Shown here: in pieces, positions 1 to 49,316 of the stretch
How positions within the stretch are numbered: the first letter of the stretch is position 1
How the letters are laid out: each line of letters begins with the position of its first letter
Source of the DNA: Alphaproteobacteria bacterium
Lineage (GTDB): Bacteria; Pseudomonadota; Alphaproteobacteria; GCA-2731375
DNA length: 49,316 nt
Reading direction: 5' to 3'
NCBI GenBank assembly: GCA_021776235.1
Contig: JAJFGG010000075.1
Coordinates: 1-49,316, forward strand
Translations under genes and position numbers: made by a program
The notes under the pieces: model-generated
Databases searched by the model: none
What the model was told of the DNA's origin: nothing
The model's input: only the letters and a program-made list of their open reading frames with translations

Positions 1-248
1 CACAGGATTCCGGGTTCTCTCTGGCGTTGGGCGGTCGCTTTTTTGTGACCAACTCTTACGCGCTCGGGGTCGCGCTAGACCCGGCGTCAGAACGAGCACG
101 CTCATGTCGAAATTTGTAACGGTGAACTTCCGTAGTGCCGAGTTGGTCGGGGCATGGACGAACGTAGCCAGGCCTGTTAGGACAACCCGTAGAAAGACCG
201 TCGCGGCAGCACCGCGACTCCCATATTGCACGTAGCGTCGGCCTTGGA
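1..248. other. No recognisable gene at left edge
   Basis: I see no convincing reading frame, RNA gene or repeat here. The only open frame is a short arginine-rich minus-strand frame without a ribosome binding site. The upstream neighbour (often ftsY next to yciB in alphaproteobacteria) lies outside the window, if it is present. Confidence 0.4.
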
Positions 249-818
249 ATGAACTTTATCGAACGGTATCTCAACCGGCACATCCTGCTTGAGATTTGCC
301 CTGTCGTTGTGTTTTTTGTCGTGAACTATGGCTGGGGTCTTATGCCTGCGACGGCAGCGGTGGTGGCGGCTACCGTGATCGCTGTAGGGATCGGGCTGGC
401 AGTAGAGCGTCGCGTTCCAGTCCTCGCCATCGTCACGCTGGTTCTCGTCCTACTATTGGGCGGAGCTAGTTTGGCATTCAACGACGAAACCTTCATCAAG
501 ATGAAGCCGACTGTCGGGAAGTGCCTTTTTGCGACCGCCCTTGGTATTGGCCTTTTCTTTAGACCTAGTTTTCTCGCCCGAGCGCTAGAAGGTCAAGTGA
601 AGCTCACTGGACCCGGTTGGCGTGTCCTGACTGTGTGTTGGATCGGAGTTGCACTTGGCCTGGCAGCCCTGAACGAGATCCTTTGGCGCACGCTGGAGAC
701 GGACACTTGGGTTGCCTTCAATACTGCATTAACACCAGTGTCAATCATTGGCTATATCTCGATTACCAGGTTGATTGCGCCACGCTATTGGCAGGAAGAA
801 CCTGCAGAAAATCGCTGA
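249..818 (+). CDS. yciB: Inner-membrane-spanning protein YciB (intracellular septation family)
   Basis: A 189-residue protein with about five hydrophobic helices. It carries family hallmarks: an N-terminal stretch with ICPVVVFF, the KMKPTVGK motif near residues 80-90, and LNEILWR followed by WVAF near residues 140-155. YciB (IspZ) is an inner-membrane protein linked to envelope integrity and cell division; its biochemical activity is not settled. Length is normal for the family. The ATG at 249 is the only sensible start because the hydrophobic core begins directly after it, although the Shine-Dalgarno is weak (TTGGA just upstream). It appears to be monocistronic: about 280 non-coding bases follow before the next gene. 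Confidence 0.87.
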   Translation: MNFIERYLNRHILLEICPVVVFFVVNYGWGLMPATAAVVAATVIAVGIGLAVERRVPVLAIVTLVLVLLLGGASLAFNDETFIKMKPTVGKCLFATALGIGLFFRPSFLARALEGQVKLTGPGWRVLTVCWIGVALGLAALNEILWRTLETDTWVAFNTALTPVSIIGYISITRLIAPRYWQEEPAENR

Positions 819-870
819 GCCCAAGTTCCGCCCGGGTTAAACTGCGACATGCCTTGCGCCGGCAATCGTG

Positions 871-914
871 CCGAATACAGTGTGATACCGAATACGGTGA
901 CAGCGAGTACGGTG
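871..914. repeat. Three short direct repeats (iteron-like)
   Basis: Three near-identical 12-mers occur in the 819-1096 non-coding gap: CCGAATACAGTG (871-882), CCGAATACGGTG (888-899) and GCGAGTACGGTG (903-914), spaced 15-17 bases. Such phased repeats can bind a regulator, but nothing else supports that here. The rest of the gap holds nothing I recognise apart from the strong ribosome binding site of the next gene. Confidence 0.4.
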
Positions 915-1096
915 CAGTCCACCATCGCTTCGTGTCTTTATCTATCTTGGCATTTCCCACCTTGAAATTGGAATAGGTGTCTGCGAAGGAGATCACGAGT
1001 AATAGCTGAATCTCACTGACGGCCAATCAAGGCTGGTGAAGGGGCCCCCGGTCGGGTTATTTTCGCGGTCGCAATGAAAGCGGAGAGGGATGAGTT

Positions 1097-1510
1097 ATGA
1101 GCGACATCGACTATCAGGCCATTTTGCCCGAGGGCTGGAACCGGGCGCGGGGGTTTTCCTATGGCGTTGCCGCCGTCGGCAGCCGTGTTCTGCGCATCGC
1201 CGGGCAGATCGCCGCCACCGATGGCAATCAGCCCGTGGACCCCGATCTTGACTTCGGCGGGCAATGGGAACGCGCCATGGGCAACCTGGTAACCATACTG
1301 AGGGCGGCGGGTGGCGAACCGGCCAACCTGGTCATGCTGCGGGCCTTCGTGACGGATATCGATGCCTTCAACGCCGCCGGTCCGGCCGTCGGCGCGGCCT
1401 GGGGAACCCACCTGGGCAAGCATTTCCCGGCCATGACCCTGGTCGAGGTCAGCCGTTTGATCGACCCCAACGCCATGGTCGAGATCGAGGGCGAAGCGGT
1501 GCTGAGCTAA
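1097..1510 (+). CDS. RidA (YjgF/YER057c) family protein
   Basis: A 137-residue single-domain protein matching the RidA/YjgF fold: IAGQIA near residue 35, a central helix with NLVTILRAAGG near 60-70, MLRAFVTD near 78-85, and the C-terminal block HFPAMTLVEVSRL...VEIEGEAV. RidA enzymes hydrolyse reactive enamines/imines released by PLP enzymes; members outside the RidA subgroup may act on other imines or in aromatic pathways. The start is set by a strong Shine-Dalgarno (GGAGAGGGA, 1082-1090) ahead of ATG 1097. It sits just upstream of the Crp/Fnr-type gene, with 109 bases between them. Exact substrate is unknown. Confidence 0.9.
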   Translation: MSDIDYQAILPEGWNRARGFSYGVAAVGSRVLRIAGQIAATDGNQPVDPDLDFGGQWERAMGNLVTILRAAGGEPANLVMLRAFVTDIDAFNAAGPAVGAAWGTHLGKHFPAMTLVEVSRLIDPNAMVEIEGEAVLS

Positions 1511-1619
1511 AATATGGCGATGTTTCGGGCCGGGCTGCAAATGTTTGCGTCCGCAGGCCTAATGGCTATGCTCGTGATGGCTATACGCGTGACGGCGGCA
1601 CCGGGAATGGGACTGGTAG

Positions 1620-2342
1620 ATGGCGAAGCTTGATCGCGATACCTTCGAGCGGCGGACGGGCATCCGCTCCGCCGACTATGATCAGCTCAAACAGATCCCC
1701 CTTTTCGCCGGCATGACCGACGACACCATCATGAATCTGCTGGTGGACGCCACCGCGCGGCGCTATCCCCGCGGCACCTCGTTATTCATGCAGGGGGAAC
1801 AGGCGGATCGTTTCTTTGTCGTTCTCGAGGGCTGGGTCAAGGGCTTCCGCCAGGCCCCGGATGGCCATGAAAGCGTGATCGCGGTGTTCGGCCCTGGCGA
1901 ATCCTTCGCTGAAGCGGCAATGTTCGTGTCCGGTAATTTTCCCATCAGCACGGAAATCGCGGCTGACGCGCGGCTGCTGGTGATACCGCGCAGCGGCTTG
2001 TTGAACCAGTTGCGCGAGGACCCCGATATCGCCCTGAAGATGCTGGCCTCCATGTCGCGCCGCCTGCGCGGGTTCGTCCAGCAGGTGGAGCAGTTGACGG
2101 TTAAATCGGCGACCCAGCGTCTGGCGGCCTTCCTGGAGAAACTGGTCGATGTTGAAGCCGGGCCAGACGAATTCCAGCTGCCCCTGGACAAAATGCTGAT
2201 TGCCGGCCGCCTGGGTATGCAGCCGGAAACCTTGTCCCGGGCCCTATCCAAGCTACGTTCCATTGGGGTGGCGACCGAAGGGCATCGGGTCATCGTCAAG
2301 GATGTCGCGGCCCTGCACGCCATCAACGACGACGATGAATAG
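1620..2342 (+). CDS. Crp/Fnr-family transcriptional regulator
   Basis: A 240-residue protein with an N-terminal cyclic-nucleotide-binding-type beta-roll (about 25-145: IPLFAGM, FMQGEQADRFFVVLEGWVKGF, GESFAEAAMF), a dimerisation helix, and a C-terminal winged helix-turn-helix (about 175-235; recognition region GMQPETLSRALSKLRSIGV). There is no N-terminal cysteine cluster as in Fnr, so direct [4Fe-4S] oxygen sensing is unlikely. The layout fits Dnr/Nnr-like or other Crp-type sensors. It lies 103 bases upstream of a molybdoenzyme operon and is its most likely regulator (inference from position). A 15-bp imperfect tandem repeat (ATGGCTAT-type units, 1562-1591) precedes it. Confidence 0.9.
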   Translation: MAKLDRDTFERRTGIRSADYDQLKQIPLFAGMTDDTIMNLLVDATARRYPRGTSLFMQGEQADRFFVVLEGWVKGFRQAPDGHESVIAVFGPGESFAEAAMFVSGNFPISTEIAADARLLVIPRSGLLNQLREDPDIALKMLASMSRRLRGFVQQVEQLTVKSATQRLAAFLEKLVDVEAGPDEFQLPLDKMLIAGRLGMQPETLSRALSKLRSIGVATEGHRVIVKDVAALHAINDDDE

Positions 2343-2445
2343 CGCCCTGATGAATCTAATCGGCCGGGAGGGGTGCCGATATGGTACCTAGTAATGACCT
2401 AACAATTCGTGATGGCCACTCGAACAGCAGACCAGGGGATTGGCG

Positions 2446-5166
2446 ATGAGCACGACAAAAAAAGTTCCGCAATATTGTTATCAATGCGTCGCCGGGCCGG
2501 ATTTCCTTACCGTCAAGGTCGAGGACGGCGTGGCGACGGAGATCGAGCCGAACTTTGCCCTGGCGGATGTCCACCCAGGCGCCGGCAAGTCCTGTGTCAA
2601 GGCCTACGGCCTGGTGCAAAAGACCTACAATCCGAACCGCCTGCTGACACCAATGAAGCGGACCAACCCGAAGAAGGGGCGGGATGAAGATCCCGGCTTC
2701 GTGCCTATTTCCTGGGACGAGGCCCTGGGCATGGTGGAAGGGAAACTCAAGGAGATTCAGGCCAAGGGTTTGTACGATGAATTGGGCTATGCCCGCGTCG
2801 CCGCCTCGTTCGGCGGCGGCGGCACGCCGACGTATTATATGGGGACTTTTCCGGCCTTTTTGGGCGCCTGGGGCGCGGTTGATTTCAGTTTCGGTTCAGG
2901 GCAGGGGGTGAAATGCACCCATTCCGAACATTTGTACGGGGAGTTGTGGCATCGCGCCTTTACCGTATCCGCCGATACACCAACGACGAACTATATTCTG
3001 TCATTTGGCGGCAATCCGGAAGCCTCCGCCGGGGTGATCGGCATTTCGCGGCATGCAGATGCACGGGCGCGCGGGGCCAAGCGGGTGCAGATCGAACCGC
3101 ACCTGTCGGTTACCGGGGCCTGTTCGGCGGAATGGGTGCCGATCCGGCCGAAAACCGATCCCGCCTTCATGTACGGCCTGATCCACGTGATGCTGCACGA
3201 AATGCCCCGGGAACGGCTGGACCTGGAATTCCTCACCGATCACACAGGTTCGCCCTATCTGGTGGCGCCGAACGGCTATTTTCTGCGTGATCCGGTAACC
3301 CACAAGCCGTTGATGTGGGACAACACCCGGGGCGCCGCCGTAACCTTCGATACGCCGGACATAAAACCGGCCCTGGAGGGCAGCTTCACCGTCTCGGGCG
3401 TTGAAGTCGGTGCCGATGGCGAGGAATGGCAGCACGAAGCGATCGAGGTGCAGACCGCGTTCAGCCATCTGGTCAAACAGATGGCGCAATACACCCCGGA
3501 ATGGGCCGAGGAGATTTGCCAGGTACCGGATGGCTGCATACGCCGCATCGCCGATGAATTTGTCTCGCATGCCCAGGTTGGCGACACCATAGAGATCGAT
3601 GGCGAAGTCCTGCCCCTGCGGCCCGTGGCGGTCATTCTGGGCAAAACGGTCAACAACGGCTGGGGCGGATATGAATGTTGCTGGGGGCGTACTTTGCTGG
3701 CCTGTCTGGTCGGCTCGTTGGAGGTGCCCGGCGGCACCCTCGGCACCACGGTACGTCTGAACCGGCCCGCCACAACGCGTCAGGCCAGCGTCATCGGCGG
3801 CCCGGACGGCTTCATGCAATACCCCATGAATGCGACGGACAAGGAAGGCTGGCAGGAGACGCCGAAGGCCCGAAACGCCCACGATACCCTGGTGCCATTG
3901 TCGGCCTCTTCACCGTGGAGCCAGGCCCTGGGCCCGACCCACCTGGCCTGGATGTTCCGCAAGGAAAGTCCGGAAAACTGGCCAGAGGTCTCGGCTCCTG
4001 ATCTGTGGTTCGTCTATCGCACCAATCCGGCGATCTCGTTCTGGGATACCAAGGCGGTGACCGAGCGGATCGCCGAATTCCCCTTCATTGTCTCGTTCTG
4101 TTACATCCGGGACGAAACCAATCATATGGCGGATGTTCTGCTACCCGAATGCACCGATTTTGAAAGCACCCAGCTTATCCGGGTCGGCGGCACAAAGTTC
4201 ATAGAAAGTTATTGGGATCACGAAGGGGTCGCCCTGCGTCAACCGGCCATCAAGCCCCTGGGCGAGACCCGGGATTTCACCGATATCGCCACCGAGCTGG
4301 CGGAGCGCGCCGGTATTCTGGATAAATATAACAATGCCATCAACCGCGGTGCCGGCGGCGTGCCCTTGCGTGGCGGCAACTATGACTTCAGCCTGGATAT
4401 TGAACAGAGCCATGGTGCGGAAGAGATCTGGGACGCCATGTGCCGGGCAGCGTCGGCCGAATTGACCGACGGCGCTGAAACCGATGGTTTGGACTGGTAC
4501 AAGGAGCATGGCATTCGTACCCGGCCGATCTCGCGCCTGATCTGGTATCTGTTCCCGGAACTGCGCAAAAAGGGCCTGCGCTTTGAAATGCCTTATCAGG
4601 AACAGCTGTACCGGGTCGGCAAACAACTGGGCAATCGTTTGCACGAAAAAGGCATCGAATGGTGGAACGAACAACTCAAGGAATACGAACCCTTGCCGCC
4701 CTGGAAGGATTTTCCAGGCATCTGGGAACAGGCCACGGTGAATTCCGGCGGCGCGTTGGCGGACTATCCCTTCTGGCTGCTGACCTCGCGCAGCATGCAA
4801 CTGGCCTGGGGCAGCAACAGCTCGATCCAGATGATCGACGAGGTGGCGAAGAACATGCGCGGCCACAGGGCGGTCGTCATGAACGCCGGCCGGGCGGCGG
4901 AAATGGGCATCGAGGACGGCGATCTGGTGGAGATCAATTCGACCTTGCGCGGCACCAAGGGCCGGGTCGTGCTGAAACAGGGCATCCGGCCCGATACGAT
5001 TTTGATCCAGGGCCAGTTTGACCATTGGGTCACGCCCTATTCAAAGGACAATCCCGCCCCCAGCATGAATACCGTCGTGCCCATGTCCTTGGCCCTGACC
5101 GACGCCACCGGGTCGGCGGCCGATATCGTCCGGGTCGCGGTGAAACGTCTGGAGGGCCCGGCGTGA
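2446..5166 (+). CDS. Molybdopterin oxidoreductase catalytic subunit (PadB-like, DMSO reductase superfamily)
   Basis: A 906-residue catalytic subunit of the Mo/W-bisPGD superfamily. N-terminal iron-sulfur segment: C11-x2-C14 and C50-V-K; the third cysteine expected about four residues after C14 is absent. The molybdopterin domain follows (PISWDEAL at 87-94), with KCTHSEH at 156-162, where C157 is a candidate metal ligand. The C-terminal dinucleotide-binding domain has WLLTSRS, AEMGIEDGDLVEI and QGQFDHWVTPYS. There is no twin-arginine signal, so it probably faces the cytoplasm. The sequence style and the order catalytic/FeS/anchor recall phenylacetyl-CoA:acceptor oxidoreductase (PadBCD), but no phenylacetate genes are nearby. 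ATG 2446 is chosen over TTG 2440 because of AGGGGAT at 2434-2440. The stop overlaps the next start (GTGA). Confidence 0.85.
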   Translation: MSTTKKVPQYCYQCVAGPDFLTVKVEDGVATEIEPNFALADVHPGAGKSCVKAYGLVQKTYNPNRLLTPMKRTNPKKGRDEDPGFVPISWDEALGMVEGKLKEIQAKGLYDELGYARVAASFGGGGTPTYYMGTFPAFLGAWGAVDFSFGSGQGVKCTHSEHLYGELWHRAFTVSADTPTTNYILSFGGNPEASAGVIGISRHADARARGAKRVQIEPHLSVTGACSAEWVPIRPKTDPAFMYGLIHVMLHEMPRERLDLEFLTDHTGSPYLVAPNGYFLRDPVTHKPLMWDNTRGAAVTFDTPDIKPALEGSFTVSGVEVGADGEEWQHEAIEVQTAFSHLVKQMAQYTPEWAEEICQVPDGCIRRIADEFVSHAQVGDTIEIDGEVLPLRPVAVILGKTVNNGWGGYECCWGRTLLACLVGSLEVPGGTLGTTVRLNRPATTRQASVIGGPDGFMQYPMNATDKEGWQETPKARNAHDTLVPLSASSPWSQALGPTHLAWMFRKESPENWPEVSAPDLWFVYRTNPAISFWDTKAVTERIAEFPFIVSFCYIRDETNHMADVLLPECTDFESTQLIRVGGTKFIESYWDHEGVALRQPAIKPLGETRDFTDIATELAERAGILDKYNNAINRGAGGVPLRGGNYDFSLDIEQSHGAEEIWDAMCRAASAELTDGAETDGLDWYKEHGIRTRPISRLIWYLFPELRKKGLRFEMPYQEQLYRVGKQLGNRLHEKGIEWWNEQLKEYEPLPPWKDFPGIWEQATVNSGGALADYPFWLLTSRSMQLAWGSNSSIQMIDEVAKNMRGHRAVVMNAGRAAEMGIEDGDLVEINSTLRGTKGRVVLKQGIRPDTILIQGQFDHWVTPYSKDNPAPSMNTVVPMSLALTDATGSAADIVRVAVKRLEGPA

Positions 5167-5813
5167 CCCGCTATGTGATGGTTGCCGATCTGCGCCGCTG
5201 CGTCGGTTGCCAGACCTGTACGGCGGCCTGCAAGCATGCCAACGCGACACCGCCCGGGGTGCAATGGCGCCAGGTGCTGGATATGGAAACCGGCACCTAT
5301 CCCCAGGTGCAACGCACCTTTGTGCCGGTCGGCTGCATGCATTGCGCCGATCCGCCCTGCGAGCATGTCTGCCCCTCCACGGCGACCAAGATCCGCCCCG
5401 ACGGCATTGTCGAGATCGATTATGATCTGTGCATTGGCTGTGGCTATTGCGCCGTGGCCTGCCCCTATCAGGCCCGCCATATTGTCCACAAGCGGGATCT
5501 GGCCTACGACAAGCAGGCCATGGCGCACGAAGACGCGCGTTTTGACGAGGGACGTATGTCCGTAGCCATGAAGTGCAATTTCTGCCAGGGCCGTATCGAT
5601 ACCGCCAAGGAGACCGGGCAAACCCCTGGCGTCGATCCGGAGGTGACCCCGGCCTGCGTCAATTCCTGCATTGCCGATGCCCTGCATTTTGGTGACCGCG
5701 ATGATCCCAACAGCAATGTCTCGGCCCTGTTGGCGGAGAACCAGACCTTCCGCATGCACGAGGAACTGGGGACGGATCCGGGTTTCTATTACATCTGGGA
5801 CAAGAACGAATGA
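5163..5813 (+). CDS. Ferredoxin-like 4Fe-4S electron-transfer subunit (PadC/DmsB-like)
   Basis: A 216-residue subunit with four cysteine clusters typical of DmsB/NrfC/PadC proteins: C13-x2-C16-x2-C19-x3-C23; CMHCADPPCEHVC around 57-70; CIGCGYCAVAC around 90-100; and a split last cluster (KCNFCQGR ... CVNSC). It would carry four [4Fe-4S] clusters and pass electrons between the molybdenum subunit and the membrane anchor. The GTG start at 5163 overlaps the TGA of the catalytic subunit, and its own stop overlaps the anchor start (ATGA, 5810-5813), indicating translational coupling. The open frame extends further upstream, but that part overlaps the catalytic gene and lacks family features. Confidence 0.9.
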   Translation: MTRYVMVADLRRCVGCQTCTAACKHANATPPGVQWRQVLDMETGTYPQVQRTFVPVGCMHCADPPCEHVCPSTATKIRPDGIVEIDYDLCIGCGYCAVACPYQARHIVHKRDLAYDKQAMAHEDARFDEGRMSVAMKCNFCQGRIDTAKETGQTPGVDPEVTPACVNSCIADALHFGDRDDPNSNVSALLAENQTFRMHEELGTDPGFYYIWDKNE

Positions 5814-6718
5814 GCCGTATTGAACCCTGGCACCAGGTCAATTGGGACTGGCGCGCCGCCGGCAACTTTATTGGCGGCGGCAGCGGCACGGGGCTGGTGA
5901 TCCTGGCGGCGCTGGCCGCCGGCCAGGGAACCACTTATTGGCCATTGGGTTTTCTCGGCGTCATTCTGGTCGGCATCGGCCTGTTTTGCGTCTGGTTGGA
6001 GATCGGCCGTCCCTGGCGCGCGCTGCATGTCTTCTATCATCCGCAGACCTCGTGGATGACCCGTGAAGCCTTTGTTTCGGCCCTGCTGTTGCCCGTTACG
6101 ATGGTGGCGGCCCTCGCTTCATCGCCATTCCTTTTTGAGCCCGCCGTCGCCAAGGGTGCGATCTGGCTGGCGGCGCTGCTGGCCGCGCTTTACCTTTATT
6201 GTCAGGCCCGCATTCTGCACTGCTCGAAAGGTATTCCGGCCTGGCGGCATCCCAGCCTGATGCCGGTCATCATCCTGACGGGCTTGACGGAAGGGGCGGG
6301 CTTTTTGCTGATGGGGACCGCCCTGGTCGGCGGTCATTTTGTATGGCCGCTGCTGTTGTTGTTGATCCTGCTATTGGGACGCTGGATGGCCTGGCGCCGC
6401 TACCTGGCGAACCTTGCGGAAACCGGCGCGCCGAGCAAGGCCTTGGCGGTCCTGAACGGGGCCACGCCGATGATCAATATTCTGGGACATTATGCGGCGT
6501 CCATCCTGATTGTGCTGGCTCTGCTCACCGGTGCATTTGGTCCTCTGTTCGCGGCCCTGGCCGGCCTGGCCGCTATTGCCGGCGGCTGGCAGATGAAATT
6601 CGTCGTCGTCGCCCGCGCGGCCTTCAATCAAGGCTTTGCCCTGCCCCTGACCCCCGTACGCGGGACCGGAAAGCCCGGCCCGGCTGACAAGCCCGGTTGG
6701 AGCAAGAGCGGGCCGTAA
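5810..6718 (+). CDS. Membrane anchor subunit of molybdoenzyme (PadD/DmsC/NrfD-like)
   Basis: A 302-residue polytopic membrane protein with about eight hydrophobic helices, in the position and size of DmsC/PadD anchor subunits. Recognisable features are WRAAGNFIGGGSGTG near the N terminus and EIGRPWRALHVFYHPQTSW near residues 65-85, the latter typical of this anchor family. It should bind quinone and link the catalytic and iron-sulfur subunits to the respiratory chain. It is coupled to the preceding gene by a 4-bp overlap. No heme-binding motif is obvious. Confidence 0.85.
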   Translation: MSRIEPWHQVNWDWRAAGNFIGGGSGTGLVILAALAAGQGTTYWPLGFLGVILVGIGLFCVWLEIGRPWRALHVFYHPQTSWMTREAFVSALLLPVTMVAALASSPFLFEPAVAKGAIWLAALLAALYLYCQARILHCSKGIPAWRHPSLMPVIILTGLTEGAGFLLMGTALVGGHFVWPLLLLLILLLGRWMAWRRYLANLAETGAPSKALAVLNGATPMINILGHYAASILIVLALLTGAFGPLFAALAGLAAIAGGWQMKFVVVARAAFNQGFALPLTPVRGTGKPGPADKPGWSKSGP

Positions 6719-6720
6719 TT

Positions 6721-6993
6721 ATGACGGTGCTGATCAGCGCCCCCCATTGGCAGGCTGACGACGGCTGCCACATTGATGTCCGGGGTTTGCCCGCGCCGCA
6801 GCCCATGCTGCAAATTCTCGCTCTGCTGGAAACCGTGGCTGGGGGCGGGGTGATTGTGCATCACGACCGCGAACCGATCTATCTGTATCCGGAATTGACG
6901 GAACGGGGCTGGAACCACGAAATCGTGCCGGGCGAGGCCGGCGAGGTTCGCCTGCGCCTGTGGCGCGACAATGCTTATACCAATGGTCATTGA
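6721..6993 (+). CDS. DUF2249 domain protein
   Basis: A 90-residue protein made almost entirely of a DUF2249 domain: DVRGLPAPQPMLQILALLE, then HHDREPIYLYPELTERGW. The fold is related to TusA/SirA-type small proteins. DUF2249 genes are often found next to hemerythrins, NnrS-like proteins and Fnr/Dnr regulators in denitrifiers and relatives, but the biochemical role is unknown. ATG 6721 is preferred to the in-frame ATG 6697, which lies inside the upstream gene. It begins 2 bases after the anchor subunit stop, so it belongs to the same transcription unit. Confidence 0.85.
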   Translation: MTVLISAPHWQADDGCHIDVRGLPAPQPMLQILALLETVAGGGVIVHHDREPIYLYPELTERGWNHEIVPGEAGEVRLRLWRDNAYTNGH

Positions 6994-7011
6994 TAATAGA
7001 CCGGTCGCTGC

Positions 7012-8298
7012 ATGAGCCTGGGCGCGACCTCGTTCCTGGGCAGCGCGGGGGACCGTCTGCTGCCGCTATCCGTGCCCTTTCGGTTTTTCGGCGCGGCCGT
7101 GCTGTTCCATCTGGCGGCCTGGGCGGTCCTGGTGGCCGGCGCCGGCGAGCTGGCGGCTTTCAGGGGCGGCGCTGGACCGGTGCTGGCGGCGGTTCATCTG
7201 ATGACCCTGGGCGTGTTCGTGATGACCGCCATGGGCGCCAGCCTGCAACTGCTGCCTGTCGCCACCCTGCAGGGCTTTGCCGCGCCGGCCAGGATCAACG
7301 CCATTTGGTGGTTGCTGAACATCGGCACCATATGTCTGGCCGCCGGCATGTACCTGGCCTGGCATCAGGCCATGGTGGCCGGGGGCGTCGCGCTGAGCCT
7401 GGCCATAGCCCTCTATTTGCAGCTGTTGCTGGGTAATTTGCGCCGTGGCGGCGCCATGGCGGCGGTGGTCGCCCATGGCTGGCTGGCGGCCGCTGCCTTG
7501 ATTGGTTTGTTGCTCCTCGGCCTGATCCTGATCGCTAACCAGGAGCATGGCTTTCTGGCCGATGCGCAGCGCGCCGCCGTGAGCCATATGTTATTGGCGG
7601 CCTATGGCTTCATGGGCTTGCTGGCCATGGGTTTCAGCTATGTCCTGGTGCCGATGTTTGCCCTGGCGCCAATGCCCTCGGACAGATGGGCCCTGGCGGC
7701 CCTGCTTTGCACCTGCGCCGGCTTGGCCTTGGGGCTTGCGGGCACCTGGTTTGGCCAGGATGTCTGGGCCGCGGTAGGCGGCGGCATCGGCCTGGCCGGC
7801 GCTGCCCTCTATCTGGGCTTGATGGCAATGACCTTGAGACAAAGGATGCGCAGGAAACTGGGCCCGGCATTCATTATGATGCGCTTGTCATGGGCCTTAT
7901 TGCCTTTGAGCCTGTTCAGCGGCATCGCCTGGGCCCTGGACTTGCTGCCGGACTGGGGCGCGGTGTTATTCGGCCTGTGGTTGCTGGGCTGGTTGCTGGG
8001 CTTTCTGTTGGCTATCCTGCAAAGGATCGTGCCGTTCCTGGCGTCCATGCACGCGGCCCTGGCCATGAAACGCCGCCCCCCCACCGTGACCGCGTTGACG
8101 GCCGCGGGCCCGCTTGCCGCGCATCTTTACTGTCATTGTGCGGCATTGATATTGCTATCTGCCGGCATCGCCTGGGCCATGCCCGTTCTGGTGAGCCTGG
8201 GCACCCTGGCGGGGCTGTTGGGCGCGGCGTCTTTCGCGTGGTTCTTTCTGTTGGCGGTGCTGAAGTATCGGGCCGCCCTCAAGGCGCCGTCTGCTTGA
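7012..8298 (+). CDS. Polytopic membrane protein, NnrS / heme-copper oxidase subunit I-like
   Basis: A 428-residue protein with about twelve transmembrane helices. Conserved-looking histidines lie near helix ends (HLAAW near 25, HLMTLGVFVMTAMGAS near 62-75, SHMLLAAYGFMG near 190, and a late CHCAALI). The style resembles NnrS-type heme proteins and the diverged heme-copper-oxidase subunit I family found near nitric-oxide genes. I cannot assign a reaction. It is 18 bases downstream of the DUF2249 gene and in the same direction. Possible roles are nitric-oxide tolerance or heme-based sensing (inference). Confidence 0.6.
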   Translation: MSLGATSFLGSAGDRLLPLSVPFRFFGAAVLFHLAAWAVLVAGAGELAAFRGGAGPVLAAVHLMTLGVFVMTAMGASLQLLPVATLQGFAAPARINAIWWLLNIGTICLAAGMYLAWHQAMVAGGVALSLAIALYLQLLLGNLRRGGAMAAVVAHGWLAAAALIGLLLLGLILIANQEHGFLADAQRAAVSHMLLAAYGFMGLLAMGFSYVLVPMFALAPMPSDRWALAALLCTCAGLALGLAGTWFGQDVWAAVGGGIGLAGAALYLGLMAMTLRQRMRRKLGPAFIMMRLSWALLPLSLFSGIAWALDLLPDWGAVLFGLWLLGWLLGFLLAILQRIVPFLASMHAALAMKRRPPTVTALTAAGPLAAHLYCHCAALILLSAGIAWAMPVLVSLGTLAGLLGAASFAWFFLLAVLKYRAALKAPSA

Positions 8299-8373
8299 CC
8301 ACGATCAATGAAGCCCGCCACGGGATGTGGCTATCCTCCGTCTCGTTGCCGTTGCTGATGTTGGGATCGACGA

Positions 8374-8874
8374 ATGTACCATGATAGCCATATCGCCCAG
8401 GTGCTGCACGACGAGCATCTTCGGATCATTGATCTGATGAATCGTCTGGAAGGCTTTACCACGGGCCGCAAGGCGAAGAATGCCCCCGACCTTGATAATG
8501 CGGTGGCGTCGACCCTGTTGGCCGACCTGAACGCGGAATTGCAGGGTGTGGCGGGGCATCATTTTGATTTCGAGGAAAAGCAGATCTTCCCTGCGTTGAC
8601 GGCCATTGGTGACGTTGCAATCCCGCATATGTTGCGCCAGGAACATGATCTGCTGCGTAATCTTTCAGAGGTCATGTTGCCCATGGTGCAGAAAGCCCGC
8701 GGTGATGGTTTCACGGCCGATGATTGGGGCACGTTCCGCGACCTGGCGTTGGAATTGGTGGAACGGCAAATCACCCATATCCAGAAAGAAGAGATGGGCC
8801 TTTTGCCGGTCTTGAGCGAAGTGTTCGAAGAACAACAGGATGGCGAACTGGCGCTGCTCTTCGCCGAGGCGTAG
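8374..8874 (+). CDS. Hemerythrin domain protein
   Basis: A 166-residue four-helix protein with the diiron-ligand pattern of the hemerythrin HHE family: VLHDEH near 10-15, GHHFDFEEKQIFP near 60-73, PHMLRQEH near 85-92, and HIQKEEMGLLPVL near 130-143. Hemerythrins bind O2 or NO, or supply iron for repair of iron-sulfur centres. The start ATG 8374 has GGGA eight bases upstream. It closes the co-directional cluster that starts at 1620, which fits a role in handling oxygen or NO around the molybdoenzyme (inference). Confidence 0.88.
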   Translation: MYHDSHIAQVLHDEHLRIIDLMNRLEGFTTGRKAKNAPDLDNAVASTLLADLNAELQGVAGHHFDFEEKQIFPALTAIGDVAIPHMLRQEHDLLRNLSEVMLPMVQKARGDGFTADDWGTFRDLALELVERQITHIQKEEMGLLPVLSEVFEEQQDGELALLFAEA

Positions 8875-9078
8875 AGGGCTTCACCAGCCGAGTATACCTG
8901 CCGGCCCGCCAGTCTGATTAGCGGTCCCTGTGAATAAGGCCGGGCAGCAAACTGCCGATGGTTCTTGTTATCCATGACCAGAAAATAGGACTGTCGACAG
9001 GCCCCGCCCCGCGTGGAAGACTTTAGCCGATTCCCGCGGGCCGCACAGCCTGAGCAGCAGGACCATAGAGACCATCCC

Positions 9079-12000
9079 ATGCCACATGCTGATTTCGTCC
9101 ATCTTCGCGTACATTCGGCCTTTTCGCTGTCCGAGGGCGCCATTCATATCAAGGATTTGGCGGATCTTTGCCGCCATGGCGAGATGCCCGCAGTGGCGAT
9201 TACCGATACGGGTAATCTGTTCGGCGCCCTGGAATTCTCCGAGGCCATGATCGCGGCCGGGGTGCAACCCATTATCGGCGCCGTCATGGCCCTGTGCCGC
9301 AGCGACGGGGAGCCCGGCGGCATCAAGTTGGAGCCCGACCGCCTGGTCCTGCTAAGCCAGTCGGAGGTTGGCTATGAGAACCTCTCCCGGCTTTCCTCGA
9401 AATCCTACCTGCAAAGCGACGGAGGCGAGACGCCCCAGGTTGAGATGGCGGATTTGCGCCAGTGGGGTGATGACCTTATCTGCCTCACCGGTGGGGCTGA
9501 GGGGCCCTTGGGCCGATTGCTGATCGCCGGCCAGAAAGACCATGCCCGCGCCCTGTTACAAGAACTCGGCGCCATTTTCCCCGGCCGGCTGTATGTTGAA
9601 TTGCAGCGCCACGGGGTGGCGGAGGAAGCGGCCTGTGAGGCGGCGATGCTCGATCTGGCTTATGAATTCGATCTGCCCCTGGTCGCGACCAACGATGTTT
9701 ACTTTGCCGATCCCGCCATGCATGAGGCCCACGATGCCCTGATGTGCATCGCGCAACGAAATACCATCAGTCAGACCGACCGCCGCCGCCTGACCGCGCA
9801 GCATTATTTCCGCTCTTCCCGCGAGATGCGGGCCCTGTTCGCTGATTTGCCCGAGGCCCTGGACAACACCATCACGATCGCCCGGCGCTGCGCCTACCGG
9901 GTGCCGACGCGGGACCCTATCCTGCCCAGTTTTGGTGAGGGCGGAGACGAGATGGCGGCCATGCGCGCCAAGGCCGAGGCGGGCCTGGGCGAACGCATGC
10001 AAACCCTCGGCATTGCCATGACTTCGGAACAGGCGGCGCCGTATCGGGCGCGGCTGGCGTTCGAATTGGATGTGATCATCAACATGGGCTTTGCCGGCTA
10101 CTTCATGATCGTGGCTGATTTCATACAGTGGGCCAAGGCGCAGTCCATTCCCGTGGGGCCTGGGCGTGGTTCGGGGGCCGGCTCGGTGGTGGCGTGGAGC
10201 TTGAAGATCACGGATCTGGATCCCTTGCGTTTTGGCCTGCTGTTTGAACGCTTCCTGAACCCGGAACGGGTGTCGATGCCTGATTTCGATATCGACTTCT
10301 GCCAGGACAAGCGGGATCAGGTGATCCGTTATGTGCAGGATAAATACGGCCATGATCAGGTGGCGCAGATTATCACCTTTGGCAAATTGCAGGCGCGTGC
10401 CGCGTTGCGTGACGTTGGCCGCGTGTTGGAAATGCCGTTCGGACTGGTGGACCGGCTTTGCAAGATGGTGCCGAACAATCCGGCCAATCCCACCTCCCTG
10501 CCCGAGGCGTTGAAGGCCGAACCCCGCATCAAAGAGATAATGCGCGACGAGCCCGGCGTGGAGCGTTTGTTCGACGTCGCCATGAAGCTGGAGGGGTTGT
10601 ACCGGCATGCCTCGACCCATGCCGCCGGCGTGGTAATTGCAGACCGGCCCCTGGAGCAACTTGTCCCCCTTTACCGGGACCCCAATTCGGATATGCCGGT
10701 GACCCAGTTCAACATGAAATGGGTCGAACCGGCGGGCCTGGTGAAGTTTGACTTTCTGGGCCTGAAAACCCTGACGGTGTTGGACCGGGCGGTGGACATG
10801 ATCCACGTTCGCGACAAGGCCTTTGATCTCGATCGGATACCCTTGGATGATCCATCAGCTTACCAATTGATTGCCCGGGGCGAGACCGTTGGCGTGTTCC
10901 AGTTGGAAGGCTCGGGCATGCGGGACATGCTGCGGCAGATGCAGCCCGATTGCTTTGAGGATATCATCGCCGTGGTCGCCCTGTACCGTCCCGGTCCCAT
11001 GGACAACATCCCCCGATTCTGCAACGTGAAATCGGGCGCGGAGGCGGCCGACTACCTGCACCCTTGCCTGAAGGACATCCTGACCGAAACCTATGGCGTC
11101 ATCGTCTATCAGGAACAGGTAATGCAGATCGCCCAGGTGATGGCGGGCTATAGCCTGGGCGAGGCGGATCTGCTGCGCCGGGCCATGGGTAAGAAGATCA
11201 AGGCGGAAATGGACGCCCAGCGCGCCCGCTTCGTTGACGGCGCTGTCGCCAACGGCATAGAGGCGGATAAAGCGGAGTATGTCTTTGACCTGGTTGCCAA
11301 GTTCGCCGGTTATGGTTTCAACAAAAGCCACGCTGCCGCCTATGCCCTGATTGCCTACCAAACGGCCTATCTGAAAGCCAACCATCCCGTTGAATTCATG
11401 GCTGCGACCATGTCATTGGACATGACCAATACGGACAAGCTGAACCTGTTCAAGCAGGAGGTTCAGAGGATGGGCATCCGTCTGCTGCCGCCCGATCTGA
11501 ACAAATCCGACGTTGTCTTCACGGTGGCGGCCGCGGATCAAAATGAGGGCGCCATTCATTATGCCCTGGCGGCGGTGAAAAACGTGGGCCGCGAAGCGAT
11601 GGCGGCGGTTGTGGCGGAACGGCGAAGCAATGGTCTTTTCAAGGACGTATGGGATTTTGCGGGCCGTTTGGACCCCCGTCAGGTTAACAAGCGGCAGGTG
11701 GAAAACCTGGCCCGCGCCGGGGCCTTTGACGGCATGAATCCGAACCGGGCGCAAATGCTGGCCGCGGCGGAAATATTGTTACGCTTTGCCGGTCATGCGG
11801 CCGAGGAACGGGAATCCGCCCAGGTCAGTCTGTTCGGCGGCGACGATGGCGCGACCGACGTGCCACCGCCACCTTTGCCGGCAGTGGCCGAGTGGCTGCA
11901 GTTGGACAAGTTGGCGAACGAGGCGCAGGCCATTGGGTTTTATCTCTCGGCGCATCCGTTGGAATCCTATCCCGCACTGTTGGCCCGGAAATCCATGGTC

Positions 12001-12525
12001 AATTACGCGGAAATGGAATCCCGTGCCGATCAGGGCGGTACGCAGTTCCGCATCGCGGCCACGATCGAGGAAGTAAGCGAGCGCAAAAGCGCCAAGGGAA
12101 ATCCCTACGCCTTTGTCCGCGTCTCGGACCAGACCGGTATCTTTGAACTGACTCTATTCGGCGATGAACTGTCGGCGAGCCGGGATTTGCTGGTCAAGGG
12201 AGCCTCCGTGGTGATGACCGTCGACGTGCGCGACGATGGCGAGCGCCGCCGCATGATCGCCTCGCAGCTGGTTGATATAGAGCAGGCCAGCCTGACGGTG
12301 GCCAGCGGAATACGCGTCTTTCTGAAAAACCCCGACCCCCTGGCGTCACTGCGCCATCTATTGGATGATCATAAATCGGGACGCGGCCAGGTCACCTTAT
12401 TGTTGGAATTGGCGGCCAAGGGCCGCGAAGTCGAAGTCACCCTGCCGGGCGGTTTTGCCATCACGCCGCAGGTGCGTGGCGCATTGAAGGCGATCCCGGG
12501 CGTTTTGGACGTGCATGATGCGTGA
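9079..12525 (+). CDS. dnaE: DNA polymerase III alpha subunit
   Basis: A 1148-residue replicative polymerase, close to the 1160 of E. coli DnaE. Order: PHP domain (about 1-270, beginning HLRVHSAFSLSEG), palm with catalytic PDFDIDF (D402, D404) and third aspartate D558 in KFDFLG, fingers and beta-binding region, tandem helix-hairpin-helix (around 830-900), OB-fold (about 980-1080) and C-terminal tau-binding part. The open frame extends upstream to 9013, but ATG 9079, giving MPHADFVHLRVHSAFS, matches the normal N terminus. The 204-base gap before it holds no recognisable gene. It is the main chromosomal replicase and works with the beta clamp and epsilon exonuclease. Confidence 0.97.
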   Translation: MPHADFVHLRVHSAFSLSEGAIHIKDLADLCRHGEMPAVAITDTGNLFGALEFSEAMIAAGVQPIIGAVMALCRSDGEPGGIKLEPDRLVLLSQSEVGYENLSRLSSKSYLQSDGGETPQVEMADLRQWGDDLICLTGGAEGPLGRLLIAGQKDHARALLQELGAIFPGRLYVELQRHGVAEEAACEAAMLDLAYEFDLPLVATNDVYFADPAMHEAHDALMCIAQRNTISQTDRRRLTAQHYFRSSREMRALFADLPEALDNTITIARRCAYRVPTRDPILPSFGEGGDEMAAMRAKAEAGLGERMQTLGIAMTSEQAAPYRARLAFELDVIINMGFAGYFMIVADFIQWAKAQSIPVGPGRGSGAGSVVAWSLKITDLDPLRFGLLFERFLNPERVSMPDFDIDFCQDKRDQVIRYVQDKYGHDQVAQIITFGKLQARAALRDVGRVLEMPFGLVDRLCKMVPNNPANPTSLPEALKAEPRIKEIMRDEPGVERLFDVAMKLEGLYRHASTHAAGVVIADRPLEQLVPLYRDPNSDMPVTQFNMKWVEPAGLVKFDFLGLKTLTVLDRAVDMIHVRDKAFDLDRIPLDDPSAYQLIARGETVGVFQLEGSGMRDMLRQMQPDCFEDIIAVVALYRPGPMDNIPRFCNVKSGAEAADYLHPCLKDILTETYGVIVYQEQVMQIAQVMAGYSLGEADLLRRAMGKKIKAEMDAQRARFVDGAVANGIEADKAEYVFDLVAKFAGYGFNKSHAAAYALIAYQTAYLKANHPVEFMAATMSLDMTNTDKLNLFKQEVQRMGIRLLPPDLNKSDVVFTVAAADQNEGAIHYALAAVKNVGREAMAAVVAERRSNGLFKDVWDFAGRLDPRQVNKRQVENLARAGAFDGMNPNRAQMLAAAEILLRFAGHAAEERESAQVSLFGGDDGATDVPPPPLPAVAEWLQLDKLANEAQAIGFYLSAHPLESYPALLARKSMVNYAEMESRADQGGTQFRIAATIEEVSERKSAKGNPYAFVRVSDQTGIFELTLFGDELSASRDLLVKGASVVMTVDVRDDGERRRMIASQLVDIEQASLTVASGIRVFLKNPDPLASLRHLLDDHKSGRGQVTLLLELAAKGREVEVTLPGGFAITPQVRGALKAIPGVLDVHDA

Positions 12526-12566
12526 CGATATCCAAATCGATTAATCCAATTTTCGCTGTAATCTGC

Positions 12567-12595
12567 TTGATAAGGCAGGCGTTTCCGTCTATGTA
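12567..12595 (+). promoter_or_regulatory. Candidate sigma-70 promoter for rpsB-tsf operon
   Basis: TTGATA (12567-12572), a 17-base spacer, then TATGTA (12590-12595), located 118 bases before the rpsB start. Spacing is ideal and both hexamers are near consensus. The long leader that follows could carry ribosomal-protein feedback control, but I cannot identify a structure. Confidence 0.55.
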
Positions 12596-12712
12596 GCGGC
12601 CATTACAACTTAAATCGCACGCGGGCTTGCGTCGATGGGACAGACAGACCCTGTCGATGCTCCGGTGTCCGGCAACGGATGGGCGCCCGCGGAGGCATAA
12701 CCGGAGAAGATG

Positions 12713-13531
12713 ATGACACTTTCGGACGTCCCGACATTCACGATGCGTCAGCTGTTGGAAGCTGGTGTTCATTTCGGCCATCAAACCCATCGTTGGAATC
12801 CAAAGATGGCCCCCTTTATCTATGGTGCGCGCAATAACATCCACATCATGGATTTGCGGGAAACCTCGCCGATGCTGCAGCGGGCCCTGGTTAAGGTGCG
12901 CGATGAGGTCGCGCGCGGCGGCCGGGTGTTGTTCGTTGGGACCAAGCGGCAGGCGTCGGCGCCGTTGACGGCGGCGGCCAGTTCCTGCGGGCAATATTAC
13001 GTCAATCACCGCTGGTTGGGCGGCATGTTGACCAACTGGCGGACCATTTCCAATTCCATCAAGCGCCTGCGCGTATTGGAAGAGCAGTTGAGCGAGGAAA
13101 GCACCGGCCTGACCAAGAAGGAGCTGTTGCAACTGACCCGGGAGCGGGACAAATTGGAACGCGCCCTGGGTGGCATCAAGGATATGGGTGGTTTGCCGGC
13201 GGTAATGTTCGTGATCGACACCAACAAGGAAGAAATCGCCATTCAGGAGGCGAAGAAGTTGAACATTCCGGTGATCGCGGTTGTAGATTCAAACTGCGAT
13301 CCGGATCTGATCGACTTTCCCATTCCGGGCAATGATGACGCGGCGCGGGCGATTTCCCTGTATCTTGATCTGATCTCGCGTTCGGTGATCGCCGGCCTGC
13401 AGCAGGAGCGGCAGATCGATGGCGAGGATTTGGGCGCGGCGGAAGAATTGCCCATGGAGGAAATCGCCGCCGTGGAACAAGCGGTGGCGCCGCCCGAGGC
13501 AGCGGCAGAACCAGAAGCGCCCGCAGCGTAA
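12713..13531 (+). CDS. rpsB: 30S ribosomal protein S2
   Basis: A 272-residue S2 protein: [23 protein letters not shown] at the N terminus, [30 protein letters not shown], and [14 protein letters not shown] with [12 protein letters not shown] near 200-220. An alanine/glutamate/proline-rich tail extends beyond the usual end, as in many alphaproteobacteria. ATG 12713 is preferred over the adjacent ATG 12710 because GGAG at 12703-12706 gives better spacing. It is the first gene of the rpsB-tsf-pyrH-frr series. Confidence 0.97.
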
Positions 13532-13591
13532 ACAATGTTACTGGCTTTTTAACAGTTCCTTACCTCGTATACTTCATCTAGGAGATTACCG

Positions 13592-14521
13592 GTGACCCAA
13601 GTTTCAGCAGCAATGATCAAGGACCTGCGCGGCAAGACCGGCGCGGGCATGATGGATTGCAAGAAAGCCCTGCAGGAAACCGAGGGCGAAATTGAGGCGG
13701 CTGTCGACTGGCTGCGCACGAAAGGCCTGGCCGCGGCCGCCAAAAAGGCGGGTCGGGTGGCGGCCGAGGGGTTGGTCGTTGTGGTTGCCGAAGGTAACAA
13801 AGGCGCCGTTGTCGAAGTCAACAGCGAAACTGACTTCGTCGCGCGAAACGACCAGTTCCAGACTTTTGCCCGCACCATGGGCGCGATGGTTCTGGCCAGC
13901 GGCAGTGGTGATCTCGAGGCTTTGCAGGCGCAACAATATCTCGATGGAGAGCGCAATGTCGGCGAAGAACTGACCCATATGATTGCCACCATCGGCGAGA
14001 ATATGTCCTTGCGCCGGGCTGTCACCCTTTCGGTGGCCGAAGGCGTGGTGAGCTCTTATGTGCATGCCGCATCCGCCCCCGGTCTGGGCCGTATCGGTGT
14101 TCTGGTCGCGTTGGAATCGGCCGGTGATCAGACACAACTGTCGGCTCTGGCTAAACAGATCGCCATGCATGTGGCGGCTGCCTCGCCGCAATCCGTCAGC
14201 GTCGATGATCTGGATCAGGAAGCCGTTGAACGGGAACGCACCGTCTTGGCCGAGCAGGCCCGCGACAGCGGCAAGCCGGAAGAGATAATTGCCAAGATGG
14301 TTGAAGGCCGCCTGCGTAAGTTTTATCAGGAAGTGGTTCTGACGGAACAGACCTGGGTGATCGACGGCGAAAGCAAGGTCGGGGCCGTGCTGGAGCAGGC
14401 GGCCAAGGACCTGGAAACGCCGGTCAAGGTGGCCGGATTCGTCCGCTATGTCTTGGGTGAAGGCATTGAACGCGAAGAAACCGACTTTGCGGCCGAAGTG
14501 GCGGCGCAAGTATCGGCCTAG
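13592..14521 (+). CDS. tsf: Translation elongation factor Ts
   Basis: A 309-residue EF-Ts, the nucleotide exchange factor for EF-Tu. Seen: N-terminal UBA-like domain ([20 protein letters not shown]), the signature TDFVARND at 80-87, the core subdomains and the C-terminal module. It starts at GTG 13592 with AGGAG seven bases upstream. It lies 60 bases after rpsB, the usual arrangement. Confidence 0.97.
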
Positions 14522-14600
14522 ACGGACTGGTGCTTCCGCTGCCATAAACCCGCCAGGGTCCATCTGGTCGAATTTGCGTCCAATATAAAGGGGGGGCCTC

Positions 14601-15365
14601 GTGACAACGCCCGAGAAAGCCGATGCAAGCGAGGCTCACGGCGGCCAGGAATTGCGCTATCGCCGGGCCCTGTTGAAGATTTCCGGCGAGGCCTTGATGG
14701 GCACCGGCGAGTATGGCGTTGATTTTGATACGGTGCGCCGCATCGCCCAGGATGTAAAGCAGGTCCATGATCTGGGCGCGCAGGTTTGCCTGGTCATTGG
14801 CGGCGGCAATATTTTTCGCGGTATTTCCGGTGCCACCGTCGGAATGGAACGCGCTAGCGCCGATTACATGGGCATGCTTGCCACGGTCATGAACGCGCTG
14901 GCCATGCAAAGCGCCCTGGAAGATATTGGGCAACCAACACGCGTCCTCTCGGCTATTCCCATGGATACGGTCTGCGAGCCCTATATCCGCCGCCGCGCCA
15001 TGCGCCACATGGAAAAAGGGCGGATCGTGATTTTTGCCGCTGGTACCGGCAACCCATTTTTCACCACGGATACCACGGCGGCCCTAAGGGCCGCGGAAAT
15101 GGATTGCGATTGCCTGTTGAAAGGGACGCAGGTCGACGGCGTCTATGCGGAAGATCCAAATCGTAATCCCGAGGCCAAACGATACGACCGTTTGAGCTAT
15201 CACGACGTGTTGTCCCGCGATTTGAAAGTTATGGATGCGGCCGCCATTTCTCTTGCACGAGAGAACGCGATCCCTATCCTTGTATTCTCTATTCACAACG
15301 ATGGTGCCTTTGCGGATGTATTGCAGGGAACGGGCAGATGTACCGTGATTGACGAGGGAGAATAA
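14601..15365 (+). CDS. pyrH: UMP kinase
   Basis: A 254-residue bacterial UMP kinase of the amino-acid-kinase fold: [15 protein letters not shown] near 22-36, [10 protein letters not shown] near 65-75, [22 protein letters not shown] near 145-166, and a late [15 protein letters not shown]. It phosphorylates UMP to UDP in pyrimidine synthesis. The GTG 14601 start follows a G-rich ribosome binding site at 14590-14596. It is 79 bases downstream of tsf and 3 bases upstream of frr. Confidence 0.96.
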
Positions 15366-15368
15366 GAG

Positions 15369-15926
15369 GTGGCAGATCCTGACTTAGACGATCTGAATAG
15401 ACGCATGAATGGCGCGGTCGAGGCGTTGTCGCACGAATTCGCAGGCCTGCGCACGGGGCGGGCGTCGATCGGGCTGTTGGAGCCCGTCATGGTGGATATC
15501 TATGGCGCGCAAATGCCTCTGAACCAAGTGGGTACGATCGGCGTCCCGGAACCGCGTATGTTGACTGTGCAGGTATGGGACAAAAGCGCGGTTGCATCGG
15601 TGGAAAAGGCGATCCGTTCTTCCGGCCTGGGCCTGAATCCGTCGGCGGACGGCCAATTGTTGCGGGTCCCGATCCCGGAATTGACCGAGGAACGCCGCCT
15701 TGAAATGGCAAAGATCGCGCATAAGTATGCGGAACAGGCGCGCGTCGCCGTCCGCAATGTCCGTCGCGATGGCATGGATACCCTAAAGAAGATGGAAAAG
15801 GACGGCGAACTGAGTGAGGATGACCATCATCTTTGGGGCGACGAAATCCAGCAGCTGACAGACCAGGTGATCGCCAAGATTGATCAGATCCTGGCCGCCA
15901 AGGATGAAGAGATCAAGCAGGTATAG
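15369..15926 (+). CDS. frr: Ribosome recycling factor
   Basis: A 185-residue [18 protein letters not shown] near 20-34, [15 protein letters not shown] in the hinge region, [12 protein letters not shown], and the helical C terminus [21 protein letters not shown]. With EF-G it splits post-termination ribosomes. GTG start at 15369 with GAGG overlapping it; the gene begins 3 bases after pyrH. Length is exactly that of the family. Confidence 0.97.
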
Positions 15927-16664
15927 ATGGCCACGAATACATCGCTCAAACCTGGCGCGCTATCGCCCCCCCGGCATATTGCAATTATTATGGATGGTAA
16001 TGGGCGCTGGGCCAAGGCGCGCGGTCTGCCCCGGGTGGCCGGCCATCAGCGCGGTGTCGATGCCTTGCGCGGTGTGGTTGAAGCAGGCCAGGAAATGGGG
16101 ATCGATTACATGACCCTGTACGCGTTTTCCTCGGAGAATTGGAAGCGGCCGCCGACGGAAGTCGATGACCTGATGGGCCTTTTACGCTTGTATCTGCGCC
16201 GCGAGTTGCGGGAATTGCACCGCAACGGCGTGCGCATTCGTTTCATTGGGGAATGGCGAAGGCTGGCGCCGGATATTGTTAAACTGATCGAGGAAGCGGA
16301 ACATACCACCGCCGACAATAGCGGCTTGACCCTGGTTATTGCCGTCAACTACGGTAGCCACAGCGAAATCGTCGAGGCTAGCCGCAGGATCGCGGCGGCC
16401 GTGATCGACGGCGTGATGACCCTTGATGAAATCAACGAATCGACCTTTGCGGGTTACCTTCACACGGTTGGTATTCCAAATCCCGATCTGGTTATTCGAA
16501 CCAGCGGCGAACAGCGGTTAAGCAATTTTCTGCTGTGGCAGGCCTGTTACGCGGAATTGGTCTTCATGGATTTACTTTGGCCTGATTTTACCAAGCACAG
16601 TCTGGAACAGGCTGTGGATGAGTATCATCGCCGTGAACGACGTTATGGCGCAACCAGCGGCTGA
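15927..16664 (+). CDS. uppS: Isoprenyl (undecaprenyl) diphosphate synthase
   Basis: A 245-residue cis-prenyltransferase. Seen: HIAIIMDGNGRWAKARG at 17-33 with catalytic D23, FSSENWKRP, and near the C terminus RTSGEQRLSNFLLWQACYAEL. It makes the C55 lipid carrier used for peptidoglycan and other polymers. The ATG directly abuts the frr stop (TAGATG), so translation is probably coupled. Confidence 0.96.
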   Translation: MATNTSLKPGALSPPRHIAIIMDGNGRWAKARGLPRVAGHQRGVDALRGVVEAGQEMGIDYMTLYAFSSENWKRPPTEVDDLMGLLRLYLRRELRELHRNGVRIRFIGEWRRLAPDIVKLIEEAEHTTADNSGLTLVIAVNYGSHSEIVEASRRIAAAVIDGVMTLDEINESTFAGYLHTVGIPNPDLVIRTSGEQRLSNFLLWQACYAELVFMDLLWPDFTKHSLEQAVDEYHRRERRYGATSG

Positions 16665-17463
16665 TCCCATTGGTTCACCGTTGCGGACGCGGGTCCTTTC
16701 GGCGCTGGTGTTGCTACCTGTGGTCCTGGGCGCGCTCTACCTCGGTGGCTTGTGGTTCGCGCTTTTACTGGCTCTGGTGGCCGTCTTGATGGCCGCCGAA
16801 TGGGACCGTTTGACCGGCGGTGCGGGCTTTGGCCTGCTTGGTTTGGCATTGGCCCTGGGTTTGCTGGCGCTCCTGGCTTTGGGCTATTATGGCCATGCGG
16901 GTTGGGCATTGCTGGCGCTGTTGCCCTTTGCGCTGTTTCTTGCTGTATTGAGCCATCTGGACGGGCGGCCAATGATCTGGCCCGTGCTGGGGTTATTCTG
17001 GTTGGGGTTGCCATGTTTGGCATTGTTGTGGTTGCGCATGGGGGACAACGGCATGTTGGCTGTTTCATGGCTATGTCTGGCCGTGTGGTCCTGTGACACC
17101 GGGGCCTACTTTGCCGGCAGGCGTTTTGGTGGGCCGAAACTCGCGCCGCGGATCAGTCCCAAAAAAACCTGGTCCGGACTTTTGGGTGGTATGATTTTGG
17201 CAGCCGCGGCCTTGGCCCTGTTGTCCATCGTATTGGGGCAAGTGGATGTACTGCATTTAGCCGTTTTGGGTGCGCTTTTGGCGTTGATTTCACAGGGCGG
17301 TGACTTGGCCGAGTCGGCCCTAAAGCGGCATTTTGGCGTTAAAGACAGCGGCGCTTTAATCCCGGGCCATGGCGGCATTCTGGATCGGGTTGACGGCATT
17401 CTTTTCGCGGCTCCGGCCCTGGCTTTGGCCGCTTTGACGCCGGCCCTGGGAATCCTGCCATGA
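16645..17463 (+). CDS. cdsA: Phosphatidate cytidylyltransferase (CDP-diglyceride synthetase)
   Basis: A polytopic membrane enzyme of about 272 residues that makes CDP-diacylglycerol for phospholipid synthesis. The C-terminal signature is clear: SQGGDLAESALKRHFGVKDSG followed by PGHGGILDRVDG. The DTGAYFAGRRFGG and KKTWSG blocks are also present. Start is uncertain: ATG 16645 gives a normal N terminus, while GTG 16633 and ATG 16618 are in frame further upstream. All overlap the uppS end (16664). Its stop overlaps the dxr start (ATGA). Confidence 0.93.
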   Translation: MAQPAADPIGSPLRTRVLSALVLLPVVLGALYLGGLWFALLLALVAVLMAAEWDRLTGGAGFGLLGLALALGLLALLALGYYGHAGWALLALLPFALFLAVLSHLDGRPMIWPVLGLFWLGLPCLALLWLRMGDNGMLAVSWLCLAVWSCDTGAYFAGRRFGGPKLAPRISPKKTWSGLLGGMILAAAALALLSIVLGQVDVLHLAVLGALLALISQGGDLAESALKRHFGVKDSGALIPGHGGILDRVDGILFAAPALALAALTPALGILP

Positions 17464-18689
17464 CAACAGCCGGTAACAATAACGACAACGAGGGTGCTGC
17501 GCCGCGCCGGGTTTCCATACTCGGTGCGACGGGGTCGGTTGGTCGAAGCACCCTGGACTTGATTAGCCGCCAGCCGGCTGCCTACAAGGTGGTGGCTTTG
17601 ACCGCGCAGCAGAATGTGGATCTGTTGGCAGCCCAGGCACGTCAATTCAATGCCGAATTAGCAGTGATCGGTGATGAGGACAGTTACGGCGCCCTGAAGG
17701 CGGCATTGGCGGGCAGCGGTGTCGAGGCCGCCGCGGGTCCGCGGGCCTTGTGCGATGCCGCCGAGCGGCCCAGTGATTGGTTGATGGCAGGTATCGTCGG
17801 CGCGGCCGGACTGGGACCGACACTTGCCGCCATCCGTCGAGGCGCGATCGTGGCCCTGGCCAACAAGGAATGTCTGGTCTGTGCCGGCGAACTGGTGCTG
17901 GAAGAGGTGCGCCGTGGCAAAGCTACCCTATTGCCTGTGGATTCCGAACATAACGCGATCTATCAGGTTTTTGACTTTGACCGGCCCAAGACCATTGACC
18001 GCATTATCCTGACGGCGTCGGGCGGACCGTTTCTGAATTTGGATGTAACGGCCATGGCCCAAGTCACGCCGGCCCAGGCAGTGGCCCATCCCAACTGGGA
18101 TATGGGCAATAAGATATCGGTGGATTCCGCCACCATGATGAATAAGGGTCTGGAATCGATCGAGGCCTTTCATCTGTTTCCGGTCGCGGCAGAGCAGATC
18201 GAAATTCTTATTCATCCGCAATCGGTGGTGCACAGTTTGGTTGGGTATGTGGATGGGTCAGTTCTGGCGCAGCTGGGCGCGCCGGATATGCGCACCCCCA
18301 TAGCCTATACCCTGGCCTGGCCGGACCGGATGCTGACCCCGACTGAGCGCCTGGATCTGGCCCATATAAGTAATTTGTCGTTCGAGGCGCCTGACCCCAT
18401 GCGCTTTCCCTGCCTGCGTCTGGCGCGCGAAGCCTTGTTGGCGGGCGGTACGGCGCCGACCATCTTGAATGCGGCGAACGAAATAGCGGTGGCGGCGTTT
18501 TTGGCCGAACGTCTGGGATTCCTGGAAATTGCCCGGGTGGTAGAGGAAACCTTGGGCAAGATTTCCGTGGCACCTGTCGCTGATTTAGCGGATGTCGCGG
18601 CTGCGGACGCCGAGGCGCGGGCGAAAGCCCGGGAGTTGGCCGGTCTACCGGCATTGGGTGACAACCGGTTGAGCTTGGTGCAGGGGTAA
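17460..18689 (+). CDS. dxr: 1-deoxy-D-xylulose 5-phosphate reductoisomerase
   Basis: A 409-residue DXR, second enzyme of the MEP isoprenoid pathway. NADPH-binding GATGSVG at 22-28, ALANKECLVCAG near 137-148, metal/substrate motif PVDSEHNAI, ASGGPF, and HPNWDMGNKISVDSATMMNKGLE... (start near 215). It starts in a 4-bp overlap with cdsA. It feeds isopentenyl diphosphate to UppS encoded two genes upstream. Confidence 0.97.
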   Translation: MTTAGNNNDNEGAAPRRVSILGATGSVGRSTLDLISRQPAAYKVVALTAQQNVDLLAAQARQFNAELAVIGDEDSYGALKAALAGSGVEAAAGPRALCDAAERPSDWLMAGIVGAAGLGPTLAAIRRGAIVALANKECLVCAGELVLEEVRRGKATLLPVDSEHNAIYQVFDFDRPKTIDRIILTASGGPFLNLDVTAMAQVTPAQAVAHPNWDMGNKISVDSATMMNKGLESIEAFHLFPVAAEQIEILIHPQSVVHSLVGYVDGSVLAQLGAPDMRTPIAYTLAWPDRMLTPTERLDLAHISNLSFEAPDPMRFPCLRLAREALLAGGTAPTILNAANEIAVAAFLAERLGFLEIARVVEETLGKISVAPVADLADVAAADAEARAKARELAGLPALGDNRLSLVQG

Positions 18690-18694
18690 CAGGT

Positions 18695-20119
18695 ATGGTG
18701 CTGGATTTTCTCACCGATGTTGGGGGCTATGTGTTGCCCTTTCTGGTGGTATTGACCGTTCTGGTTTTTGTCCATGAAATGGGCCACTACTTGGTTGCTC
18801 GCTGGAATGGCGTTCGTGTTGAGGTCTTTTCCATTGGCTTCGGGCCCGAAATCAGGGGCTGGAACGACGCCGCGGGCACCCGCTGGAAGATTTGCTGGAT
18901 ACCCTTTGGCGGTTACGTCAAATTCTTTGGCGACAGCGACGGCGCCAGCCGGCCCGACGGCGATACGCTGCGGGAATTGAGCGATGATGAGCGGGCAGTG
19001 TCGTTTCACCATAAACGCCTGGGTCAGCGCGCCGCGGTCGTGGCGGCGGGGCCCATGGCTAATTTTGCTTACGCCATCATCGTGCTTGCCGCAATGTATA
19101 TGGCCTTTGGTCAGCGTGTCACACCGGCGGAAATTGGCCGTGTCGTTGATCAGGGCGCCGGGCAAGCCGCCGGATTTGAAGAAGGCGATGTTGTTCTGGC
19201 TATCGACGGTAGCTCAATCCACCGTTTTGAACAATTTGAGCAGGCCGTCTTTCTCAATCCGGGGCGGCAGCTCAACTTTCGCATTCGCCGGCTTGACCAG
19301 GAGCGGACATTAACGGCCACGCCACGACTGATCGAAAAAGCTGATCGTCAGGGCATTATGCACAAATTTGGTGATCTGGGCCTCTGGCCAGCCAGTCCCG
19401 CAATCGTCGGTAAAGTCTATGAAGACAGTCCAGCGGCAGAGGCCGGCTTTCTGCCCGGTGATCGAATTCTTGCTATCGATGGCCAAGTACTCGACAATTT
19501 CGAGCGTTTGCAGGATATCGTTGCGGCTAGCAAGGGACGCCGGCTGACGGTGACGTTATTGCGCGATGGCGCGGAAAAGCGTCTGTACGTGGCGGCGCGG
19601 CGGGCCGGAGCGGATAAACAGCCGACCCAGAGTTCCGCCGGGCCGGAGCGCTGGCTGATCGGAATTTTGCGAGCCCAGCGCGCACCGGTTCGTCTTGGCC
19701 CCGCAGATGCCGTAATGGAAGCCACGGCAACCTGTTACGAAATGCTGGTGCAGACGCTGGCTTATGTGGGCCAGATGATTTCCGGCAGCCGGGGTACCGA
19801 AGATCTGGGCGGGCCGATACGCATAGCCCATGCCTCGGGTCAGGCGGCCCAGGTTGGTGTTGAACAACTGATCATGCTATCGATTTTGTTGTCCCTGAAC
19901 CTGGGTATGATCAATCTATTCCCGATCCCCATATTGGACGGCGGTCATCTGCTTTTTTATGGCTTTGAGGCGGTCCTGCGCCGACCCTTGACGGAACGAA
20001 CTCAGGAATTCGCTTTTCGTATCGGTTTGGCGTTGGTGCTGACACTTACGGTCTTTGCCACCTGGAATGATCTGGTAAACTTGCGCGTTGTAGAGTTTAT
20101 CGCTGACCTGTTCTCTTAG
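18695..20119 (+). CDS. rseP: RIP metalloprotease RseP (site-2 protease)
   Basis: A 474-residue intramembrane zinc metalloprotease. HEMGH at residues 27-31 is the HExxH zinc site in the first helix; the second half of the active site is NLFPIPILDGGHLLF near 405-420. Two PDZ domains lie between (around 140-215 and 235-310). It cleaves membrane-bound anti-sigma factors and signal peptides. It starts 5 bases after dxr and precedes bamA, the conserved order. Confidence 0.95.
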   Translation: MVLDFLTDVGGYVLPFLVVLTVLVFVHEMGHYLVARWNGVRVEVFSIGFGPEIRGWNDAAGTRWKICWIPFGGYVKFFGDSDGASRPDGDTLRELSDDERAVSFHHKRLGQRAAVVAAGPMANFAYAIIVLAAMYMAFGQRVTPAEIGRVVDQGAGQAAGFEEGDVVLAIDGSSIHRFEQFEQAVFLNPGRQLNFRIRRLDQERTLTATPRLIEKADRQGIMHKFGDLGLWPASPAIVGKVYEDSPAAEAGFLPGDRILAIDGQVLDNFERLQDIVAASKGRRLTVTLLRDGAEKRLYVAARRAGADKQPTQSSAGPERWLIGILRAQRAPVRLGPADAVMEATATCYEMLVQTLAYVGQMISGSRGTEDLGGPIRIAHASGQAAQVGVEQLIMLSILLSLNLGMINLFPIPILDGGHLLFYGFEAVLRRPLTERTQEFAFRIGLALVLTLTVFATWNDLVNLRVVEFIADLFS

Positions 20120-20150
20120 TCCGCGAACAGGTCCATTGGAGGCCGTACTT

Positions 20151-22448
20151 TTGCGTTTTCGCTTAACCGCCCTGTTCCTTGCCGCTGGCTTGTTCTGCGG
20201 GATTCTTGGCGGCATGCCCCTCACCCAACCTGCCATGGCGGCAGAGACCGCTTCATCGGTCGTCATCGCGCGGATCGATGTCCAAGGGAATCAGCGGATT
20301 GAGGCGCTGACCATACAATCCTATATGACGATCGCCGCTGGCGATCCGTTTAATCCAGGGCGCGTTGATCAATCTTTAAAGGCTCTGTTCGCCACTGGCC
20401 TGTTCGCCGACGTCTCGGTTCGCCGCCAAGGCAATGTATTGGTCGTTGATGTGGTGGAAAACCCGATCATTAACCGACTGGCATTTGAAGGAAACCGTCG
20501 CATTGCCGACGATGTCTTGGAGCAGGAAGTGCAACTGCGCCCCCGCATCGTCTACACTCGTAGCCGGGTGCAGGCGGATGTACAACGCATCCTGCAGGTC
20601 TACCGCCGCAACGGCCGTTTTGCCGCTTCGGTCGAACCCAAAGTGGTGCAACTGGAACAGAACCGCGTCGATTTGATCTTTGAAATTGGCGAGGGGCCGG
20701 TCACTGGTGTTCGGCGTATAGATTTTATCGGCAACCGCAATTTCAGTGACAGTAAATTGCGCCGGGCCATCGCCACGGCGGAAACCCGCTGGTACCGTTT
20801 TTTTTCGTCTGATGACAGTTATGATCCTGATCGCGTCACCCTAGACCGGGAGTTGCTGCGAAAATTTTACCTGGAGCGCGGCTATGCTGACTTCCGGGTA
20901 TTGTCGGCGGTTGCCGAACTTACGCATGACCGGAGCGATTTTTTCATTACGTTCACGGTCGAGGAGGGGGAACTTTATAAGTTCGGCAAAATTGAGATGA
21001 CCAGCACCCTGCGTGATTTGGAACCGGAATCTCTGCGCGGAAGTTTGACGATTATTGAAGGCGAAGATTACAATGCAGAGTTTATTGAGGAATCCATTGA
21101 AGAGCTGAATTTCGTCATCGGCCGTCTTGGCTATGCGTTTGTTGATATTCGTCCCCGGGTCAATCGTCGGAGGGACGAGCGGTTGATTGATTTGGTCCTC
21201 GAGATCAATGAAGGGCCGCGGGTCTATATCGACCGGATAAATATCACGGGTAATATCCGGACACTGGATAAGGTGATCCGGCGCGAATTGAAACTGGTGG
21301 AAGGTGACGCCTTCAACACGGCAAAGCTGCGCCGGTCACGCCAGCAAATAAGGCGCCTGGGGTTTTTTGACAAGGTAGATATGGCGCAGAAGCAGGGCGA
21401 CGCGCCGGATAAAGTCGTGATTGACGTCGACGTGCAGGAGCGCTCCACTGGCGAGTTGAGCTTTGGCCTTGGCCTTTCGACGACGGAAACCGTAGTCGGC
21501 GATATTTCGATCCGCGAACGCAACCTTCTGGGCAAAGGACAGGATCTGAAGTTATCTCTCGGCCTGTCCGCCCTCAGACAGCAGGTGGACATGTCCTTCA
21601 CCGAGCCCTATTTTCTGGATCGTGAACTGTCCGCCGGGGTTGATGTATTCAGCACGAAGCAGGATCAGCAGGATCGCAGTTCCTTTGACGAGCAAACAAA
21701 GGGTTTTAGCTTGCGCGCCCGCTTTCCCATTACCGAAAACCTGCGGCAAGGTTTACGCTATACCTTGCGTCAGAACGAAATCGAAAATATTGACAATAGT
21801 ACTTCGCTCTTCATTCGCCTGGATGAAGGGGATTATATTACTTCTGCGGTGGCCTATGATTTGACCTACGATACCCGCGACGATGTTTTTCTGCCGACGA
21901 AGGGTATTGTTATTGCCGGTGGCCAGGAACTCGCCGGAATAGGTGGCGATGTAAATTATATACGAAGCACCGCACGTTGGTCTTATTTCTATCCTATCAC
22001 CCGGGATGTGGTCGGCAATGTATCGCTGAGTGGAGGCCATATTGTCGGCTTGGGTGAGGACGTTCGGGTTACGAACCGGTTCTTTCTGGGCGGCGATAAC
22101 TTTCGTGGTTTCGCGGTCGGTGGCGTTGGTCCCAGGGATGCCTCGACGGATGATGCGATCGGCGGTAATGTCTTTTACGTGGCGACCGGAGAACTGCGCT
22201 TTCCAATTGGCTTTCCAGAGGATTTTGCCGTATTGGGCCGAGCCTTTTCCCAGGTCGGTACTTTGTTTGATCCCGATGTTAGCGGCGCGAATCTGCAGGA
22301 TACAGATAGTCCGCGCGTGAGCGTTGGCGTCGGGATATCATGGCGTTCTCCTTTTGGTCCGATTAGTGTTGATTTGGCGCAGGCGGTCCAGAAGGAATCT
22401 TTCGACGAGGATGAGTTGTTCCGATTTAATTTCGGCACCAGATTCTAA
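20151..22448 (+). CDS. bamA: Outer membrane protein assembly factor BamA
   Basis: A 765-residue BamA: signal peptide at 1-30 ending near AMAAETA, five POTRA domains (about 35-430) and the 16-strand beta-barrel, including a NFRGFAVGGVGPRD-type motif in the barrel and a terminal NFGTRF with C-terminal phenylalanine. It inserts outer-membrane proteins with the Bam complex. The TTG at 20151 is chosen because GGAGG at 20138-20142 is eight bases upstream; the in-frame TTG 20136 overlaps that site and would add five residues before the signal peptide. Confidence 0.95.
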   Translation: MRFRLTALFLAAGLFCGILGGMPLTQPAMAAETASSVVIARIDVQGNQRIEALTIQSYMTIAAGDPFNPGRVDQSLKALFATGLFADVSVRRQGNVLVVDVVENPIINRLAFEGNRRIADDVLEQEVQLRPRIVYTRSRVQADVQRILQVYRRNGRFAASVEPKVVQLEQNRVDLIFEIGEGPVTGVRRIDFIGNRNFSDSKLRRAIATAETRWYRFFSSDDSYDPDRVTLDRELLRKFYLERGYADFRVLSAVAELTHDRSDFFITFTVEEGELYKFGKIEMTSTLRDLEPESLRGSLTIIEGEDYNAEFIEESIEELNFVIGRLGYAFVDIRPRVNRRRDERLIDLVLEINEGPRVYIDRINITGNIRTLDKVIRRELKLVEGDAFNTAKLRRSRQQIRRLGFFDKVDMAQKQGDAPDKVVIDVDVQERSTGELSFGLGLSTTETVVGDISIRERNLLGKGQDLKLSLGLSALRQQVDMSFTEPYFLDRELSAGVDVFSTKQDQQDRSSFDEQTKGFSLRARFPITENLRQGLRYTLRQNEIENIDNSTSLFIRLDEGDYITSAVAYDLTYDTRDDVFLPTKGIVIAGGQELAGIGGDVNYIRSTARWSYFYPITRDVVGNVSLSGGHIVGLGEDVRVTNRFFLGGDNFRGFAVGGVGPRDASTDDAIGGNVFYVATGELRFPIGFPEDFAVLGRAFSQVGTLFDPDVSGANLQDTDSPRVSVGVGISWRSPFGPISVDLAQAVQKESFDEDELFRFNFGTRF

Positions 22449-22469
22449 ATTGGTTTTGGATGAATAGGC

Positions 22470-23027
22470 ATGCGGCTTTCATTGTTTCTACGTTTTATCA
22501 TTTTTGCCTTATTATTCGGTGTGCTGAATGCGGCGGCTACGGGGGCCGAACCCATGCCCAAGGCCGTAATTGCGGTCCTGGATTATGCCCGTATCCTGCA
22601 GGCATCGGATGCGGCCAAGGATATCCGCCGACAGGTCAAGCTATATGGTGATAGTTTTCGCGATGTGGTCCAGGCCGAGGAAGATCGCTTGCGCGGAATT
22701 GAAGCGGAATTGAAGCGCCAACGCAGCGTGTTGAGCCCCGACGCCTATGAAGAAATGCGGCAAGATTTCAAAAGCCAGGTTATCACGGCGCAACGTCAGG
22801 GACAGAATTTCAAGCGGGATCTGGAAAAAGCGCTCAAATTTGCCACGACGCAATTGCAGAAGGCTGTAATCCCCATCGTCAAGAAATTGACGGAGGAAAA
22901 GGGTTACACAATTGTGGTGGATAATTCACAGGTATTGTTTGCTGACGGAGGGCTCGATATTACCGAAGAGGTGCTGGATCGATTGAACCAAACATTGCGC
23001 ACGGTCGCCGTTCCTAAGCCGCAATAG
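22470..23027 (+). CDS. skp: OmpH/Skp family periplasmic chaperone
   Basis: A 185-residue protein with an N-terminal signal peptide (hydrophobic 5-22, cleavage near ATGAEP), then AVLDYARILQASDAAKDI and a long charged coiled-coil (about 50-130), ending in TEEKGYTIVVDNSQVLFADGGLDIT, the standard OmpH C-terminal block. It holds unfolded outer-membrane proteins for BamA, encoded immediately upstream (21-base gap). Confidence 0.93.
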   Translation: MRLSLFLRFIIFALLFGVLNAAATGAEPMPKAVIAVLDYARILQASDAAKDIRRQVKLYGDSFRDVVQAEEDRLRGIEAELKRQRSVLSPDAYEEMRQDFKSQVITAQRQGQNFKRDLEKALKFATTQLQKAVIPIVKKLTEEKGYTIVVDNSQVLFADGGLDITEEVLDRLNQTLRTVAVPKPQ

Positions 23028-23050
23028 CCATGGATGGACACTAAAGGATT

Positions 23051-24091
23051 ATGGCGGATCCCAGGTTTTTTCAACGGCAGGGTCCGTTCCGGTTGGCTGA
23101 ATTGGCGGCAATCGGCGAGCTTGAGTTAAGCGATCCGGCTGCCGCCGATATGGTGATTGTGGATGTCGCCGCCTTGGAAACGGCGGCGCCGGGAGAGTTG
23201 AGTTTTCTTGACAATAAGGCTTACCTGGGCGCCCTGGCAGCCAGCCGGGCGAGCGTCTGTATCATTGCCCAGCGCTATGCCGGCCAAGCCCCTGACGGTA
23301 TGGTGCTGTTGTATAGTGACCAGCCATATCGTGGTTTTGCACTGGCTGCCCAGGCCTTCTATCCAAGGCCGCGGCCGACGGCGATGATCTCGCCGGCGGC
23401 GATGGTGGATCCAGCTGCGACGATCGGCCAGGGGAGTCAGGTCGATGCCGGCGCCGTGATAGCTGCCGGCGCGGAAATTGGCGCCCGGTGCGCCATCGGT
23501 GCAAATGCGACCATTGCGCCCGGTGTGGTCCTCGGTGACGATTGTATCGTAGGGCCTGGTGTGTCTCTTTCCCATTGCCAGATCGGCGACCGTGTGACTT
23601 TTCATCCGGGCGGGCAAATCGGTCAAGACGGATTTGGCTTTGCGATAGACCCCAGCGGACATGTCAAAGTACCTCAGATCGGGCGGGTGCTGATTGGTGA
23701 TGATTGCGATATCGGCGCCAATACGACGATTGACAGAGGGTCCATGCGCGATACCGTGGTCGGATCTGGCTGTTGGATTGATAATCTGGTGCAGATCGGG
23801 CACAACGTGGAACTTGGACGTGGTTGCGTGATCGCCGCCATGACCGGAATTTCCGGCAGCACGAAGGTAGGCAACTTCGTGGCCATGGGTGGGCAGGTCG
23901 GTTTGGCCGGTCACTTGACGATTGGTGATGGGGCCCAAATCGCGGCGCAAAGCGGTGTCATGGCGGATGTGCCGCCGGGCTCGACCATTGGCGGCACACC
24001 GGCGATGCCGATCAAGGAGTTTTTCCGGCAGGTCGCGACCCTGCGCCGTCTAGCGCAGCAACGAGGAAGAAGGGATGGCGAGGCGCGATGA
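23051..24091 (+). CDS. lpxD: UDP-3-O-(3-hydroxyacyl)glucosamine N-acyltransferase
   Basis: A 346-residue LpxD: an N-terminal uridine-binding domain (about 1-105, with [12 protein letters not shown]) followed by left-handed beta-helix hexapeptide repeats (about 110-310; [32 protein letters not shown]) and a C-terminal helix. It adds the N-linked acyl chain in lipid A synthesis, using acyl-ACP. The stop overlaps the fabZ start (ATGA, 24088-24091). Confidence 0.96.
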
Positions 24092-24555
24092 CTGAGGGAG
24101 CGGTGGCCGGGCAGGCGGATGCCCTCGATATTGGCCGTATCATGGAGATGATACCCCATCGTTATCCCATGCTGCTGATCGATCGGGTGGTTGACATCGT
24201 CAGCAGTGAAACAGCTGTTGGCATCAAGAATGTGACCATCAATGAACCGCAGTTCCAGGGACACTTTCCCCAACGTGCCATAATGCCGGGCGTGTTGATC
24301 GTCGAGGCCATGGCGCAAACCGCCGCCGTTTTGGTGGTCTGGTCCATGGGCGCCGAAGCGGAGGGAAAACTGGTTTATTTCATGTCCATCGACGATTGCC
24401 GTTTTCGACGGCCGGTGGTGCCGGGAGATATCATGCGGGTTCATGTTGCCAAGGAACGCAACAGGGGCAATGTCTGGCGCTTTCAGGGTAAAGTCTATGT
24501 TGATGATCAACTTTGCGCCGAAGCGCGTTTTGCCGCAATGTTGGTAGAGGAGTAG
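24088..24555 (+). CDS. fabZ: 3-hydroxyacyl-[ACP] dehydratase FabZ
   Basis: A 155-residue hotdog-fold dehydratase. [14 protein letters not shown] near 21-34, catalytic H59 in QGHFP, and E73 in [11 protein letters not shown]. It dehydrates 3-hydroxyacyl-ACP in fatty acid synthesis and competes with LpxA and LpxD for the same acyl-ACP, which explains its place between them. Translationally coupled to lpxD. Confidence 0.96.
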
Positions 24556-24564
24556 GGTAGGGCA

Positions 24565-25365
24565 ATGGCCAAAATTCATCCGACCGCCATCGTAGAAGAC
24601 GGCGCAGTGTTAGGCGAGGGGGTGCAGATTGGACCCTATTGCACAGTCTCGGCCGAAACGAACCTGGGCGACGGGGTCGTGCTTGACAGCCATGTGGTGA
24701 TCGGTGGCCGAACGACCATTGGCCCGAACAACCGCGTCTTTCCGTTCGCGGCAATTGGGACGCCGCCCCAGGATATGAAATATGCCGGTGAACCCTCGGA
24801 ATTGATCCTGGGCGCCAACAATGTTATCCGCGAACATGTCACAATGCATCCGGGCACCAGCGGCGGCGGCATGATCACACGGGTTGGCAACAATTGCCTG
24901 TTTATGGTCGGCGCTCATCTGGCGCATGATTGCCAAGTCGGTGATCATGTTATCCTGGTCAATAATGTCAACCTCGGCGGTCATGTGGAGATTCAGGACC
25001 ACGCCATTGTTGGTGGCATGTCGGCGGTGCATCAATTCGTCAGGATTGGTCGTCATGCCATGATCGGGGGCAAGTCGGCGGTTGAAAACGATGTCATTCC
25101 CTATGGTTCGGTGTTGGGCAATCGGGCCTATCTAAGTGGCTTGAATATCATCGGCCTGAAACGGCGAGGCTTTGGGCGGGACGAGATTCACGGCTTGCGC
25201 GCGGCCTATCGTCTGCTGTTTGCCCAGGAGGGCACCATGCAGGAGCGCTTGGTTGATGTCGCTGCAATGTTTGCGGATCATGAACAGGTGATGGAGATAG
25301 TGGCCTTCATCCAGGCGGATTCATCGCGCGCGCTATGCCAGCCGAAATTGGACCGTGCCGCCTAA
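24565..25365 (+). CDS. lpxA: UDP-N-acetylglucosamine O-acyltransferase
   Basis: A 266-residue LpxA with left-handed beta-helix repeats from the N terminus (IHPTAIVEDGAVLGEGVQIG) through residue about 190, the catalytic-histidine region VGAHLAHDC near 114-122, GMSAVHQFVRIG, and a helical C-terminal domain. First step of lipid A synthesis. It starts 9 bases after fabZ and overlaps lpxI by 11 bases. Confidence 0.97.
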   Translation: MAKIHPTAIVEDGAVLGEGVQIGPYCTVSAETNLGDGVVLDSHVVIGGRTTIGPNNRVFPFAAIGTPPQDMKYAGEPSELILGANNVIREHVTMHPGTSGGGMITRVGNNCLFMVGAHLAHDCQVGDHVILVNNVNLGGHVEIQDHAIVGGMSAVHQFVRIGRHAMIGGKSAVENDVIPYGSVLGNRAYLSGLNIIGLKRRGFGRDEIHGLRAAYRLLFAQEGTMQERLVDVAAMFADHEQVMEIVAFIQADSSRALCQPKLDRAA

Positions 25366-26200
25366 ACTGGGCATCCTCGCCGGGCGGGGAGAGTTGCCCC
25401 GCAGCATTGTCGAGGCCTGCCAGGCATCCGGACGGGATATCTTCATCATTGCCTTCAACGGCGACACCGATCCGGCTACGGTGGCGGGCGGCGTCGCCCA
25501 TGCCTGGGTCGATCTGCCTGCGGTGGGGCGCACTATAAGATTGTTGAAAGAGGCCGGAGTGCGGGATCTGGTTCTGATCGGACCCGTGGGGCGGCCGGAT
25601 TTTTCCAGTTTGCGGCCGGATTGGCATGGCGCAAAGCTATTGCCAAAGGTCATTCGGGCGGCCCGTCAGGGCGATGACGCCTTGATGAAAGTAATCGTGG
25701 ATGATCTGGAAGAACAGGGCTTCAATGTCCTGGCGGCCGAGGCCGTGTTGTCCGACCTGGGCGCGCCCAAGGGAAACATTGGCGCCCACGAACCCGATGC
25801 CGGGGACCGCGCCGATATCGACCGGGGGATGGAGGTGGTGGCACTGCTGGGCCGCCTCGACATTGGTCAGGCGGCGGTTGTGCGGGATGGCTATGTATTG
25901 GCCGTGGAGGCGGCCGAGGGTACGGACGAGATGTTGCTGCGCTGCGGCCAATTTCGCACAAAAGAGGCCGGCGGCGGCCGCGCCGGGGTGCTGGTCAAAC
26001 GGCCAAAACCCGGTCAGGAACGCCGGGTCGATTTGCCGACCATCGGTGTCCCGACGGTTCTGGGGGCGGCCGCGGCAGGGTTGAAAGGCATTGCGGTCGA
26101 GGCCGGCGGCGCCTTGATCGCCGATCGCGAAGCGGTGGCGGAAGCGGCAGATGCGGCCGGCATTTTTGTCTGCGGCGTAACCGTGGGAGATCCGCCCTGA
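25355..26200 (+). CDS. lpxI: UDP-2,3-diacylglucosamine diphosphatase LpxI
   Basis: A 281-residue LpxI (DUF1009): KLGILAGRGELPR at 4-16, GDTDP, IGPVGRPDF near 70-78, LLPKVIRAARQGDDALMK, DRGMEVVALLGRLDIGQAAVV near 157-176, and C-terminal VDLPTIGVPTVLGAAAAGLKGIAVEAGG. It converts UDP-diacylglucosamine to lipid X, replacing LpxH, as in most alphaproteobacteria. GTG 25355 overlaps the 3' end of lpxA. Its TGA is shared with the probable CTG start of lpxB. Confidence 0.95.
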   Translation: MPPKLGILAGRGELPRSIVEACQASGRDIFIIAFNGDTDPATVAGGVAHAWVDLPAVGRTIRLLKEAGVRDLVLIGPVGRPDFSSLRPDWHGAKLLPKVIRAARQGDDALMKVIVDDLEEQGFNVLAAEAVLSDLGAPKGNIGAHEPDAGDRADIDRGMEVVALLGRLDIGQAAVVRDGYVLAVEAAEGTDEMLLRCGQFRTKEAGGGRAGVLVKRPKPGQERRVDLPTIGVPTVLGAAAAGLKGIAVEAGGALIADREAVAEAADAAGIFVCGVTVGDPP

Positions 26201-27357
26201 GCGACGAGGCGCGCCATTTCGTTCTGGTAGCGGGTGAGGCATCGGGCGATGTTTTGGGTGCAAGGTTGATCGCCGCCCTTCGCCAGCGTTACCCCGGGAC
26301 GCTGACATTCAGCGGTGTTGGTGGCGCGCTGATGGCGGGGCAGGGCCTGGACAGCCTGTTCCCCATTTCTGATTTATCGGTCATGGGATTGGCTGAAATA
26401 TTGCCGCGTGTACCCCTGTTGCTGCGGCGCCTGCGGCAGACCGCAGAGCATGTCAAAGCGGCCCAACCAGCCGCCTTGATCACAATCGATGCGCCGGGCT
26501 TCTCCTTTCGGTTGGCGAAACGTCTGGCCGGCGAAGGGATCCCCCTGATCCACTACGTAGCGCCCCAGGTCTGGGCCTGGCGGCCGGGCCGGGCGCGACA
26601 TCTGGCGGGGCAGATTGATCACCTGTTGGCCCTGTTGCCGTTCGAGCCGGAATTCTTTCGCGACTATGACCTGCCGTGCAGATTTGTCGGACATCCGGTC
26701 ATCGAAGGCGTAGCCGAGACGCCGGGCAACGGGCCTGAGTTTCGGCGGCGATTGGCGATACCTGCCGATGCGCCCGTGCTGGCCATGCTGCCCGGTAGCC
26801 GTGCCGGCGAGGCCAGCCGTCTGTTGCCGATTTTCGCGGACGTTGCCGCCTTGCTATATGCCCAGCGGCCCGGCTTGCAGGTGGTTATCCCAACCGTGGA
26901 ACAGGTCGCCGGTGTGGTCGCGGCCGCCGTTGCGGCCTGGCCCATGACAACCCATGTGGTTGAAGGCGCGACCGGCCGGGCGGATGCGTTTGCCGCCGCC
27001 GGTGCGGCGCTGGCGGCCTCCGGCACGGTGTCTTTGGAATTGGCTTTGCGCGGCGTTCCCACCGTGGTGGCCTATCGCACCAATCCGGTTACCGCCGCAT
27101 TGGTGCGCCGCATGCTGATCATACCACATGTGGCCCTGCCCAACATCCTGGCGGAGAAAGCGGTGCTGCCGGAGTTCCTGCAGGAGAATTGCCGGCCGGA
27201 ACCCATTGCCAATGCCTTGGCGCAATTGCTTGACGACCCCGAGCAGCGCTTGAGGCAAAGGCAGGAGCTGGCGCACGTCGCGGAGATGCTGGGGCAGGGC
27301 GGTACCTTGCCAAGTTTGCGCGCCGCTGACGCCGTGCTAGAAATCGTCGCTGATTGA
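26197..27357 (+). CDS. lpxB: Lipid-A-disaccharide synthase, probable CTG start
   Basis: A GT19 glycosyltransferase joining UDP-diacylglucosamine and lipid X. The family N-terminal motif FVLVAGEASGD lies upstream of the first ATG/GTG/TTG-type codon (TTG 26254) and would be lost with that start. In frame, CTG 26197 sits in a CTGA overlap with the lpxI stop and has GGGAGA (26185-26190) six bases upstream. From CTG the protein has 386 residues, close to the E. coli length. Other motifs: HYVAPQVWAWRPGRA near 125-139, LPGSRAGEA, and SGTVSLELALRGVPTVVAYRTNP. The gene call is firm; the CTG initiation is inference. Confidence 0.9.
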   Translation: MSDEARHFVLVAGEASGDVLGARLIAALRQRYPGTLTFSGVGGALMAGQGLDSLFPISDLSVMGLAEILPRVPLLLRRLRQTAEHVKAAQPAALITIDAPGFSFRLAKRLAGEGIPLIHYVAPQVWAWRPGRARHLAGQIDHLLALLPFEPEFFRDYDLPCRFVGHPVIEGVAETPGNGPEFRRRLAIPADAPVLAMLPGSRAGEASRLLPIFADVAALLYAQRPGLQVVIPTVEQVAGVVAAAVAAWPMTTHVVEGATGRADAFAAAGAALAASGTVSLELALRGVPTVVAYRTNPVTAALVRRMLIIPHVALPNILAEKAVLPEFLQENCRPEPIANALAQLLDDPEQRLRQRQELAHVAEMLGQGGTLPSLRAADAVLEIVAD

Positions 27358-27379
27358 TCACCGCGAAGGAACAACGACG

Positions 27380-27799
27380 ATGTCTGAGAGTGCTGGGCCG
27401 GAGAAGGATGGATTTCGCCTGCTGCATACGATGTTGCGGGTCAAGGACCTGGAGCGGTCGCTGGATTTCTACACCCGCCTGTTGGGTATGCAATTGCTGC
27501 GCAAAACCGATTTTCCGGGCGGCAAATTCACCCTGGCGTTCGTCGGCTATGGTGACGAGGAAAACAACGCGGTGCTTGAACTGACCCACAATTGGGATCA
27601 GGCGGAGCCCTATGACCTGGGCACCGGCTATGGTCATATCGCCATTGCCGCGGCCGATGTCCACGGCGTGTGCGAGGCGCTGGCGCAAGCGGGCGCGGAG
27701 ATCCCCCGTCCCGCCGGGCCCATGAAACATGGCACCCGGGTCATTGCTTTCGTCAAGGATCCGGATGGCTATATGATCGAATTGGTTGAGCGTAGCTGA
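27380..27799 (+). CDS. gloA: Lactoylglutathione lyase (glyoxalase I)
   Basis: A 139-residue glyoxalase I. Metal ligands by position: H16, E67, H86 and E134 (HTMLRVKD, VLELTHNW, GYGHIAI, YMIELVE). It converts the methylglyoxal-glutathione hemithioacetal to S-lactoylglutathione. It lies 22 bases after lpxB, with GAAGGA as ribosome binding site before ATG 27380, and is probably the last gene of this run. Confidence 0.95.
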   Translation: MSESAGPEKDGFRLLHTMLRVKDLERSLDFYTRLLGMQLLRKTDFPGGKFTLAFVGYGDEENNAVLELTHNWDQAEPYDLGTGYGHIAIAAADVHGVCEALAQAGAEIPRPAGPMKHGTRVIAFVKDPDGYMIELVERS

Positions 27800-27861
27800 T
27801 AACGCCCCGCGGCATACAGTCTCGTTGAATCTCGAGTAGCAGCCGCTGCTATAAGGCGCGC

Positions 27862-27891
27862 AAAAAAAAGAGGGCCCGCGAATGCGGGCCC
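27862..27891 (-). terminator. Rho-independent terminator of gltA
   Basis: A perfect 8-bp G+C stem (27872-27879 paired with 27884-27891, loop GAAT). On the minus strand it is followed by TC and then eight T residues (27862-27869 read in reverse). It is 36 bases beyond the gltA stop. It may also stop plus-strand transcription from gloA, but that side has no T-tract. Confidence 0.88.
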
Positions 27892-27926
27892 TTGGTCGTC
27901 GTTGGCGGGTTTGTACTGGCCGTTGC

Positions 27927-29222
27927 TCAGGACCGTTTGTCCAGGGGTAGAAAGGGCCGCTCGGTCGGGCCGGTGTACAATTGCCGCGGCCGGGTGATCT
28001 TCTGTGCGTTGTCCTCGATCATCTCGGTCCACTGGGCCACCCAACCCACCGTGCGGGCCAGGGCGAAAATCACCGTGAACATGGAGGTCGGGAAACCCAT
28101 GGCGCGGAGGATGATGCCGGAATAGAAATCCACATTGGGATACAGCTTGCGGTCGACGAAATAGGGATCGCTCAGGGCGATTTTTTCCAGCTCCATGGCC
28201 AGTTTCAACAGCGGGTCATTCACTCCCAGTTCCTGCAGCACTTCGTGGCAGCTGGCCTGCATGACCTTGGCGCGCGGGTCGTAGTTCTTGTAGACCCGGT
28301 GGCCAAAGCCCATGAGGCGGAAGTTGTCGTCGGGGTCCTTGGCCCGCTCCAACGCCCGGGGAATATTGTCAATATCGCCAATTTCGCCCAGCATGTTCAA
28401 CACCGCTTCGTTGGCGCCGCCATGGGCGGGCCCCCACAGCGAGGCGATGCCGGCGGCGATGCAGGCAAAGGGATTGGCGCCTGACGAACCGGCGGTCCGC
28501 ACCGTGGAGGTCGAGGCGTTCTGTTCGTGATCGGCGTGCAGGATCAGGATCCGGTCCATGGCCTTGGACAACACCGGATTGATCTCATAGGTCTCGCACG
28601 GCACCGAGAACATCAGATGCAGGAAGTCTTCCGCATAAGACAGGTCATTGCGCGGATACATGAACGGCTGGCCGATGGAATATTTGTAGGCCCAGGCCGC
28701 AATGGTCGGCATTTTCGCGATCAGACGATAAGAGGCGACCATGCGCTGATGCGGATCGTCAATATCCGTACTGTCATGATAAAAGGCCGACAGCGCACCG
28801 ACGACGCCGACCATAATGGCCATGGGATGGGCGTCCCTGCGGAAACCGCGATAAAATTGCGCCAATTGTTCGTGCACCATGGAATGATAGGTGATGGTGT
28901 GCACGAATTTTTCTTTCTGAGCGCGGTTCGGCAGTTCGCCGTTCAGCAACAGATAGCAGGTCTCCAAAAAGTCGCTTTGTTCCGCCAACTGGTCGATGGG
29001 ATAGCCGCGGTGCAGCAAAATACCTTCTTCGCCGTCAATAAATGTAATTTTGCTTTCACAGCTTGCCGTTGACGTGAAGCCGGGATCGTAGGTGAACTGG
29101 TCGGTCACGCCATACAATTTTCGAATATCGATGACATCGGGTCCCAAGGTACCGGACATAACCGGAAATTCCGTGCCCCGGTTCGTGCCGTCATTGCCAA
29201 GGGAAATTGTCTTTTTCGCCAT
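27927..29222 (-). CDS. gltA: Citrate synthase (type II)
   Basis: A 431-residue hexameric-type citrate synthase: a small N-terminal domain, [22 protein letters not shown] near 60-81, [19 protein letters not shown]-type active-site region, [13 protein letters not shown], and [15 protein letters not shown] near 310-325. The open frame extends to 29276, but ATG 29222 ([11 protein letters not shown]) is preceded by GGAGAG and is the natural start. First step of the TCA cycle. Monocistronic, with its own terminator. Confidence 0.96.
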
Positions 29223-29304
29223 GGAATCTCTCCAGTCTTTTGTGATTGGCCGGCTTGACGAACCCAGAGCCGGCATTATCGGTCATGCATTGGTTGCTGC
29301 CGCC

Positions 29305-29310
29305 ATTATA
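29305..29310 (-). promoter_or_regulatory. Candidate -10 box of gltA
   Basis: A perfect TATAAT on the minus strand, 83 bases upstream of the gltA start. No good -35 hexamer is found at 16-18 bases. A 7-bp inverted repeat (29249-29255 with 29268-29274) lies in the presumed leader. Confidence 0.35.
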
Positions 29311-29376
29311 GCGGAGGCAAAGCCAATAGCGTAGGGTGGATTTTGTCGCATGGAACAAAAAGTGAATTAGCAGTTC

Positions 29377-30777
29377 TTAGGCCATGTGGTCGCTGATGCG
29401 GTCCAGGCTCTCCTGGCGCCCCAGAAAAAACAAGACCTCGAATATCCCTGGCGAAGCATTTCGGCCCGTCAGGGCGGCGCGCAGGGGCTGGGCCAGTTTT
29501 CCCAGCTTCAGCCCCTCGGTTTCCGCCAGGTCGCGGACGGCAGCCGTCAAGGCGTCCAGATTCCATTCTGCAACGGATTGCAGGCAGACATGGGCGCTGG
29601 CCAGAAGGGCAGGGGCATCGCCCGTCAGCAGTCCGGCTGCTTTTTCCTCCATGGCCAGGGGGCGGCCTGCGACCAGGAATTGAGCTTTGTCGGCCAGGTC
29701 GATCAGGGTTTTGGCCCGCTCTTTCAGGGCCCCGATCGCCAGGGGCAGACGGTCCAGTTCGACCGGGCTCAAGTCCCGGTCCAGGCTATGCTGTAGCTGG
29801 GCCCCAAGCAGGCGGCACAGTTCGCCCTCGTCCATGCTGCGGATATAATGGCTGTTCAGGTTTTCCAACCGGGGAATATCGAAACGGGCCGCCGATTTGC
29901 CGACCCCATCCAGGTCAAACCAGGCAATGGCCTGCTCGCTTTCGATAATCTCGTCGTCGCCATGGCTCCAGCCCAGGCGCAACAGATAGTTTCGCAACGC
30001 GGCGGGCAGTATACCCATATCCCGATAGGCCTCGACCCCCAGGGCGCCGTGGCGTTTCGACAGCTTGGCGCCGTCGGCGCCGTGGATCAGCGGGATATGG
30101 GCGAAATGCGGCGCGGTCCAACCCATCAGGTCATAGATCTGCCGTTGGCGAATGGCGTTGGTCAGGTGGTCGTCACCGCGGATGATGTGGCTGATGGCCA
30201 TGTCATGATCGTCGACCACGACCGCCAGCATGTAGGTTGGGGTGCCATCGGCGCGCAGCAGCACCATGTCGTCCATCTCGGTGTTTTGTACCGTGACCTC
30301 GCCTTGCACCAGATCATTGATCACCGTGGCGCCGCTCTGCGGCGCTTTCAGACGGATCACCGGTGCCGCATCCTTTGGCGCTTCGTCTGGCGCGCGGTCG
30401 CGCCAGCGGCCATCATAGCGCAGGGAGCGCCCCTCGGCCTTGGCCGTCTCGCGCATTTCGGCCAATTCCGAGGGCGTACAATAGCAATGATAGGCCTTGC
30501 CGTCGGCCAGCAGTTGCCGGGCGATCTCGGCATGTCGGCCGGCGCGGGCGAATTGCGAGATGGGCTCGCCCTGCCAATCCAGGCCGAGCCAGTGCAACCC
30601 ATCCTGGATCGCCGCGACCGCCGCGTCGGTGGAGCGGGCCCGGTCCGTATCCTCGATGCGCAGCAGCATGTGGCCGCCATGGTGTTGGGCGAAAAGCCAA
30701 TTGAACAGTGCAGTGCGGGCGCCGCCAATATGCAGGAAGCCGGTGGGGGAAGGGGCAAAACGTGTGATCACTGACAT
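29377..30777 (-). CDS. gltX: Glutamyl-tRNA synthetase
   Basis: A 466-residue class I synthetase: HIGH-type motif HIGG in [18 protein letters not shown] near 10-27, zinc-region [12 protein letters not shown] near 105-116, KMSKS-type motif KLSKRHG near 237-243, and a helical anticodon-binding C terminus. It charges tRNA-Glu (a tRNA-Glu gene is at 40856) and possibly tRNA-Gln if GatCAB is present. Divergent from the small gene and comEC. Confidence 0.96.
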
Positions 30778-30794
30778 ACTTTTGAGTTCCGGAT

Positions 30795-30843
30795 TGTCGG
30801 CCTATGATGACGGGTGGCGTTATCTATCACATCGTTTTGGCGG
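30795..30843 (+). repeat. Copy A of a 49-bp direct repeat (comEC promoter and start)
   Basis: This segment matches 31301-31349 at 43 of 49 positions. It holds TATGAT (a good -10 box, 30803-30808) and, from GTG 30814, an in-frame MALSITSFWRR that parallels the ComEC N terminus MALSIASLWRR. In both copies a TTG-type hexamer lies 15 bases ahead of TATGAT. It overlaps the 5' leader of gltX. Confidence 0.75.
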
Positions 30844-30888
30844 AGGCCAACGGCGCGCCTGCGTCCGGGCGGCGCGAAAGGAGAACCT

Positions 30889-31167
30889 ATGAAAAAGGCG
30901 ATCATATTTGCGGTCCTGGTCGCGGTCGTCACCCCGGCCATGGCCCGAGATTTCGATACGGGCAAGATTCGCGCCCTGGAAAACCGCATCAGGCAGTTGG
31001 AACGGGCCACCCGCACCCAGGCACGAAACGCGGTTGCGGCCAGCGATATCACGATCCTGGCCGGAAAGATCGATATCCTGACCCGCCGCAACCTGGCCCT
31101 GCAGAACCAGGTTCTTGAATTGCTGGAGCGGATCAAAAGGCTCGAAACGGCCCAGCATTTACAATAG
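30889..31167 (+). CDS. Small exported coiled-coil protein
   Basis: A 92-residue protein I do not recognise. It has a signal peptide (MKKAIIFAVLVAVVTPAMA, cleavage before RDF) and then a heptad-rich helix from about residue 25 to the end (leucine/isoleucine at coiled-coil spacing, many Arg, Glu, Asn). ATG 30889 has AAAGGAG five to eleven bases upstream. The frame is open back to GTG 30814 inside repeat A, which would add a 25-residue ComEC-like leader. Likely periplasmic; role unknown. Confidence 0.65.
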   Translation: MKKAIIFAVLVAVVTPAMARDFDTGKIRALENRIRQLERATRTQARNAVAASDITILAGKIDILTRRNLALQNQVLELLERIKRLETAQHLQ

Positions 31168-31300
31168 CTCCGACATGCGTTAGCGGGCGGTCTGCGGTCC
31201 TTTGGACGCGCGCTGTAGAGTACCGGGAACGGAATTGTCTGCCCAGGCGATGCCTTGCTGTTAGCACCATGCTGGCGAACCGGGGTGTTGGCGTCCCGAA

Positions 31301-31349
31301 TGTCGGCCTATGATGAGAGGTGGCCTTATCAATCGCATCGCTTTGGCGG
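31301..31349 (+). repeat. Copy B of the 49-bp direct repeat
   Basis: Second copy, 506 bases from copy A. TATGAT (31309-31314) is followed by GTG 31320, the comEC start, and its first ten codons. Differences between copies include two silent and two amino-acid-changing codons in the shared reading frame. The 130 bases between the small gene and this copy hold nothing recognisable. Confidence 0.75.
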
Positions 31350-33449
31350 CGCCCGGCGGACCGCCTCGGGCTGGCCTTTCTGGCGGAGCGTGAGCGCTGG
31401 CCGTTGTGGTTGCCCGTATTTCTGGCGGTCGGCATCGCGCTTTATTTTTCTCTGCCTAAAGAGCCGGCCTGGTACCTGGGCCCGGGCGCGGCCGCGGCCT
31501 TGGCCTGCGCCGCCTGGCTGTCGCGCCGCCACGGCTATGCTCTGTTGGCGCTTTTGGCCGGATTGGCCGTGGCGCTGGGCTTCTGGGCCGCCCAGGATCG
31601 CAGTGCCCGGGTCGCCGGCCCGATCGTCGCGGGTAAATTGGGTCCCGTGAGTTTGACCGGCACCATTGCCCGGATCGAGACCCGCCCCTATGGCCTGCGC
31701 CTGTCACTACGGGACAGCCTGATTGCCAATCGGCCTGACTGGCGGCCGCCCCACCTGGTCCGGCTTAGCCTGCGTTTCAAGGAGCAACCGGTTCTGGGGG
31801 TCGGCGACCGGGTGCAGTTGCGCGCCGTGCTGATGGCGCCGGCCGGACCGGCGGCGCCGGGGGCCTATGATTTCGCCCGCGCCGCCTGGTTCAAGCGGAT
31901 CGGCGCCGTCGGCTATGGCGTATCGCGGCCCCAGGTCATCCAGCCAGCGGCGCGGGATGGTTTCGCCACCTTTGGCGAACGCATCGGCGTCTGGCGGCAC
32001 GCTTTGGCCCGGCATCTGCGGGCCTCGTTGCCGGGCGAGGTCGGGGCCGTGGCAGCGGCCCTGATGACCGGCGACCGGGGGGCCATATCAGAGCCCACTA
32101 TGCAGGCCCTGCGCGATGCCGGTCTGGCCCATTTGCTGGCCATATCGGGTTTGCATGTGGGCCTGATTGGCGGTTGGCTGTTCTTTGCCCTGCGCTTTCT
32201 GCTGGCCCTGGTGCCGCCACTGGCCCTGCGCGCGCCGATCAAGAAATGGGCCGCGGCGACCGCCCTGATCGGCGCCTTTGCGTACATGCTGCTGACCGGG
32301 AGCACGGTGCCGACGCAGCGGGCCTTCATGATGCTGGGCCTGATGATGCTCGCCGTCATGCTGGATCGGGTCGCCATTTCCTTCCGTCTGCTGGCCTGGG
32401 CCGCGGTAGTGGTTCTGCTCTGGGCACCGGAAAACCTGCTTTCGGTCAGTTTCCAAATGTCCTTCGCCGCCGTGGTGGGATTGATCGCGATCTATGAGGG
32501 CCTGGGGCCGGTCATGGTGCGGTGGCGCGCGGACCGGGGACTGGGCAAACGGTTGTCGCTGTATCTGGGCGCGGTCCTGTTGACCACCCTGGTGGCCAGC
32601 GTGGCAACGTCCCCTTATGCCCTGTTTCATTTCAATCGCGTCGCCATGTATGGCCTGGCCGCCAATCTATTGGCCGTGCCCTTGACCGCCCTGTGGGTGA
32701 TGCCGTGGGCCCTGGCTGCTTATCTGCTGTTGCCTTTCGGCTGGGAACAACTGGCGCTTGTGCCCATGAGCTATGGCATCCAGGCGGTTTTGCGGGTCGC
32801 CCATACAGTGGCGGCCTGGCCCGGGGCGGTGACCCTGGTGCCGGCTTTTTCTGTTTTTGCGCTCTCGGCAATGACCCTGGGCGGATTGTGGTTGTGCCTA
32901 TGGCGGGGCAGATGGCGGTACGGCGGCGTGTTGGCCATGGCTCTCGGCGTGGCCTTGGCGACGATGGGCGATCCGCCGGACATATTGATCGATGGCCGGG
33001 GCAAGGCCATGGCGGCGCGCCTGCCCGATGGCAAGGTTCTGGTCGCCGCGCCCTATCGCCGCAAGAACATTGTCCTGTCGACCTGGTTGCGCCGATGGGG
33101 GGCGGACGAACCGGTCAAGGACGACCGCATTATGCGCTGTGACCGGCTGGGATGCGTCCTGGAGCATGCGGGCCGCGCGGTGGGCTTCGCCAGGGACGCC
33201 AGGGCTCTGGAGGATGATTGCCGCCTTGCCGATCTGGTTCTTTCGGCGGTGCCGGTGCGTTTTAAATGTCCATCGGCGCAAGTGGTGGTTGATCGCTTTG
33301 ACCTATGGCGGCGCGGCGCCGTCGCCGTGCGTTGGCGGGACGGTGTGATCAGCGTTGAAGGTGCCAATGATGATCGGGGCAATCGACCCTGGAGCCGCCC
33401 CAGGGGCCATAAATCCAGTGATAAGGGCCCGGCCCGTACAGCGCCATGA
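31320..33449 (+). CDS. comEC: ComEC/Rec2-family membrane protein
   Basis: A 709-residue polytopic protein: N-terminal helices and a DUF4131-like extracellular domain (about 100-210), then the Competence domain with the diagnostic HLLAISGLHVGLIGG near residues 264-278 and about eight helices up to about 540. The remaining 170 residues show no metallo-beta-lactamase histidine motif, as in many alphaproteobacterial versions. ComEC moves single-stranded DNA across the inner membrane; whether this strain is competent cannot be judged. GTG start inside repeat B. Confidence 0.88.
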   Translation: MALSIASLWRRPADRLGLAFLAERERWPLWLPVFLAVGIALYFSLPKEPAWYLGPGAAAALACAAWLSRRHGYALLALLAGLAVALGFWAAQDRSARVAGPIVAGKLGPVSLTGTIARIETRPYGLRLSLRDSLIANRPDWRPPHLVRLSLRFKEQPVLGVGDRVQLRAVLMAPAGPAAPGAYDFARAAWFKRIGAVGYGVSRPQVIQPAARDGFATFGERIGVWRHALARHLRASLPGEVGAVAAALMTGDRGAISEPTMQALRDAGLAHLLAISGLHVGLIGGWLFFALRFLLALVPPLALRAPIKKWAAATALIGAFAYMLLTGSTVPTQRAFMMLGLMMLAVMLDRVAISFRLLAWAAVVVLLWAPENLLSVSFQMSFAAVVGLIAIYEGLGPVMVRWRADRGLGKRLSLYLGAVLLTTLVASVATSPYALFHFNRVAMYGLAANLLAVPLTALWVMPWALAAYLLLPFGWEQLALVPMSYGIQAVLRVAHTVAAWPGAVTLVPAFSVFALSAMTLGGLWLCLWRGRWRYGGVLAMALGVALATMGDPPDILIDGRGKAMAARLPDGKVLVAAPYRRKNIVLSTWLRRWGADEPVKDDRIMRCDRLGCVLEHAGRAVGFARDARALEDDCRLADLVLSAVPVRFKCPSAQVVVDRFDLWRRGAVAVRWRDGVISVEGANDDRGNRPWSRPRGHKSSDKGPARTAP

Positions 33450-33594
33450 TGCGATGGGCATTGCGCGTCAACGATGTTGTCCATTCCTAACAGCATGCTT
33501 GCGTTGCAGGAAGATAGTTGAATAGGATCAAAACTGGATACGACGGAAAAGCACGGAATTTTAGATATTTTCAGCAGATGAAAAGGTAACAATC

Positions 33595-34362
33595 GTGAGC
33601 CACCAAGACACCGGTTCTTGGACCTATAGGACGTTTCTTGCTGGCCTGTTATCCGTTTTGACAATGTCAATGGCTACAGCCGCGGGCGCGGAGGAAAACG
33701 CGTCCAATCCGTTAGCTGCCGTGAACAACACGGATATACGATGGCAATATACCGAAGGTGACCTTGAGGATAAGCATCGCCTCTTTATTGATGGCGCCTA
33801 TATGATTAAGCCAAAGTTGAAGCTGAAATACGAGCTTCATTATGTTGAAACAGATCTGACCGGCGAAGACGAACATGATTTTGAGAAAGTCGTCATTAAG
33901 CCGATCTACTTTCCCTATGAAACAAAACTTAATGACGATTGGGGGCTGCGTGCCGCCATCGGGTTTGATTTGATCGTTGAGTTTGGCAATGATGACAAGG
34001 GTATTGGCATTGATGCCGACCAAATCGGGCCTTTCGGCGGTTTCGCCTTCGCCAATTTATCATCCGGCCTGGTACTGATTCCATTGTTGCAACAATTTTT
34101 GTCCTACAGCGGTGACACCGACGTCAACCAAACCGCATTGCGGTTGATCGCGTTACAGCCGTTTGGTAAGGGAAATTGGTTTAAGTTAGACGCAAAAATT
34201 CCCTACGATTGGGAGAATGAATTTTGGGTCCCGACCGCTGAAGTGCAGCTTGGCCATAACTTTGGGCCCAAATGGGCCATCTTTGTTGATGGTCTGGCGG
34301 GCCTGGGCGGTGATCGTTTATTCGATGCCGGTATTGGTCTGGGCCTGCGCCGCAAATTCTAA
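33595..34362 (+). CDS. Predicted outer-membrane beta-barrel protein of unknown function
   Basis: A 255-residue protein I cannot name. A signal peptide is visible (hydrophobic 13-30, cleavage near AAGAEEN). The mature part is rich in alternating polar/aromatic strands (RLFIDGAYMIKPKLKLKYELHYV, WGLRAAIGFDLIVEF, WAIFVDGLAGLGG) and ends in GLGLRRKF with a C-terminal phenylalanine, the usual signal for BamA insertion. GTG 33595 follows a weak AAAAGG site. It is less G+C-rich than its neighbours. Convergent with lexA, 15 bases apart. Confidence 0.6.
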   Translation: MSHQDTGSWTYRTFLAGLLSVLTMSMATAAGAEENASNPLAAVNNTDIRWQYTEGDLEDKHRLFIDGAYMIKPKLKLKYELHYVETDLTGEDEHDFEKVVIKPIYFPYETKLNDDWGLRAAIGFDLIVEFGNDDKGIGIDADQIGPFGGFAFANLSSGLVLIPLLQQFLSYSGDTDVNQTALRLIALQPFGKGNWFKLDAKIPYDWENEFWVPTAEVQLGHNFGPKWAIFVDGLAGLGGDRLFDAGIGLGLRRKF

Positions 34363-34377
34363 ACGACCGGAAGTGCC

Positions 34378-35064
34378 CTAGTATTGCCGAAGCAGGCCAA
34401 TCAGTTCGCCCTGTATCTTGACCCGGTCCGGGGGGAAAATCCTGGTTTCATAGCTTTGATTGGCGGGTTCCAGGGCGACGGAATTACCCTTGCGGCGCAG
34501 GCGTTTCAGGGTTGCCTCGTTATCATCGATCAGGGCCACGACAATGGCGCCGTTTTCGGCGTTGTCACTGCGTTTCAGTATGACCGTATCGCCATCCAGG
34601 ATGCCCACGTCAATCATCGAATCGCCGGCGACTTCCAGGGCGAAATGTTCACCGCGGGCCAGCATGCCCCGGGGCACGTCAACAAAACTTGAGGGGTCGC
34701 GCAGGGCTTCGATCGGTGTGCCCGCGGCAATGCGGCCATAGAGCGGCATGGAAACGATCTCATCGGAATCCGGCGACGGACGCGAACCCGCCGCACTGAA
34801 TTCGCCCTGAATTACATTGGCTGCCAGCTTTTGCCCGCCGGGAAGGACCGATTCCGGCAGTTTCAGCACCTCCAGCGCCCGGGCCCGGTGGGGCAGGCGG
34901 CGTATGAAGCTGCGTTCTTCCAGGGCGGTAATCAGGCGATGAATACCGGATTTTGATTTTAGGTTCAGTGCGTCCTTCATCTCGTCAAACGAGGGCGAAA
35001 TGCCGTTCTGACGAATATGGGTATGGATAAAGGTGAGAAGTTCGTGTTGTTTTCGCGTTAACAT
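34378..35064 (-). CDS. lexA: LexA repressor
   Basis: A 228-residue SOS repressor: N-terminal winged helix ([37 protein letters not shown], 1-66), linker, autocleavage site A114-G115 in [11 protein letters not shown], and catalytic dyad S149 (GDSM) and K187 (TLKRL). RecA filaments trigger self-cleavage. It is probably autoregulated by the boxes at 35146-35185. Confidence 0.97.
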
Positions 35065-35145
35065 TGATAACCCACTCCCTCAGGCCGCTGCATTTCGCTA
35101 GTTTTGCCAGGCCGATGTGCAACCGCTTAATGGTAGCATCGTCCA

Positions 35146-35160
35146 GAACAAAAGCGCAAC
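35146..35160 (-). promoter_or_regulatory. Degenerate LexA box
   Basis: Minus strand GTTGCGCTTTTGTTC, one mismatch from GTTC-N7-GTTC, 82 bases upstream of the lexA start. With the perfect box next to it this makes a two-operator arrangement. Confidence 0.5.
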
Positions 35161-35170
35161 TTATGCTTAT

Positions 35171-35185
35171 GTTCTAGTTTGGTTC
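35171..35185 (+). promoter_or_regulatory. LexA box (alphaproteobacterial SOS operator)
   Basis: GTTCTAGTTTGGTTC is a perfect GTTC-N7-GTTC direct repeat, the known LexA target in alphaproteobacteria. It is 107 bases upstream of the lexA start and fits autorepression. Confidence 0.85.
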
Positions 35186-35208
35186 TCGATTATGGTCAAG
35201 AAAAATGT

Positions 35209-35237
35209 CGCCCTGTGGATAAATTATCCACAGGGCG
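35209..35237 (-). terminator. Perfect palindrome: moeA terminator holding two DnaA boxes
   Basis: A 13-bp perfect inverted repeat (35209-35221 with 35225-35237, three-base loop) lies 28 bases beyond the moeA stop. On the minus strand it is followed by ACATTTTTCTT, so it can act as the terminator of the trp-moa-moe genes. Its core is TGTGGATAA (35214-35222), one base, TTATCCACA (35224-35232): two consensus DnaA boxes head to head. Confidence 0.7.
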
Positions 35238-35264
35238 CGTTATGAGCGGGCGTATGGGCCGGCG

Positions 35265-36476
35265 TCAGATGCCGCTGTTTTCGCTGCTCAACGGCAGAAT
35301 TTCGACCCTGTCACCCATTTTGGCCGGTTCCGCATGAGGCGGGCGCAGGACCAGACAATCGGCCTGCGCCAGGCGTGACAACATGGAACTGTCCTGTTTT
35401 TCGAATGGTGTGACGATGTTTTCGCCAGTCCCATCGAAGCTGCTTTTGGCCCGCAGATAGTCCTGGCGTTGGTCGTTGGCGGGCAGGTCGCGCCCCAGGC
35501 GCGCGGTCAGGCTGTTGGCATGGGGGTCCAGGCCCAGCATGGCCCGGATGGCCGGTCGCAGATAGACGATGCCGCAAACCAGGGAAGAGACCGGGTTGCC
35601 CGGCATGCCCATCATGGGGGTATCGCCAATGGCGCCGAACAGCAGGGGCTTGCCGGGGCGCATGGCGATGCGCCAGAAATTCAGATCCAGGCCGTCCTGG
35701 CCCAGGACCTTGCGCACCAGGTCATGATCGCCGACCGAGGCGCCGCCCATGGTGACCAGCATATCGGTGCCGCGGGCGCCCGCGGCCAGGGCGCGCAGAG
35801 AGCCCTCGTCGTCGCTGGCGATGCCCAGGTCAATGGCCTCGCCCCCCGATGCCTTGATCAGGCCCATCAGGGCGATGGTGTTGGAACTGATAATCTGGTT
35901 CGCCGCCACGGGGTCGCCGGGACGGACAATTTCGTCGCCGGTGGCCAGCAGGGCAATGCGTGGGCGCCGGGTCACGGTCAGCCAGGGCACGTTCATGGCC
36001 GCGGCCAGGCCGACGTCACGGGCCGACAGTACCCGGTTCGCCGCGATGCCCACATCGCCAAGGCGAAAATCCAATCCGGCCGGCCGGATGAAACGGCCCT
36101 GGACGCTGGCCTCGGTCATGGTGATTTGTGCGCCCGAGGCTTCGGTATCTTCCTGAATGACGATGGCATCGGCGCCCCTCGGTACCGGTGCGCCGGTAAA
36201 AATGCGGACCGTCTGCCCCGGCCCGACGCTGCCGTCAAAGGCCTGTCCGGCGGCGGATTCGCCGATCTGTGTCAGCGTGACCGGTACCGAGCCCATATCC
36301 TCGGCCCGCACCGCATAACCATCCATGGCCGAGACGTCGCTGGGCGGTTGGGTCACCCGGGCCACCACGTCGCGGGCCAGAACCCGGCCATGGGCGGCGG
36401 CCAGGTTGATGGTTTCGGTTGGCATTGTGCGCACCCCTTTCAGGATGCGTTGCAGCGCTTCGGCGACTGAGATCAT
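35265..36476 (-). CDS. moeA: Molybdopterin molybdenumtransferase
   Basis: A 403-residue MoeA: SVAEALQRIL at the N terminus, VSAMDGYAVRAEDM near 48-61, MGGASVGDHDLV near 230-241, MRPGKPLLFG near 262-271 and GMPGNPVSSLV. It inserts molybdate into adenylylated molybdopterin. With moaC upstream it supplies cofactor for enzymes such as the molybdoenzyme at 2446-6718. Last gene before the palindromic terminator. Confidence 0.96.
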   Translation of the reverse strand: MISVAEALQRILKGVRTMPTETINLAAAHGRVLARDVVARVTQPPSDVSAMDGYAVRAEDMGSVPVTLTQIGESAAGQAFDGSVGPGQTVRIFTGAPVPRGADAIVIQEDTEASGAQITMTEASVQGRFIRPAGLDFRLGDVGIAANRVLSARDVGLAAAMNVPWLTVTRRPRIALLATGDEIVRPGDPVAANQIISSNTIALMGLIKASGGEAIDLGIASDDEGSLRALAAGARGTDMLVTMGGASVGDHDLVRKVLGQDGLDLNFWRIAMRPGKPLLFGAIGDTPMMGMPGNPVSSLVCGIVYLRPAIRAMLGLDPHANSLTARLGRDLPANDQRQDYLRAKSSFDGTGENIVTPFEKQDSSMLSRLAQADCLVLRPPHAEPAKMGDRVEILPLSSENSGI

Positions 36477-36541
36477 TTTATGGTCCGCATTTCATGGTCC
36501 GCGTTTTGGGGCCGGCATCATGCATCGCCTGATTTCCCTGC

Positions 36542-37018
36542 TCAGCCGGCGTCGTAGGGGCCGGATTTGCCGCCCGATTTGTGGATCAGGCGGACATCGG
36601 TCATTTGCATGCCGCGGTCCACCGCCTTGCACATATCGTATATGGTCAGGCCGGCGACGCTGACCGCGGTCAGGGCCTCCATCTCGACCCCGGTGCGGCC
36701 GCTTAACTTCACCTCGGCCTCGATCTCGACGCAACTGGCCCCCTCGTCACAGGATAGCTGCAGGCTGACAGAGGATAATTGCAGGGGATGGCACAACGGG
36801 ATCAGCTCGGCGGTACGCTTCGCCGCCATGATACCGGCCAGGCGCGCGACGCCCAGGACATCGCCCTTGGCCATGGCGCCGTCGCGGATCAGGGCCAGGG
36901 TTTCGGGCGCCATTGCCACCCGCCCGGCCGCCCGTGCGATCCGTTGGCTCACGGCCTTGTCACCCACGTCAACCATGTGGGCATTTCCCAGCGCATCAAA
37001 ATGGGTCAGTTCGGCCAT
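36542..37018 (-). CDS. moaC: Cyclic pyranopterin monophosphate synthase
   Basis: A 158-residue Moa[33 protein letters not shown] near 75-89, [31 protein letters not shown] near 108-138, and HKSGGKSG near the end. First steps of molybdopterin synthesis with MoaA. ATG 37018 (MAELTHFD) is preferred over the longer arginine-rich frame from 37057, which overlaps trpC; GGGAGG is 11 bases upstream. Confidence 0.96.
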
Positions 37019-37022
37019 GCTT

Positions 37023-37850
37023 TCAGGTTCCTCCCGCCGCCGCCGTCGTCCGGCCATCGCCCGGTTGCAGCAGCTGCCGCACCGCTACCTCCACATCGCC
37101 CTGGCGCATCAGGGATTCGCCTACCAGAAAGCAATGACAGCCCGCCTTGGCCATGCGCGCCAGATCGTCATTGCTGTTCAGGCCGCTTTCGCTGACCCCC
37201 AGAACATCACCGGGCAGCCGCGCCGCCAGGTTTTCCGTGGTGGCCAGGTCCGTGGACATGGTTTTCAGGTTGCGGTTGTTGATGCCGATAAGCCGGCTTT
37301 GCAGTTTAAGGGCCCGGGCCAGTTCGTCCCCGTCATGCACTTCAACCAGCACGTCCATGCCCCAGAACCGGGCTGCCGCTTCCATCTCGCGGGCCTCGTC
37401 ATCGCCAAGGGCGGCCATGATCAGCAATATGCAATCGGCGCCCAGGGCCCGGGCCTCGGCCACCTGGTAGATCTCCAGCATGAAATCCTTGCGCAGCACG
37501 GGCAGTTCCACCGCCGCCCGTGCCTGGCCCAGAAAGTCGTCATGGCCCTGAAAATACGGCTCGTCCGTCAAGACGGACAGGCAACTGGCGCCGCCGCGGG
37601 CATAGGCCCGGGCCAGGGCGGCGGGGTCGAAGTCGGCCCTGATCAATCCCTTGGAGGGCGAGGCTTTCTTGATCTCGGCGATCAGGGCGTGGCGGCCGTC
37701 GTTCACGGCCGCGCGCAGGGCGTTGGCGAAACCGCGGACCGGCGCCGCCGCCTTTGCCGCCGCCTCGACCTGGGCCAGGGGCCGTTCGGCCTTGCTGGCC
37801 TTGATATGATGCCGTTTATCGGCGCAGATGCGCTCCAGGATGTCACTCAT
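37023..37850 (-). CDS. trpC: Indole-3-glycerol phosphate synthase
   Basis: A 275-residue TIM barrel: [23 protein letters not shown] near 53-75, [22 protein letters not shown], and [19 protein letters not shown] and VSESGL in order. Tryptophan pathway step after TrpD and TrpF. A 7-base gap from trpD and 4 bases before the moaC start show one transcription unit. Confidence 0.96.
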
Positions 37851-37857
37851 TTGGGGC

Positions 37858-38901
37858 TCAATTTCCCGTCGCTAACGGTCGGTTGGTGATTTCGATCAGC
37901 CGCTTCAGTTTTTCCAGGGCCAGGCCGTCGTCAATGGAACGGGCCGCCATGGCCACGCCGGCGGGCAGGTCCGCCACCTTGCCGGCGATGATCAGGGCCG
38001 CGGCGGCATTGAACAGCACCACCTCTCGAAAGGCGCCGGGATGGCCCTGCAGCAGGGCGCTCAAGGCGGCGGCGTTCTCCGCCGCTTCGCCGCCCTGTAA
38101 ATCCGCCAGTGTCGCCATGGCGACGCCGGCCTGGGCCGGCTCGATCTGGAACTCGGTGATCTCGCCATCCTCCAGGGCCGCCACGTGGGTTGGCCCGGTG
38201 GTGGTGATCTCGTCCGTGCCATCGGCGCCGTGCACCACCCAGATCCGTTCCGAGCCCAAAGTCCTCAAGGTCTCGGCCATGGGGCGCAGCCAGTGCCGGT
38301 CGAAGACGCCGATCAATTGCCGCTTCACACCCGCCGGATTGGACAACGGCCCCAGGATATTGAAGATCGTGCGGGTGCCCATCTCGACCCGCGTCGGTCC
38401 GACATTGCGCATGGCGCCATGGTGTCTCGGCGCCGCCATGAAACAGAGGCCGGCCTCGTCCAGGGCGGTTTGCAGCAAGGGGAAATCTGCATCGACGTTG
38501 ATGCCAAGGGCGCTCTGCACATCCGTGGTGCCGGTTTTCGAGGAAGCGGCGCGGTTGCCGTGCTTGGCCACCGGCACGCCACAGCCGGCGACCACGATGG
38601 CGGTGGCGGTGGAGATATTCAACGTACCCTTGGCGTCCCCCCCGGTGCCGACGATATCCATGGCGCCGGGGGGCGCCAGGATGGGGGTCATCTTTTCCCG
38701 CATGGCCATGACGCCGCCGGTAATCTCGTCCACGGTTTCGCCGCGCACCCGCAGGGCCATGAGGAAGGCGCCCATTTGTGACGGCGTAGCATCGCCCGAC
38801 ATCATCACGCCAAATGCCGCGTGGGCCTGCGCCACGGTCAACGGTTTGCCATCGGCCACGATAGCGATCAGCGCTTTAAAATCTGGCATATCCCCGGCCA
38901 T
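37858..38901 (-). CDS. trpD: Anthranilate phosphoribosyltransferase
   Basis: A 347-residue Trp[17 protein letters not shown] near 37-52, [15 protein letters not shown] near 82-96, [16 protein letters not shown] near 108-123 and [22 protein letters not shown]. It joins anthranilate and PRPP. ATG 38901 is chosen because GGAG is eight bases upstream; the frame is open to 38931. The usual upstream partners trpE and trpG are not in the window. Confidence 0.95.
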
Positions 38902-39368
38902 CGGCGGTTCTCCATCCCAGCGAATTGTCACGGCCCTGTCGGGCCGCGCGGCACAACAAACCGCGCCTTTTGGGCGCCGTCAAGGGCGCTGTACAATCTG
39001 GCCGGCATCGGCCGCTCTGGTCCGGCTTTTTCCGGGCCGGCAAAGCCGCGGCGCGGCCAGGCGATTCGATAATATTGCGCCGGGGTTGCCGCTTCTCCCG
39101 GCGCTTCCGGGCGCCCGGGTCGGGCCATCCCGGATATGCTCTGGGTTTTGTTGCCGCAGCTAGGTTGGCTGTGGTCTGCCGCTGCCGCATGGTGGATAAT
39201 GGCGCGGTATCAGCCGGTTGATCATCTGGCCGTTGGTAGGGATGGCGGCGGCCCTGGCCCGGCGTCGGTCGAAAAGGGAGTTGGCCACTGGCCCGAAAAA
39301 CAGCGAAACAGGGGGCGCCTCTACGGCCCGCGCGGCAGCGGCGCGCGCGCAGGCGGCAGGCAAAATTG
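38902..39368. other. Divergent intergenic region, no convincing gene
   Basis: 467 G+C-rich bases between the trpD and deacetylase starts. Short frames exist on both strands but none has a recognisable domain or good ribosome binding site. One frame has hydrophobic residues (LIIWPLVGMAAALARRR near 39218) without a supported start. The region must carry the trpD and deacetylase promoters; I cannot place them. Confidence 0.4.
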
Positions 39369-40757
39369 ATGACAAAATCATTTCTGATCGCGTTGGCCGG
39401 ATTTGCCGTTGGCCTGGGCGTTACCACGGCCCTGATGTTTATCTCGCCCGGGACCGAGGTACCCAATCAGACGGCAGAGACGGCCACGGCGGGGCCGCCC
39501 GCCGCGGAACAGCGCCTGGCGCTGAGCCCCGCGCCGCCGCCCAGCCGGGCGGAGATCGCGGCGGAAGGCGGTATCAGGCCGCGGCCCGCCGCAAGGCCCA
39601 AGGTCGCGGCGCAAACCGCCGCCGTCGAACCGCCGCCGCCGCCCCCGCCGCCAACTGCGCCCGCGGTCAAGGCCAGGGCAACGGCGCCCTCGGGCAAAGC
39701 GGTGCCGCCGGGTCAAGCGGGACCGGCAATGCCGGCCGTAAAACGGACCACCATCGCCGCCGCGCCGCTGGCTAAACCCGAACCCGGGGCGGGGCAGACC
39801 GCTACCCCCGCCGCCAATGTACAAGCGGAAAATGTGCGCGACTCGAATGCGGTGATTGCGGCCGAGGCCCGGCGCCGGGAGCAGATGGAGCACGAGAACG
39901 TTCGCCTCGCCAATGTGACCCAGCCCGCCATCCTGCCGCCCGCGCCGCCGCCTCTGCCCCTGTCCGAAAATGCGCCCGGAGCCGGTGCGCCGCCGCCTCC
40001 GGGCGCGTCCCCACGCGGCACCTGGCAGCGTTTCGCGGCCCTGACACCGCCGCTCGAGGGCCGGGCCCAGGTGGCGATCGTGCTGGATGATATGGGGCTC
40101 AGCCAGTTCCGCTCGGACCGGGCCATTTCCCTGCCCCGGCCGATCACCCTGGCGATCCTGCCCTATGGCAATAATCTCGATGGCCTGGTGGCCCGGGCCC
40201 GGGCCGCCGGCCATGAAATCCTGGTGCACCTGCCCATGGAGCCACGCTCCCAGGACGCCGATCCGGGACCCAACGCCCTGTTGACCGGCCTGTCCCTGGC
40301 CGAACTGGACCGGCGCATCGCCGCCAACCTGTTGCGCCTGGATGGCTATGTGGGCATCAACAACCACATGGGCAGCCGCTTTACCGCCTCCGAGCGCGAG
40401 ATGCGCCGGGTCATGCGGGCCCTGCAGGCCCGGGGCCTGTTGTTTCTCGACAGCCTGACCACGGGCAAATCCACCGGCTATCGTCTGGCCCGGGAGTACG
40501 GCATTCCGACCGTGGTGCGGGATGTTTTTCTCGATAACGACCGCGACCCGGCCAAGATCCGCCGGCAACTGGCCCTGACGGCAGCTAGGGCGCGGGAAAC
40601 CGGCCAGGCCATCGCCATCGGCCATCCCTATCCCGAAACCCTGGACGCCCTGGAAGGCTGGCTACCGGGCCTGCGGGACCGTGGCCTGGTCCTGGTTCCC
40701 ATCAGCGCCCTGGTCAAACAAAAAGCCGCCGAACAGGCGGTACGCGGTGCCGGCTGA
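39369..40757 (+). CDS. Divergent polysaccharide deacetylase family protein (YibQ-like)
   Basis: A 462-residue protein: an N-terminal membrane anchor (about 4-26), a long proline/alanine-rich periplasmic linker (about 30-220, with runs of prolines), then a divergent NodB-like domain from about 235 (VAIVLDDMGLSQ, ITLAILPYGNN, HEILVHLPMEP, GINNHMGSRFT, FLDSLTTGKS, IAIGHPYPETL). The family (DUF610/YibQ) is usually found near murein hydrolase activators and carboxyl-terminal proteases; its substrate is unsettled. ATG 39369 is used rather than the TTG 3 bases before. Divergent from trpD. Confidence 0.85.
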   Translation: MTKSFLIALAGFAVGLGVTTALMFISPGTEVPNQTAETATAGPPAAEQRLALSPAPPPSRAEIAAEGGIRPRPAARPKVAAQTAAVEPPPPPPPPTAPAVKARATAPSGKAVPPGQAGPAMPAVKRTTIAAAPLAKPEPGAGQTATPAANVQAENVRDSNAVIAAEARRREQMEHENVRLANVTQPAILPPAPPPLPLSENAPGAGAPPPPGASPRGTWQRFAALTPPLEGRAQVAIVLDDMGLSQFRSDRAISLPRPITLAILPYGNNLDGLVARARAAGHEILVHLPMEPRSQDADPGPNALLTGLSLAELDRRIAANLLRLDGYVGINNHMGSRFTASEREMRRVMRALQARGLLFLDSLTTGKSTGYRLAREYGIPTVVRDVFLDNDRDPAKIRRQLALTAARARETGQAIAIGHPYPETLDALEGWLPGLRDRGLVLVPISALVKQKAAEQAVRGAG

Positions 40758-40814
40758 ACTGGCCTAGCCATACGGCCGCCCGACGATCGCCCCCAACGAT
40801 CCCCTACGGCCCCC

Positions 40815-40843
40815 TTGACGCACCGCCGCCCGCCGGTTATTTC
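40815..40843 (+). promoter_or_regulatory. Candidate promoter of tRNA-Glu
   Basis: TTGACG (40815-40820), a 17-base spacer, then TATTTC (40838-40843). Transcription would begin a few bases before the tRNA at 40856. Confidence 0.55.
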
Positions 40844-40855
40844 TGCCCGGTCCGC

Positions 40856-40931
40856 GTCCCCATCGTCTAGTGGCCCAGGACGCCGGCCTCTCACGCCGGA
40901 AACAGGGGTTCGACTCCCCTTGGGGACGCCA
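40856..40931 (+). tRNA. tRNA-Glu (CTC anticodon)
   Basis: 76 bases including an encoded CCA. Acceptor GTCCCCA pairs with TGGGGAC; D-arm GTCTAGTGGCCCAGGAC; anticodon stem CCGGC/GCCGG with loop CTCTCAC, so anticodon CTC; T-arm GGGGTTCGACTCCCC. Its 3' part is the insertion site of the island that follows. Confidence 0.95.
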
Positions 40932-40933
40932 GT
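40886..40933 (+). repeat. Left attachment-site repeat (attL) within tRNA-Glu
   Basis: 48 bases, from the anticodon stem to just beyond CCA, identical to 47141-47188. This is the classic pattern of integration into a tRNA 3' end that leaves the tRNA intact. Confidence 0.85.
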
Positions 40934-41075
40934 TTTCTAATTAAAATCAATGGCTTGAAGCTGGTGCAAGAAGAAAGACTTGACCCCAGTTGTTCTGATA
41001 GGCGCTATTCCACATGGAAAAGCCATGAATTGCCTAGGATTTGGTTAATTTTAGAACCCGAAGAAAGTTTTCTAG

Positions 41076-42533
41076 ATGCAACAGGCAGTCACCATATTGC
41101 AGTCACTAATAGTATTTGAGGATCCTCAAGACTGCACTGATAACGCTGACACGCTCGCTGTATATGAAGCCGTTTTTGATGCCCTAGTGCGCCGTGGTGT
41201 CGATGGTCGCTTCTATCCGGCGCTGGCGGAAAGTTGGGTTTTGTCCAAGGATGCGCGATGCTGGACTTTCAAACTGCGGGCCGGTTTAACCTTTCATGAT
41301 GGTGCGCCCTTGGATGCGGCGGCGATGCGGTTTTCAATCGAGCGGATGCAGCGCCCTGATATTGGTGCCACGCTTGGTGCGCCGGCCGTTTGGTCGCAAT
41401 ATTTGGGCGGTGCTGTGATTGAAGCACCGGACGTTCGTACCCTTACGATAACGACGATTGAACCAACAGCCGATCTTTTGGACTTGCTGTGCGCCGGCTA
41501 CGCCTTGCCGCCGTATTTAGCCGATGCGCCGGGCTTTGCCGCCAAACCGGTTGGCAGTGGCGCTTATCGGGTTGAGTCGATTGCGCCCGGCGAAGAAATT
41601 CGGATGCGTGCCAACCCCAATTGGTGGAACGGGGCGCCGGCCAATGAATGCTTGATTTGGCGCTGTGTTGAAAGCTCTGGCGAACGGGCAGCCGCGGTCT
41701 TGGCCGGAACTGCACAAGTGGCAACGCGCCTCACACCGTGCGATGCAGCAGCGATCGGCCCACAGAGTGGGACGACGCGCGTTGACCATATCGATCCGAC
41801 GGCAATCATCTACTTGCTAAACACAAAAAGCGGCCCCTTTGGTGATGCCCGTGTACGGCGCGCGTCGAACCTTGTGGTAGATGCCCAAACGCTGGTCGAC
41901 GATGTGCTGGCTGGGGCAGGGCAACCGCTTTCAGGTTTTATTAGCTCAGCCCATGTCGGTTACGACCCATCTGCCCCGGCTAATGATGTTGACTTGATCG
42001 AAGCTCGTCGACTGCTGAGCGATGCTGGGTTTGGTGATGGGCTTCACCTGGACGTTGATTGTCCAACTCGCCTACCCGACGAAGCTGAGGCCTTAACCGC
42101 TGCGCTGGCGGATCAACTCGCGAAGGTTGGCATCTCCATCACAGTGCATTTGGTTGAGGACCGCACGGCCTATGCCGAGCAGGTTCGCGCTAAACAGATC
42201 CATGACATGTGCCTGTTTGACTCTAGTCCGATGAGCACCTTCCGTGTCTTGAACGAAAAGATCGATGCCCGTACCCGAGGGGCCTGGTGGCAGGGTTACC
42301 ACAATCGCGAGATCGAAGCCCTGTTGGATAGCTCTCGCGTCACCATTGATCCGGTCGAGCGTGAGGCCTTGCATCGACAAAGCTTTGCGATACTGCGCCA
42401 AGATCCGTCATGGCTTACCCTGTATAACCATGTGCGCACGGTCGCATTGGCCGGAGAGCATTCAGACTGGGCCATGCGCGCAGATGGGGTGTTGGACGTA
42501 ACGCTCCTGCCAAAATTTGATCTGTCGGATTAG
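41076..42533 (+). CDS. Orphan family 5 solute-binding protein without signal peptide
   Basis: A 485-residue protein matching the peptide/nickel ABC substrate-binding family: YEAVFDALVRRGVDGRFYPALAESW near 30-55, WTFKLRAGLTFHDGAPLDAAAMRFSIERM near 65-95, GSGAYRVESIAPGEEIRMRANPNWW near 155-180, and a C-terminal lobe. The family is normally exported, but the N terminus here (MQQAVTILQSLIVF) is not a proper signal peptide or lipobox, and no permease or ATPase gene is nearby. The signal region may have been lost on transfer, or the protein may act as a cytoplasmic binder. Weak ribosome binding site. Confidence 0.75.
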   Translation: MQQAVTILQSLIVFEDPQDCTDNADTLAVYEAVFDALVRRGVDGRFYPALAESWVLSKDARCWTFKLRAGLTFHDGAPLDAAAMRFSIERMQRPDIGATLGAPAVWSQYLGGAVIEAPDVRTLTITTIEPTADLLDLLCAGYALPPYLADAPGFAAKPVGSGAYRVESIAPGEEIRMRANPNWWNGAPANECLIWRCVESSGERAAAVLAGTAQVATRLTPCDAAAIGPQSGTTRVDHIDPTAIIYLLNTKSGPFGDARVRRASNLVVDAQTLVDDVLAGAGQPLSGFISSAHVGYDPSAPANDVDLIEARRLLSDAGFGDGLHLDVDCPTRLPDEAEALTAALADQLAKVGISITVHLVEDRTAYAEQVRAKQIHDMCLFDSSPMSTFRVLNEKIDARTRGAWWQGYHNREIEALLDSSRVTIDPVEREALHRQSFAILRQDPSWLTLYNHVRTVALAGEHSDWAMRADGVLDVTLLPKFDLSD

Positions 42534-42743
42534 TCTGAGTTTTTACTGAAGTGATGGGATTCGGGTTTCCAAAAGTCGTAATTTCAGCGTCTCGCCGTCG
42601 GAATGTTGGATGTGAGTTTTTTAGTATGATTGGTAAGGCCGAGCTAAAGCGCTGAATGATCCAGCCGCAAACAACGCTGGTTGCGAGCCCTTGCATCGTA
42701 ACCGTCCGGCGACGCCGCCCCAATCTCTGGTCGGATGGTCCTG

Positions 42744-42833
42744 TTACGCTGCAAGTGCAGCATAACGCCATGGCATGAGTTCGTCGAGCTTGGTAATTTT
42801 GTGGTCAGCAATACGGCCCAGAATATCGGTGAA
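42744..42833 (-). pseudogene. IS66-family transposase C-terminal remnant
   Basis: Read on the minus strand this encodes FTDILGRIADHKITKLDELM followed by PWRYAALAA and a stop. RIADHPI-x-RIDELLPW is the conserved C-terminal end of IS66 TnpC transposases. The rest of the gene is missing. Confidence 0.7.
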
Positions 42834-42915
42834 TCAGGCTTGGAGATTCCCTGTTGAGTTTCTCCGTTTCGATCAACAGCTTGGCGGTGCGGTAGATGTC
42901 GAGGTCTGAGGTCAT
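42805..42915 (-). pseudogene. Truncated small gene (DIYRTAKLLI type)
   Basis: A 36-codon frame beginning MTSDLDIYRTAKLLIE. The start resembles small alphaproteobacterial proteins of unknown function with a DIYR-x-A-x-LLI N terminus, but it runs into the IS66 remnant and ends there. The rest of the 42534-43018 gap shows nothing more. Confidence 0.4.
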
Positions 42916-43018
42916 GGATAGGCTTTCCAAATCTTGGCCAGGTTTCTGGTCCTGTATCTGGTAGTTCGTGGCACAGTCTACGTGAACGGCCTGCCGAATT
43001 ATACCAGCGCCCCAAAAG

Positions 43019-43456
43019 TCACTGAGCCGTGTCGAAAAGACTTATAGTGGCGCTAAATGCGAAGCATCCCATACTTGCAATCCATAGCCAGTAACCCAAC
43101 TCATAACTCACGATATTTAGGGCCACACCACCTTCGTTGGTAACAACTGTCTTTGCTAACAAAAATGACAACGCTAACGACAACGAGAAATAGCTCAGCG
43201 CGGCCGCCCACCGTTTCGCCGCCGTTGCAGAAAATGCAAAACAAAGCCAGCCGAGAAACAAAATTGGGTTCGCCCACCAGGTCCAATTGGACCAACCTCC
43301 CCCGCCTAGCCAACCAAGAACGAGAACTGACCACGATGGGTGATCGTTGCAGCCACTGGTGCCCGTGCAAAAGCTGCTGAACGGTAGGCATGCGATATAG
43401 AGCAATACGCTAAGCGCAAAAAATACTCTCGCGACATATTTTTTTCTATCGAGCAT
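43019..43456 (-). CDS. Small membrane protein of unknown function
   Basis: A 145-residue protein from ATG 43456 (MLDRKKYVARVFFALSVLL). About four hydrophobic helices are visible, with a tryptophan-rich middle (SNWTWWANPILFLGWLCFAF near 65-85) and a cysteine pair (SFCTGTSGC). The frame is open to 43594, and ATG 43504 is another possible start; neither has a good ribosome binding site. I cannot name the family. First of three minus-strand membrane genes in the island. Confidence 0.6.
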   Translation of the reverse strand: MLDRKKYVARVFFALSVLLYIACLPFSSFCTGTSGCNDHPSWSVLVLGWLGGGGWSNWTWWANPILFLGWLCFAFSATAAKRWAAALSYFSLSLALSFLLAKTVVTNEGGVALNIVSYELGYWLWIASMGCFAFSATISLFDTAQ

Positions 43457-43817
43457 TTGAGGCCATGTGTTGTTGAACCTATTAGCCCTGCGGTAATTCC
43501 ACATGACTGCCGGGGTTTCCGTGGGGTCACCAATTCCACGTCTGGTGGAGCGTGGCATGGCAGGAGCGTAGCACGGGCCGAGTTCGGCTGACATGCTTGG
43601 CGCCGCGGACCGGTTACCGACATGGCGCCGTTCCTGTGGGTGCGGCCTAGTGCGACGGCGGGTGGAAAAGCGGGCATTGTGTTTGGAGGGTTAGCCGCTC
43701 GCGATCACGCCTCTACTGCAAGAATGGCCGCAGTAGGGCAATTCAGCGTGTCACTGTAACCCAGCTTATCTCCGTAATTGGTCACTTCGCTCAACATGTT
43801 CAGCCACTCTCGTTTTT
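43457..43817. other. No recognisable gene
   Basis: 361 bases with only short frames lacking domains. Base composition changes sharply near 43800, from mixed to strongly A+T-rich, which marks a junction between pieces of different origin. Confidence 0.4.
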
Positions 43818-44120
43818 TCACGTATATAATCCTATGAGTGGTATAGAGTACAAAATGATCTTAATAATCAAGAATATGAGCGCAATATATCTCCGAAAGA
43901 AAATCAAAAATAAATAACCCACTAGACTAAACAAAATGCATAATTGGAAATAATACAATATATTAAAATCGAATGGCAAATAAGAAAATATGTCTCTATC
44001 AGTTTTTGGGCTATAATACATTCTAATCAAGTTTGCATATCGATTTACAAGAAAAAAATCCGTGGATATAAAAAACATATAGAATAGAATTACAGTAATT
44101 TTACTATATGAGTGCTTCAT
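43818..44120 (-). CDS. A+T-rich three-helix membrane protein
   Basis: A 100-residue hydrophobic protein with about three transmembrane segments (near 8-26, 55-75, 78-98) and many Phe, Tyr, Ile and Lys residues. Codons are A/T-ending throughout, unlike the host genes. I recognise no family. The ribosome binding site is weak (CGGA). Recent transfer is likely. Confidence 0.5.
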   Translation of the reverse strand: MKHSYSKITVILFYMFFISTDFFLVNRYANLIRMYYSPKTDRDIFSYLPFDFNILYYFQLCILFSLVGYLFLIFFRRYIALIFLIIKIILYSIPLIGLYT

Positions 44121-44185
44121 TATTTTGTCCGTTTTTTTAAGTTCTCTTCCGGCGGGTAGGCAATGGTAAGCAAAACGGCCTTAGT

Positions 44186-44398
44186 TTATTGGCCGCCGGC
44201 AACCGCAGTCACGACCGATACGCCCGACCCGAAATAGAATCCAATAATCGTAGAAAGCGATATCGATAGGATTGGCGGGATATCTTCCATTCCATGTTTT
44301 ACATACCGCAGGACAATTCCTCCCACGATTATCACTGCAATAAGGCCGGCAATGCCACCGGAGGTGAGGATGTGCGCGATTATCTGTTGTGCTTCCAT
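44186..44398 (-). CDS. Small two-helix membrane protein
   Basis: A 70-residue protein from ATG 44398, preceded by GGAG seven bases upstream. Two hydrophobic helices: ILTSGGIAGLIAVIIVGGIV and ILSISLSTIIGFYFGSGVSV, with a short charged loop (RYVKHGMEDIPP) between. Size and shape recall holins or small toxin/immunity proteins, but nothing specific supports either. 65 bases upstream of the next minus-strand gene. Confidence 0.6.
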   Translation of the reverse strand: MEAQQIIAHILTSGGIAGLIAVIIVGGIVLRYVKHGMEDIPPILSISLSTIIGFYFGSGVSVVTAVAGGQ

Positions 44399-44541
44399 TA
44401 GCTTGCTCCGTTTGCCGATTTCGAAATTGCGGCCGTATCCAAAACCAAGTTCCACGTATCCCTAGTTGGCAAAGCTCACCGTGCTTGCCAAGGGCGGCCC
44501 GTAACCCCGAGAACGATCAGAACTGCCAACCTCGGACTCAT
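44399..44541 (-). pseudogene. Possible broken small gene
   Basis: From ATG 44541 (GGGAG upstream) the frame reads MSPRLAVLIVLGVTGRPWQAR, meets TGA at 44476-44478, then stays open to a TAATG overlap with the 70-residue membrane gene. The hydrophobic start looks like an export signal. It may be a decayed leader gene; support is thin. Confidence 0.25.
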
Positions 44542-44629
44542 GGTTGCTCCCTGTCTTAGAAAACCTAACGAATCCTACCGTCAATCATTTGGCGAGTCAC
44601 TAAACGCCCCAACAAAGAGGAAACACCCC

Positions 44630-45349
44630 ATGACGGCCATCGCACCCGCACGTGACATCCACACCGAGTACACCGCCTTGCAAGACGCCTATTCCTCCCA
44701 GGAGGCCGCGCTACGGGCAAAAGGCTTCACGGTGGCGCCCAAGTCTACCGCCGATTGGCTGGCGTTCATGCGGCTCTATGGCGCCAACACGAACCCATCC
44801 TTTGAGCCGTCGCAATCGGTGACGCCGGAGAACAGCCTATCGTTGTTTTGCCGAGACTCCGATGGCCGGGCGGTGGGCGCGATCGCACTCCGCGCCTATG
44901 ACATGGCGGATATCCGTGAGCACCTGGTTACCGGTCGCCTGTGGTGGCCGGCGCATGAGGCGATCCTGCATCGCGTCGAGTACGTTCTGCCGGACGACTT
45001 CCCATCCATATGCGGCCGCGTCGTGCAGATCGGCGGCTTGAAGGTCGTTCGCAACGGGCATCGGATTGGCAGTCATCTTGACGCCATGGCGCGGCTGGCG
45101 GCGGCAAGCCTGTTCCATGCAGACCACATCGTTGCCATCCGGATGTCGGACAAGGTGGCGGAAATGCCGGGCAACTATTACGGGGCGCGGCGCACGGCTT
45201 TGGCCGTCCGGGCCCTGTCGATCGGTTGCCCGGCAACGGAATTCCACCTGACCCATATCAGCCGCGAAGAGCTCCTAGGCGGCCTCATGGATGGTGGCGA
45301 CGACGACGTGTTGGACTCTGCCCATATGGTCGGTTACGCCGGTTACTAA
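44630..45349 (+). CDS. GNAT-like acyltransferase protein
   Basis: A 239-residue protein. The centre has a GNAT-style acyl-CoA-binding motif: VVQIGGLKVVRNGHRIGSHL (about 143-162), preceded by strand-like VGAIALRAYDMAD. The last 60 residues may close the fold (AVRALSIGCPATEFHLTHI). The specific substrate is unknown. ATG 44630 follows GAGG nine bases upstream; the frame is open to 44540. Its 3' end overlaps the convergent gene at 45275 by 75 bases. Confidence 0.55.
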   Translation: MTAIAPARDIHTEYTALQDAYSSQEAALRAKGFTVAPKSTADWLAFMRLYGANTNPSFEPSQSVTPENSLSLFCRDSDGRAVGAIALRAYDMADIREHLVTGRLWWPAHEAILHRVEYVLPDDFPSICGRVVQIGGLKVVRNGHRIGSHLDAMARLAAASLFHADHIVAIRMSDKVAEMPGNYYGARRTALAVRALSIGCPATEFHLTHISREELLGGLMDGGDDDVLDSAHMVGYAGY

Positions 45350-45973
45350 ACGCCGGTAGCCGAGCATCGTGGTGGTCTGGCGCCAGACGAAATCATAGGA
45401 CGGGCGCCGGCGCAGCTTGGCTCTGAAGTACGCCTCTTCGGCCTGCTCGCGAAATGCCGGGTAGGGGATGCTGGATAGCCATCGCCCATCGCCCGCGGAC
45501 TCTTCGGTATTGCGCCCGCGATGAATAAAGAACCAATGGTTCGGATCGTTCGCCGCCACGTTGACCACGTGCAGGGTATCGACCAGCGGTTCCAGCTCCA
45601 GCGGGTCGCGGTCGGCCTCGAGCAGACCCTTGATTGGCGCCAGGCCGTCCTGCTCGTAGTGGTCAAAGTCTTCCGCTTTCATGTGCGCTACCTTGATATC
45701 GCAGCCGGGGCTGTTGAAGCGGCTTTCCATGGGCGGGGATACCTTGATGGTGCGGCCATCCACGGTGGGCCCTGTGCGCTCCCCGGCCTGCCTCATCCGT
45801 CCAATCGCCAGCTCCGCCGCTGTTGATATCGCCGGCTCGATAACGGCCCCTGCAGCTGCCCCCAGGCCCGGCATTGCGCCTGCGGCCATCCCCAACGCCT
45901 CACCAGCAAAGAGCGGGCCCATGCGCCTTGCAGCGGCGGCCCATCTACCGGGTACGCGCGGTCTTGGACTCAC
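45275..45973 (-). CDS. Unknown protein with Ala/Gly-rich N terminus (PAS-like?)
   Basis: A 232-residue protein. Residues 10-60 are Ala/Gly/Pro-rich and hydrophobic (AGAMPGLGAAAGAVIEPAIS). Residues about 95-232 form a globular part (DHYEQDGLAPIKGL, NHWFFIHRGRNTEE, YDFVWRQTTTMLGYRRLVTGV, VQHVVVATI) with weak resemblance to the PAS-like domain common in alphaproteobacterial hypothetical proteins. GTG 45973 overlaps the upstream stop (GTGA), so it is coupled to the small gene before it. Convergent overlap with the GNAT-like gene. Confidence 0.5.
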   Translation of the reverse strand: MSPRPRVPGRWAAAARRMGPLFAGEALGMAAGAMPGLGAAAGAVIEPAISTAAELAIGRMRQAGERTGPTVDGRTIKVSPPMESRFNSPGCDIKVAHMKAEDFDHYEQDGLAPIKGLLEADRDPLELEPLVDTLHVVNVAANDPNHWFFIHRGRNTEESAGDGRWLSSIPYPAFREQAEEAYFRAKLRRRPSYDFVWRQTTTMLGYRRLVTGVTDHMGRVQHVVVATIHEAA

Positions 45974-46119
45974 TGTTTCAACTCTTTCCCCGATTGCGCG
46001 ACATACGCGACCAGCGCTTCGATATCGCCATGACCATCATTCTGCCTTACGCCAAAAAAACTCGCTAAGGCACGCTTGTCCCGGGCACCTTCCAATACTA
46101 ACGCGCCTTCAATCCCCAT
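45970..46119 (-). CDS. Short acidic protein, 5'-truncated copy
   Basis: From ATG 46119: MGIEGALVLEGARDKRALAS..., 49 residues, ending DIEALVAYVAQSGKELKQ. The frame continues upstream into the decayed tRNA repeat at 46175-46212, so the original N terminus was probably cut off there. Residues GQCRMGIEGALVLEGA match GQIRMKIEAALLLQGA of a second short frame at 47733-47885. Function unknown. Confidence 0.4.
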   Translation of the reverse strand: MGIEGALVLEGARDKRALASFFGVRQNDGHGDIEALVAYVAQSGKELKQ

Positions 46120-46174
46120 ACGACATTGCCCTGCTATGGCGAGAACGCATGTTCGCTCTTTCCGCGGTCCATTT

Positions 46175-46220
46175 ACACCGGAAACAGGGGTTTGTCTCCT
46201 CCTGTGCACGCCAGTTTTCC
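46175..46220 (+). repeat. Decayed third copy of the tRNA-Glu 3' repeat
   Basis: Contains CCGGAAACAGGGGTT and CACGCCAGTTTTC, colinear with the tRNA-Glu 3' end and its downstream flank, with several changes between. The following 70 bases also resemble 40934-41000, including CTTGACCCC versus CCTGACCCC. Confidence 0.7.
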
Positions 46221-46296
46221 ACTATGAAATCGACGGCATAAGGACTTTGCATAGATCAAGGCCTGACCCCGAGTTCTTCATGAAATATTGCATTTA

Positions 46297-46857
46297 TCAT
46301 TTAATTTCATTTTCCTCGATTTTCATTCTATTTAATCGAAAAACACCAAAAAATATAAACGCATGCATAATAGAATTAAAAACTCGCCAAGCTATTCCTT
46401 TATATAGTAAATCATATCCACACTCTGTCCTCTGTCCACGAGAAAATACTTGGCAATCTCTAGTGTAAAATCTAAAACTTTCATCTGCAACTGATATCCA
46501 GTCAACAATATCCATAAAAAGAAAAATAGGTAAAAATAATATTAGGAAAAAAAGAAAATTATCTAAGTATCTATTTAGAGTCGCCGAAATTACGATTAAT
46601 AACATTGCCATAAATGCGAAAAACATAACTCCAGCTACCAAATGTCTTAGCATATCTGAAACAATTATTATGAATATGGATTCATAATCAAAACTTACTT
46701 CACTTATAGAGATGGAATGTATTATTGAACGAATAACACTATAAAAATATGCAAAAATGCTTGCGATAGTGGTGGCACGTAATGTTCTAAATGGGTGATA
46801 TGTATTTGCAAGGCCAGCGACACCATCCTTATCGCCTGTACTGCCTGGTCGCCTCAT
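46297..46857 (-). CDS. A+T-rich membrane protein of unknown function
   Basis: A 186-residue protein with about four transmembrane segments (near 30-48, 63-92, 98-122, 155-178). It has a strong ribosome binding site, AAGGAGGG, seven bases before ATG 46857. Codons are strongly A/T-biased. A short soluble N terminus (MRRPGSTGDKDGVAGLANTY) is more G+C-rich than the rest. No family recognised. It is the only intact gene of the right-hand sub-island. Confidence 0.6.
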   Translation of the reverse strand: MRRPGSTGDKDGVAGLANTYHPFRTLRATTIASIFAYFYSVIRSIIHSISISEVSFDYESIFIIIVSDMLRHLVAGVMFFAFMAMLLIVISATLNRYLDNFLFFLILFLPIFLFMDIVDWISVADESFRFYTRDCQVFSRGQRTECGYDLLYKGIAWRVFNSIMHAFIFFGVFRLNRMKIEENEIK

Positions 46858-47140
46858 TAATTCCCTCCTTATTCCATCTAAGCCCCATACTCATGCGCGC
46901 GGGGTAGCGTCTCGAATTATGAATTTCAAACTAATATTCACTAGTGTCAACTTCCATAGACGATAGCAAGACAAGCGCACGGCCTGACCTCTTGCATGTG
47001 TTGCATCGAACTGCCCCCGCATACCGTCCCATTTTGCAGGGTTGGGGAAGGGGAGTAGCCAAACGATTTGGTCTGAATTTAGGTAACTTTTGGCTGTAAA
47101 AATTAGTCGCAACATTCGCAGTTAGCAGCCAAAAACGCCA
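46858..47140. other. Non-coding right end of island
   Basis: No supported gene. Minus-strand frames of about 70 codons exist but lack ribosome binding sites and domains. If an integrase once lay here, it is no longer recognisable. Confidence 0.35.
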
Positions 47141-47188
47141 GCCTCTCACGCCGGAAACAGGGGTTCGACTCCCCTTGGGGACGCCAGT
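47141..47188 (+). repeat. Right attachment-site repeat (attR)
   Basis: 48 bases identical to the tRNA-Glu 3' part at 40886-40933. The five bases before the first mismatch (ACGCC) also match. The sequence is a tRNA fragment only: no acceptor 5' half or D-arm precedes it. Confidence 0.85.
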
Positions 47189-47269
47189 AATTTCAGTTCA
47201 TACGTGATACGGTTGGGCCGCGAAGGCCTAGACGCATGATCGAAGGTATCACGCCTAGGTTTAGGCATT

Positions 47270-47614
47270 CTAAGGGGCCAAGGCCTGCCTTTGCTTGTGA
47301 TCGAAACCAACGGAAACACCGCTCGCGGCTACGAATATCGGCCGTTTCAAAATTGCGGGTTGAGCCAATATCAAGGCGACGAGCGCTTCGCCTTGGGCCG
47401 CTTTCTCGTGATCGGGCAATGTCCGCCAGGTCGTTCCCCGGCGATTTATCAGGCGATCGGGGCCGAGGGATGAAAGCCAATCCCGCAGGATATCGGCCTC
47501 GATTGGCGATTTGCGAAGATCATGAAATTCGAAGGCGATTGTCTCTGCTTCCAGCCACTTTTTCGCCTTGCGGCAGGTATCGCAGTTCTGCAAACCATAT
47601 ATTTTCAATGTCAC
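47270..47614 (-). CDS. ArsC/Spx-family reductase (YffB-like)
   Basis: A 114-residue thioredoxin-fold protein: LKIYGLQNCDTCRKAKKWLE with C11-x2-C14, FEFHDLRKSPI, INRRGTTWRTL near 56-66, and LAQPAILKRPIF near 82-93. This is the ArsC/Spx family, closest in style to YffB, whose role is unclear; arsenate reduction is not shown. It lies just outside attR and probably belongs to the host chromosome. Confidence 0.85.
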   Translation of the reverse strand: MTLKIYGLQNCDTCRKAKKWLEAETIAFEFHDLRKSPIEADILRDWLSSLGPDRLINRRGTTWRTLPDHEKAAQGEALVALILAQPAILKRPIFVAASGVSVGFDHKQRQALAP

Positions 47615-47732
47615 GGCTGACCCCCAAATTTCGCTTACCAGACGAAAGTTTGATAAAATGGGTATTAAAGGGAAAACGCTACCCTATATCCGGATGGGCG
47701 TAACGACTCTCATCGGCAAAAAAAACATGTCC

Positions 47733-47885
47733 TCACGACAATTGCCTTGCTGGAAGGCGTGAAGAGCCGCGCCGGCAAACTGGGCGACGTGGAGTTGCGC
47801 TGTCTACCTGCAGCGCGGCCGTGGCGCCTTGCAATAAGAGCGCAGCTTCAATCTTCATACGAATTTGCCCCGTCAGGGTCTCCAT
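47733..47885 (-). CDS. Short hypothetical protein
   Basis: A 50-codon frame from ATG 47885, with GGAG six bases upstream. METLTGQIRMKIEAALLLQGATAALQ resembles the small gene at 45970-46119, then the sequence turns into an Arg/Pro-rich tail that looks out of frame. Probably a decayed member of the same small family. The rest of the 47615-47942 gap shows nothing recognisable. Confidence 0.35.
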   Translation of the reverse strand: METLTGQIRMKIEAALLLQGATAALQVDSATPRRPVCRRGSSRLPARQLS

Positions 47886-47942
47886 AGGTTACTCCAAGGC
47901 GATGGTAGACTCGTGCAGACATTCTGATGGAACGGCGGGCGT

Positions 47943-49316
47943 CTATTCCGGCAGCCCGGCGTCGCGCAGGGTTTCGAGATAGAGGTCCTTCAGGTCGGAA
48001 CGCATTGGGTAGAGCATCCGGGCGACGGCGGCTACGGAAAGATCGGGCCGCATCTCCAGCGCGGCGTCCAACGCGGCCCGCGATCTGTCCAAATCTTCCT
48101 GCCTGTAGAAGGCAACCGCCAGGTTCAGGTTAGGGTAGAAACTGCTGTTCGGGTGCCGGGCGGCTTTCCTTAACCACTCAACGGCGTCCGCATATTCACC
48201 CAACCGCGTACAGGCGACACCGGCCAGGTTTTCGAAGGACCACAGCGCCGGATCATGCGGGCTCCGCCGGATCGCCTTATGGGCCTGCGTCAGTGCTTCT
48301 TGCGCCCGGCCGGACCAATTGAGCGCCAATCCGAGGCCGAAGTAGGCGATGGCGAGATTGTGATTGAGTTCGATCGATGTATTCAGTTCGTCTATGGCGC
48401 CTTCGAGATCGCCCCGCGTTGTATGAATGCGGCCCAGGACAAAGTGCGAAAAGGCGTCCTTGTCGTCCAGGGATACCGCCTGTTTCCCGGCCTGCAATGC
48501 CTGTCCGAGGGTTTGGTCAGGCGTATCCGTCCAGCCAAATACGATCCGGCTGTTGAGGAGAAATGCGGCACTGGCATAGGCCCGGCCGAAACCGGGATCC
48601 AGATCGATGGCGTTTTGAAACAGTTTTTCCGCCTCGCCGTAGTCGTCCCGGGTATACCGCCAGAGGTGCCAGAGGCCGCGTTGGTAGCGGTCCCAGGCGT
48701 CGATGTTGTCGGGCGGCTTGCGTTTGGTGCGTTCGCGCTCGGCTGCGCCGAGTTCCGGCTCGATGGCGCCGACGATGGTTTCCGTCATTTCGTCCTGCAA
48801 ATCGAATATGTCGGCGAGTTCACGGTCGTAGCGCTCGGCCCAGACATGGTTACTGCTCTGGGCGTCGAGCAATTGCGCGCTGATCCGGACCCGGCTGCCG
48901 GCTCTGCGCACGCTGCCTTTTAAAACGTAGCGGACGCCAAGTTCCCTGGCCACCTGCTTCACGTCCACCGGTTTGTCCTTGTAGGTGAAGGACGAATTGC
49001 GGGCGATCACGAAGAACCAGCGGAATTTCGAGAGTGCGGTGATGATGTCCTCGGCGATGCCGTCGGCGAAATATTCCTGGTCCGGGTCGCCACTCAGGTT
49101 GTCGAACGGCAGGACGGCAATGGAAGGTCTGTCGGAGCTCCGCCGCAGCGCGGCGGCCGCGCTGATCGCCGCTGTCGGCGCAGATGTTCCGTCCGCCCGC
49201 CAGCGCCAGACATGCACCGGGCGGTCAATATTCTTCAGGCTATGCTCGCCCAGATCATCGAATACCGTGTCAAGACGATCCTGCACATCTTCATGGGCCC
49301 GGCGGGAAATGCAGAT
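47943..49316 (-). CDS. Class III adenylate/guanylate cyclase with TPR repeats (C-terminal part)
   Basis: The frame is open to the right edge, so the 5' end with the cyclase catalytic domain is missing. Visible, in order: the end of the cyclase domain (ISRRAHEDVQDRLD, DLGEHSLKNIDRPVHVWRW), a linker, a SIAVLPFDNLSGDPDQEYFADGI domain common after these cyclases, GVRYVLKGSVRR, ISAQLLDAQSSNHVWAERYDR, and then several TPR repeats (AEKLFQNAIDLDPGFGRAYA, AIDELNTSIELNHNLAIAYFGLGLAL). Such proteins make cAMP or cGMP and use the TPRs for protein contacts. Confidence 0.9.
   Translation of the reverse strand: MCISRRAHEDVQDRLDTVFDDLGEHSLKNIDRPVHVWRWRADGTSAPTAAISAAAALRRSSDRPSIAVLPFDNLSGDPDQEYFADGIAEDIITALSKFRWFFVIARNSSFTYKDKPVDVKQVARELGVRYVLKGSVRRAGSRVRISAQLLDAQSSNHVWAERYDRELADIFDLQDEMTETIVGAIEPELGAAERERTKRKPPDNIDAWDRYQRGLWHLWRYTRDDYGEAEKLFQNAIDLDPGFGRAYASAAFLLNSRIVFGWTDTPDQTLGQALQAGKQAVSLDDKDAFSHFVLGRIHTTRGDLEGAIDELNTSIELNHNLAIAYFGLGLALNWSGRAQEALTQAHKAIRRSPHDPALWSFENLAGVACTRLGEYADAVEWLRKAARHPNSSFYPNLNLAVAFYRQEDLDRSRAALDAALEMRPDLSVAAVARMLYPMRSDLKDLYLETLRDAGLPE

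Follow-up and report, generated by a model that had tools for sequence, protein, structure and literature searches.

A PadBCD-type oxidoreductase joined to a nitric oxide-linked gene trio in an alphaproteobacterium

The 49,316-nt stretch of DNA analysed here (the window) carries genes for a known kind of enzyme, PadBCD, but their setting is absent from the literature we searched: they are joined to a trio of genes linked to nitric oxide (NO), encoding a DUF2249 protein, a membrane protein and a hemerythrin HHE protein. The same trio accompanies anaerobic aromatic genes in several families, suggesting an aromatic chemistry that is shielded from, or switched on by, NO. We read the whole locus, with more confidence than doubt, as an arylacetyl-CoA:quinone oxidoreductase that serves the anaerobic route through benzoyl-CoA, together with a module for NO protection or regulation.

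Layout and conservation of the locus

Seven open reading frames on the + strand form the cluster. The first-pass annotation had described it as one tight unit, and the GTGA and ATGA overlaps and the 2-base and 18-base gaps on which that description relied were verified. Adjacent genes for a molybdenum subunit, an Fe-S subunit and a DmsC/NrfD-type anchor were found with Pfam models, which bears out its proposal of a three-subunit PadBCD-like enzyme. The features are as follows.

1097 to 1510, + strand: RidA-family protein (PF01042), the conserved upstream neighbour
1620 to 2342, + strand: Crp/Fnr-family regulator, 240 aa, with no Cys and the helix motif E..SR (PF00027, cNMP_binding; PF13545, HTH_Crp_2)
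2446 to 5166, + strand: PadB-like molybdenum catalytic subunit, 906 aa (PF00384, Molybdopterin; PF01568, Molydop_binding; tree)
5163 to 5813, + strand: PadC-like Fe-S subunit with a GTG start (Fer4 models), in GTGA overlap with the preceding stop codon
5810 to 6718, + strand: PadD-like membrane anchor of DmsC/NrfD type (DmsC PF04976, 26.2 bits against a cut-off of 22.3), in ATGA overlap
6721 to 6993, + strand: single DUF2249 protein, 90 aa (PF10006, 51.1 bits against a cut-off of 29.5), after a 2-base gap
7012 to 8298, + strand: 12-helix membrane protein with a predicted heme-copper oxidase fold (AF2 model), after an 18-base gap
8295 to 8308, + strand: FNR/DNR-type palindrome TTGACCACGATCAA, preceding the hemerythrin gene, its left half overlapping the stop codon of 7012-8298
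8374 to 8874, + strand: hemerythrin HHE diiron-type protein, 166 aa (PF01814, 59.3 bits), after a 75-base gap

The hemerythrin gene is followed by dnaE. Relatives of the catalytic subunit turned up at 17 loci when named genomes were scanned, and the enzyme is present in all ten other same-genus genomes searched (86-94%; three are fragments). The linkage is conserved, as the first-pass annotation needed it to be: the full order regulator-padBCD-DUF2249-membrane protein-HHE was found in five of the nine full-length rows of the window's own subclade (the window, L002, L003, L005 and L012), and such a conserved gene order is not chance. The trio is absent next to padBCD in L004 and L006, the contig of L014 stops within the Fe-S gene, and the regulator is absent beside padB in L006 and L014. 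The RidA gene lies upstream in L002, L003, L005, L006, L007, L012, L014 and L015, and is absent there in L004. L007 has the same order minus the Fe-S and anchor genes; at its positions 5126-5153 the catalytic match is followed by DUF2249 about 27 bases on, and the missing genes reflect either a genuine loss or an assembly fault. The relatives are recorded as MAGs, and isolate names given for some of them point to the Black Sea, Saanich Inlet, the Arabian Sea and the Caspian (habitats read from names). The host is a nitrate-reducing and probably marine bacterium.

The PadB-like enzyme and its pathway

In a quick tree of 45 rows (midpoint root, no outgroup, without a characterised PadB), the catalytic subunit of the window falls inside the 27-row clade I (SH-aLRT 100) and, within it, in a 17-row subclade (support 99) together with the PadBs of L009, L011 and L017; the other clade, of 18 rows, includes a 59% paralogue from the same genome. 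For this tree, L110 was dropped as a copy of L007 (same contig), and L008, L013, L015 and L018 were excluded as partial; L105 and the second copy in L104 are absent from the 45 rows. In L009, L011 and L017, PadI (822-829 bits, cut-off 700) lies about 5 kb downstream of padB on the same contig; padE and padG of these loci were named by reading L017, PadI alone being tested there by a family model. Clade I has 18 rows that lie outside the window's own subclade, and at least 13 of them adjoin PaaK, PadI or benzoyl-CoA reductase genes. Among the same 18 rows, a homologue of an FlK-type thioesterase was found near padB in 16 and a PaaK homologue in 10, both families being named from the proteins of L119, whose PaaK lies just below the TIGR02155 cut-off (612 versus 646 bits). 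The thioesterase (e.g. L119 11377-11784 and L010 9525-9968) is a candidate for the hydrolysis of phenylglyoxylyl-CoA.

The catalytic subunit is 69-71% identical to the PadBs with PadI some 5 kb downstream, and the Fe-S subunit is 74-80% identical to those of the PadI-linked L009, L011 and L017. C11, C14 and C50 of the catalytic subunit are invariant in 29 rows. Columns were compared among three window-subclade, three PadI-linked and 15 other clade-I rows, taking only columns fixed in both threes: 542 columns were fixed and equal between the two threes, and the window subclade departs at positions 516, 554 and 809 from the residue that is kept in at least 14 of the 15 other rows. So few subclade-specific departures argue for the same reaction. 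The AF2 model of the catalytic subunit (pLDDT 78, under 50 at 151-175) matches Mo-bisPGD enzymes, with PcrA, ArrA and PsrA first (Z 22.5-23.2), tied with formate dehydrogenases. In local alignments, the Cys residues of ArrA and PsrA that we take to be their Mo ligands fall opposite S or G of the window motif FGSGQG; because of this, and of an unreliable model of the active-site loop, the call of a Mo ligand from sequence or model was abandoned. No annotated PadB was matched in the plasmid collection at E 1e-100.

The 59% paralogue (G000:C108) was considered as the true PadB of the genome and rejected, since it sits in the other clade. In its locus (L028, G000:C108:17500-37400), the paralogue is followed by a single ORF for both smaller subunits and is divergent from genes for a thiolase, a DUF35 protein, a CoA ligase, a UbiD-family decarboxylase (354 bits, cut-off 245) and a TPP enzyme. 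This locus is conserved in the genus, L104 having two tandem PadB copies, and would encode an uncharacterised, probably aromatic route.

Elsewhere in the genome of the window, contig C85 carries the order ferredoxin-BcrD-BcrA-BcrB-BcrC facing KorA-KorB, with scores above the family cut-offs (in brackets): BcrB 803 bits (487), BcrA 718 (578), BcrC 660 (421), BcrD 449 (313) and KorA 542 (483). C85 also carries a gene of the indolepyruvate oxidoreductase family (1581 bits, cut-off 816), and the genome encodes NapA (1592 bits, cut-off 931). In this genome, which is 98% complete, no PadI was found over the cut-off (best 108 versus 700 bits) and no PaaK closer than 33%, the sole homologue of that identity, at C106, scoring 222 versus 646 bits for TIGR02155. 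One thioesterase homologue (49%) is kept beside thiolase-, acyl-CoA dehydrogenase- and CoA transferase-like genes (assigned by eye). The first-pass annotation had described a cluster without any phenylacetate genes, which is true of the locus and fails for the genome, in view of bcrCBAD-korAB and the indolepyruvate oxidoreductase-family gene. It had also suggested that the substrate may be new, unless the enzyme lay inside characterised PadB and phenylacetate genes lay elsewhere in the genome. The clade and the benzoyl-CoA genes were found, PadI and a close PaaK were not, and a new substrate was rejected as the leading reading on the tree and the neighbouring genes.

Thus placed by sequence, the enzyme is well supported as a PadBCD-type oxidoreductase of arylacetyl-CoA, a known kind, for which we infer both substrate and electron acceptor. 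The enzyme (2446-6718) would form the 2-oxo acid from phenylacetyl-CoA or one of its hydroxylated relatives, electrons passing through the Fe-S subunit and the membrane anchor to the quinone pool. In a Rhodospirillales-like host that reduces nitrate, it would thereby feed the anaerobic benzoyl-CoA pathway. Candidates for the step from the 2-oxo acid to the benzoyl-CoA level are KorAB and the Ior-type protein, and an oxidoreductase of either type would probably replace PadEFGHI there. According to the available part of one report, phenylpyruvate can pass directly to phenylacetyl-CoA via IorAB in Aromatoleum (PMC9765128), and therefore a ligase may not be needed. Genes of the pad type and bcr of this type do not always occur together, because BcrB over the cut-off is absent from the genomes of the three PadI-linked loci (G008, G010 and G016). 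Two same-genus genomes, G173 (L008/L201) and G174 (L006/L200), have padBCD with no BcrB and no trio beside padBCD.

The trio and its regulator

The DUF2249 protein of the window is the sole DUF2249 match in its genome. A role as TusA-type sulfur carrier was rejected, since its TusA match is below the cut-off and none of the 12 aligned DUF2249 proteins has a Cys at the TusA-like CPxP position. The hemerythrin motifs HF.FEE and HIQKEE are kept in 12 of 12 aligned proteins, and neither an ScdA_N domain nor a RIC family match was found in the hemerythrin at E ≤ 0.001.

For the membrane protein (7012-8298), no Pfam family was found over the cut-off. It had been labelled NnrS-like, a label that we drop: PF05940 was not matched at E ≤ 1 by the window protein or three relatives, nor at E ≤ 0.01 by any of 20 aligned members, and the predicted model instead has the fold of heme-copper oxidases. 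This AF2 model (pLDDT 91.8, 12 long helices) matches cbb3 subunit I (8smr_E; VIA Z 35.5, rmsd 2.9 over 388 residues) and cNOR (Z 34.2 to 4xyd_A and 31.5 to 3o0r_B). No PDB chain was found with the sequence profile of the family, hhalign gave no relation to NorB, and in the L113 member a COX1 match is below the cut-off; the fold of heme-copper oxidase subunit I is thus that of the predicted model only. Oxidases with this fold rely on an HxH motif in helix X and an HH motif in helix VII. The membrane protein has invariant H62, H192 and H375 in helices II, VI and XI, whereas its helix X lacks HxH and its helix VII lacks HH. As far as the model goes, it is therefore unlikely to be a respiratory oxidase or an NO reductase; it may bind heme or NO.

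The best NCBIfam match of the regulator is FtrB (148 bits), under the cut-off of 211. Seven of eight regulator orthologues, that of the window included, have no Cys, and the L007 orthologue has one. An FNR oxygen sensor needs cysteines for its 4Fe-4S cluster; with no Cys, the regulator of the window cannot carry this cluster, and identity with O2-sensing FNR was ruled out. The first-pass label of an Fnr-type regulator thus stands for the family and falls for the oxygen sensor. We take the helix pattern E..SR to be FNR-like, for a TTGA half site. The regulator, a Cys-free Crp/Fnr protein, is probably of the DNR/NNR kind and would be the activator of the unit.

The sole match to TTGAYN4RTCAA in the 49-kb window is the palindrome at 8295-8308, where 0.17 were expected and 15 of 100 shuffles gave at least one. 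It stands at the same position before HHE in five of six genomes compared (window included, L007 being the exception), with identical half sites and a variable spacer. Its weight is lowered by the overlap of its left half with the preceding gene's stop codon. In the window, neither the stretch from regulator to enzyme nor that before the regulator gave a palindrome at up to two mismatches. Four further FNR-type palindromes with one mismatch lie at 26476, 32481, 33518 and 34010 of the window, making five in all at this level on the + strand versus 0.35 in simple shuffles.

In other genomes, the trio follows padBCD-paaK in L119 and L121 and lies between hcrCAB and bcr in L191, and DUF2249 and the membrane protein alone come after padBCD-paaK-hcrCAB in L113, at the end of the stretch examined. 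HcrA was over the cut-off beside the module in both L113 and L191. In the same-genus genome G169 the trio adjoins bcr-kor (L199), with BcrD, BcrA, BcrB and BcrC all over their cut-offs. On plasmid p4 of Azospirillum brasilense Sp7 (L240) it adjoins norCB (NorB E 1e-204 to 4xyd), in agreement with the earlier view that the trio is linked to NO metabolism. In L198, norCB lies 4-6 kb upstream of the module and no HHE was found; in L190 and L196 the module occurs with Crp genes and with no aromatic genes in the stretch examined. Between the membrane protein and HHE of L119 there is an Fe-S assembly gene (2954-3253; PF01883, SufT-like).

Co-occurrence was counted for the membrane protein rather than for all three genes. 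The searches for PadB, the membrane protein and BcrB each covered 385 genomes of the class, treated as one set, with few top candidates per genome scored. The membrane protein was found in 16 genomes and BcrB in 15, with both in 10 (P 1e-12); when the window's own family is excluded, the numbers are 12, 11 and 6 of 381 (P 1e-7). A PadB relative of either clade occurs in 18 of the 385, accompanied by the membrane protein in 10 and by BcrB in 13, and outside the own family these pairs fall to 6 and 9 of 381. At the level of families, the membrane protein and bcr overlap in five families out of 9 and 9, with P between 1e-5 and 2e-4 according to the family total that is assumed (100 or 170) and with kinship above the family level ignored, as in all these statistics. 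Of the 16 genomes in which the membrane protein occurs, six lack both bcr and any PadB relative.

Proposed role and comparison with known systems

Fe-S clusters abound in benzoyl-CoA reductase and the enzymes that feed it, and many bacteria run these enzymes during nitrate respiration, so that they may make NO internally. To our knowledge, how these enzymes are protected from NO is not settled. From the company of the trio and the fold of its membrane protein, we infer that the DUF2249 protein, the heme-copper-fold protein without the usual helix X His pair and the diiron-type hemerythrin would form a separate conserved NO-linked module, which probably shields Fe-S and Mo enzymes from damage by NO or at iron centres, or aids their maturation, during nitrate respiration; the DNR/NNR-kind, Cys-free Crp/Fnr regulator probably turns the unit on. 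In its specific form, that denitrifying anaerobes attach the trio as an NO-handling defence module to the NO-vulnerable PadBCD, Hcr and Bcr, the idea is a tentative one. If it is true, the defence unit would let ring-reducing Fe-S chemistry proceed while the cell itself makes NO. The question is approachable, since the trio is conserved, its partners can be tested singly and a named strain, Azospirillum brasilense Sp7, has the trio beside norCB; moreover, DUF2249 gains a functional context, as does a membrane family with the heme-copper-oxidase fold for which Pfam has no name. In literature searches, which left most subscription journals outside, nothing was found that pairs DUF2249 with benzoyl-CoA reductase, that combines DUF2249, NnrS and hemerythrin, or that combines phenylacetyl-CoA, benzoyl-CoA reductase and hemerythrin. 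Benzoyl-CoA reductase, hemerythrin and nitric oxide occur together in one paper, on a Geobacter genome (PMC2996986).

The missing PaaK and thioesterase genes at the locus could be the sign of a true change of substrate, to another CoA ester or a carbonyl compound. Neither gene was found beside padB in any of the nine rows of the window's subclade, and the lack of a PadI over the cut-off and of a close PaaK in the genome also fits such a change. However, we consider it unlikely: the catalytic subunit is 69-72% identical to PadI- or PaaK-linked PadBs of Betaproteobacteria, only three subclade-specific departures from otherwise kept residues appear in the tested columns, the genome itself has bcrCBAD, and a thioesterase homologue is retained elsewhere in the genome in 11 of 11 same-genus genomes searched, the window's own included.

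We take COG4309 to be DUF2249. In partially available sources, a COG4309 gene is co-transcribed with nor and its relevance to NO reductase is suggested (PMC1274295), four DUF2249 genes of a haloarchaeon are up under denitrification (PMC11218638), and the DUF2249 proteins DrpA and DrpB of Thermus are reportedly needed for the nitrate response and for full nitrate reductase activity, the drpAB mutant having little of this activity though the subunits are made (PMC6282519). On the model of DrpA and DrpB, the trio might be regulatory only and not protective. A nitrate- or NO-responsive device of this sort, controlling or maturing the Mo enzyme, would agree with the L119 protein, in which DUF1858 is followed by two DUF2249 stretches, close to the order DUF1858-DUF2249-DUF2249 given for DrpB in that part of the source; it leaves the hemerythrin, the heme-copper-fold partner and the norCB neighbourhood unexplained, and we find it doubtful. 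Quite improbable, in our estimate, is an accidental neighbourhood, in which genes of one FNR/DNR regulon came to adjoin without joint function. The modules of L190 and L196, and the trio of G169 standing at the bcr locus (L199) and not at the pad locus (L004), are what such an accident would give, but the bcr and pad sites of G169 belong to the same pathway in the genus. Moreover, the trio is found with pad, hcr or bcr genes in three further families of the class (L119, L121 and L191), two of its genes are found with such genes in L113, a member of the taxonomic order to which the Rhodocyclaceae MAG L017 belongs, and the family-level co-occurrence with bcr points the same way.

The reading as an arylacetyl-CoA oxidoreductase with an NO-linked module can be set against known systems. 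Like PadBCD of Thauera aromatica and of the Aromatoleum pad cluster, the window enzyme has a Mo, an Fe-S and an anchor subunit, the identities being to PadI-linked relatives and not to a characterised PadB; unlike it, the window locus is without padI, paaK and the thioesterase and is joined to a Crp/Fnr gene and the trio instead. NnrS (PF05940) is a multi-helix membrane protein of NO-linked gene sets, and the window protein is likewise multi-helix and NO-linked, but 20 of 20 members lack the Pfam match. With CcoN and NorB, subunits I of heme-copper oxidase and cNOR, the window protein shares the fold of its model but not the His motifs of helices X and VII. As in RIC/YtfE and hemerythrin-like NO proteins, the window HHE keeps its His and Glu motifs, though with no ScdA_N or RIC match. 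For COG4309 beside nor in rhizobia and Betaproteobacteria, a predicted tie to NO reductase and NnrR/NsrR control is shared, whereas the available part of that source names no linkage to pad, hcr or bcr (PMC1274295). A parallel in layout is DrpA/DrpB of Thermus thermophilus, where, in the part available, DUF2249 genes also adjoin a membrane Mo-bisPGD respiratory enzyme (PMC6282519), and where DrpB resembles the L119 arrangement; in the window, by contrast, the partner is an aromatic-acid oxidoreductase, and heme-copper-fold and hemerythrin proteins are added.
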